A stretch of DNA of 32,559 nucleotides, taken from IMG/VR virus record IMGVR_UViG_3300005591_000005, positions 1-32,559 of that record, one strand, 5' to 3'. The number at the start of each line of letters is the position of its first letter. Position 1 is the first letter of the stretch. The stretch is from a virus. Both the position numbers and the translations under genes were made by a program. This document shows positions 1-32,559 of this stretch, in pieces. The notes beneath the pieces are model-generated. The model saw only the letters and a list, made by a program, of their open reading frames with translations. It did no database searches and had not been told where the DNA came from.

Positions 1-30
1 CTAATGGAATTATTTAAGCTATTTGAGAAT
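1..30. repeat. Left copy of 30-bp terminal direct repeat
   Basis: The first 30 bases recur exactly as the last 30 bases of the window (32530-32559). A minus-strand reading frame continues across the join to a stop at 32511-32513. This fits a circular molecule of about 32529 bp whose assembly overlaps itself. A real short terminal repeat is possible but less likely. Confidence 0.95.
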
Positions 31-437
31 AGTCGATGATTATTAGATAAATGGAGTTTATGTGTTATGTATGGATAGTCTTTCAAAAATTTAGTTTGAT
101 CTTCAGTTAAGAGTCTTTCATAAAATTTCTTCACTTCATTTAAAAGTGCTTTGGGCATCTCACACAATCCCTGCTTAATTGCTTCATTGATATACCAAAA
201 AGGTAGTGCGTGAACTAATTTAAAGAGGCCATAATACCAAGTGTTAATTATTTCATGATATTTCTGTGCTTTGGAATGCGTTAGATAAAAGTTTGGGTAG
301 AGGGAGAAATTATCTCTTTGTAAATACGTTACTATGTCAACTTGGGCGAAAATACAAGCTGCTTCAATATTATACCAATCTGTTTTCGCCAACCATTCTT
401 TGTTATTAATTTTGATTTTATTATTTATTTTGTTCAT
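1..437 (-). CDS. Hypothetical protein, main part of gene spanning the circular join
   Basis: An open minus-strand frame starts at an ATG (435-437) and runs off the left edge. An in-frame TAA lies two codons upstream, so this is the only ATG available. Followed across the join it stops at 32511-32513, giving about 151 residues. The protein is rich in Asn, Lys and aromatic residues. It starts with a polar Asn/Lys stretch followed by EWLAKTDWYNIEAACIF, which recalls small helical proteins of mobile elements with a W-x-EAA pattern; I cannot name the family. No clear Shine-Dalgarno sequence precedes it. It is the last minus-strand gene after the toxin-antitoxin pair. Function unknown; it is real coding sequence because the frame survives the join. 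Confidence 0.65.
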   Translation of the reverse strand, partial: MNKINNKIKINNKEWLAKTDWYNIEAACIFAQVDIVTYLQRDNFSLYPNFYLTHSKAQKYHEIINTWYYGLFKLVHALPFWYINEAIKQGLCEMPKALLNEVKKFYERLLTEDQTKFLKDYPYITHKLHLSNNHRLFSNSLNNSI

Positions 438-460
438 ATGTTACTATTCAAAACACTCTT

Positions 461-535
461 AAATTAGAAAGACTCCAAGCAGGCGGTTGAAGAATCCGCT
501 TTTCACTCCGTCGAGTTAGCTTGGTTCTATAATTT
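461..535. other. Structured inverted repeat, predicted three-way junction
   Basis: Nested pairings fold this stretch well. The outer arms AAATTA (461-466) and TAATTT (530-535) pair, as do GAA/TTC. CCAAGC (475-480) pairs with GCTTGG (519-524). Inside lie two hairpins: AGGCGG/CCGCTT (481-486/496-501, nine-base loop) and ACTC/GAGT (505-508/513-516, loop CGTC). The element sits between the toxin gene and the hypothetical gene at 437, and no long frame covers it. It could be a structured RNA, a folded single-strand DNA element or a small transposon-like remnant. No family is assigned. Confidence 0.5.
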
Positions 536-591
536 AACATAGTTTGACACCTAAATATTCATAAACTTCTTTTCTGCTATATAAATTTGAT

Positions 592-858
592 TTATTTATA
601 TATATTTTTTCTATGTCCTATATGTATAACAAGGATTTCAATTATTGAGTCATCTATCTTACATATCAATCGATAGTCTCCTATCCTATATTTCCATAGA
701 CCCGATAACTTTCCTTTTAATGATGAGCCTATCCTCCTGGGATTTTCATGTGTTTCTAATCTTACTTTTATGAATTTTATAATTCGTTTTTGTATAATTT
801 TATCTAGAGTTTTTAGATTACTTATCGCATTATCACTTAATTCAATCTTCCACTTCAA
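592..858 (-). CDS. RelE/ParE-family toxin
   Basis: About 88 residues from a TTG start at 858, the usual RelE length. GGAG lies 7 bases upstream and the start lies inside the 3' end of the antitoxin gene, so the two are translationally coupled. Family features include an N-terminal MKWKIELSDNA strand, a helix NLKTLDKIIQKRIIKFI, the segment GSSLKGKLSGLWKYRIGDYRLIC, and a C-terminal ILVIHIGHRKNIYK. The last resembles the RelE end in which Arg and Tyr contribute to mRNA cleavage. RelE toxins cut mRNA at the ribosome and are neutralised by the partner antitoxin. A frame extended upstream to 921 lacks a suitable start. In a phage this pair could act in plasmid-like maintenance or exclusion of other phages. 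Confidence 0.85.
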   Translation of the reverse strand: MKWKIELSDNAISNLKTLDKIIQKRIIKFIKVRLETHENPRRIGSSLKGKLSGLWKYRIGDYRLICKIDDSIIEILVIHIGHRKNIYK

Positions 859-1054
859 GCATTTTCTCCACTTCTGATAATGAAAGAGTTGGTAAATTAC
901 TTTCCAATACTGAAGCAGCAATTAGATAATATTTTTGATCTTCTAAAAATTCCTCAATTGCCTTTTTTGCATAATAACTTTTAGTTCTTCCAGTTCTTTT
1001 TGCTAAATCAGTTAGCTCTTCTTCAATCTCTTTTGATAAACGTAACGCTAGCAT
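842..1054 (-). CDS. RelB-like ribbon-helix-helix antitoxin
   Basis: 70 residues from the ATG at 1054, preceded by GGAG at 7 bases; the ATG at 1060 is too close to that Shine-Dalgarno. The N-terminus MLALRLSKEIEEELTDLAKRT reads as a ribbon-helix-helix strand and helix, followed by GRTKSYYAKKAIEEFLED, a pattern typical of RelB/StbD-type antitoxins. The C-terminal part (LSLSEVEKMLEVED) would wrap the toxin. It precedes and overlaps the toxin gene by 17 bases, the classical order. Such proteins repress their own operon, and a perfect palindrome sits just upstream of the start (1065-1077). Confidence 0.85.
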   Translation of the reverse strand: MLALRLSKEIEEELTDLAKRTGRTKSYYAKKAIEEFLEDQKYYLIAASVLESNLPTLSLSEVEKMLEVED

Positions 1055-1064
1055 AATCATACTC

Positions 1065-1112
1065 CAATTATTAATTGCAATACAAGTATAACAAATATGT
1101 ACAATATATCAA
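1065..1112 (-). promoter_or_regulatory. Promoter and operator of the toxin-antitoxin operon
   Basis: On the minus strand a -35 TTGATA (1107-1112) and a -10 TATACT (1085-1090) are separated by 16 bases. The palindrome CAATTATTAATTG (1065-1077) lies between the -10 and the antitoxin start. It is the natural candidate for the antitoxin operator. Confidence 0.6.
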
Positions 1113-1200
1113 CTATATTATCCATTAAACGCCCGGTTGTACATGAATCAATCATCCACACAAAATTTAATGTTCAAAATATAATCTTTCCAGATAAGGA

Positions 1201-1249
1201 TTGAAAATCAAAGTCTAATTTGTTAATGTGCGCAAATTCTTTTTAGACT
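1201..1249 (+). promoter_or_regulatory. Possible recombinase promoter with inverted repeat
   Basis: TTGAAA (1201-1206), 17 bases and TAATGT (1224-1229) form a weak promoter toward the recombinase. An inverted repeat AGTCTAA (1212-1218)/TTAGACT (1243-1249) flanks the -10 and a TTTG...CAAA inner pair. It could be a binding or crossover site for the recombinase encoded directly downstream. This is inferred from position only. Confidence 0.35.
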
Positions 1250-1260
1250 AAGGATAAAAA

Positions 1261-1908
1261 ATGCTCATAGGTTATGTTCGTATCTCAAAACACGATGGCT
1301 CTCAATCTTTCGATCTACAGAAAGATGCATTAGTTAAAGAAGGTATAGATCCAGAAAAAATTTATGAGGACAGTACTTCAGGAAAACATGATTCTCGCCC
1401 AGGATTAGATGCATGCTTAAAATCTCTTCGCCAGGGAGATACTTTGGTTGTATGGAAATTAGATAGGTTAGGTAGAGATCTTAAGAATCTCATTAATATT
1501 ATAGACAATCTTCGTTCCAAAAACATTAAGTTCAAAGTATTAACAGGACATGGAGCTCAGATAGATACTTCAACGGCTCATGGAAGAATGGCATTTGGTA
1601 TATTTGCATCATTAGCTGAATATGAAAGAGAACTTATATCTGAAAGAACCAGAGCGGGATTGGCGGCAGCCAGAGCTAGAGGTAAGTTAGGTGGTAGGAG
1701 AAGAATCATGACAGCTAAAAAGATACGAATAGCGATGGGAGCATTATCAGATAGAAATACTGAGGTTAGGGATATATTGGATATGTTAGGCGTGAAGAAA
1801 TCTACTTTATATTATTATGTAAGTCCCATTGGAGAACCTAAAGAACCAGCGAAGAAAATACTTGAACGAGCCGATAAAGCTAGAGAATATTTACAGAATG
1901 GGAAGTGA
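1261..1908 (+). CDS. Serine recombinase (resolvase/invertase type)
   Basis: 215 residues, the size of Tn3-type resolvases and Hin-type invertases and much smaller than large phage serine integrases. The N-terminal catalytic domain begins MLIGYVRISKHDGSQSFDLQ with the nucleophile Ser9. It continues with VVWKLDRLGRD near residues 63-73, carrying conserved Arg residues, and EYERELISERTRAGL around 115-130, leading into the long helix. A C-terminal helix-turn-helix reads RNTEVRDILDMLGVKKSTLYYYV. Start support is AAGGA six bases upstream. It faces the toxin-antitoxin operon. In this genome it could resolve multimers of a circular prophage or invert a DNA segment (terL-portal is inverted). No other integrase is visible. 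Confidence 0.93.
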   Translation: MLIGYVRISKHDGSQSFDLQKDALVKEGIDPEKIYEDSTSGKHDSRPGLDACLKSLRQGDTLVVWKLDRLGRDLKNLINIIDNLRSKNIKFKVLTGHGAQIDTSTAHGRMAFGIFASLAEYERELISERTRAGLAAARARGKLGGRRRIMTAKKIRIAMGALSDRNTEVRDILDMLGVKKSTLYYYVSPIGEPKEPAKKILERADKAREYLQNGK

Positions 1909-1919
1909 TTGATCTATAT

Positions 1920-1938
1920 ATTATCAAGCAATGATAAT
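1920..1938. terminator. Short hairpin between convergent genes
   Basis: ATTATCA (1920-1926), loop AGCAA, TGATAAT (1932-1938) is a perfect 7-bp stem between the ends of the recombinase gene and the leftward early operon. There is no strong T-tract, so it may be a weak bidirectional terminator. Confidence 0.4.
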
Positions 1939-1947
1939 CTTAAGAAT

Positions 1948-2166
1948 TTATAAAAAACCAACACAAATACATACTATAAACACAAAAAATAAAAATATAT
2001 CTATAACTTTAGTATCTCCAGATGCAATGTAATCTAATGAATTTGAGATAAAATAATCAATCCAACTAAACACAATCACAATCAATGAAAATAAAAATAC
2101 TATTAATGAAATTATTAATATCGCAAATATTATACCAATAGCTATAGTTAGGGCTGTATCAATCAT
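1948..2166 (-). CDS. Small membrane protein (tandem paralogue 2)
   Basis: 72 residues, almost entirely hydrophobic. One long membrane segment lies at about residues 5-37 and a second at about 56-72, separated by a short polar stretch (SNSLDYIASGDTKV). The N-terminus MIDTALTIAIGIIFAILII closely matches that of the gene immediately upstream, so the two are a tandem duplication. GGGAG lies ten bases before the ATG. It is the last gene of the leftward early operon. The function is unknown; small phage membrane proteins may act in exclusion or lysis, but nothing here decides it. Confidence 0.6.
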   Translation of the reverse strand: MIDTALTIAIGIIFAILIISLIVFLFSLIVIVFSWIDYFISNSLDYIASGDTKVIDIFLFFVFIVCICVGFL

Positions 2167-2173
2167 TCAAAAA

Positions 2174-2338
2174 TTACTCCCATTTTCCATCTCCAAAAAT
2201 ACGAGATGATGCCTTAGAGGAAAAGTATAAAATTTCATTCATCATTGCTATAAATAATGAAAATAAAATCACTATTCCTATTATTATTAAAATGGAAAAT
2301 ATTATTCCGATCGATATAGTTAGAGCCTCATCAATCAT
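2174..2338 (-). CDS. Small membrane protein (tandem paralogue 1)
   Basis: 54 residues. Its ATG overlaps the stop of the HTH gene upstream (ATGA), which indicates translational coupling. It starts MIDEALTISIGIIFSILIII, matching the next gene (MIDTALTIAIGIIFAILII). It has one membrane segment at about residues 6-32 and a polar C-terminus ending FGDGKWE. It is shorter than its paralogue and lacks the second hydrophobic segment. Function unknown. Confidence 0.6.
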   Translation of the reverse strand: MIDEALTISIGIIFSILIIIGIVILFSLFIAMMNEILYFSSKASSRIFGDGKWE

Positions 2339-2580
2339 GACAATAAATCCTCTGGGTTACATTCAAATATTTCACATACTTTATTGATCACATCTATTGC
2401 CCTATGTTTTATTATTTCCTGATACGTTTTAGCATTAATAACTATTAATAATTTTTCATAATTAATCATATATTTATCGCAAAATGCAGCGAGCGATAGA
2501 TATCCTTTATTCATGCATAATATTATTATTTTCTTATTTAATATAGATTCATCGTATAATATGGGTGAAAATCTATCCAT
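2335..2580 (-). CDS. Atypical Cro/CI-type helix-turn-helix protein
   Basis: 81 residues. The segment LNKKIIILCMNKGYLSLAAFCDKYMINYEKLLIVIN reads like helices 1-3 of an XRE-type fold. The end ...VINKVCEIFECNPEDLLS matches the common closing helix of that fold (xxxALGVxPEDLF). The start codon follows one base after the stop of the upstream gene. Its position in the early operon suggests a Cro-like or regulatory role, but the recognition helix is divergent and DNA binding is an inference. Confidence 0.6.
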   Translation of the reverse strand: MDRFSPILYDESILNKKIIILCMNKGYLSLAAFCDKYMINYEKLLIVINAKTYQEIIKHRAIDVINKVCEIFECNPEDLLS

Positions 2581-2581
2581 C

Positions 2582-2779
2582 TCATTCTTTTAGACTATCT
2601 AGTATTCTTTCGGTTATTTTGTTATTAATTAGTTTTAGTGCTTCTATTCTATCGTTCTTATTTTTAAATAATTCTTCTAACTTAATCAATGACATATGAA
2701 GTATTGTATCTATTGCTATTAGTGAGTTTTCTATTTTTTCTAATTCAATATCATTTTCTATTTCAATGTCTTCATTCAT
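2582..2779 (-). CDS. Hypothetical small acidic helical protein
   Basis: 65 residues, acidic at the N-terminus (MNEDIEIENDIELEKIE) and helical with heptad-like Leu/Ile spacing afterwards. It overlaps the stop of the upstream gene by 8 bases, and AGGAG lies about 11 bases before its start. It is part of the leftward early operon. No family recognised. Confidence 0.55.
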   Translation of the reverse strand: MNEDIEIENDIELEKIENSLIAIDTILHMSLIKLEELFKNKNDRIEALKLINNKITERILDSLKE

Positions 2780-3062
2780 TTATTATAATTCTCCTTTCAT
2801 TAGTCATTGACTTCCCTACCGCATTATCTTCCTTTATTTGTTCTAGCATTTCTTTGAATATCTCTTCAAACTTGGATTCTTCTATCTCAAATACACTTCT
2901 AGACATTTCATATAATGCGGCTGATATATAGGTATATGCATGGAACAAAATATCAGCCTTTTCTCTTTCTGGTAATTTAACTTCTCTAACAAAATGATTA
3001 TTTATATTGAATATATTATCCATTATTCTTTTTATTAGTGACTCTGATATTTTTTCTTTCAT
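2772..3062 (-). CDS. Hypothetical helical protein, member A of a small paralogous cluster
   Basis: 96 residues, predicted all-helical. It has a central hydrophobic helix (ADILFHAYTYISAALYEM) followed by an acidic segment and SKFEEIFKEMLEQIKE. The same plan appears in the next genes upstream (3063-3356, 3649-3957 and, more weakly, 3361-3636), which suggests a diverged tandem family. Its ATG directly follows the previous stop without a clear Shine-Dalgarno sequence, so it probably relies on coupling. Function unknown. Confidence 0.6.
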   Translation of the reverse strand: MKEKISESLIKRIMDNIFNINNHFVREVKLPEREKADILFHAYTYISAALYEMSRSVFEIEESKFEEIFKEMLEQIKEDNAVGKSMTNERRIIINE

Positions 3063-3356
3063 TTAATTAACCGTATATAGAGAATTTTTTATAATTTTTT
3101 TAACATAATCTGATTTTTTCATATCACTCAATATTGATTTGAACGTTTCATCAATATCATCTGTATGCATTCCAGTCATTCCTCTGACAATTTCTAGCAT
3201 GAATGATGCGGTCATTAAAAATGAAAATGCTATAATTTTGATGGAATCTTCGGTATCTCCATTTTTTAGTAGATACTTATTCATTATTTTTCTTGACTCC
3301 TGAATAATATCAATCATTAATATTGTTGACTGACCATCAAATTTCTCATCATCCAT
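3063..3356 (-). CDS. Hypothetical helical protein, member B of a small paralogous cluster
   Basis: 97 residues from the ATG at 3356, which has GAGG about 9 bases upstream. A longer frame would need a GTG at 3383 inside the upstream gene. The core helix IIAFSFLMTASFMLEIVRGM and the following DDIDETFKSILSDMKKSDYVKK align in layout with member A (AYTYISAALYEM...FEEIFKEMLEQIKED). It is the most hydrophobic member but not clearly transmembrane. Function unknown. Confidence 0.6.
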   Translation of the reverse strand: MDDEKFDGQSTILMIDIIQESRKIMNKYLLKNGDTEDSIKIIAFSFLMTASFMLEIVRGMTGMHTDDIDETFKSILSDMKKSDYVKKIIKNSLYTVN

Positions 3357-3360
3357 GAAT

Positions 3361-3636
3361 TCATTCCTCTTTATAAAATTCACTAGAAAATTTTGCGCAA
3401 TAATCTCCTACATCCAAACTTAAGAATCCTTTTGCTACAGTGCCAAGATAAACAGAAACATCATAAGCAGATTCTCCTGCGATATGCCTATTTGAAATGA
3501 ATCCGATATTATTTCTATGATAATAATCCTCTATCGTTTTATTGACAGCATTAATTAGCTCCCTCGATAACATTTCTTTATGATTTCTATCTGTTCTTGT
3601 TATTTCTGTTATATTTTCTAATAATTTGTCTTCCAT
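3361..3636 (-). CDS. Hypothetical protein, possible member C of a small paralogous cluster
   Basis: 91 residues with AAGGA 7-8 bases before the ATG. A helical N-terminal half (EMLSRELINAVNKTIEDYYHR) is followed by SAYDVSVYLGTVAKGFLSLDVGDYCAKFSSEFYKEE, which occupies the place of the hydrophobic helix plus acidic end in its neighbours. Similarity to members A, B and D is weak and judged by eye. Function unknown. Confidence 0.55.
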   Translation of the reverse strand: MEDKLLENITEITRTDRNHKEMLSRELINAVNKTIEDYYHRNNIGFISNRHIAGESAYDVSVYLGTVAKGFLSLDVGDYCAKFSSEFYKEE

Positions 3637-3648
3637 ATTTCATTCCTT

Positions 3649-3957
3649 TTATTGAATTTTATGTGTAATTACTTCAAGAGATTTTTTTGATTCTTCATAC
3701 TCAAGGTCTTCAAAAATCATTTTCTTAAGCCCTTCAAACATACCTTCGCTACCCTGAAGATGCTCACAAACAACCATTAATATTGCTGAATTAATCATGT
3801 ATAAAGTTTTTAACGAAAAAAATGCAAATTCACCGTAAGTATCAATTTCTGTATTACAGAATAATGCTAATTCATCTAATACTAAATTTGTTATTAAATT
3901 ACCTTTTTTAGATAAAATTTCTCTCATTTCATCGGTCAATTCATTTTGTGTAATCAT
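3649..3957 (-). CDS. Hypothetical helical protein, member D of a small paralogous cluster
   Basis: 102 residues from the ATG at 3957, with GGAG five bases upstream; the ATG at 3972 lacks a spaced Shine-Dalgarno sequence. Its central hydrophobic helix (FFSLKTLYMINSAILMVV) is followed by GMFEGLKKMIFEDLEYEESKK, the same plan as members A and B. It follows the SSB-like gene. A perfect hairpin (3968-3989) lies at the junction of the two genes. Function unknown. Confidence 0.6.
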   Translation of the reverse strand: MITQNELTDEMREILSKKGNLITNLVLDELALFCNTEIDTYGEFAFFSLKTLYMINSAILMVVCEHLQGSEGMFEGLKKMIFEDLEYEESKKSLEVITHKIQ

Positions 3958-3967
3958 CTTTTCTCCA

Positions 3968-3989
3968 GACATCCCTAGAAAGGGATGTC
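3968..3989. other. Perfect 8-bp hairpin over the end of the SSB-like gene
   Basis: GACATCCC (3968-3975), loop TAGAAA, GGGATGTC (3982-3989). On the minus strand it covers the stop codon of the SSB-like gene and ends just before the Shine-Dalgarno of the next gene. There is no T-tract. It may adjust expression between the two genes or protect the upstream mRNA end. Confidence 0.55.
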
Positions 3990-4412
3990 ATCACTTATTT
4001 CCTCTGGTTTATGATGAATGTTTTCATTTCCAACTATAGATAATGTAGGAACATAATCAACAACTACATTCTTGTCTTTATATTGACCCGTTTTATCTTT
4101 TTGTATACCTAGTTTCAAATTTCCAGATTTTCCTTTGCAATCTCGATCAACTAATGTTCCTTGCTCATATTTATGTAATTGATCTGTTGTTGTGCAAAAG
4201 TGTCGTATTTTATGAGGTATTTGAGTTAAAAGATAGTCAAACACAATCCTTTCGCTACCATTTTTATCCCAAATTTTTATTGTAAGTTTTATCATTTCAT
4301 TGCCATTTTTAGAGATGACATCTTCTCCATCCATGACTAAAAATTGATAAATTCCTGGCTCTATTAAATCTAATAAATTAATTTCTTCTTCTGTCATCGG
4401 GGTGAATTGCAT
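3975..4412 (-). CDS. Phage single-stranded-DNA-binding-like protein (DUF669 type)
   Basis: 145 residues. The N-terminal part (LLDLIEPGIYQFLVMDGEDVISKNGNEMIKLTIKIWDKNG) and the overall layout resemble the DUF669 family of phage proteins that replace SSB beside recombination ATPases. The C-terminus ends EEISDDIPF, the acidic tail with a terminal Phe that SSB proteins use to recruit partners. AAGGAG lies 7 bases before the ATG. It is encoded two genes after a Sak4-like ATPase. The likely role is coating single strands during phage replication and recombination. Family assignment is by motif, not by search. Confidence 0.75.
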   Translation of the reverse strand: MQFTPMTEEEINLLDLIEPGIYQFLVMDGEDVISKNGNEMIKLTIKIWDKNGSERIVFDYLLTQIPHKIRHFCTTTDQLHKYEQGTLVDRDCKGKSGNLKLGIQKDKTGQYKDKNVVVDYVPTLSIVGNENIHHKPEEISDDIPF

Positions 4413-4413
4413 G

Positions 4414-4635
4414 CTAATCCTCCTTCTTTGATGGTCTATAAGTGATGCTTGGATATAGATTATTTAGATAATATTCATGATTACATTTTTTACAAATGTA
4501 TATGTACATTAAGTTTTCTTCATTTGAAATTCCATTTCTTGTAACTAATCTTTCTCCCCTTTTTTCTGTCTCGTTTCCACATGAGTCACAGCAATAAACA
4601 ACTTGATAAGTATCAACTTTTATTGAGATTTCCAT
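4414..4635 (-). CDS. Zinc-ribbon protein
   Basis: 73 residues from the ATG at 4635, with AAGGA 7 bases upstream; the ATG at 4641 would overlap the Shine-Dalgarno. Two Cys pairs, CCDSCGNE and CKKC, about 30 residues apart make a zinc ribbon. The sequence between holds a beta-type stretch (LMYIYI). It sits between the Sak4-like ATPase and the SSB-like gene, so a DNA replication or recombination role is plausible but unproved. Confidence 0.65.
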   Translation of the reverse strand: MEISIKVDTYQVVYCCDSCGNETEKRGERLVTRNGISNEENLMYIYICKKCNHEYYLNNLYPSITYRPSKKED

Positions 4636-4662
4636 CGTCATATCCTTTGATTTAAATTTTTA

Positions 4663-5511
4663 CTATGCAACTCCCTTAATTTTCTTTTTAAGGAAATCTA
4701 TGCATTTGTCTATATTTTCAGAGCTCATTTCTTCAACGGTTCCTGAATTTGCCTTGTCTAACCATTTTTGAATTGATTCTTCTGGGACTTGAAATAATTC
4801 AACCAATCTATTGAATTCTTCAATTTGTTCGATTGAAGCTAAGGTTTCAAACATTGATTCTTTTTCCAATATATTTTTTCCATATTTATCAGAAATATAA
4901 TCGTATCCAAAAGGAAATGATTCTCCATCAGGAAATCCTTCTAATCTTGTTTTCTTAATAAATCCAACTCGATCTTTTCCTCTTTTTTGTATCTCTAGTA
5001 CAAGATCGAACATGTAGTCTAGTTTTTTATAACAATCAAATGTTTGACCTAATACACTAAGGTTTTGACCATATTCTGTCTTAGAATGACTCGTGATAAT
5101 CACATTCATATCTAATCTCAATAATAAACTGACTAAATGTTTCATTTGTTTATTGGCCTCAGAATAATGTCTGCCATATTCTGTTCCATTTTTTATCGCA
5201 GATTTATCAACTAAATCGTTATAAATTGTTGTTAATGGGTCTATTACTAATGTTTTATAATCATGTTTTTCAGTTAACAATGATTTTATTTCTGCTATCA
5301 CTTCATTAAAATCACTTGTGTTAAAAATTGCCCCATTAGATTTTTCTAATAATTTTACATATTGACTGTGAATCGCTCCTTTTTCTGTATCAATTAAGTA
5401 AACATTTGGAAAGCTGATTGCCGCTGTTGTTTTTCCAACTCCCGCATTTCCATATAAAAATAATTTCAATCTTTTTTCTATTTCCGTAGGTTTAACTGCT
5501 TTTAATGCCAT
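4663..5511 (-). CDS. Sak4-like RecA-fold recombination ATPase
   Basis: 282 residues. Walker A is GNAGVGKT at residues 21-28 and Walker B is TLVID at 87-91. The stretch YLIDTEKG near 38-45 and a later NVIITSHSK correspond to the phage RecA-like Sak4/AAA_24 group. These single-strand annealing or exchange proteins work with a phage SSB. The SSB-like gene lies two genes downstream in the same operon, the usual partnership. AAGGGG lies 7 bases before the ATG. It could support recombination-dependent replication or repair of the circular genome. Confidence 0.8.
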   Translation of the reverse strand: MALKAVKPTEIEKRLKLFLYGNAGVGKTTAAISFPNVYLIDTEKGAIHSQYVKLLEKSNGAIFNTSDFNEVIAEIKSLLTEKHDYKTLVIDPLTTIYNDLVDKSAIKNGTEYGRHYSEANKQMKHLVSLLLRLDMNVIITSHSKTEYGQNLSVLGQTFDCYKKLDYMFDLVLEIQKRGKDRVGFIKKTRLEGFPDGESFPFGYDYISDKYGKNILEKESMFETLASIEQIEEFNRLVELFQVPEESIQKWLDKANSGTVEEMSSENIDKCIDFLKKKIKGVA

Positions 5512-5522
5512 GTCTAGTCCCC

Positions 5523-5732
5523 TTATATAAATTTAACCAATGTCCTTAAATCCTTTTTACGCTTATTATCTTCATAATACCTCATTAAAAATCTAGCTAT
5601 GTCTGAAGAAGATACCCCTATCATGAGCGCCAATAATATCGAATGATAAATTGGATACAACATGAGGTAAGCCTCAGTCCAACACAAACAAACCACTATT
5701 ATCATCGTGAACATGAATTTCTTATAAGTCAT
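5523..5732 (-). CDS. Small two-segment membrane protein
   Basis: 69 residues. Hydrophobic segments lie at about residues 6-24 and 26-42, followed by a basic C-terminal tail (RYYEDNKRKKDLRTLVKF). AAGGAG lies 8 bases before the ATG, just after the stop of the first gene of the operon. It could be an inner-membrane protein acting in superinfection exclusion; function unknown. Confidence 0.6.
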   Translation of the reverse strand: MTYKKFMFTMIIVVCLCWTEAYLMLYPIYHSILLALMIGVSSSDIARFLMRYYEDNKRKKDLRTLVKFI

Positions 5733-5743
5733 ATCTAGTCTCC

Positions 5744-6175
5744 TTAAGCCGCGTTATACCACTCGTCTTTTAATGAAGATTTAGCTGCTAGGTTTCCGTT
5801 ATATAAAACATCTTCCTCGTCATTCAATCTTCTCTCTTCTCCTACTTCTTTTAACATCTCTTCAACTCTTCCGTAGAAATACCACATCGCTTCATTTTTC
5901 AATGTATCAATTATTTCCTTAACATCCGACAAAAGCGGATTATCTGTCATTACTTTAGACAAATATTTGACGGGTATTAAATTTTCATACTCCACATCGT
6001 CAATTTCTTCCAAAAGTATAGAAGTTATTTTAAGCTGTTCTTCAAGAGTTAAGATATTGTTTTTATTAGCATTTACTTCATAATATCCATGACGTCTACC
6101 ATCTTCATATAGATATTGAATATAAGTTTTACTATCTAATCTCTTTACGTTTAATGTTTGTGATTGTATAGTCAT
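5744..6175 (-). CDS. Hypothetical first gene of the leftward early operon
   Basis: 143 residues, acidic, with a beta-like start (SQTLNVKRLDSKTYIQYLYEDGRRHGYYEV) and helical remainder. GAGG lies 9 bases before the ATG. As the first gene after the strong leftward promoter it would be made early. I do not recognise a family. Confidence 0.65.
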   Translation of the reverse strand: MTIQSQTLNVKRLDSKTYIQYLYEDGRRHGYYEVNANKNNILTLEEQLKITSILLEEIDDVEYENLIPVKYLSKVMTDNPLLSDVKEIIDTLKNEAMWYFYGRVEEMLKEVGEERRLNDEEDVLYNGNLAAKSSLKDEWYNAA

Positions 6176-6206
6176 CGTCGTTTCCTCAATTTAGTAATTG
6201 TTGTGC

Positions 6207-6250
6207 TTAACTACAAAATCAATTGTAGTTAATATAGCTACACGTGTCAA
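6207..6250 (-). promoter_or_regulatory. Leftward early promoter overlapped by an operator
   Basis: On the minus strand a perfect TTGACA (6245-6250), a 17-base spacer and TACAAT (6222-6227) form a near-consensus sigma70 promoter. The -10 lies within a perfect inverted repeat, TTAACTACAA (6207-6216) and TTGTAGTTAA (6223-6232), six bases apart. A repressor bound there would block RNA polymerase. The neighbouring XRE gene is the natural candidate. Confidence 0.8.
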
Positions 6251-6273
6251 TATTTTTTTTTAAACAAACAATA

Positions 6274-6311
6274 TTGACTTTATACTGATTTAAAGATATG
6301 GTAGTTAATAT
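6274..6311 (+). promoter_or_regulatory. Rightward promoter of the XRE gene with operator half-site
   Basis: TTGACT (6274-6279), 17 bases and TATGGT (6297-6302) form a promoter whose start point would lie at about 6309-6310, at an in-frame ATG (6310). TATACT (6281-6286) is an alternative -10. The half-site GTAGTTAATAT recurs at 6301-6311, matching the right arm of the operator at 6225-6235, so the gene may regulate itself. Confidence 0.55.
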
Positions 6312-6624
6312 GAAACAAGAAGATTTAGACAAAAATGATCCTAACTATAAAATAGTGACTAAAAGGGTTCGGATTAATAAACCGGTAGGAAGAATAAGCT
6401 CATTAAGGGCTATGTTAGGAATGAATCAAAGAGAATTTGCTGAGGCATTAAATGTCAACAGGGTTACCTTGAGTTGTTATGAACACGGTAGATATCATCC
6501 ATCGATTCCAGTATGTATGAGAATTATACAGCTCGCTGCATCAAAAGGTTATGATATCAATCTTGAGTATCTATTAAATGTTCCTATGAATAGGAAGAAA
6601 AAAAAAATAGAAAAATCTCATTAA
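6298..6624 (+). CDS. XRE-family transcriptional regulator
   Basis: 108 residues from 6298, or 104 if the leaderless-looking ATG at 6310 is used. The helix-turn-helix is clear: ISSLRAMLGMNQREFAEALNVNRVTLSCYEHGRYHPSI, with helices 2-3 at QREFAEALN and NRVTLSCYEHG. A basic tail follows (NRKKKKIEKSH). There is no peptidase or oligomerisation domain, so this is a short Cro/C2-like regulator rather than a full CI. It is divergent from the early operon and faces the operator at 6207-6232. It probably represses the leftward promoter and itself. No Shine-Dalgarno sequence is evident before either ATG. Confidence 0.85.
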   Translation: MVVNMKQEDLDKNDPNYKIVTKRVRINKPVGRISSLRAMLGMNQREFAEALNVNRVTLSCYEHGRYHPSIPVCMRIIQLAASKGYDINLEYLLNVPMNRKKKKIEKSH

Positions 6625-6631
6625 TACCTTC

Positions 6632-6667
6632 CCCTCACTCAAAAGAGGACGATCAAAAGAGTGAGGG
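6632..6667. other. 9-bp inverted repeat after the XRE gene
   Basis: CCCTCACTC (6632-6640) and GAGTGAGGG (6659-6667) form a perfect stem with an 18-base loop containing a direct repeat of TCAAAAGAG. It starts shortly after the XRE stop. No T-tract follows, so it may be an mRNA end structure rather than an intrinsic terminator. Confidence 0.55.
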
Positions 6668-6832
6668 TGCTGGGAGCAGAAGGGTTGCGTGGAATCACAA
6701 CTATTTAAACGTAGAGTAGGTCGACAAGGAAGTCAATATTGATCGAATTTATTTTTTAGTATAAAGTTTTATCGTTTTAATTGAGTAAAGATAATTCTAA
6801 TCGGCTTTGTATATTTGTTTAGTTGCACAAAT

Positions 6833-6872
6833 AAAAAACCCCGGATAGTGGGTATCTATTCACTGCCCGGGG
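6833..6872 (-). terminator. Intrinsic terminator for leftward transcription
   Basis: CCCCGG (6839-6844) pairs with CCGGGG (6867-6872), with an inner AGTG/CACT pair. On the minus strand the stem is followed directly by TTTTTT (complement of 6833-6838). No conventional leftward gene ends here, so it implies a leftward transcript starting between here and 7301. Confidence 0.75.
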
Positions 6873-7012
6873 TAATTCAAGTGTGGACTAGACACTCTAC
6901 AAACACAATTTTTTTAACAAGATTAGATTAATAATCTTTATAACTTTTTTTCAACAACCCAAAATTACCAACCAAGGAAAATTTTTGGGACCTTAAAAGA
7001 AAACCACCAAAA

Positions 7013-7148
7013 AAGGAGATTAACTTGAAAGATAAACCCCCAATCGCTAAAAAGGAGGCTAACTTGCCTAAAAGAAGAACCTCCGCCAAAAAAGAAGAAG
7101 GAGAAAATAAAAACCCCAACATTCAAGAAAAAGAAGGAGATTAACTTG
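7013..7148 (+). repeat. Three copies of an AAGGAG-N6-TTG motif
   Basis: The 15-base pattern AAGGAG(A/G)(T/C)TAACTTG occurs at 7013-7027, 7052-7066 and 7134-7148, and a lone AAGGAG at 7098-7103. Each is a perfect ribosome-binding site six bases before a TTG. The surrounding 6955-7160 is strongly purine-rich on the plus strand. Confidence 0.7.
7025..7144 (+). CDS. Possible Lys/Pro-rich small peptide with TTG start
   Basis: A 39-residue frame begins at TTG 7025 with a perfect AAGGAG six bases upstream. A second in-frame TTG at 7064 has the same signal. The product is very basic and charged (KDKPPIAKKEANLPKRR, then AKKEEGENKNP). It ends two bases before the next TTG start. Low complexity makes a chance frame possible. 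If real, it lies in the leader of the replication gene. Confidence 0.3.
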   Translation: MKDKPPIAKKEANLPKRRTSAKKEEGENKNPNIQEKEGD

Positions 7149-7238
7149 AAGAACAAACGTATTCTAAATTCAAAACGCTCTAAAAATCAACTATTTTTTC
7201 AGTTATTTTTCCTATTTTTTGTCTTCCATCCACCATGA
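7146..7238 (+). CDS. Possible small membrane peptide with TTG start
   Basis: A 30-residue frame begins at TTG 7146, six bases after AAGGAG (7134-7139). It has a basic N-terminus (KNKRILNSKRSKNQ) and a hydrophobic end (LFFQLFFLFFVFHPP), the layout of a small membrane peptide. It would be co-transcribed with the preceding frame and the replication gene. Support is only the ribosome-binding site and the layout. Confidence 0.3.
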   Translation: MKNKRILNSKRSKNQLFFQLFFLFFVFHPP

Positions 7239-7300
7239 ATCCGCATTTTATCTGGCTTAAATCAATTTTTTTAATATAATTTTTTTAAGGTGAAATAACC

Positions 7301-8230
7301 ATGAATGCGGAGTTACTAATAAATACAAGGGAATCCTCTAACGAATATATGTTTGCAACGCAAACATTCGAATTTGAATTTCAATGCAATAGCATGGAGC
7401 AGAGAATTATTTTATCTGTAATAAAAAAGAACATAGAAAAAGGAATAAAATTAACTCAATTGAAGATTGCAGAATTATCTGGTTGTTCAGTAAGAGCTGT
7501 AGCGACAGTATTCAAAAAGCTAAAAATATTTATAGGATGCTCTTGGAAGAGACTTTCTTATAGAAATTTATATGAAGCTATAAAAATTCTAATAAAAGAG
7601 AATTGTAAAATTTCAGAACAAAGAACTCATCAACAAAAAGATGAATTTTTTGGCATGAGGAAATGTTATGTTCCTTTCAATGAAAGCGATCTCTCAATCA
7701 TGCGTGGCTCTAACATGAATGACGATTACTCTTATTATACAGATAATAATAATATAAACTCCTGTAAAAACTTTAAACAAACTGTGGATAACTCAAACTC
7801 AGTTCAATCCTTCCCACCTCAAACCTGGACTACAATTAGTTCAAATTTTATTCCTAATGAAGAAAACATGAAGAGAATGCAATCTAAGGAAAACGTTGAT
7901 ACAGATGCGATAATTAACAATTTTATTAGATATAATAGGAGAAGAGGTTCTAAATCGATGGATTGGAATTTGAGCTTCAAAGGATGGTTAGATAATTCCC
8001 TTAGTTGGAGAACCAAGGACAAATCCGCTAAAAATGAAGAGAAGGTGACGAAAGCTCAAGGATTCACGAATCACATTAATGAAGCTCACCCGACATATCA
8101 TGACAAAACGGGAATCTCTCGTATAGAACGTGAGCGATCGTCGGAATATAGAGTAACAAAATTTGGGAGTAGCAACCTAGAAAAAATTAGAAATTTATTA
8201 ACTGGAAGAGGACGCCAACAAAATGAGTAA
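7301..8230 (+). CDS. Phage replication initiator / helicase-loader-like protein
   Basis: 309 residues. The N-terminal third carries a winged-helix-like region (MEQRIILSVIKKNIEKGIKLTQLKIAELSGCSVRAVATVFKKL). The middle is a long Asn/Ser-rich linker. The segment DAIINNFIRYNRRRGSKSMDWNLSFKGWLDN near residues 200-235 matches the C-terminal DNA-binding motif of DnaT and phage replication proteins (F..Y...KG....DW...W..W). The gene contains a perfect DnaA box in the linker, and origins inside initiator genes are known from lambdoid O. No helicase is encoded, so it probably recruits the host DnaB. AAGGTG lies 8 bases before the ATG, and TATAAT lies at 7275-7280. Confidence 0.75.
   Translation: MNAELLINTRESSNEYMFATQTFEFEFQCNSMEQRIILSVIKKNIEKGIKLTQLKIAELSGCSVRAVATVFKKLKIFIGCSWKRLSYRNLYEAIKILIKENCKISEQRTHQQKDEFFGMRKCYVPFNESDLSIMRGSNMNDDYSYYTDNNNINSCKNFKQTVDNSNSVQSFPPQTWTTISSNFIPNEENMKRMQSKENVDTDAIINNFIRYNRRRGSKSMDWNLSFKGWLDNSLSWRTKDKSAKNEEKVTKAQGFTNHINEAHPTYHDKTGISRIERERSSEYRVTKFGSSNLEKIRNLLTGRGRQQNE
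7783..7791 (-). promoter_or_regulatory. DnaA box inside the replication gene
   Basis: TGTGGATAA is the exact complement of the consensus TTATCCACA. An AT-rich stretch (7741-7780) lies next to it. A single box is weak evidence for an origin by itself; its place in an initiator gene makes it more plausible. Confidence 0.45.
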
Positions 8231-8558
8231 AATATTAAGACAATTAAAGGACAAAATTTCTACAATGAACAAGGTTAATCATCCACTTTGGGATTACACT
8301 CGTCTTGATCCGCATCATAATAACTTTGACAAGAATTATTATCAGAGCAGACGACATTATTTGATGAGTGTAAAAGATGCTGATGCTCTTCATCTTAATA
8401 ATATTGATGCTTATGACAGAGTAAGATTCATGGGAGATATGGAGAATATTGCTAAGTTTGGGTTAAAAGAAGAAGAAAGACCTTCTCCTCCAAAGAAGGA
8501 GTTTGTAAGAGTAAATCATTATGTTGGAGTAAGTCACAATAAATCTTGGTTAGATTAG
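8223..8558 (+). CDS. Hypothetical protein after the replication initiator
   Basis: 111 residues. Its ATG lies inside the last codons of the replication gene (8-base overlap), so the two are coupled. It is polar, His/Asp/Tyr-rich (RLDPHHNNFDKNYYQSRRHYL), with a short Pro/Lys stretch (PSPPKKEF). There are no cysteine clusters or membrane segments. An accessory replication role is suggested only by position. Confidence 0.6.
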   Translation: MSKILRQLKDKISTMNKVNHPLWDYTRLDPHHNNFDKNYYQSRRHYLMSVKDADALHLNNIDAYDRVRFMGDMENIAKFGLKEEERPSPPKKEFVRVNHYVGVSHNKSWLD

Positions 8559-8647
8559 ACTTAAAATTAGGCTCATGGTGATTAGATTTATTTTTATGTA
8601 TATGTATGGATAAGATTTTAATAAAAACGATAACAAGGAGCTAATTC

Positions 8648-9061
8648 ATGGTTAATTTTGGAAATAAAGAGATTACAGACAATAGGAGACTTTATCGTAC
8701 CCTTGAAGAGAAGGAACAAATGGCTTTGATTGAGTGGTCGGAAATGATACCTGATATTAGGGGATTATTATGTCATATACCCAATGGAGGATTTAGATTA
8801 AAGACAGAAGCGAGCAGGCTAAAGAAGATGGGCGTTAGGGCTGGATTTCCTGATTTATTTTTGCCTGTGGCCAGAGGTAAATACCATGGATTATTCATGG
8901 AACTTAAGATTAAACCTAATATACCCAGTCTTAATCAGAAGCAATGGTTATCTAAGCTGGAATTTCAAGGATATAGATGCGCAGTTTGTTATGGATGGGA
9001 AGAATCTAAAATATTGATAGAAGATTATCTTAAAGAGGGTAATTATCCAAAAGTTGCTTAA
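8648..9061 (+). CDS. VRR-NUC family nuclease
   Basis: 137 residues, the size of stand-alone phage VRR-NUC proteins. The motifs HIPNGG (about residues 43-48), GVRAGFPDLFLP (62-73) and the ELK of GLFMELKIK (about 81-89) give the PD-(D/E)xK active site. They are followed by SLNQKQWLSKLEFQGYRCAVCYGWEES, typical of the family. AAGGAG lies seven bases before the ATG. Such enzymes may process Holliday junctions or replication intermediates, which would fit with the Sak4-like ATPase and the replication protein. Confidence 0.9.
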   Translation: MVNFGNKEITDNRRLYRTLEEKEQMALIEWSEMIPDIRGLLCHIPNGGFRLKTEASRLKKMGVRAGFPDLFLPVARGKYHGLFMELKIKPNIPSLNQKQWLSKLEFQGYRCAVCYGWEESKILIEDYLKEGNYPKVA

Positions 9062-9117
9062 TAAATGAGCTATTATTACCGGGTAGTATTTGTACAATTT
9101 TAAGGAGATGATTGATA

Positions 9118-9687
9118 ATGCTGAAGACAATGCCATTTAATTATAAGATGAATGAATGTATCAATTATGTTTTAAAAAGGGAAGGGGGATTTGAAAATGA
9201 TTCTGAAGATCCAGGTGGGGCAACAAATTTTGGTATTAGTCTTAGATTTCTTCGAAGTTTAGGCCTTAAGTATGACTTGAATCACGATGGGGTAGTTGAT
9301 GAGAGTGATATTAAGGAATTAACTGTCGATATGGCTAGGGATATTTATGAAACTGAATTTTGGAATAGTTCATATGATAAGCTAAAGTCAACTCCTATTG
9401 TATGTTATGTGTTTGATATGGCAGTCAATATGGGTGCAGCTAATTCACATAAATGCCTTCAACGAGCTATTTGTGATTATTATGAGACTTATGACATGAT
9501 AAGGGATGATGGTGTTTTAAATCAAAAAACAATCGATGCATCTAACCGGTCTGGTTATATGTTATTACCGTGTTTAATAGGTGAAAGATGTGGTTATTAT
9601 AGGGCATTGGTTAAGGAAAATCCCCACTTGGAAAAATTTTTAAATGGGTGGATAGAAAGGGCATATAGGACAAACAGTTATGGATAG
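9118..9687 (+). CDS. GH108-type endolysin with EF-hand loop
   Basis: 189 residues from ATG 9118, with AAGGAG ten bases upstream; a TTG at 9112 is too close. The N-terminal KREGGFENDSEDPGGATNFG carries the catalytic Glu22 and the GGATNFGIS signature of GH108 N-acetylmuramidases. An EF-hand calcium loop, DLNHDGVVDESD at residues 53-64, is inserted after it. The C-terminal part (FLNGWIERAYRTNSYG) matches the peptidoglycan-binding end of the family. There is no signal peptide, so release needs a holin, and the next gene is a candidate. It would cut peptidoglycan for lysis. Confidence 0.9.
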   Translation: MLKTMPFNYKMNECINYVLKREGGFENDSEDPGGATNFGISLRFLRSLGLKYDLNHDGVVDESDIKELTVDMARDIYETEFWNSSYDKLKSTPIVCYVFDMAVNMGAANSHKCLQRAICDYYETYDMIRDDGVLNQKTIDASNRSGYMLLPCLIGERCGYYRALVKENPHLEKFLNGWIERAYRTNSYG

Positions 9688-9907
9688 TGAGATAATTCAA
9701 AAAATACGTGATTGTAGTTTTTCATTGCAGACTATTTTGGCTGTATTTTTGACCGCAGGATTTTTTATAGTATTATTGATGGTAATGGTAGTTAAGCAAG
9801 ACCCGAATGACCATGACGTATTGAATATATTGATGGGAGTATTAGGAACTTCGTTTGTTCAAGTTATTAATTTCTACTTTGGGAGCTGTAGTAAGGAGCA
9901 CAAATGA
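9680..9907 (+). CDS. Holin-like membrane protein
   Basis: 75 residues with two hydrophobic segments at about 17-40 (LQTILAVFLTAGFFIVLLMVMVV) and 46-67 (VLNILMGVLGTSFVQVINFYFG). The tail ends GSCSKEHK. The NILMG.LG..F.QVINFYFGS pattern is common in small phage membrane proteins next to endolysins. It overlaps the endolysin gene by 8 bases. A holin role is inferred from topology and position. Confidence 0.7.
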   Translation: MDSEIIQKIRDCSFSLQTILAVFLTAGFFIVLLMVMVVKQDPNDHDVLNILMGVLGTSFVQVINFYFGSCSKEHK

Positions 9908-10134
9908 TGCATACAATCTGTGTTTTATGTAATGGAAGCAGGACGTTGTTAGGAAACGGAGGATTTTTAAAGTATTGCTATCAATGTAATGGAACAGGTT
10001 TAATACACAAAGAATCACCTTGTGAATTAACCGAGATGAAAATTAACAACGCATTTTCAAAGGAATCTCATGCTATCGTTCAGTCAAAACGCATTAATTC
10101 AGCGAAGAAAAAAATACTCAAAGACAAAGCATAA
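9904..10134 (+). CDS. DnaJ-like zinc-finger protein
   Basis: 76 residues from ATG 9904; an ATG at 9907 is equally possible given AAGGAG at 9893-9898. Two motifs, CVLCNGSRTLLG and CYQCNGTG, match the paired CxxCxGxG repeats of the DnaJ cysteine-rich domain. They would bind one zinc between them. The tail is basic. It overlaps terS by 65 bases. Its role in the lysis-to-packaging operon is unknown. Confidence 0.65.
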   Translation: MMHTICVLCNGSRTLLGNGGFLKYCYQCNGTGLIHKESPCELTEMKINNAFSKESHAIVQSKRINSAKKKILKDKA

Positions 10135-10582
10135 AGTTGAATCTGCAAATGTAAATAATCTTGCTGATTTTAATAGACAAAATAAATTCATCGATGCGGT
10201 TGTTTCGGGAAAAAGTATGCGTCAGGCTGCGATAGAAGCAGGCTATGAGCCAGCAACCATTACAGTAAAATCACATCAGATGATGAAAAATCCTTTCTTA
10301 AGGAAAAAAGTGGAGGATGCAGTGAAGAAAGCCCAAGAACATTTAGAGCTAACATTTGAATGGAAACTAAGACAGCTTAAAGAATTAGTTGAAAGAGCAT
10401 TACCGGAACACAATAGAGAATTCAGTACGGCCGCTATTAGCGCTATAGCTGAAATGAATAAGATGCAGGGCCATTATGCTCCAGATAAGACTGTGAGCGC
10501 CACAATGACTGTAGACGCTGATTTCACGATACTAAGTGAATTAATGGATAAATTGTTGCTTACATATGAAAAGGATTATTGA
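10070..10582 (+). CDS. terS: Terminase small subunit
   Basis: 170 residues. FIDAVVSGKSMRQAAIEAGYEPATITVKSHQMMKNPFLRKKVEDAV is the helix-turn-helix and linker of the terminase small subunit family, which recognises the packaging site and forms a ring. The central helical region (FEWKLRQLKELVERAL) and the YAPDKT segment are also typical. Its ATG has AAGGA 6 bases upstream despite the 65-base overlap with the preceding gene. It is on the plus strand, whereas the large subunit is 3 kb away on the minus strand, which is unusual. Confidence 0.85.
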   Translation: MLSFSQNALIQRRKKYSKTKHKVESANVNNLADFNRQNKFIDAVVSGKSMRQAAIEAGYEPATITVKSHQMMKNPFLRKKVEDAVKKAQEHLELTFEWKLRQLKELVERALPEHNREFSTAAISAIAEMNKMQGHYAPDKTVSATMTVDADFTILSELMDKLLLTYEKDY

Positions 10583-10989
10583 TGGATAAATATGATAAAT
10601 TCAAACAATCAATTAGTAATATAGATATAAGAATAGACATAGAAAAAAGTTTGATTCTTTTTTCAGACTTACAGATTGGTGATGTTATATCACATGTAAT
10701 TAGTTGTTTGAAGGAAATAGAAAAAGATATAAAACAAGAGACATGTGAATCAATTGAAGAAAGCTTAAATATATATTATGAAAAACTTAAAATTCTTAAT
10801 GATGTTTTTATTGATAAAATAATAAAATTATCTTCAATTAAAAAAGAATTTAAAGAATATATTAGAGAAGAATTATTAGATTTAAATATAGATATCGAGG
10901 GAATAAAGAAACAAATAGAATCTATTGTTATTTGTAATAATTGTTTAGTTAATGCTATAGAAAAAAAATTCAATGAAAATGATTATTGA
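10582..10989 (+). CDS. Hypothetical helical/coiled-coil protein
   Basis: 135 residues starting at the ATG that overlaps the terS stop. It is highly helical and Lys/Glu/Ile-rich, with heptad-like stretches (IISHVISCLKEIEKDIKQE, IKKEFKEYIREELLDLNIDIEGIKKQIE). It has two nearby Cys residues (CNNC) near the C-terminus. It is the last plus-strand gene before the inverted terL-portal block. No family recognised. Confidence 0.55.
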   Translation: MDKYDKFKQSISNIDIRIDIEKSLILFSDLQIGDVISHVISCLKEIEKDIKQETCESIEESLNIYYEKLKILNDVFIDKIIKLSSIKKEFKEYIREELLDLNIDIEGIKKQIESIVICNNCLVNAIEKKFNENDY

Positions 10990-11095
10990 GTCAATAGAAA
11001 AAGATAGAAAAATAAATTTTTACATGTCTTTTTTTATTATTTTTATGACATTGATATTTTTATTTTCATATCTAATTTATTCATTAATTTGATAT

Positions 11096-11269
11096 CTATG
11101 CTACATTCTTAGGTTCACCATTCGGTATAAATTGATAATCTATCAACTTATTAGGATAGATATTATGTATCTTATCTACAATCTTATTGTAATCAAAATT
11201 CATAGGAATATTAATAGTTACCATTCCCTTTTGTTTATCTATCAATACTTTAATATATGAATGTGACAT
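11096..11269 (-). CDS. Hypothetical small protein, end of the terL-portal operon
   Basis: 57 residues. Its ATG shares a base with the stop of the gene upstream (TAATG), implying coupling. The sequence begins MSHSYIKVLIDKQKGMVTINIPMNF, probably beta-rich, and ends NGEPKNVA. No family recognised. Convergent with the gene ending at 10989, with no strong terminator between. Confidence 0.5.
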   Translation of the reverse strand: MSHSYIKVLIDKQKGMVTINIPMNFDYNKIVDKIHNIYPNKLIDYQFIPNGEPKNVA

Positions 11270-11463
11270 TATCTTCCACCTTTAAATCTTGATAGAGTCT
11301 TTGCTAATGTAGCTCGTTTTCTCATCGTTGGATTCTTTGAATGCTTTGCTTTGGTTAACTTTTTAGCTGGAATTTTCTCTCCCATCGGAACATGCAATGC
11401 TTTATGTAGAGCCCCTTTATGATGAATAGCACCTTGAATCCACATTTTCTTTTCTCTAGCCAT
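11269..11463 (-). CDS. Conserved basic small phage protein
   Basis: 64 residues from the ATG at 11463, with AAGGA 8 bases upstream; a longer frame to 11541 would overlap the gene before it. The stretch MWIQGAIHHKGALHKALHVPMGEKIPAKKL followed by NPTMRKRATLAKTL is a pattern I know from many small phage proteins (WIQ.AI..PGALH..LGVP.G.KIP..KL). These are usually near head genes. It is very basic and may bind DNA; function not established. Confidence 0.65.
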   Translation of the reverse strand: MAREKKMWIQGAIHHKGALHKALHVPMGEKIPAKKLTKAKHSKNPTMRKRATLAKTLSRFKGGR

Positions 11464-11473
11464 GATTTGTTCC

Positions 11474-11635
11474 TTACTTATGTCTTTTAGGTGAAATACT
11501 TCTATACATCGCATTACTTTTAGCGGCGGCGTTATTTGCATCTTTTTGATTGAATACTCTTTGATTTCTCAAAGGTATTGATTCTTTCTTAGGGGCGCCT
11601 TTTTTATTTACTTCATCTGCAATCCAAATAGCCAT
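11474..11635 (-). CDS. Hypothetical small protein after portal
   Basis: 53 residues: MAIWIADEVNKKGAPKKES at the start, then a polar Asn/Ala-rich middle and a basic end (SISPKRHK). The start is two bases after the portal stop, with GAGAGG about 10 bases upstream. It is coupled to the portal gene and followed by two other small genes in the same operon. Function unknown. Confidence 0.55.
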   Translation of the reverse strand: MAIWIADEVNKKGAPKKESIPLRNQRVFNQKDANNAAAKSNAMYRSISPKRHK

Positions 11636-11637
11636 TT

Positions 11638-13773
11638 TTATTGACCTCTCTCGTTATTAGTTTGTGATAGTTTATGTCTTAATTCATGAACATCTTTATG
11701 GTGTTTATGACTCATGTCTGCTGCTTTTATTGCTAAATCCACTGCTGCTCTTCCTTTTTCTGCATCCGCCTTCTCAAGCATTACTGCACTATGAATATCT
11801 TGGCTCTTCATCTCAGCTAATGTCTTAATTAAATCTGTATCGATACGTTGTTTATCATTAGCTATTTCAGCTGCTCTCATAGCCATTTCTTGTTCATGTT
11901 CTTTAGCATCTTGAATAATCTTTATGCGAGCATTTTCTTCTCTCATTAATAATGGATTCTGAGGTTGATTTTGAGCTGCTTGTTTTTGTTGTTGAATCAT
12001 CATCTCTTGTTCTTTCATATATTCATCAGCAAGCTTTTTAAGCTGGTCTATCCCATGAATATCAAGATTATCAAGAATGAATTTAAGTCCCTTACGATTA
12101 ACAAATTCACCAACCGCTGGAACTGCTCTTGAAAGTTCAACAAGTGTATTTAATGAGCGATGTTTTTGTATTTCGTAATTAACTCCAGCTTCAACCTTTA
12201 CTTTTAAAGCATTCGGGTTATATTTCATCGACACTCCCCGAGGCTGATTGACTTTGACGAAGGTATGGTTCCCCTCTCTATCAAGGACAGGAATGGTTTG
12301 GGGAGTTATGCAATATTTTGGAATTAAGTCTAAAATAATATTAGCTAGTTGATTCATTGCTAATAAGTTATTAAATATATAAGGCATTCCCGATGCATTA
12401 GATTGCGTCGCAGCTTCTACGATAGCTACACCACTTAATTGGTTATCATTGATTCCTAAAGATGCATCGTAAGAACCTAATTCACTTTGAATGACAGAAT
12501 CTGTATAAGAAAAAGTTGCCATTACTTCAGGAGGAGCAGGTACGCGTTGCACTTCTCTAGGAGGAGGAACAGGTTTATTAGGGTCATTATCCGCAAAAGC
12601 TCTATAGACCACGGTATTAGCTTTCTGTACATTAGTGAGAGCTTCTTGATAAGGTTTTTCATCGGGTATACTTTCTTTTGCTATCATGAACTTATGTTGA
12701 ATCATATTCTCAAGTTCATTTGCTAATGATTGACCTGCTACATTTTTGAGTTTTTGAGCCCCTAATGCATGATAAATATAAGGACGAGTCATCTGGAAAT
12801 AAGTTAAGTCTGTTCCGTATCTGAGCATTTGAGAGTTACCATCCACAAACACTAAAGGAAGATATGAATAATCTGTCTCAAGATAATCTAAGATATCTGT
12901 CTCAATTAAACGGTATCGACAAACTTTTATTATTTCTGTCCATCTTGGCTTACCCACAATCACCGGGGGTTCCTCTATCTTCCCAGTACTTGGCCATTCT
13001 TCTATCATTTCATTGTATTCATCCATCGGCATAACTTCACCATTAGCCAGTTGGACTATTTTTACTCTTTTAACTTTTTTCTCATAATAATCACAAAGTA
13101 CGATGATATTTTCTTTATCATTAGCATATGACCAGCTAAAACCAGATAAATCTCTATTGTATTTTATTTTATCTACCGGGATATTTGGAAATTGTCTTTT
13201 GAAATCATCATCACGCATCGGATAGCATTCATAACAAAATGAACCATTACTTTTTGTAGGGTCTGATGCCATCGGGTCAAAACCGCAGAGTGTTGGGTCA
13301 AATGCTTTTGAGAACTTAATGACTTGCTTAAATGACATTGGATTTGCATAATCTGTGTATATCTTTAATGCACTGAATCCACCGCTCATGGTTTCTTGAT
13401 ATATCTTAGTCTGAGTTCCACAATTTCTAGCTTCATCAAGAATATGTCTGATATATCCTTCGACTACTTCTACTGTTTTTGCGTCAATAGGTTCATCATT
13501 ATAATCATTATCCGATGTAACAGTTATAGAAGGCTCTTGCTTGGAGAATTCTCCTATCTGTCTAGATAGATATGCTTCTAGAACATTAAACTCAACCTGA
13601 GGCTTATCTACGTTTGCTAGAAGTATTTTATCGTTATCTGTTAAAGTAGTATCATATACAAACTTTCTGAATTGATGATAACGTTCGACATTGAGTTTGA
13701 AATATTGATTTGATTTACGGATATTTTCTTTAATTCTATCAAGTTGGTCTTTATGACGTTGAGCTATTTCCAT
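11638..13773 (-). CDS. P22-like portal protein
   Basis: 711 residues, close to the P22 gp1 length of about 725. Recognisable parts include the N-terminal helical region (RKSNQYFKLNVERYHQFRKFVYD), NVLEAYLSRQIGEFSKQEPSITV, and the segment CGFDPMASDPTKSNGSFCYECYPMRDDDFKRQFP, which is typical of the P22-type portal domain. The C-terminus is a long Gln/Met/Lys-rich helix (EQEMMIQQQKQAAQNQPQN and beyond), matching the barrel helix of P22. Twelve copies form the DNA channel that docks terminase. It overlaps terL by ten bases. The gene lies on the strand opposite to the coat and scaffold genes. Confidence 0.92.
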   Translation of the reverse strand: MEIAQRHKDQLDRIKENIRKSNQYFKLNVERYHQFRKFVYDTTLTDNDKILLANVDKPQVEFNVLEAYLSRQIGEFSKQEPSITVTSDNDYNDEPIDAKTVEVVEGYIRHILDEARNCGTQTKIYQETMSGGFSALKIYTDYANPMSFKQVIKFSKAFDPTLCGFDPMASDPTKSNGSFCYECYPMRDDDFKRQFPNIPVDKIKYNRDLSGFSWSYANDKENIIVLCDYYEKKVKRVKIVQLANGEVMPMDEYNEMIEEWPSTGKIEEPPVIVGKPRWTEIIKVCRYRLIETDILDYLETDYSYLPLVFVDGNSQMLRYGTDLTYFQMTRPYIYHALGAQKLKNVAGQSLANELENMIQHKFMIAKESIPDEKPYQEALTNVQKANTVVYRAFADNDPNKPVPPPREVQRVPAPPEVMATFSYTDSVIQSELGSYDASLGINDNQLSGVAIVEAATQSNASGMPYIFNNLLAMNQLANIILDLIPKYCITPQTIPVLDREGNHTFVKVNQPRGVSMKYNPNALKVKVEAGVNYEIQKHRSLNTLVELSRAVPAVGEFVNRKGLKFILDNLDIHGIDQLKKLADEYMKEQEMMIQQQKQAAQNQPQNPLLMREENARIKIIQDAKEHEQEMAMRAAEIANDKQRIDTDLIKTLAEMKSQDIHSAVMLEKADAEKGRAAVDLAIKAADMSHKHHKDVHELRHKLSQTNNERGQ

Positions 13774-15314
13774 GGTATTGAACCTGCCATTTGTCTTCTT
13801 ATCCTTTGTTGAGTTAAAAATCCACTCATGACAGTATTTGCTACTTCATTATCCTTTCCCTTGTTAGGAATCTGATAGAGTAATATTTTATCGATGAGGG
13901 CTGCTTGGACTGCATCTGCCAAAGTATCGGCGATATCATCAAATCTATGAGATTGATTGGCGGTAATCTTCTTACAATGTTCTATGCAGTTATTAGTATG
14001 TTTTCCATATCTAGGAATGCTGATATGTTTTTGCGCAACGTAAGGTTGAACTTCTAGAAATCGTGTGGTTTTAGATTTTGTCTTTTCGATGTCTAGTAAT
14101 TGTAATCCTTGCATATCTGATAAAGTAGATAATAAGGTAACTCCAGTTGATTTTCTTTCGATGATAGCAATTTTAGGCTTAACTCTATGACGCATGCATT
14201 CTGCATAAAATTGCATGAATTCATTTTTTAAGTCTTTTGGTTCTACTCTAAGTTCAATACAATCGATCCAGTGTAACCCATATAAATCCGTATCAATTCC
14301 GTCGTGAGTAATACCATAAAGACCAAAAAAACTGAAAACAGTAGCATCATTATATGATTTATCGGTTTCGGCTGTGTCGGCTGTAATAAATGAAGCAATA
14401 ATTTTAGGCTCTTCATCCGTAAGTACGAACCACTCTGGTTTAAAAATACCACCACCCGATGGCTGAGGTTCTTGCATATATTGAGCAGAAAATTCATAAG
14501 GACTTTCTTCCTTCATTTTTAAAAGAGCTGAGGTACTGTGCATTTCTTCATGTAATGCATTATTGTGCATATCTAAAGCAGGAATAATTAATGTTTTCCA
14601 TTCACCTGTTTTTATCAAATTTCCTGCTAAATCATCTTCATGCAATCTCTGACCAATAAATATGATAGGGGTATTAGGGCTATTTGTTCTTGATTGAAGC
14701 GTGTTATAAAACCATTCATTAGTAGATAAACGCATCGTATCTGAGGTAACTTCAGAAGGCTTATGGATATCATCGATGACAATACATCCACCGAATCTTC
14801 CACAGTTTTTAATACCAGCTCCTCGTCCAGTTATTGTTCCTTTTGCTCCTGCCGCATAAACCGAACCACCTTTATTGGTTTCAAAATTATCTTTAGCGCT
14901 CGTGTCTTCTGATATTTCAACTTCAAATAATTTTTTGTATTGCGGGATTTGAATGATTTCACGAATCGTCTGAGTTTGTTTTTTAGCCAATGTGTGAGAA
15001 TAAGAAACATACAAAAAATTTGAATCTGGGTGTCTTGCTAATGTCCATGCAACGAAATGAATAAGAAGCTCTGTTTTTCCATATCTAGGTGGAACATTAA
15101 TGAGTAATTTATTGTTTGAGAGCTTTGAAACGGTCGTTAATTCTTTACAAATGGAAATATAATGAGATTCACGACTAATCGGATTACTAAGAAGAAAGTC
15201 TCTTCCTGTTCTTAACTTATAGAATGTCTGGGTAAATAAAAGAAGAGAACCTAATAGACGAGCCTTACATTCAATGACTTGTTTTTGTTCTTCTGTTAAG
15301 TTTTCATAAATCAT
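13764..15314 (-). CDS. terL: Terminase large subunit
   Basis: 516 residues. The ATPase has a Walker A-like motif PPRYGKT (about 75-81) and Walker B CIVIDDIHKP (near 180), followed by an IIFIGQRLHEDDLAG coupling region. The nuclease has the acidic motifs TADTAETDKSYND and HRFDDIADTLADAV, with IAIIERKSTG between them. This is a complete ATP-driven packaging motor with headful-type nuclease. AAGGA lies about 13 bases before the ATG. It is the first gene of the leftward block and is divergent from scaffold, so terL-portal and scaffold-coat need separate promoters. Confidence 0.95.
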   Translation of the reverse strand: MIYENLTEEQKQVIECKARLLGSLLLFTQTFYKLRTGRDFLLSNPISRESHYISICKELTTVSKLSNNKLLINVPPRYGKTELLIHFVAWTLARHPDSNFLYVSYSHTLAKKQTQTIREIIQIPQYKKLFEVEISEDTSAKDNFETNKGGSVYAAGAKGTITGRGAGIKNCGRFGGCIVIDDIHKPSEVTSDTMRLSTNEWFYNTLQSRTNSPNTPIIFIGQRLHEDDLAGNLIKTGEWKTLIIPALDMHNNALHEEMHSTSALLKMKEESPYEFSAQYMQEPQPSGGGIFKPEWFVLTDEEPKIIASFITADTAETDKSYNDATVFSFFGLYGITHDGIDTDLYGLHWIDCIELRVEPKDLKNEFMQFYAECMRHRVKPKIAIIERKSTGVTLLSTLSDMQGLQLLDIEKTKSKTTRFLEVQPYVAQKHISIPRYGKHTNNCIEHCKKITANQSHRFDDIADTLADAVQAALIDKILLYQIPNKGKDNEVANTVMSGFLTQQRIRRQMAGSIPWK

Positions 15315-15335
15315 AGTGAGTTTAAATCCTTATAA

Positions 15336-15434
15336 TTTCCCACTTGTAGTTAATAATTAACCACCTTATTCCTATAACTTACCACTTTATTCATAAAATT
15401 CACTAAATATTTGTATATAAATACCACTTTTGTG
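15336..15434. repeat. 21-bp-periodic CCAC iterons between terL and scaffold
   Basis: The core CCAC occurs at 15340, 15361, 15382 and 15424, i.e. 21, 21 and 42 bases apart; a degenerate TCAC sits in the gap near 15400. Two copies are ACCACCTTATTC (15360) and ACCACTTTATTC (15381). Twenty-one bases is two helical turns, so a protein could bind one face of the DNA along the array. It may be an activator, packaging or replication site. Confidence 0.6.
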
Positions 15435-15463
15435 TTGACTTATTGTGTTATTTTTACTACGTT
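15435..15463 (+). promoter_or_regulatory. Possible promoter for scaffold-coat operon
   Basis: TTGACT (15435-15440), 17 bases and TACGTT (15458-15463). The -10 is weak, as expected for a promoter that needs an activator. The last CCAC iteron lies immediately upstream. Confidence 0.4.
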
Positions 15464-15496
15464 CAATGAGTGGATGAAACACTTATACGGATTTAA

Positions 15497-15571
15497 CGAG
15501 ACCCGTGCGTGATGCGGGGCATCTAGCCAACTATGGCGAAAAATAGTCGAGACTCATGCGTATTTGAGGCA
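15497..15571 (+). repeat. Imperfect direct repeat in the scaffold leader
   Basis: CGAGACCCGTGCGT (15497-15510) with a GGGGCA end at 15521 recurs as CGAGACTCATGCGT (15548-15561) with GAGGCA at 15571, about 51 bases apart. The first copy can fold as GATGC/GCATC (15511-15515/15519-15523). A third GGGGCA is at 15582-15587. The stretch is untranslated leader before the scaffold start and may form repeated stem-loops. Confidence 0.5.
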
Positions 15572-15613
15572 CTTACCGTGACGGGGCAATAGTCAAGTAC
15601 TTAAGGGCAAAAA

Positions 15614-16300
15614 ATGGACAATGTTCAGCAGGAAGAAGTACAGAATCAACCAGTTACACAAGAGCAACCTGTAGAGAAAACTTTCAGGCAAGATGAGCTT
15701 GACCAGATTGTTAAAACTAGAATGGAGCATGCGCGTCAGCAAGGATATGAGTTGGCTAAACGCGAACTTGAATCTTCGCAACTTGCAGAGCAACAATCGG
15801 TTGTTAATCCACAAGCTCACGAATTGGCGCAGCCTATTGAAGATGAAAAAATTAGGAAACTAATTCTTCAAGAAGCACAGAGAATGAGCGACCAAGCGGT
15901 TGCTAATAAAATAGTAACTGAATTTGTGGGTAAGCTTGAAACTGGTAAACAAAAATATAATGATATTGAAGATTCTGTTAGAAAACTTGATTTAGCTGGT
16001 AATAATCATGACATAGTGCCTTGGTTAAATGGACTTGAGAATACCGCCGATGTGATTCATGCATTAGCTAAGAGTCCCGAGAAATATGCAAATGTTTTAA
16101 TGCTGGCAGCAAAATCACCAGCTCTCGTTCCAGAAGCATTATTCAAATTATCAAATTCAATCAAGCAAAATCAAGAAGCACAAAATGCTCCTATTCCGAA
16201 TGAACCACTTGGACAAATTAAGCCCTCAACCGCAGGTTTGGACAGTGGCACTAATTATTCGGTAAGAGATTGGCGAAAGAAATCCTGGTTAAAGGGATAA
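15614..16300 (+). CDS. Scaffolding protein
   Basis: 228 residues, highly charged and helical with a Gln-rich N-terminus. The segment KTFRQDELDQIVKTRMEHARQQGYELAKRELE is typical of phage scaffolds. A basic, Trp-containing C-terminus (RDWRKKSWLKG) is similar to the coat-binding helix-loop-helix of scaffold proteins. AAGGG lies 7 bases before the ATG, and the gene is directly before the coat gene, the normal order. It would guide procapsid assembly and leave before or during packaging. Confidence 0.8.
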   Translation: MDNVQQEEVQNQPVTQEQPVEKTFRQDELDQIVKTRMEHARQQGYELAKRELESSQLAEQQSVVNPQAHELAQPIEDEKIRKLILQEAQRMSDQAVANKIVTEFVGKLETGKQKYNDIEDSVRKLDLAGNNHDIVPWLNGLENTADVIHALAKSPEKYANVLMLAAKSPALVPEALFKLSNSIKQNQEAQNAPIPNEPLGQIKPSTAGLDSGTNYSVRDWRKKSWLKG

Positions 16301-16314
16301 GCCTCCGATAATAG

Positions 16315-16331
16315 CGAAACGGTCTGTTTCG
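16315..16331 (+). other. Hairpin between scaffold and coat
   Basis: CGAAAC (16315-16320), loop GGTCT, GTTTCG (16326-16331): a perfect 6-bp stem 15 bases after the scaffold stop. A T-rich but interrupted stretch follows. It could partly uncouple scaffold from coat expression. Confidence 0.45.
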
Positions 16332-16375
16332 ATAAAGCCATTGTCTTTTGAATTAATTTTCATGGAGACGCTTAA

Positions 16376-17701
16376 ATGGCAGCAGTCACTAATATTTTAA
16401 CGCAGGTACAAACATACCAGCGCGCAGGTCTTGCTTTTCTACTCAACCAAAGTCCTTTTATCGCTACTAGCAATACGAAGTTCAAGGATTTTGAAAGAAT
16501 TACGGCTAACTTAGGATCAAGTGTCAGCTTCGATAAGCCACCACGCTATACAGATTCTGATTCTCTGGTTATTACATTCCAGCCATCAGTTCAGCGTGTA
16601 CAAGTTCTAACTGTAGACCAACAGGGTTCTGTCGGTTATGAATTCAGCGCACAAGAAAGAATTTTTAATGTTGATAAAGATACTGAAAGCTACATGAGAG
16701 AATTCGGTAGAGCAGCAGTTTATCAATTAGGTTCTAAGGTTGAAAAAAATGTTGCATTAAATGCGATTAGTGGCGTTATATCTCAGAACACTGGTCTTCC
16801 GAACATAACTTCTGGCCCATTTAGATTCTTTGGGGATGGCACAACTGCAATTAATTCATACGGTCAATTAGCCCAAATGATAGCCAACTTTAAAGATTTT
16901 GGTGCTCCATCTCATGATATGAAGGTTTATTTGCCTCTCACCGCTGTTCCAGCAATTGTTAATAGTGGTCTTTCTCAATTCACGGTTAATCGTGGAAATG
17001 AAGAAGCTGCTTCTTGGGAGATTGGAGAATTTGGAACTCCTCCTGTCAAATATTTCCAATCAAACTTGTTGCCAATTCAGTTCGCTGGAACTGTGGGTAA
17101 TGCAGGAACGACTTTAACAGTTGTCAGTACTAATGACCCAACTGGACAAAATATCAGTCAGATTACCTTTAGTGGCGCAACAATAAATGATGCGAATGCT
17201 ATTTTCTACGGTGATATGTTCCAATTTCAAGATGGTGTATCAGGCGAACCAAATCTTCGCTTCCTAACATTTATCGGAAATCATGTTAGTCAACAACCTG
17301 TTCAATTTAGAGCAACAGCAGCTGCTGGTGCTAATGGTAGTGGAGATGTCACAGTAAATATCTATCCTACACTTCAAGTTGGCCAGCCAAATAATGACAA
17401 TATTGGTATCAATACAAATATTGTTGCTGGTATGCAAGTTAAAGTTGCACCAAGTCATGCAGCAGGTGTTGTTATTGCTGGGGATGCTATGTTTTTAGGT
17501 ATGCCAAGATTACCAGACCAATCGCCTTTTTATACAGCCAATGAATACGATGATGAGACTGCGGTTTCTATGCGTATGACATATGGTGCATTGGTTTTCC
17601 AAAACCAACAAGGTATGGCGCATGATGTGATTTGGGGAAGTACTTGGGTTCCTGAATATACGATGCGTATCTTATTCCCATTGTCTAACTTAAATCCTTA
17701 A
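16376..17701 (+). CDS. Major coat protein, P22 gp5 type
   Basis: 441 residues (P22 gp5 has 430). It begins MAAVTNILTQVQTYQRAGLAFLLNQ and has the FKDFERITANLGSSVSFDKPPRY and EFSAQERIFNVDKDTESYMREFGRAAVYQLGSKVE segments of the HK97-fold P22 coat family. The end is QNQQGMAHDVIWGSTWVPEYTMRILFPLSNLNP. That tail is partly repeated at the end of the HNH endonuclease gene downstream. GGAG lies 9 bases before the ATG. It should form the icosahedral shell. Confidence 0.93.
   Translation: MAAVTNILTQVQTYQRAGLAFLLNQSPFIATSNTKFKDFERITANLGSSVSFDKPPRYTDSDSLVITFQPSVQRVQVLTVDQQGSVGYEFSAQERIFNVDKDTESYMREFGRAAVYQLGSKVEKNVALNAISGVISQNTGLPNITSGPFRFFGDGTTAINSYGQLAQMIANFKDFGAPSHDMKVYLPLTAVPAIVNSGLSQFTVNRGNEEAASWEIGEFGTPPVKYFQSNLLPIQFAGTVGNAGTTLTVVSTNDPTGQNISQITFSGATINDANAIFYGDMFQFQDGVSGEPNLRFLTFIGNHVSQQPVQFRATAAAGANGSGDVTVNIYPTLQVGQPNNDNIGINTNIVAGMQVKVAPSHAAGVVIAGDAMFLGMPRLPDQSPFYTANEYDDETAVSMRMTYGALVFQNQQGMAHDVIWGSTWVPEYTMRILFPLSNLNP
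17601..17641 (+). repeat. Coat-gene segment shared with the HNH gene
   Basis: These 41 bases near the coat 3' end match 19955-19995 at 38 positions, with mismatches at 17612, 17617 and 17639. The protein similarity continues further downstream (NQQ.AHDVIWG.....PE..MR.LF). Confidence 0.9.
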
Positions 17702-17719
17702 GGAAGGGAGATATACAAC

Positions 17720-18526
17720 ATGGTCGCTACATTAGGTTATGAACAAATTGTTAATCAACCATTCCTTTATATTAATGGAATGAATATAACGGTTGCCTCA
17801 ACTACAACCTTAACTGTTACAAATGGTCAGTGTCGAGATATTACAGATGAATTTGATATCATCATCCCTGCTCCATTTATTTCTAGTCCTCCAGCCACAA
17901 CGACAATTAATGCTGCTGTAAATGGATTAAATGGTCTTGATACCGGAGTTCTTGCTAATAATACTTGGTATGCAGTTTATGCGATATTTAGCGTGACTCG
18001 TTCAAATTCAACGAATCCGGCTGGATATATCCTGTCAGCAAATCTTGTTAATAATCCAACTTTACCGCCTTTCTATAATGTTATTAGACGTATTGGATGG
18101 GCATTAACAGATGGTTCCGCTCATTTTCTAACTTATTGGCAAGCTGGAAATGGCTCTACGAGAACTTATCAATGGGATATTCCGATTACTGTTCATGCTT
18201 CTGCCGATGTAACTACATCATTTGCTGCTCAGGCTTTGAATACCGCAATCCCGACAAGCAATGCATTGCCAACTATATTAGGTGGATTATGGACGCCTAA
18301 TAGCGCTGGAGATGCTTTGTCATTAAGACCTACAACGTCTACTAGTACTAATGGTGTTCAAGTAGTAAGTGGTGATGTGGCGGCTGTTGCTCATGTTATT
18401 CAACCATTTCAATTTATACCCGCGTTAAATACATCGACACCTCCTGAGCCTTCTATTGATTTAAAAGGAACCTCGGCTAGCGATTTATTAACGTTAAATG
18501 TGGTTGGATTTGTAGACTACGTATAG
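17720..18526 (+). CDS. Hypothetical structural protein after coat
   Basis: 268 residues, beta-rich and Thr/Ser/Asn-rich (MVATLGYEQIVNQPFLYINGMNITVASTTTLTVTNGQCRD). No Cys clusters or membrane segments. GGGAG lies about 9 bases before the ATG. The location between coat and gp4-like genes suggests a decoration or head-completion protein; I do not recognise a P22 equivalent. Confidence 0.65.
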   Translation: MVATLGYEQIVNQPFLYINGMNITVASTTTLTVTNGQCRDITDEFDIIIPAPFISSPPATTTINAAVNGLNGLDTGVLANNTWYAVYAIFSVTRSNSTNPAGYILSANLVNNPTLPPFYNVIRRIGWALTDGSAHFLTYWQAGNGSTRTYQWDIPITVHASADVTTSFAAQALNTAIPTSNALPTILGGLWTPNSAGDALSLRPTTSTSTNGVQVVSGDVAAVAHVIQPFQFIPALNTSTPPEPSIDLKGTSASDLLTLNVVGFVDYV

Positions 18527-18535
18527 GAAAGTTTC

Positions 18536-19237
18536 ATGGCTTATACAGCGACTGAGCTGATAACAAAGTCATTTTACTTATCTGGAATTGTCGCTCGTGA
18601 CCTTCAAACGGTCACGGGCGCACAAATCTCGGAAGGCCTAGATTTACTCAATGAGATTCTCTCAAGACAGGCTGTTAACGTTAAAATGATTCCTTATTAT
18701 CAGGAGTTTGATTTAACAGCGGTTCAAGGACAAGAAACATATTTCATTCCTAACTTGATCGAAGCTGAGACATTTACGTTCAATATTGGGCCAGTTCGGT
18801 ATGCTACATCGGCTCTTTCTCGAACAGAATATTTCGGAACAGGTCGTATTGATAACATTCAGTCACTTCCTGTTACTTGGCACTACGAGCGTACATTAGG
18901 TGGTTCTAATATCTATCTTTATTTTCTTCCTTATCAAACTTTTCCTTTGAAGATATGGGGTAAAGCGGGATTAACAGATGTAACTTTTTCTACAGATTTA
19001 TCAACTGTTTATGATTTGTTCTACATCTCTTATCTTCGTTATGCCTTAGCTGAATATATTTGTGAAGACTATAACATTGATGTTCCTCCTAGAACGCTTA
19101 ATCGATTAAAGGCCTATGAGGAAGATTTCCAAACTATTTCTGTTCCCGATATGACTGTGCATAAAGTCAGTACATTTGGCAGTACACCCGTTCTCAATTG
19201 GGGAGACGTGAATTTTTCGAAAGGTTGGCGCCCCTAG
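18536..19237 (+). CDS. P22 gp4-like tail accessory factor (head-completion protein)
   Basis: 233 residues. The opening MAYTATELITKSFYLSGIVARDLQTVTGAQISEGLDLLNEILSRQ resembles the N-terminal helical core of P22 gp4-like proteins (LI..A...SGI...G.....G..L..LN.ll...). The C-terminus is long and polar and ends GRP-like. In P22 gp4 binds under the portal and begins the tail machine. It is followed by an HNH gene and then the gp10-like gene, so the insertion lies between the two tail-machine partners. Confidence 0.8.
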   Translation: MAYTATELITKSFYLSGIVARDLQTVTGAQISEGLDLLNEILSRQAVNVKMIPYYQEFDLTAVQGQETYFIPNLIEAETFTFNIGPVRYATSALSRTEYFGTGRIDNIQSLPVTWHYERTLGGSNIYLYFLPYQTFPLKIWGKAGLTDVTFSTDLSTVYDLFYISYLRYALAEYICEDYNIDVPPRTLNRLKAYEEDFQTISVPDMTVHKVSTFGSTPVLNWGDVNFSKGWRP

Positions 19238-19312
19238 GTTGGAGTCCTTGACATGAGATAGAAAATTAGTTAGCCTTTGGTTTCTTTTAAAACAACCAGA
19301 GGACGACTAAAA

Positions 19313-20038
19313 ATGATTTTAGAAAAAATATGCGATAAACATGGTGTATTAATTCAGGAAAATATTTATACGGAAAAAAGTAAGAATAAAATCGGATATT
19401 CGATTAGATGCAGATTATGCAAATTAGAGAAAGATAGAAAATGGAAAGAAAATAATAGGGAAAAGCATAGAGCAAGTGCAGCTACATCACGTAATAAAGA
19501 TAGAACTCATGTTAATGAATGGGTAAGAAATGATAGAGCTGCTAATCCTGAAAAATACAGAAATTATGAAAGAGTCTATAGGAAAAGAAGAGGCGCAGCA
19601 GATGATAACTATAGATTAAAAGATAAACTAAAATCATATAATTTAACAGTTGAACAATATAAAGACATGATAGAAAAACAAAACAATAAATGTGCAATAT
19701 GCGGTAATGAAGAAACCAGACGCTCAAGAACATCTGGAAAGATTGTTACATTATCTGTAGACCATTGTCATGATTCTAATAAAGTTCGCTCATTATTATG
19801 CCATTCATGTAATGTTGGATTAGGCGCATTTAAAGATTCAATTGAATTACTTGATAAAGCCATTGAATATCTAAAAAAGCATAATAAAAATCAAAGTCAA
19901 GATGATGAGCTAATTAAGGAAAATCAAAAAAGTTTCGTAGATGGGTTTACTAAAGAAAACCAACAAAGTATAGCGCATGATGTGATTTGGGGAGGTTATT
20001 TTATCCCTGATTTTGAGATGAGGTCATTGTTTACATGA
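19313..20038 (+). CDS. HNH (endonuclease VII-like) homing endonuclease with coat-derived tail
   Basis: 241 residues from ATG 19313, with GAGG about 11 bases upstream; a TTG at 19277 is less likely. An early CDKHG..C..C pair and a long basic helix (NREKHRASAATSRNKDRTHVNEW) precede the catalytic region CAICGNEE...LSVDHCHDSNKVRSLLCHSCNVGLGAF, the recombination endonuclease VII signature with a DHCH core and four Cys for zinc. The last about 25 residues (NQQSIAHDVIWGGYFIPDFEMRSLF) match the coat C-terminus (NQQGMAHDVIWGSTWVPEYTMRILF) at 15 of 25 positions. Its stop overlaps the next start (ATGA). It is probably a free-standing homing endonuclease. Confidence 0.9.
   Translation: MILEKICDKHGVLIQENIYTEKSKNKIGYSIRCRLCKLEKDRKWKENNREKHRASAATSRNKDRTHVNEWVRNDRAANPEKYRNYERVYRKRRGAADDNYRLKDKLKSYNLTVEQYKDMIEKQNNKCAICGNEETRRSRTSGKIVTLSVDHCHDSNKVRSLLCHSCNVGLGAFKDSIELLDKAIEYLKKHNKNQSQDDELIKENQKSFVDGFTKENQQSIAHDVIWGGYFIPDFEMRSLFT
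19955..19995 (+). repeat. Coat-like segment within the HNH gene
   Basis: 38 of 41 bases equal to 17601-17641, with identical reading frame. The match is stronger at the DNA level than the rest of the shared C-terminus, where codons have diverged. Confidence 0.9.
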
Positions 20039-21525
20039 GACCAACTTCTCCTATAGTCCAATCAGTTCCATTACCAGTTGTTGTCTCCAATGTCTTTGGT
20101 CGTTATCCAAAGATAAGCGTAGAACAATGCTGGAACATGATTCAGTCTGATAATTGGATGGTTGATTATGCAGGATATGCCAATGTCTCACAGATTCAAC
20201 CACCGGGGTTAGGTGTAGGAAGAGCATTATTTTCTAGTTCGAAAGCAGGGGTGATGTTTTCAGTAGTAGGAGATACTTTTTTTATCATCCCGCCATCGCT
20301 TATACCCATTCCCGTAGGAACTCTTGCGACGTTTTCAGGAGAAGTAACAATCGATGAAAATGATGCTAATCAGATAGCCATTTGCGATGAAGTGAATATT
20401 TATATCTATAATTATGTGACCAATACTTTTTCTATTGCTATGAATACAATAGATAATATGACTCCGAATGGTCCTCTATCCTTCGTTCCAGGATATATTA
20501 ATTTCCAAGATGGTTATTTTATAGCGCCTGCACTAGATCAAAACGCCTGGTTCTTATCTAATATTAATAATGGTTTATTATGGAATCCATTAGACCAGGG
20601 AACCTTTCAAACGAAGCCTGATAATGTTGTAGCATGTGTTAGATTCCCAGCAAAAGGAAATCTATTATTTGTAATCGGAAATACTGTCACTGAAGCTTGG
20701 TATGATACTGGAAACTTTCCATTTCCTTATCAGCGTAGTCAAAGCTATAACATTGATTATGGAACTTTGAATTCTGCAACAATTGCTGCGATTGATAGTT
20801 TCATAGTTTGGCTTGGTGCTAATGAAAATTCTGGCCCAGTTATCATGTATAGCACGGGTGGTGATATCAAAAGAGTTAGTAATGATGGAATAGATTTTAA
20901 ATTCTCTCAATTGACTAATCCAAAAGATTCATATGGTTTCTTATTTAAACAAGATGGTCATTTAATCTATCAGCTCACTTTTCCTACCGATAATCTTACT
21001 TATGCATTTGATTTTAATACAGGTAAATTCAGCACACTTTGTAATGAACAAATGAATTATCACATTGCAAAACAAGTAGCCTTCTTTAATAACACTTATT
21101 ATTTCGTGAGCAATATTGATGGGAATTTATATGAATTTAGTACTAAGTATACTAATTATAATTACGGTAATAATGTTATATACGAGATTCCTAGGATATT
21201 AATAACTAAGACATTCAGGCTACCAGATAACTCTGCATTTATAGCAAATTCTCATACTTTTACGATAGAAGAAGGTGAAGAAGCAGATTCTGATATGCCA
21301 AGAGTTGATTTAAGTGTGTCTTATGATGGGGGAGTTATATTTGGTAATATTGTTAGCTATGAATTGAATTCATTAGGTAATAGAAGAAATAGGATTGTAT
21401 TTTGGCGTTTAGGATATACCAATGAAATAACACTTCAATATCGATTATGGGGATTTGGAAGATTTGTATTGGGAGGTGGTGAATTGAGTGTTTACCAGGG
21501 CTCTCCTGTGGCAGAGGCAGCTTAA
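20035..21525 (+). CDS. P22 gp10-like packaged-DNA stabilisation protein
   Basis: 496 residues, close to P22 gp10 (472). It starts MRPTSPIVQSVPLPVVVSNVFGRYPKISVEQCWNM. The body is beta-propeller-like (YAGYANVSQIQPPG, GDTFFIIPPSLIPI, IAICDEVNIYIYNYVTNTF), matching the gp10 tail-hub fold that closes the portal channel after packaging. The start overlaps the end of the HNH gene (ATGA) rather than of gp4, showing that the HNH insertion has been accommodated. GAGG lies about 13 bases upstream. Confidence 0.85.
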   Translation: MRPTSPIVQSVPLPVVVSNVFGRYPKISVEQCWNMIQSDNWMVDYAGYANVSQIQPPGLGVGRALFSSSKAGVMFSVVGDTFFIIPPSLIPIPVGTLATFSGEVTIDENDANQIAICDEVNIYIYNYVTNTFSIAMNTIDNMTPNGPLSFVPGYINFQDGYFIAPALDQNAWFLSNINNGLLWNPLDQGTFQTKPDNVVACVRFPAKGNLLFVIGNTVTEAWYDTGNFPFPYQRSQSYNIDYGTLNSATIAAIDSFIVWLGANENSGPVIMYSTGGDIKRVSNDGIDFKFSQLTNPKDSYGFLFKQDGHLIYQLTFPTDNLTYAFDFNTGKFSTLCNEQMNYHIAKQVAFFNNTYYFVSNIDGNLYEFSTKYTNYNYGNNVIYEIPRILITKTFRLPDNSAFIANSHTFTIEEGEEADSDMPRVDLSVSYDGGVIFGNIVSYELNSLGNRRNRIVFWRLGYTNEITLQYRLWGFGRFVLGGGELSVYQGSPVAEAA

Positions 21526-21526
21526 T

Positions 21527-21964
21527 ATGAATCAAATTCCTCCTTTTGATAATATTCAATTCGTTCAAAAAGATGGTTATTTAACTGATAGTGAGAAGCA
21601 AAATTTAATCCAACTTTATCAAGCATTAAAGAATTATCAAAGATTAAATTCTGTTAGCGGTACAAGTATCATAATGGATTTTGATCAAAACTACGTGACT
21701 ACTTCTTCTTCACTTACAACATTGACATTACCTGCTGTGATTCCATTTGGAAGTACATTGGCAGTTTATGGATATTCAAGTGGTGGTTGGAAGATATCTC
21801 AAAATGCTAATCAAAATATTTTATATACAAATGTTTTTACAACAACAGGGACAGGAGGTAGTTTATCTTCCACAAGTCAAGGAGATTGTGTTACGTTAGT
21901 ATGTGTGGTGGAGAATTTAAATTTCTTAGTAATCAATTACGTAGGAACACTCACACCGGTTTAA
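21527..21964 (+). CDS. Small tail protein in the tail-needle position
   Basis: 145 residues from the ATG at 21527, directly after the gp10-like stop. A short helical part (LTDSEKQNLIQLYQALKNYQRL) is followed by a beta-rich module from about residue 55 (TLTLPAVIPFGSTLAVYG, GGWKISQNANQNILYTNV, TTTGTGGSLSSTSQGDCVTLVCVV). The same module ends the proteins at 28130 and 28922. In P22 the next gene after gp10 is the needle gp26. This protein lacks the long coiled coil, so it may be a short plug or knob; that is inference. Confidence 0.65.
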   Translation: MNQIPPFDNIQFVQKDGYLTDSEKQNLIQLYQALKNYQRLNSVSGTSIIMDFDQNYVTTSSSLTTLTLPAVIPFGSTLAVYGYSSGGWKISQNANQNILYTNVFTTTGTGGSLSSTSQGDCVTLVCVVENLNFLVINYVGTLTPV

Positions 21965-21989
21965 AAATATTTTTAAAAGGACTTAAAGT

Positions 21990-22619
21990 ATGGCTAGTTT
22001 TTTAGATTATGCAATTCCTGGAGGTCAATTAGCAGGAGGTCTTGCGCAATTATTAGGTTTTGGTAATGAAAATCCTGCTGAAGCGGCTCAACCTTATCTA
22101 GAAAAAATACCAGGCACAATTAAGCCTTATTATCAGCCTTATATTAATGCTGGCTCGAGTTCTATTCCTACACTTCAATCACAATTTAAACAATTAATTA
22201 ATAATCCTCAGCAATTACTTTCTAATTTTGGCCAAGGATACGAGAAATCTCCTGGGTATCAATTTAGTGTTGATCAAGCAACTAAAGCAGCGAATCAAGC
22301 TGCGGCTGCTGGAGGAATGGTTGGAAGTCCCGCAGAACAACAAGCATTAGCAGGTCAAATAACTGGTTTAGCTAATCAAGATTATTATAATTATTTAAAT
22401 AAAGTTCTTGGATTATATGGACAAGGGCTTCAAGGTTATGAAGGTCTTTATCAGGGTGGACTTACTTCTTCAAATGCATTGGCTAATTTATTGGCTGAAA
22501 ATCTTCAGAATCAGGCTGGATTGGCTTATGCAGGACAAGCAAATCAAAATCAAGCTAATGGTTCTGGATGGGGAAATTTATTTAGTGGACTTGCTGGTGT
22601 TGCAAGTAACTTATTTTAG
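21990..22619 (+). CDS. DNA-ejection (gp7-like) internal virion protein
   Basis: 209 residues, Ala/Gly/Gln-rich. The segment KPYYQPYINAGSSSIPTLQSQFKQLINNPQQLLSNFGQGYEKSPGYQFSVDQATKAANQAAAAGGMVGSPAEQQ matches a common phage DNA-transfer protein pattern (YY.PY..AG......P...F..SPGY.F....A..A....A..G...S). It ends with an Ala/Gly/Leu-rich tail. AGGA lies 9 bases before the ATG. Together with the next two genes it corresponds to the P22 gp7-gp20-gp16 set, which enters the host during ejection. Confidence 0.7.
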   Translation: MASFLDYAIPGGQLAGGLAQLLGFGNENPAEAAQPYLEKIPGTIKPYYQPYINAGSSSIPTLQSQFKQLINNPQQLLSNFGQGYEKSPGYQFSVDQATKAANQAAAAGGMVGSPAEQQALAGQITGLANQDYYNYLNKVLGLYGQGLQGYEGLYQGGLTSSNALANLLAENLQNQAGLAYAGQANQNQANGSGWGNLFSGLAGVASNLF

Positions 22620-22626
22620 GTGAATT

Positions 22627-23841
22627 ATGGCATTGATTAATTTCCCAATATTATCTCCAGAACAAGCATCTCCTTATACGAGCGGAATTAATAATGCTTT
22701 AAAGACGATGCTTTCTCTTAAGTATGCTCCGGCTCAGGCTGAAGCAGAGTTAGCATTAAAAAAAGCCCAAGCTCAACAAGCAGAAGCATTTTCTAAACTT
22801 CCTGGTGGATATCAATTACCTGGGGTAGCTGGTCAGGTTCAGGCAATAGATGCGATAGGAAAAGCCGTTGGATATGATAATCCTTTATATTTACAGGCTA
22901 AGAATGCATGGGAATTAGATCAACAAGCTCAACGTCAGAGTATGGCATATCAACAAGCTTTAACTCAGACGTTACCTCAAAGAATATTGACGACTCCAGG
23001 TAAATTAATTACCGAAGCCAATAGAACTGCTGAAACAGGAACTCCTGAGGTAAATCTTAATATATCTGAATCAAATCAAAAAAATAAGAGTCTTCCTCCT
23101 TTAACATCTTCTCAATTATTGAAATTGAGACAATATTATAATGATAATGGAATTATCGATCCATCTATTATGCCTGAAAATAAAGAATCACAAGTTCTTA
23201 ATCAACCAGACTCTATTCCATTGCCTTCATCTAAAAAAGGACTCGATTCAAAACAAATATATGATTTTTACCAATTACAGATTCAAAAGGGAGCTTCTAC
23301 ATCAGATGCACAAAAAAGAAATTTGTTTGCTAGTAACATTGAAAAAACTTTGAATTCAATTAATCCAGACGATTTGGTTAGATATTCTGGCGCAGGCGGA
23401 ACTACAAAAAGATTAATAGAAGAATATGCATTGGCGCCTTTTGGTAAAGAAAGTAAAGAATATGATTCATATGCAAACTCATTGAATGCTTCTGAATTAT
23501 TGGCAAAACAAGTTAGACAATTCTATGGAGATTCTATTCAGCCTGCGATGGCAAAGAAGATTGAAAAGTTAACAAATCCATCCACATGGAGCAACAATCC
23601 TAAGTTAGCTAAAGAATTATTTTTGAATTTCAAGAAGATACTCGAATCAGAAATGTCTACTTATAGAAATGCGATACAGAATGTTAAATCTTATCGAGGT
23701 GAAGAAGGAAAACAGACTGAATTAACACAAGATAAGGGGAAAAATATTCAAGTAAGAGATCCAAAAGGAAGAGTTTGGAATATTCCAGAAGATAAATTAT
23801 CAGAAGTTTTAAAAATTCAAGGTATGAGTAAGGTAGGATAA
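22627..23841 (+). CDS. Probable ejection protein (gp20-like position)
   Basis: 404 residues. The N-terminal part is Ala/Gln-rich and helical (ALKTMLSLKYAPAQAEAELALKKAQAQQAEAFSKLPGG). The middle is polar, and the C-terminus ends ...VRDPKGRVWNIPEDKLSEVLKIQGMSKVG, a short motif common at the ends of phage and prophage structural proteins. AGGTG precedes the ATG. It overlaps the next gene by one base. Identification as gp20-like rests on position and composition. Confidence 0.6.
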   Translation: MALINFPILSPEQASPYTSGINNALKTMLSLKYAPAQAEAELALKKAQAQQAEAFSKLPGGYQLPGVAGQVQAIDAIGKAVGYDNPLYLQAKNAWELDQQAQRQSMAYQQALTQTLPQRILTTPGKLITEANRTAETGTPEVNLNISESNQKNKSLPPLTSSQLLKLRQYYNDNGIIDPSIMPENKESQVLNQPDSIPLPSSKKGLDSKQIYDFYQLQIQKGASTSDAQKRNLFASNIEKTLNSINPDDLVRYSGAGGTTKRLIEEYALAPFGKESKEYDSYANSLNASELLAKQVRQFYGDSIQPAMAKKIEKLTNPSTWSNNPKLAKELFLNFKKILESEMSTYRNAIQNVKSYRGEEGKQTELTQDKGKNIQVRDPKGRVWNIPEDKLSEVLKIQGMSKVG

Positions 23842-25676
23842 TGGCTGACGAATATGATTTATCAAAATTTGGAGGTGCATTAGTATCTGAACCAGATGAA
23901 TATGATTTATCAAAATTTGGGGGAACTTTAGTTCAACAATCTTCTATCCCTAAAGAAAAATCTGAAGAAAATATAGGACAAAAATTAAGAAAAACTTTTG
24001 TAGAGCAAGCATCTATTCCATTGAATTTATTTGCTGGTATAGGACAAGGTTTAGCTAATATACCTATAGGATTAGCTGATATAGGTATTAGTGGTCTCAA
24101 TTTTATTCCAGGGATTAATCTTCCTAAGATTCATAAGTTAGAATCAGAACAAAAAGGATTACCTGGAATAGCTAGAAATTTAGGAGAGATTGCGGGCGAG
24201 ATAGGCGGATTAGGAATAGGTGGAAATTTAGCTAACGCCATAAAAAATATTCCAAGACTTCAAAAAGTTGCTCAATCTATTCCCTATAATGAATATATAG
24301 GTAGATTATTAAATAATGCCTTTACTAAAGGCGCTACAGCAGGCGCTATAGTTTCCCCTGAAGATCAATTAACTGGTGCTGCATTAGGTGGTATTACCGG
24401 AGGAACAGCAAGTGCATTGTCAAATTATCCAAAACTTCGTGCTGCATTAGGAGGAAGTTTAGGAAGCGCTATAGGATATCAAGCTGCAGGAATTCCTGGT
24501 GCTACTATAGGTGCATTAGGTGGTGGTTATTTAGGATATAAGCCAGGAGCAACTCAACGTCAATTAGAAACATTTTCAAATATAGCTAATCCAGAAGAAG
24601 CAAAGGCAGCAGAAGAAGCAGCACAAAGATTAGGATTAACTCAATATTCTATTGGTTCTTCAAGTGCAGATCCATTTATTAAACAAGCAGAAGCTCAATT
24701 AGGATTCACTAGAAAAGGCGCATATCGATTAAGAGAATTACAAGGAAAAACACAACAAGAACAAAAACAATCCCTTGATAGGTTATTTGGAGAAATAGCG
24801 CCAGAAAATTATCAGACTGAAGTTGTAACACCTTTATATGAAAAATCATTTAAAGATTCAATTTCTGATAGAGAAATGAATGAATTATTAAAAGATCCTT
24901 ATTTTGGAGGCAATAGAAAGAAAGGTAGTGGTGGATTAGTAAAATCAGTTTTAGATGAGCCTTCTAAATATGAAAGATTAAAAAATGTTCCTCTCAATAG
25001 CATAGAATTTATTGATGAATTAAAAGTGAAGTTAGATGGTGAATTAAATCAAGCAAAAGTTAAAAATGATACGGATAAAATAAGAGACTTAACAGAAAAG
25101 AGAGCTAAATTATTAGAATTTGCTGACAAAGCTAGTCCTGATTATGCTGCAGCAAGATATGCATCTCAAAAACAAATTACTAGAAGAGAATTAGAAGATG
25201 CAATTCGTAATGAGCCCACCGGACAAAATTTCTATAAATCATTTTTAGAAGATGAAAAAAGTTATAAAAATTTACGTTCAAAACTTTATGATAGAGATAA
25301 TCCTACGCAAGCATCTAAAGCACAACAAACATTAGATGATATGAGAAAGTCATTTAAAAATATATCAAATCCTTTAACTCAAACGGCTATTAGGACAGCA
25401 GGTGGTACTGAATTTGATCCACAACATTCAATATCCCATTATATAATTGATTTCATGCATAAATTATCATCTGGAAGAATGGATAAAGCAGGTATTGATA
25501 TTATTTCAAGTCCAATATACCAAGATAAATTACATCGAATAGCTCAAATAGAAGATAAAAAACGTCAAGCAATAGAATTTTCTAGATTAATGAATAATGC
25601 TTCTGTTGTAGGCGTTGAAAAAACTTTTGGTTCTTTATTATCTCAAGCACTACAGGAACAATTAGGAAATAAATAA
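23841..25676 (+). CDS. Large ejection protein (gp16-like position)
   Basis: 611 residues (P22 gp16 has 609). The start carries two copies of DEYDLSKFGG at about residues 3-12 and 19-28. A Gly/Ala/Ile-rich region at about 45-235 (GIGQGLANIPIGLADIGISGLNFIPG, LAGGITGGTASALSN-like stretches, GAALGGITGG) has glycine-zipper character that could enter the membrane. The C-terminal half is helical and charged. In P22 gp16 is the ejection protein that acts at the membrane. No lytic transglycosylase motif was seen. Confidence 0.65.
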   Translation: MADEYDLSKFGGALVSEPDEYDLSKFGGTLVQQSSIPKEKSEENIGQKLRKTFVEQASIPLNLFAGIGQGLANIPIGLADIGISGLNFIPGINLPKIHKLESEQKGLPGIARNLGEIAGEIGGLGIGGNLANAIKNIPRLQKVAQSIPYNEYIGRLLNNAFTKGATAGAIVSPEDQLTGAALGGITGGTASALSNYPKLRAALGGSLGSAIGYQAAGIPGATIGALGGGYLGYKPGATQRQLETFSNIANPEEAKAAEEAAQRLGLTQYSIGSSSADPFIKQAEAQLGFTRKGAYRLRELQGKTQQEQKQSLDRLFGEIAPENYQTEVVTPLYEKSFKDSISDREMNELLKDPYFGGNRKKGSGGLVKSVLDEPSKYERLKNVPLNSIEFIDELKVKLDGELNQAKVKNDTDKIRDLTEKRAKLLEFADKASPDYAAARYASQKQITRRELEDAIRNEPTGQNFYKSFLEDEKSYKNLRSKLYDRDNPTQASKAQQTLDDMRKSFKNISNPLTQTAIRTAGGTEFDPQHSISHYIIDFMHKLSSGRMDKAGIDIISSPIYQDKLHRIAQIEDKKRQAIEFSRLMNNASVVGVEKTFGSLLSQALQEQLGNK

Positions 25677-27538
25677 TGGCAACTAATCCAGATTATGTCT
25701 TATGTCCAGAATTACAAATGGTGTTTGTAAATAAAACCACTGGATTGCCATTAGTTGATGGTTCGATTGTTTTCTTTTCAGATTTAAATAGAACTGTTCC
25801 TAAAGATGTATTTGAACAATCTGGTTCTCCACCTAATTATACTTATACCAACATTGGTAATACTGTTACTTTAGGTGCAGCCGGAACTCCAACAGACGGA
25901 AGCGGGAATGATTTCTTAATTTATCTTTATCCATTTGATGCCAATGGGAATGTAGAATTATATTTCATACAAGTATTTGATTCCGGTGGAAATTTACAAT
26001 TCACTAGACAAGGAATCCCTCCTGGTGTACAGCAAGAAATTACTCCGGGAACTATTGATGATTTTAATAATCTAATTACGAATGGTTCATTCTTATTTAA
26101 TATTGGAACAACGGGTTCAATATCAACTGATACTACAGTATTGGCTCCAAGTGCATCTCAGGGATTAGTCCAGCCTGATTGGTATTTATCTAAGAATAAT
26201 ACAAGCGCGACAGATTCAGTTACATTCAATAAATTTTCATTGGGTTCAAATCCAGTGGCTGGAATTGTAACTCCTCTTTATTATCTAACTTATAATTGTT
26301 CGAATATTCCCTCCGGAGAAACATCAAAAAATATTATTTCTCCTATTGCGCAAGGTGTTAATAGTTTAGAAGGACAAACAGTTACGGTATCATTCGTTGC
26401 TAGAAGCATTAATTTAAATACTTTATCGATTAATTTTTTACAACATTTTGGTTCTGGCGGAAGTCCAAGCGCTGATGTTAATCTTAATGTACAAACATTT
26501 ACATTAACAAGTTCATTTGTTCAATATTCTGCAGTTGCTACAATCCCATCTACATCGGGAAAAACATTGGGTTCAAATGGGGATGATTATTTAGCATTTT
26601 ATTTTGGACTTCAATTAAATGCTATTAATACTACAGATATTTATAATGTTCAGGTTTTATTAGGTAATCAATCTAATGTAGCATATGTATATGAACCTCA
26701 AGATCAAGTAGCAGGAAAAGTATTTGTTCCTAGAACTGGAGATATAAGAATTAGTGTGAGGCCTGTTGCAGACCCAAATTGGGTCGCAATGAATGATGGG
26801 ACAATAGGCAATGTGAGTTCTAATGCGACGACTAGAGCTTATGGTGATACCTATAATTTATTTCAATTGATATGGAACAATGTAAGTAATATTTATGCGC
26901 CTTTGTATACTTCTGCTGGCGCTTTGGCTAGTCGTGGCGTTAGTTCATCTGCTGATTATGCCGCTAATAATGCAATAGCATTAACAAAAGCATTGGGTCG
27001 TATCATGTCTGGAGCAAATCCAAATGGAACACCTATTGTTAATAAAGTATTTACTCGTTCAACGAATGATTTAGTTATGGATGATACTTCATCATTTTTT
27101 CTAGGAACTCCTGTAACGGTTTCGAATGTGGGAGGTGCACTTCCAAGTCCATTAGTTGCGGCTACAACTTATTATGCAATCGTTATTAGTTCTACTCATA
27201 TTCAGGTAGCTACTACGAATGCAAATGCATTATCAGGAACTGAAATAACTTTAACGACTGCAGGTAGTGGAACTAATACAGTTTCAATCACGAGTCAAAC
27301 GACTGTTCAAGGTCAATATTTAGGGCAAGAATCTCATACACCTATTGTTGCAGAAATGGCTGCACATTCTCATACAGCATTAGTTAATTTGACAGGAAGT
27401 AGCCCAACATCGACAATACAAACGGAAGGTGCAGCTACTACGGCAAATCAATCAGGACTTATAGGTTCAACAGGTGGTGGTAGTCCTTTTAATATTATTC
27501 AACCAACTACGTATCAAAATATTTACATAAAATTATAG
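25676..27538 (+). CDS. Tail-fibre protein with collar-like C-terminal domain
   Basis: 620 residues. The N-terminus (MATNPDYVLCPELQMVFVNKTTGLPLVDGSIVFFSDLNR) is an adaptor type commonly found in phage tail fibres. The middle is beta-rich. From about residue 355 GDIRISVRPVADPNWVAMNDGTIG begins a tail-collar-like domain, with ...ALTKALGRIMSGANP and a closing EMAAHSHTALVNLTG...NIIQPTTYQNIYIKL. Such domains sit at receptor-facing tips. It overlaps the preceding gene by one base. It may be the main host-recognition protein. Confidence 0.8.
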   Translation: MATNPDYVLCPELQMVFVNKTTGLPLVDGSIVFFSDLNRTVPKDVFEQSGSPPNYTYTNIGNTVTLGAAGTPTDGSGNDFLIYLYPFDANGNVELYFIQVFDSGGNLQFTRQGIPPGVQQEITPGTIDDFNNLITNGSFLFNIGTTGSISTDTTVLAPSASQGLVQPDWYLSKNNTSATDSVTFNKFSLGSNPVAGIVTPLYYLTYNCSNIPSGETSKNIISPIAQGVNSLEGQTVTVSFVARSINLNTLSINFLQHFGSGGSPSADVNLNVQTFTLTSSFVQYSAVATIPSTSGKTLGSNGDDYLAFYFGLQLNAINTTDIYNVQVLLGNQSNVAYVYEPQDQVAGKVFVPRTGDIRISVRPVADPNWVAMNDGTIGNVSSNATTRAYGDTYNLFQLIWNNVSNIYAPLYTSAGALASRGVSSSADYAANNAIALTKALGRIMSGANPNGTPIVNKVFTRSTNDLVMDDTSSFFLGTPVTVSNVGGALPSPLVAATTYYAIVISSTHIQVATTNANALSGTEITLTTAGSGTNTVSITSQTTVQGQYLGQESHTPIVAEMAAHSHTALVNLTGSSPTSTIQTEGAATTANQSGLIGSTGGGSPFNIIQPTTYQNIYIKL

Positions 27539-27548
27539 GGAAATGATT

Positions 27549-27917
27549 ATGGCTAATGTCGATCCAATACAAACAACTAAATTTAATATGTATCGAGATC
27601 TTGCAGGATCACCTGCTTACGGTCCTCCTTTTGCTTATGATAGATTTGGCGTTAAATTAACAGCAAGTGCTGGCCAAAGTTTTACGGTTCCTTCCAATTT
27701 TCAAAATTGGGAAATTGCTTTTTCAATCGATCCAGGTACTCGTGTATTTGTTTGTGTAAACGGGACAGCGGCTGTATTTGGAGGAACAATAGGTACTGTT
27801 ACTTCTGAATTAAATCCACAGGTTAGATATGTTAATGGTGGTGATGTTATTAATATGATATCACCAGATAATCCCTATGTCGGAGTAACTTGTTATGCCT
27901 TACCCAACGCCTTATAG
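27549..27917 (+). CDS. Small virion protein after the fibre
   Basis: 122 residues from ATG 27549, with AGGG 8 bases upstream; the ATG at 27543 is too close. It is beta-rich (FGVKLTASAGQSFTVPSNFQNWEIAFSIDPGTRVFVCVNGTAAVFGG). No family recognised. The position after a collar-type fibre suggests a fibre-associated structural role. Its 3' end overlaps the next gene by 23 bases in another frame. Confidence 0.6.
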   Translation: MANVDPIQTTKFNMYRDLAGSPAYGPPFAYDRFGVKLTASAGQSFTVPSNFQNWEIAFSIDPGTRVFVCVNGTAAVFGGTIGTVTSELNPQVRYVNGGDVINMISPDNPYVGVTCYALPNAL

Positions 27918-28074
27918 TAGTTGGTTATTAGTTCATCCACTTTTAAATAGTCTTATTTATAATAATAATTCTATGAATATTTCACCGCCCCCTCCCACAG
28001 AATCTCTTATTATTACTGAGACGGGCGATTATATTATTACAGAAGTAACGAGTGATTTTATGATTACGGAATAG
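27895..28074 (+). CDS. Small protein with repeated (I/L)xTE motif, overlapping gene
   Basis: 59 residues; GGAG lies 9 bases before the ATG, inside the end of the previous gene. A hydrophobic N-terminal half (YSSWLLVHPLLNSLIYNN) and a Pro-rich stretch (PPPPTES) are followed by LIITETGDYIITEVTSDFMITE, where ITE recurs three times. Small phage proteins with a repeated L/ITE-G-D pattern are known in tail regions. Function unknown. Confidence 0.5.
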   Translation: MPYPTPYSSWLLVHPLLNSLIYNNNSMNISPPPPTESLIITETGDYIITEVTSDFMITE

Positions 28075-28092
28075 ATGTTCTACGTAGAACAT
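28075..28092. other. Perfect 18-base palindrome
   Basis: ATGTTCTACGTAGAACAT begins immediately after the stop of the 59-residue gene. It is fully self-complementary. A T-containing stretch (TTAATTTAGTTTTTAG) follows after a few bases, so a weak terminator or an RNase/protein site are both possible. Confidence 0.6.
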
Positions 28093-28129
28093 TAATATTA
28101 ATTTAGTTTTTAGTTAAAAGGATAGAACT

Positions 28130-28903
28130 ATGGCAGATGTTAAATTTAGTCAATTTGCAAGCGGTGGCGCTCAAGTAACAGGAGATATTGTTGTAGGATT
28201 GAGATCGGGTGTGAATACGCAATTTAATGCGACGCTTCCATTACCAACTACAGCTACAGCAGACCAAATTTTATTATCTGGAGCAAGTTCTGCGCCTAGT
28301 TGGAGCACAAGTACTTATCCGGCAACTAATGCAATAAACACACTTTTATATGCAAGCTCTGCAAATGTAATGTCTGCATTAGCAACGGCTGATAATGGTG
28401 TATTAACAACTGGTACAACTGGCACTCCAGTTATTACTGCGCTTTCATCAAATGGGCAGCTTATAATCGGTTCTGGCAGTGGAGCTCCAGCAGCTGCCAC
28501 CTTAACAGCAGGAACTGGCGTTATAATTTCTAATGGTGCGAATAGCATTACAATCTCATCAACTGGTGGTTCATTTGCATGGGTTGATGCAACATCTTCC
28601 ACACAAAGTTTAGCAGTCCAAACTGGTTATATAACTGATAATTCAGGAGGGGTCACTTATACATTGCCTGCTACGGCTTCTCTAGGGGATCAAATTAGGA
28701 TAATGGGGAAACAAACATCATGGACGATAGCTCAAAATGCTAATCAGCAAATTTTGGTCGGATCTTCTTCATCAACAGTAGGAACTGGAGGAAGTGTTGC
28801 ATCTACAAATTTAGGAGATTGTATATGGTTAGTATGTATTACTTCTGGAGCATCTACCGTATGGAGAGCTGAATCTTTGGTAGGAAATTTAACTGTCACT
28901 TAA
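28130..28903 (+). CDS. Tail-fibre-like protein with shared C-terminal module
   Basis: 257 residues, low in charge and rich in Ser/Thr/Ala/Gly. The N-terminus MADVKFSQFASGGAQVTGDIVVGLRSGVN is a common start for phage fibre proteins. Repeats of Gly/Thr-rich triple-helix type follow. From about residue 172 comes TYTLPATASLGDQIRIMG, TSWTIAQNANQQILVG, STVGTGGSVASTNLGDCIWLVCI, a module shared with the proteins at 21527 and 28922. AGGA lies about 7 bases before the ATG. Confidence 0.75.
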   Translation: MADVKFSQFASGGAQVTGDIVVGLRSGVNTQFNATLPLPTTATADQILLSGASSAPSWSTSTYPATNAINTLLYASSANVMSALATADNGVLTTGTTGTPVITALSSNGQLIIGSGSGAPAAATLTAGTGVIISNGANSITISSTGGSFAWVDATSSTQSLAVQTGYITDNSGGVTYTLPATASLGDQIRIMGKQTSWTIAQNANQQILVGSSSSTVGTGGSVASTNLGDCIWLVCITSGASTVWRAESLVGNLTVT

Positions 28904-28921
28904 ATAAAATGGACTTAACTA

Positions 28922-29812
28922 ATGGCTACTAATATAAATGCATGCGATCAAACAATAACGCAATATAATATACAAACTGGTGGCGCAAATAATTTACTTA
29001 ATAATGTTGCTCCATCAGCTACTTCTGGAGTTGCAGTTATTTCTCAGGGTTCTTCTTCTCAACCAGTATTCGGAACAGTAGTAGTTGCTGGTGGTGGGAC
29101 AGGCGCAACAACACCATCAGGGGCAAGAACAAATTTAGGTGCCGCTGCATCAGGCGCTAATTCTGATATCACTTCTTTAACTGGATTAACTGGAGCAATT
29201 CAAACTCCAACATCTATTAGTGTAGGTGGTGCATCGGTTCCTGTTGTTACTCTGACCTCAAATGCTGGGGGTGGAATATTACAACTTAGCGTAACTGGTG
29301 GTATATCCGCATATGTTGGAACTGCTAATAATATTCCATTACAACTATACACAGGTAATGTTGAAAGAGGTTTCATAGGAACTTCTGGGGGAATTGTTTG
29401 GGGAACTACTTCAAATACAGATGAAGGAACAGGAACTATTAATGTTTCTGGTGGTTATTATATTAATAATAATCCGATTAATGCTTTTGTCTGGAATAAT
29501 CTTGGTACAGCAACATCACAAACAATGGCCACAAATAATGGCTATTTTTCAAATAATTCAACTTTAATTACTTATACATTGCCTGCAACAGCGGCGGCAG
29601 GGACAACTTTTAGAGTAGCAGGATTAGGCGCTGGCGGGTGGAGTATTGTTTATAATTCTGGACAAAATATACAATTTGGTAATGTATCAACGACCACGAC
29701 TACCGGAAATTTATCTTCAGCTAATCAATATGATTGCGTTCATTTATTAACAACAGTTGCCAATACAACATTTGAAGTTATAAGCGTTCAAGGTAATCCA
29801 ACATACGTTTAA
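28922..29812 (+). CDS. Tail-fibre-like protein with GGTGATT repeat and shared module
   Basis: 296 residues. VVVAGGGTGATTPSGARTNLGAAASG is the classical fibre repeat (GGTGATT...ARTNLGA). The C-terminal 90 residues (LITYTLPATAAAGTTFRVAG, GGWSIVYNSGQNIQFGNV, TGNLSSANQYDCVHLLTTV) are the same module as in the preceding fibre-like gene and in the protein at 21527. No obvious enzymatic motif. Shine-Dalgarno is weak. Confidence 0.75.
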   Translation: MATNINACDQTITQYNIQTGGANNLLNNVAPSATSGVAVISQGSSSQPVFGTVVVAGGGTGATTPSGARTNLGAAASGANSDITSLTGLTGAIQTPTSISVGGASVPVVTLTSNAGGGILQLSVTGGISAYVGTANNIPLQLYTGNVERGFIGTSGGIVWGTTSNTDEGTGTINVSGGYYINNNPINAFVWNNLGTATSQTMATNNGYFSNNSTLITYTLPATAAAGTTFRVAGLGAGGWSIVYNSGQNIQFGNVSTTTTTGNLSSANQYDCVHLLTTVANTTFEVISVQGNPTYV

Positions 29813-29826
29813 AAGGAGCTTAAACA

Positions 29827-30441
29827 ATGAGTTCGAATAATGCGATTAATGCGCCATTACCATTTACAGTTGGTGATGGAGGAACTGGAAACACTACATT
29901 TACAGCCTATTCTGTATTATGCGCAGGAACTACTGCAACAGGAACATTTCAAAATGTATCTGGTTTAGGAGCATCAGGTCAAGTTCTTACGTCTAATGGT
30001 GCGAGCGCATTACCTACCTGGCAAGCAGCTGGATCAGGATCTGGAGCAAACATACAACAATTTACGAAAACTGGAATTGTTGGCACATCAACGGGACAGA
30101 CTCTATTATTTACAGTACCTTCTGGTGGTAGTTTCTATCTCATGGTTCCAACTTATGTAATTTTAACATCTTCCAGCGGAATTGTTGCAGGTCACTTCAT
30201 GACCTTTACTGTTGGAACAACTGCTGGAAGTTATGTAGATGTTATCCAGAATTCTGTAAATATTAGTAGTAGTGATTTAACGGCTTCAAATGATTACGTA
30301 CCAATAATAACTACGAGTGATACTACTGGTCCAGGAGTTACACCTGTCCCTACTGGTACTGGTATTTACATTAATATAACTGCAGGACAAGATGCAACAA
30401 CTTATGTATTCACATTAGTAATGCTTGGATTAATTTTTTAG
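29827..30441 (+). CDS. Tail-fibre-like protein with GGTG repeat
   Basis: 204 residues. The N-terminus MSSNNAINAPLPFTVGDGGTGNTTFTAYSVLCAGTTATGTFQNV with LGASGQVLTSNGASALPTWQA is a pattern found widely in phage tail fibres (GGTG.....YSVL.GGT...G....V...G..GQVL.SNG....PTW). The C-terminal part is hydrophobic and beta-rich (YVFTLVMLGLIF). AGGAG lies 9 bases before the ATG. The last gene before the DnaA-box cluster. Confidence 0.75.
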   Translation: MSSNNAINAPLPFTVGDGGTGNTTFTAYSVLCAGTTATGTFQNVSGLGASGQVLTSNGASALPTWQAAGSGSGANIQQFTKTGIVGTSTGQTLLFTVPSGGSFYLMVPTYVILTSSSGIVAGHFMTFTVGTTAGSYVDVIQNSVNISSSDLTASNDYVPIITTSDTTGPGVTPVPTGTGIYINITAGQDATTYVFTLVMLGLIF

Positions 30442-30603
30442 ATACATAAATAGGATTAATAAAATTATTGGTTTAAATAGAGATATATTTTAATAAAACT
30501 TATCCACAGAATTTGTTGATAAACATGTGGACATACAATATCTTTGGTTGATTAATATCATTATTAAAAATTGAATTTTAAATAAACAAAAAGGAACTTT
30601 AAA
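30442..30603. promoter_or_regulatory. DnaA-box cluster, candidate replication origin
   Basis: No gene here. A perfect TTATCCACA lies at 30500-30508, a one-mismatch TGTTGATAA at 30514-30522 and a two-mismatch TGTGGACAT at 30526-30534, spaced 14 and 12 bases. An AT-rich stretch (30460-30499) lies beside them and could unwind. The cluster sits between two tail-fibre-type genes. Activity is not proved. Confidence 0.5.
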
Positions 30604-31434
30604 ATGGTTACTACCGTCGTAACAGATATAACTGGTGAGATTGGGATTATTCCAAGAATTGTTAGAGTTAACACTTCTGCAACATTATCTCAAGTAACAA
30701 CTGCAAACTTTCTTCAAAGCACACTTAATCAAGGTTATACATTTTATCCAACTGATTTAGTTGCTGTCTCATATAATGGTGGAAATGGGTTTTTTAATGT
30801 ATCAATTGGAATTTCTGGAATTACATTAACTCAATCTTTTATTTCGACAATTAATAATGCAGGTCAAATAATTTCTGCAATAGAAACCTCTGCTACTCCT
30901 GGTACTGTTAGAGCACTAACAGGAAAAATAACAGAAACAGCTACTGTAATGACAAGTGGAAACATTGTTGGATTACGTGGTGAAGCCGATATGGTTGGTG
31001 CTTCAGGTGGATTTGTATATGGAGTTCAAGGAAAAGTAATTCCTACCGGAACATTATCAAGTTCAGTTTGGGTGGCTGGAGTATTTGGTCAATTTGATTT
31101 AAGTCATGCAACAATTACAACTGGTCAGCTTGCTGCAGTGTGGGCTGATTATGGAACGACTGCAACAGCTGGAACATATACTGGTGCAAGATTATATGCC
31201 GGAACAAATACAACTGCTGCAATTTTAAATTCAAATTTATATTTATATGGTGCTGCAACAAACATATTTGAATTTGATGATAATAACGGATTAAGTGGTG
31301 CTACTTATTTTCAAACTGCAGGAACAGGAGCAAATTCTGCTGGTGCATCAAGTTACGCAGCAGGAACTAAAGTTTTACAAATAAGTGTTAATGGAACTAA
31401 TTATTGGTTGAAATGTTTCACAAGCAATTCTTAA
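30604..31434 (+). CDS. Beta-rich structural protein, probable fibre or decoration
   Basis: 276 residues, very rich in Thr, Gly and Ala and poor in charge. GEIGIIPRIVRVNTSATLSQVTTANFL near the N-terminus and the ending AGTKVLQISVNGTNYWLKCF resemble parts of phage head-decoration and tail-fibre proteins. A middle region repeats TGxxVGLRGEADMVGASGGFVYGVQG-type strands. AGGA lies 8 bases before the ATG. Separated from the other fibres by the candidate origin. Confidence 0.65.
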   Translation: MVTTVVTDITGEIGIIPRIVRVNTSATLSQVTTANFLQSTLNQGYTFYPTDLVAVSYNGGNGFFNVSIGISGITLTQSFISTINNAGQIISAIETSATPGTVRALTGKITETATVMTSGNIVGLRGEADMVGASGGFVYGVQGKVIPTGTLSSSVWVAGVFGQFDLSHATITTGQLAAVWADYGTTATAGTYTGARLYAGTNTTAAILNSNLYLYGAATNIFEFDDNNGLSGATYFQTAGTGANSAGASSYAAGTKVLQISVNGTNYWLKCFTSNS

Positions 31435-31446
31435 TAAGGATAAATT

Positions 31447-31617
31447 ATGGATAAACAACAATTATTATCTCGTTTAGAACTGATAGAAAAAGATTTAAAA
31501 CAAATGAATGCAAACTTCAATTTATTAGAAGGATGTAAACAGGAATGCATGTATTGGATTAATTTGTTTGAATCGAAAGAAAAGGAAGAACAATTAAAAC
31601 AACCTAATAACGAATAA
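31447..31617 (+). CDS. Small coiled-coil protein
   Basis: 56 residues: MDKQQLLSRLELIEKDLKQ, NANFNLLEG, CKQECMYWINLF, then a charged Lys/Glu/Gln end. Leu/Ile spacing suggests one helix or coiled coil, with two Cys near the middle. AAGGA lies 7-8 bases before the ATG, and the start follows the previous stop by 12 bases. Function unknown; could be a chaperone or virion accessory. Confidence 0.55.
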   Translation: MDKQQLLSRLELIEKDLKQMNANFNLLEGCKQECMYWINLFESKEKEEQLKQPNNE

Positions 31618-31647
31618 TTGTTATTTTGTCAAATAATTTAATATAAT
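31618..31647 (+). promoter_or_regulatory. Probable promoter of the His-rich gene
   Basis: TTGTTA (31618-31623), an 18-base spacer and a perfect TATAAT (31642-31647). A short hairpin AGCC/GGCT lies just downstream. It would drive the His-rich and Lys-rich genes separately from the late operon. Confidence 0.55.
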
Positions 31648-31721
31648 GAAATAAGCCTAGATATTGGGCTGCAATTGACGTTAATAATAAAAATATAACA
31701 GTTCAAATGGAGTATAGGGAA

Positions 31722-31982
31722 ATGGCAGCACACAAAAAATCTCATCACGGACACCATGAATCTCATCATTCTGGCGCTCATCATAAATCTCATCATAAGG
31801 CAATGGCAAAACATCATAAGACGATAAGCGATCACCACGAAAAGATTGCTGCTCATCATGAAAAAATGTCAAAAGCTGGTGGAAAATATGTAATTTCTAA
31901 TGACCCACGTGAAAACGATCGGGGTGATATGACTCGTCATCATTCGATGACAAAAAAACGTGGCCGTAGGTCAGCAGCATGA
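31722..31982 (+). CDS. Histidine-rich protein
   Basis: 86 residues from ATG 31722, with GGAG 9 bases upstream; a longer start at 31707 overlaps the Shine-Dalgarno. It carries 19 His residues, nearly all as HH pairs at 2-9 residue intervals (SHHGHHESHHSGAHHKSHHK, then KHH, DHH, AHH and RHH). The end is basic (TKKRGRRSAA). Such spacing could chelate nickel, zinc or copper, or bind DNA with Lys/His charge. I do not know a family. It overlaps the next start (ATGA). Two His-rich runs are separated by Ala/Lys helical parts. Confidence 0.65.
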   Translation: MAAHKKSHHGHHESHHSGAHHKSHHKAMAKHHKTISDHHEKIAAHHEKMSKAGGKYVISNDPRENDRGDMTRHHSMTKKRGRRSAA

Positions 31983-32092
31983 AAGCTAAATCTAAGAAAG
32001 AAAAAATAAAGAAAAAATTCTTAAAAGATGATATAAAGCAAGATAAGAAACTTCTTAAAACTCTTGAAAAGAAAACAAGCAAGAAGTGCTAA
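31979..32092 (+). CDS. Lysine-rich peptide
   Basis: 37 residues, nearly half lysine (MKAKSKKEKIKKKFLKDDI, then QDKKLLKTLEKKTSKKC). The start overlaps the His-rich stop as ATGA, so both are probably translated together. The product would be strongly DNA- or RNA-binding or a small helix. Followed by a terminator. Confidence 0.5.
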   Translation: MKAKSKKEKIKKKFLKDDIKQDKKLLKTLEKKTSKKC

Positions 32093-32099
32093 AAGTTTT

Positions 32100-32157
32100 G
32101 CCAGACTCTAATTTTATATCCTTTTATTTTTATTTTTATAGGGTCTGGCAATTTTTA
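32100..32157 (+). terminator. Terminator after the Lys-rich gene
   Basis: GCCAGACTC (32100-32108) pairs with GGGTCTGGC (32141-32149), with one G-T pair, across a T-rich loop. AATTTTTATTTCTTTTT follows. It ends the rightward unit and may also stop the leftward small gene, whose stop overlaps the T-rich side. Confidence 0.65.
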
Positions 32158-32295
32158 TTTCTTTTTCTTTTTCTTTGTTCTTCTGGACTCAGATAAGGCA
32201 ATCGCTATAGCTTGTTTCTGAGGCCTTCCCGTACTAACTAATTCACTTATATTCTCTGATATAACCTTACGGCTTTTCCCTTTTTTAAGTGGCAT
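32155..32295 (-). CDS. DUF6496-like small basic phage protein
   Basis: 46 residues: [36 protein letters not shown], then a Lys-rich end. This is the widely seen small phage pattern MPLKKG.S....S.NI..L...G.P.KQA.AIAL. Function unknown; the Lys-rich end suggests nucleic-acid binding. AGGA lies 8-9 bases before the ATG. It is on the minus strand, next to a small membrane peptide. Confidence 0.8.
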
Positions 32296-32304
32296 GATAT
32301 TTTC

Positions 32305-32406
32305 CTATAATAGTAAGTAGCTTAAAAGATATACAAAAAGTATGGCAGATATCAAGGTTATGATAATCAATAATTTATCTATAGAATCTTTCTTGAAGAT
32401 ATTCAC
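32305..32406 (-). CDS. Possible single-span membrane peptide
   Basis: 33 residues with a GTG start: MNIFKKDSIDKL followed by one hydrophobic segment (LLIIITLISAILFVYLLSYLLL). Charge at the N-terminus and a long span are the layout of a small inner-membrane peptide. No convincing Shine-Dalgarno sequence; the start lies in a hairpin (ATTCAC/GTGAAT). It ends nine bases before the ATG of the downstream small basic gene. Confidence 0.35.
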   Translation of the reverse strand: MNIFKKDSIDKLLIIITLISAILFVYLLSYLLL

Positions 32407-32490
32407 GTAGTGAATCTCACGGTAGGGAATTAAAGTGCGCCCGTAGAATTATGAATTGTGCGTAGACATAATTCCCGTAGGCGCTTTACT
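32401..32490. other. Complex inverted-repeat region with alternative pairings
   Basis: ATTCAC/GTGAAT (32401-32415) forms a short hairpin. GGGAATTA (32425-32432) pairs with TAATTCCC (32469-32476). GAATTATG (32446-32453) pairs with CATAATTC (32467-32474). The last two are mutually exclusive. A G-C-rich pair, GCGCC and GGCGC (near 32437 and 32480), crosses the first as a possible pseudoknot. GTAG recurs five times. This could be an RNA switch, a recombination site or a transposon-like end. Confidence 0.45.
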
Positions 32491-32510
32491 ATTAAACGCT
32501 TTAATGCTAA

Positions 32511-32559
32511 TTAAATTAATGCAAGATGTCTAATGGAATTATTTAAGCTATTTGAGAAT
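32511..32559 (-). CDS. Hypothetical protein, C-terminal end of join-spanning gene
   Basis: This is the 3' part of the gene that starts at 437. After the shared 30 bases it reads RHLALI and then a TAA stop at 32511-32513. In the linear window the two pieces look like separate fragments; joined they form one frame of about 151 codons. Confidence 0.6.
   Translation of the reverse strand, partial: FSNSLNNSIRHLALI
32530..32559. repeat. Right copy of 30-bp terminal direct repeat
   Basis: Exact copy of bases 1-30. It lies inside the coding sequence of the gene that spans the join, which is unlike a dedicated phage terminal repeat and more like an assembly overlap. Confidence 0.95.

Follow-up and report, generated by a model that had tools for sequence, protein, structure and literature searches.

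A free-standing endonuclease VII-type gene of a P22-like phage ends in a segment derived from the coat gene

Endonucleases of the F-CphI/DHHRN family (PMC6083498) carry an endonuclease VII (Endo VII) motif in the C-terminal half of a phage protein of ~200 residues and are encoded by free-standing genes that are present or absent at a fixed site, F-CphI itself adjoining the intron-containing psbA gene. In the fungal mitochondrial mORFs (PMC3630166), the endonuclease gene is followed by a second, diverged copy of the C-terminus of the host gene; there the endonuclease lies inside a duplicated gene, the host gene is a hybrid, and the duplicated ends are 63.5% identical in nucleotides but 91% in amino acids. 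For phage T4, the portion of the free-standing endonuclease literature consulted (PMC2988022) describes intergenic nuclease genes among essential phage genes; no T4 enzyme with the end of a structural gene was found in that portion.

The gene described here has likenesses to each of these systems. It shares with the F-CphI family the free-standing organization, the position of the motif within the protein, and a pattern of presence or absence at a fixed site, here the gp4/gp10 junction, among related genomes. Unlike F-CphI, it has no intron beside it in the window (Rfam), and its product bears a piece of the coat protein at the C-terminus. As in the mORFs, an endonuclease gene is followed by a second, diverged host-gene end, but the coat gene is unbroken and separated from the endonuclease gene by two others, and the reading frame of the enzyme runs on into the coat piece. 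As in T4, the gene is intergenic and lies among essential phage genes.

The window, i.e., the whole stretch of DNA analyzed, comprises the 32,559 bases of an IMG/VR virus record and has a P22-like gene order. On the plus strand it carries a P22/Sf6-like coat gene encoding 441 residues (16376 to 17701; phrog_283, E 9e-12), a conserved open reading frame (ORF) found at the same position in most relatives (17720 to 18526), a gp4-like gene named by its position (18536 to 19237; phrog_12985, function unknown), the endonuclease gene (19313 to 20038), and a gp10-like head-closure gene (20035 to 21525; phrog_578, E 5.7e-50) whose start overlaps the endonuclease stop codon in an ATGA. This order agrees with the sequence-only reading, which had set the endonuclease between gp4-like and gp10-like genes, and its view of the coat gene as intact also holds. 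The model of the coat protein matches by Foldseek the coats of Sf6 (5l35, E 1.7e-20) and P22 (E about 1e-16). A Sak4-like single-strand annealing recombinase is encoded on the minus strand (4663 to 5511; phrog_124, E 5.9e-28). Near the left end lie an int-alpA RNA (457 to 526, minus strand; Rfam) and a serine resolvase gene (1261 to 1908, plus strand), suggesting a temperate phage or an integrated element. The int-alpA RNA was the only hit of an Rfam gathering search of the window, by which a group I intron with an embedded endonuclease was rejected.

The open frame of the endonuclease runs from a TTG at 19277 to 20038. The start is likely the ATG at 19313, giving 241 residues, because the proteins of the relatives begin at that Met in the alignment and because its ribosome-binding site is the better one (-5.8 kcal versus -2.7 for the TTG). 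The product matches Pfam PF02945 (E 5.6e-22), and its catalytic domain, with the motif CxxC, DHxH, R, CxxC-N, is encoded at 19628 to 19879 (Pfam stretch 118-201; residues 106-189 of 241, in the C-terminal half). Across 21 aligned sequences, C127, C130, D150, H151, H153, R159, C163, C166, and N167 are all invariant. The D, H, R, and N are spaced as F-CphI D101, H102, R110, and N118, with the R at +8 and the N at +16 from the H. The enzyme is related to Hpy99I (phmmer E 8.9e-10), and Hpy99I and T4 Endo VII were the top structural matches by Foldseek, though weak ones (E 3e-3 to 1e-2). What had been called an HNH homing endonuclease is not a classical HNH enzyme but a member of the Endo VII-motif (DHHRN) group. 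That it may be active in homing is suggested by this membership and by the pattern of its presence and absence among relatives.

In the relatives the nuclease domain ends the protein, the enzymes encoded at the same site stopping a few residues at most from the last helix, whereas the window's enzyme continues for ~49 residues more. About 22 of these form a linker without counterpart (19889 to 19954), absent from the relatives and with no match in the other fetched loci. The rest is the coat-derived tail, 27 codons at 19955 to 20035 that end at the gp10 start codon and correspond to coat codons 409-435 (17600 to 17680), the last beta-hairpin of the AlphaFold2 (AF2) model of the coat. Within the linker, 19917 to 19938 (KENQKS) partially repeats the first bases of the tail (KENQQS), with 16 of 22 positions identical to 19953 to 19974. 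It is the sole such place in the 32.5-kb window besides the coat gene and possibly represents a microhomology or an older partial copy.

The resemblance of the enzyme's C-terminus to the coat, the central observation of the sequence-only reading, was confirmed, 15 of 26 residues agreeing (coat 409-434). The underlying count of 38 identities in 41 bases is likewise correct, though the tract spans 19956 to 19996 (against coat 17601 to 17641) and had been placed one base off, at 19955; in the codon register 17600/19955, 37 of 41 bases are identical. A repeat search extended the match to 80% over 65 nucleotides (17601 to 17665 versus 19956 to 20020). When the endonuclease gene was codon-shuffled 200 times, its best 41-base match to the coat gene reached only 29, against the real 38, and in a blastn search of the tail against every fetched locus the window's own coat gene was the single significant hit (E 1e-10). 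Past base 19996 nucleotide identity falls to 19/36, but the 12 residues that follow, YFIPDFEMRSLF versus TWVPEYTMRILF, give a BLOSUM score of 31. Among 16,038 12-mers from the window's forward frames (mean -12, SD 8), only the tail itself scored above 31, and the one other at 31 was the coat segment. The 12-residue match is therefore significant, and the homology begins at 19955 and reaches as far as the start codon of gp10 (20035); upstream of 19955 the endonuclease has no similarity to the coat. A chance match was rejected on the codon-shuffled control and the 12-mer scores.

Wider searches yielded no other carrier of the tail. The degenerate patterns AHDVIWG and HDVIWGG matched 92 stretches in viral and genome contigs, none of them a coat or endonuclease relative. 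Searches of INPHARED by tblastn and blastn recovered many Endo VII relatives, and among the matches listed only that of Klebsiella phage PQ505476 reached the tail; it was discarded when core and tail were re-tested apart and the core alone matched. Coat relatives in INPHARED were just 21 to 23% identical, no match was found there at the DNA level, and a protein search of genome contigs found no prophage with this coat.

To place the gene among its relatives, we compared 122 loci, the window included, obtained from two coat scans and one enzyme scan of related contigs. The coat-tailed endonuclease is a single instance on one metagenome contig, and near-identical records may be missing from the relatives searched. 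An Endo VII gene occupies the gp4/gp10 junction in 22 of the 81 contigs in which both flanking genes could be read (window included, some near-identical), and the unoccupied junctions are mostly a gap of under ~220 bases. All 21 other Endo VII genes at this site are without the coat tail, having at most a short C-terminal extension. Since the Endo VII gene is often found at gp4/gp10 without the tail, the enzyme is at home there and the tail is the novelty. The alternative that the tail had always been part of the region upstream of gp10 was rejected, as a coat-like stretch is absent from that region in every relative. In an 83-row tree the rows nearest to the window's enzyme were the same-site genes of loci L073, L207, L198, and L190, with weak support.

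No second coat end was present in the 121 related loci besides the window or in 33 full records, an initial flag in L072 being dismissed as a coat gene cut by the contig end, and in none of these loci and records did an Endo VII gene adjoin the 3′ end of a coat gene. When relatives were searched for an endonuclease in or adjoining the coat gene, only a different, zinc-ribbon nuclease family was encountered; in 8 of 113 contigs its gene immediately follows the coat gene, and it is without a coat piece. Members of this nuclease-like family were seen in L026 (1441-2178), L029 (7645-8235), L030 (9325-9990), L032 (8024-8779), L034 (5070-5741), and L037 (9297-10025), and also in L221, L222, and L211. 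Their zinc-ribbon motifs are repeated, an HNH-like motif, AHHDDYxKPLEVRWLC, lies at the C-terminus, and none of three tested matched Pfam. Another kind of fusion was observed in L036 (5492-6298), where an Endo VII gene is joined in frame to the complete downstream DUF6582-like gene, which stands alone in L040, L037, L024, and L025. As in the window, the 3′ end of an Endo VII gene has there gained phage coding sequence, but by loss of a stop codon and read-through into the neighbor, not by duplication from elsewhere.

The polarity of the copying can be read from the coat family. At the near-invariant coat columns G4 (115/117), S13 (107/117), V16 (114/117), Y19 (112/117), and P26 (115/117), the window's own coat keeps the consensus while the tail departs from it, which marks the coat as the source. 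The 3′ end of the own coat gene conforms to the consensus of the family and shows no unusual divergence. Over the first 42 nucleotides, the tail matches its own coat at 38 positions and the best of 117 other coats at 30, and an A at coat column 6 is common to the tail, the own coat, and only one of the 117. The nearness of this 5′ part to the own coat points to a local source. Comparison of the tail with related coats bears out its coat ancestry, as had been proposed. The last 36 nucleotides carry no lineage signal, with 19/36 identities to the own coat and 21/36 to the best other coat. This unevenness (38/42 versus 19/36; Fisher P = 0.00025) has an equal in only 3 of 6,786 coat pairs. The amino acid replacements of the 3′ half are more conservative than a neutral simulation yields (P = 0.003 to 0.004), which would imply some protein-level constraint before or after transfer; the 5′ half gives no such signal. 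All four changes of the 5′ half are nonsynonymous, and several fall at coat-invariant residues. As judged from these comparisons, the pattern would best fit an older coat copy in which a short conversion tract later renewed the 5′ part, and nearly as well the end of a foreign coat gene that the own coat overwrote in part.

The tail also bears on the next gene. A predicted Shine-Dalgarno (SD) sequence for gp10, GAGGT at 20020 to 20024 on the plus strand, lies inside the coat-derived segment and pairs with the anti-SD at -6.8 kcal, versus +0.1 kcal for the equivalent coat bases. A synonymous swap of an Arg codon, CGT to AGG, contributes to it. The piece would thus have gained a gp10 SD that the coat is without.

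Taken together, we consider it fairly probable that the coat 3′ end was copied in place onto a resident Endo VII gene, then drifted, and later had its first ~40 bases refreshed. A free-standing Endo VII/DHHRN-type gene would already have been resident at gp4/gp10, a regular site in these P22-like phages. Recombination within the phage or between sister phages would then have added a copy of the final ~80 coding bases of the coat to the 3′ end of the endonuclease gene, joining them in frame up to the gp10 start codon. The copying may have proceeded by short-homology annealing or template switching, for which the linker repeat could have served as microhomology and the Sak4-like protein of the phage is a candidate agent. 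Sak4 tolerates up to 20% divergence in the oligonucleotides that it anneals (PMC5928155), and the consulted portion of the T4 literature (PMC2988022) offers parallels in the microhomology junctions of one-sided repair events and in documented ectopic or illegitimate repair at microhomologies for T4 introns. Either a single template switch or a tandem duplication followed by deletion may have been involved. No longer part of a coat, the tail would have drifted at coat-invariant positions and gained the ribosome-binding site of gp10, and gene conversion over a short tract, with the intact coat gene as donor, would later have refreshed its first ~40 bases. For the enzyme itself the tail probably does nothing. 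Several points weigh against copying in place: the 3′ half is no closer to the own coat than to some other coats, so a foreign coat could be its supplier; its conservative amino acid changes exceed what neutral drift predicts; two events, copy and refreshment, are needed to account for the unevenness; and the Endo VII tree is weakly supported and the instance single.

The sequence-only reading had instead proposed that the endonuclease once sat in or beside a coat 3′ end in a related phage and later moved to gp4/gp10 with the fused coat end. Of this, the derivation of the tail from a P22-like coat C-terminus stands, with the coat as the source, whereas an earlier residence of the enzyme at the coat gene appears unlikely. 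Such a history has its counterpart in the fungal mitochondria, where an endonuclease with a duplicated or displaced host-gene C-terminus is known (PMC3630166) and where the stronger conservation of amino acids than of nucleotides recalls the conservative 3′ half of the tail. The coat 3′ side does accept another nuclease family (the 8 of 113 contigs above). This history survives as a rival because of the fungal cases and because the relatives searched may leave out near-identical records. Against it stand the common tailless Endo VII genes at the same site, the absence of a coat-proximal Endo VII gene or second coat end from the 121 related loci and 33 full records, and a 5′ tract nearest to the phage's own coat; these observations disfavor a move from the coat locus.

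That the coat-like C-terminus was kept for what it does, whether for the protein in capsid or scaffold binding or as a homology arm into coat genes, seems to us improbable. The conservative changes in the 3′ half would accord with it, as would the correspondence of the piece to the last beta-hairpin of the coat model and the presence of a ~40-base arm near-identical to the coat 3′ end. However, the four changes of the 5′ half are all nonsynonymous, several of them at coat-invariant residues, the AF2 model predicts the tail to be unfolded (pLDDT 52 to 62), every relative lacks it, and a lone ~40-base arm would permit a one-sided event at most. Its more specific forms, in which that arm is held near-identical by repeated conversion for entering coat genes or the tail is a coat-mimic peptide that directs the enzyme to the virion, are very improbable; the former, if true, would be a novel means by which free-standing endonucleases arrive at another site. 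An assembly artifact, in which the contig mis-joins two places through a repeat, deserves mention since this is a single metagenome-derived record, but it is scarcely credible. The two copies differ (80% identity over 65 nucleotides, 53% in the last 36) and so are not one misplaced read set; the nuclease frame continues through the tail, which stops exactly where gp10 starts and contains the SD of that gene; and the genes to either side are arranged as in the relatives. We rejected the artifact on the divergence of the copies and the reading frame.

Under the favored history of copying in place, a mobile endonuclease gene would have been caught taking up part of an essential structural gene, and the same-site relatives would show the prior state. 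The case suggests how mobile endonuclease genes collect the ends of host genes and how a copied coding piece becomes the ribosome-binding region of the next gene.

Other genes of this region also vary. The ORF that follows the coat gene (the homologue of window 17720 to 18526) is present once in most relatives and in five tandem, diverged copies in L006 (9368-13020). The gp4-like proteins of L026, L029, L032, L039 to L041, L172, and L179 have long in-frame insertions relative to that of the window, all in the same region of the protein. Three ORFs of the window (21488 to 21964, 28130 to 28903, and 28922 to 29812) encode a common C-terminal domain of ~95 residues with 38 to 46% identity, and the last two of them have weak tail-fiber matches.
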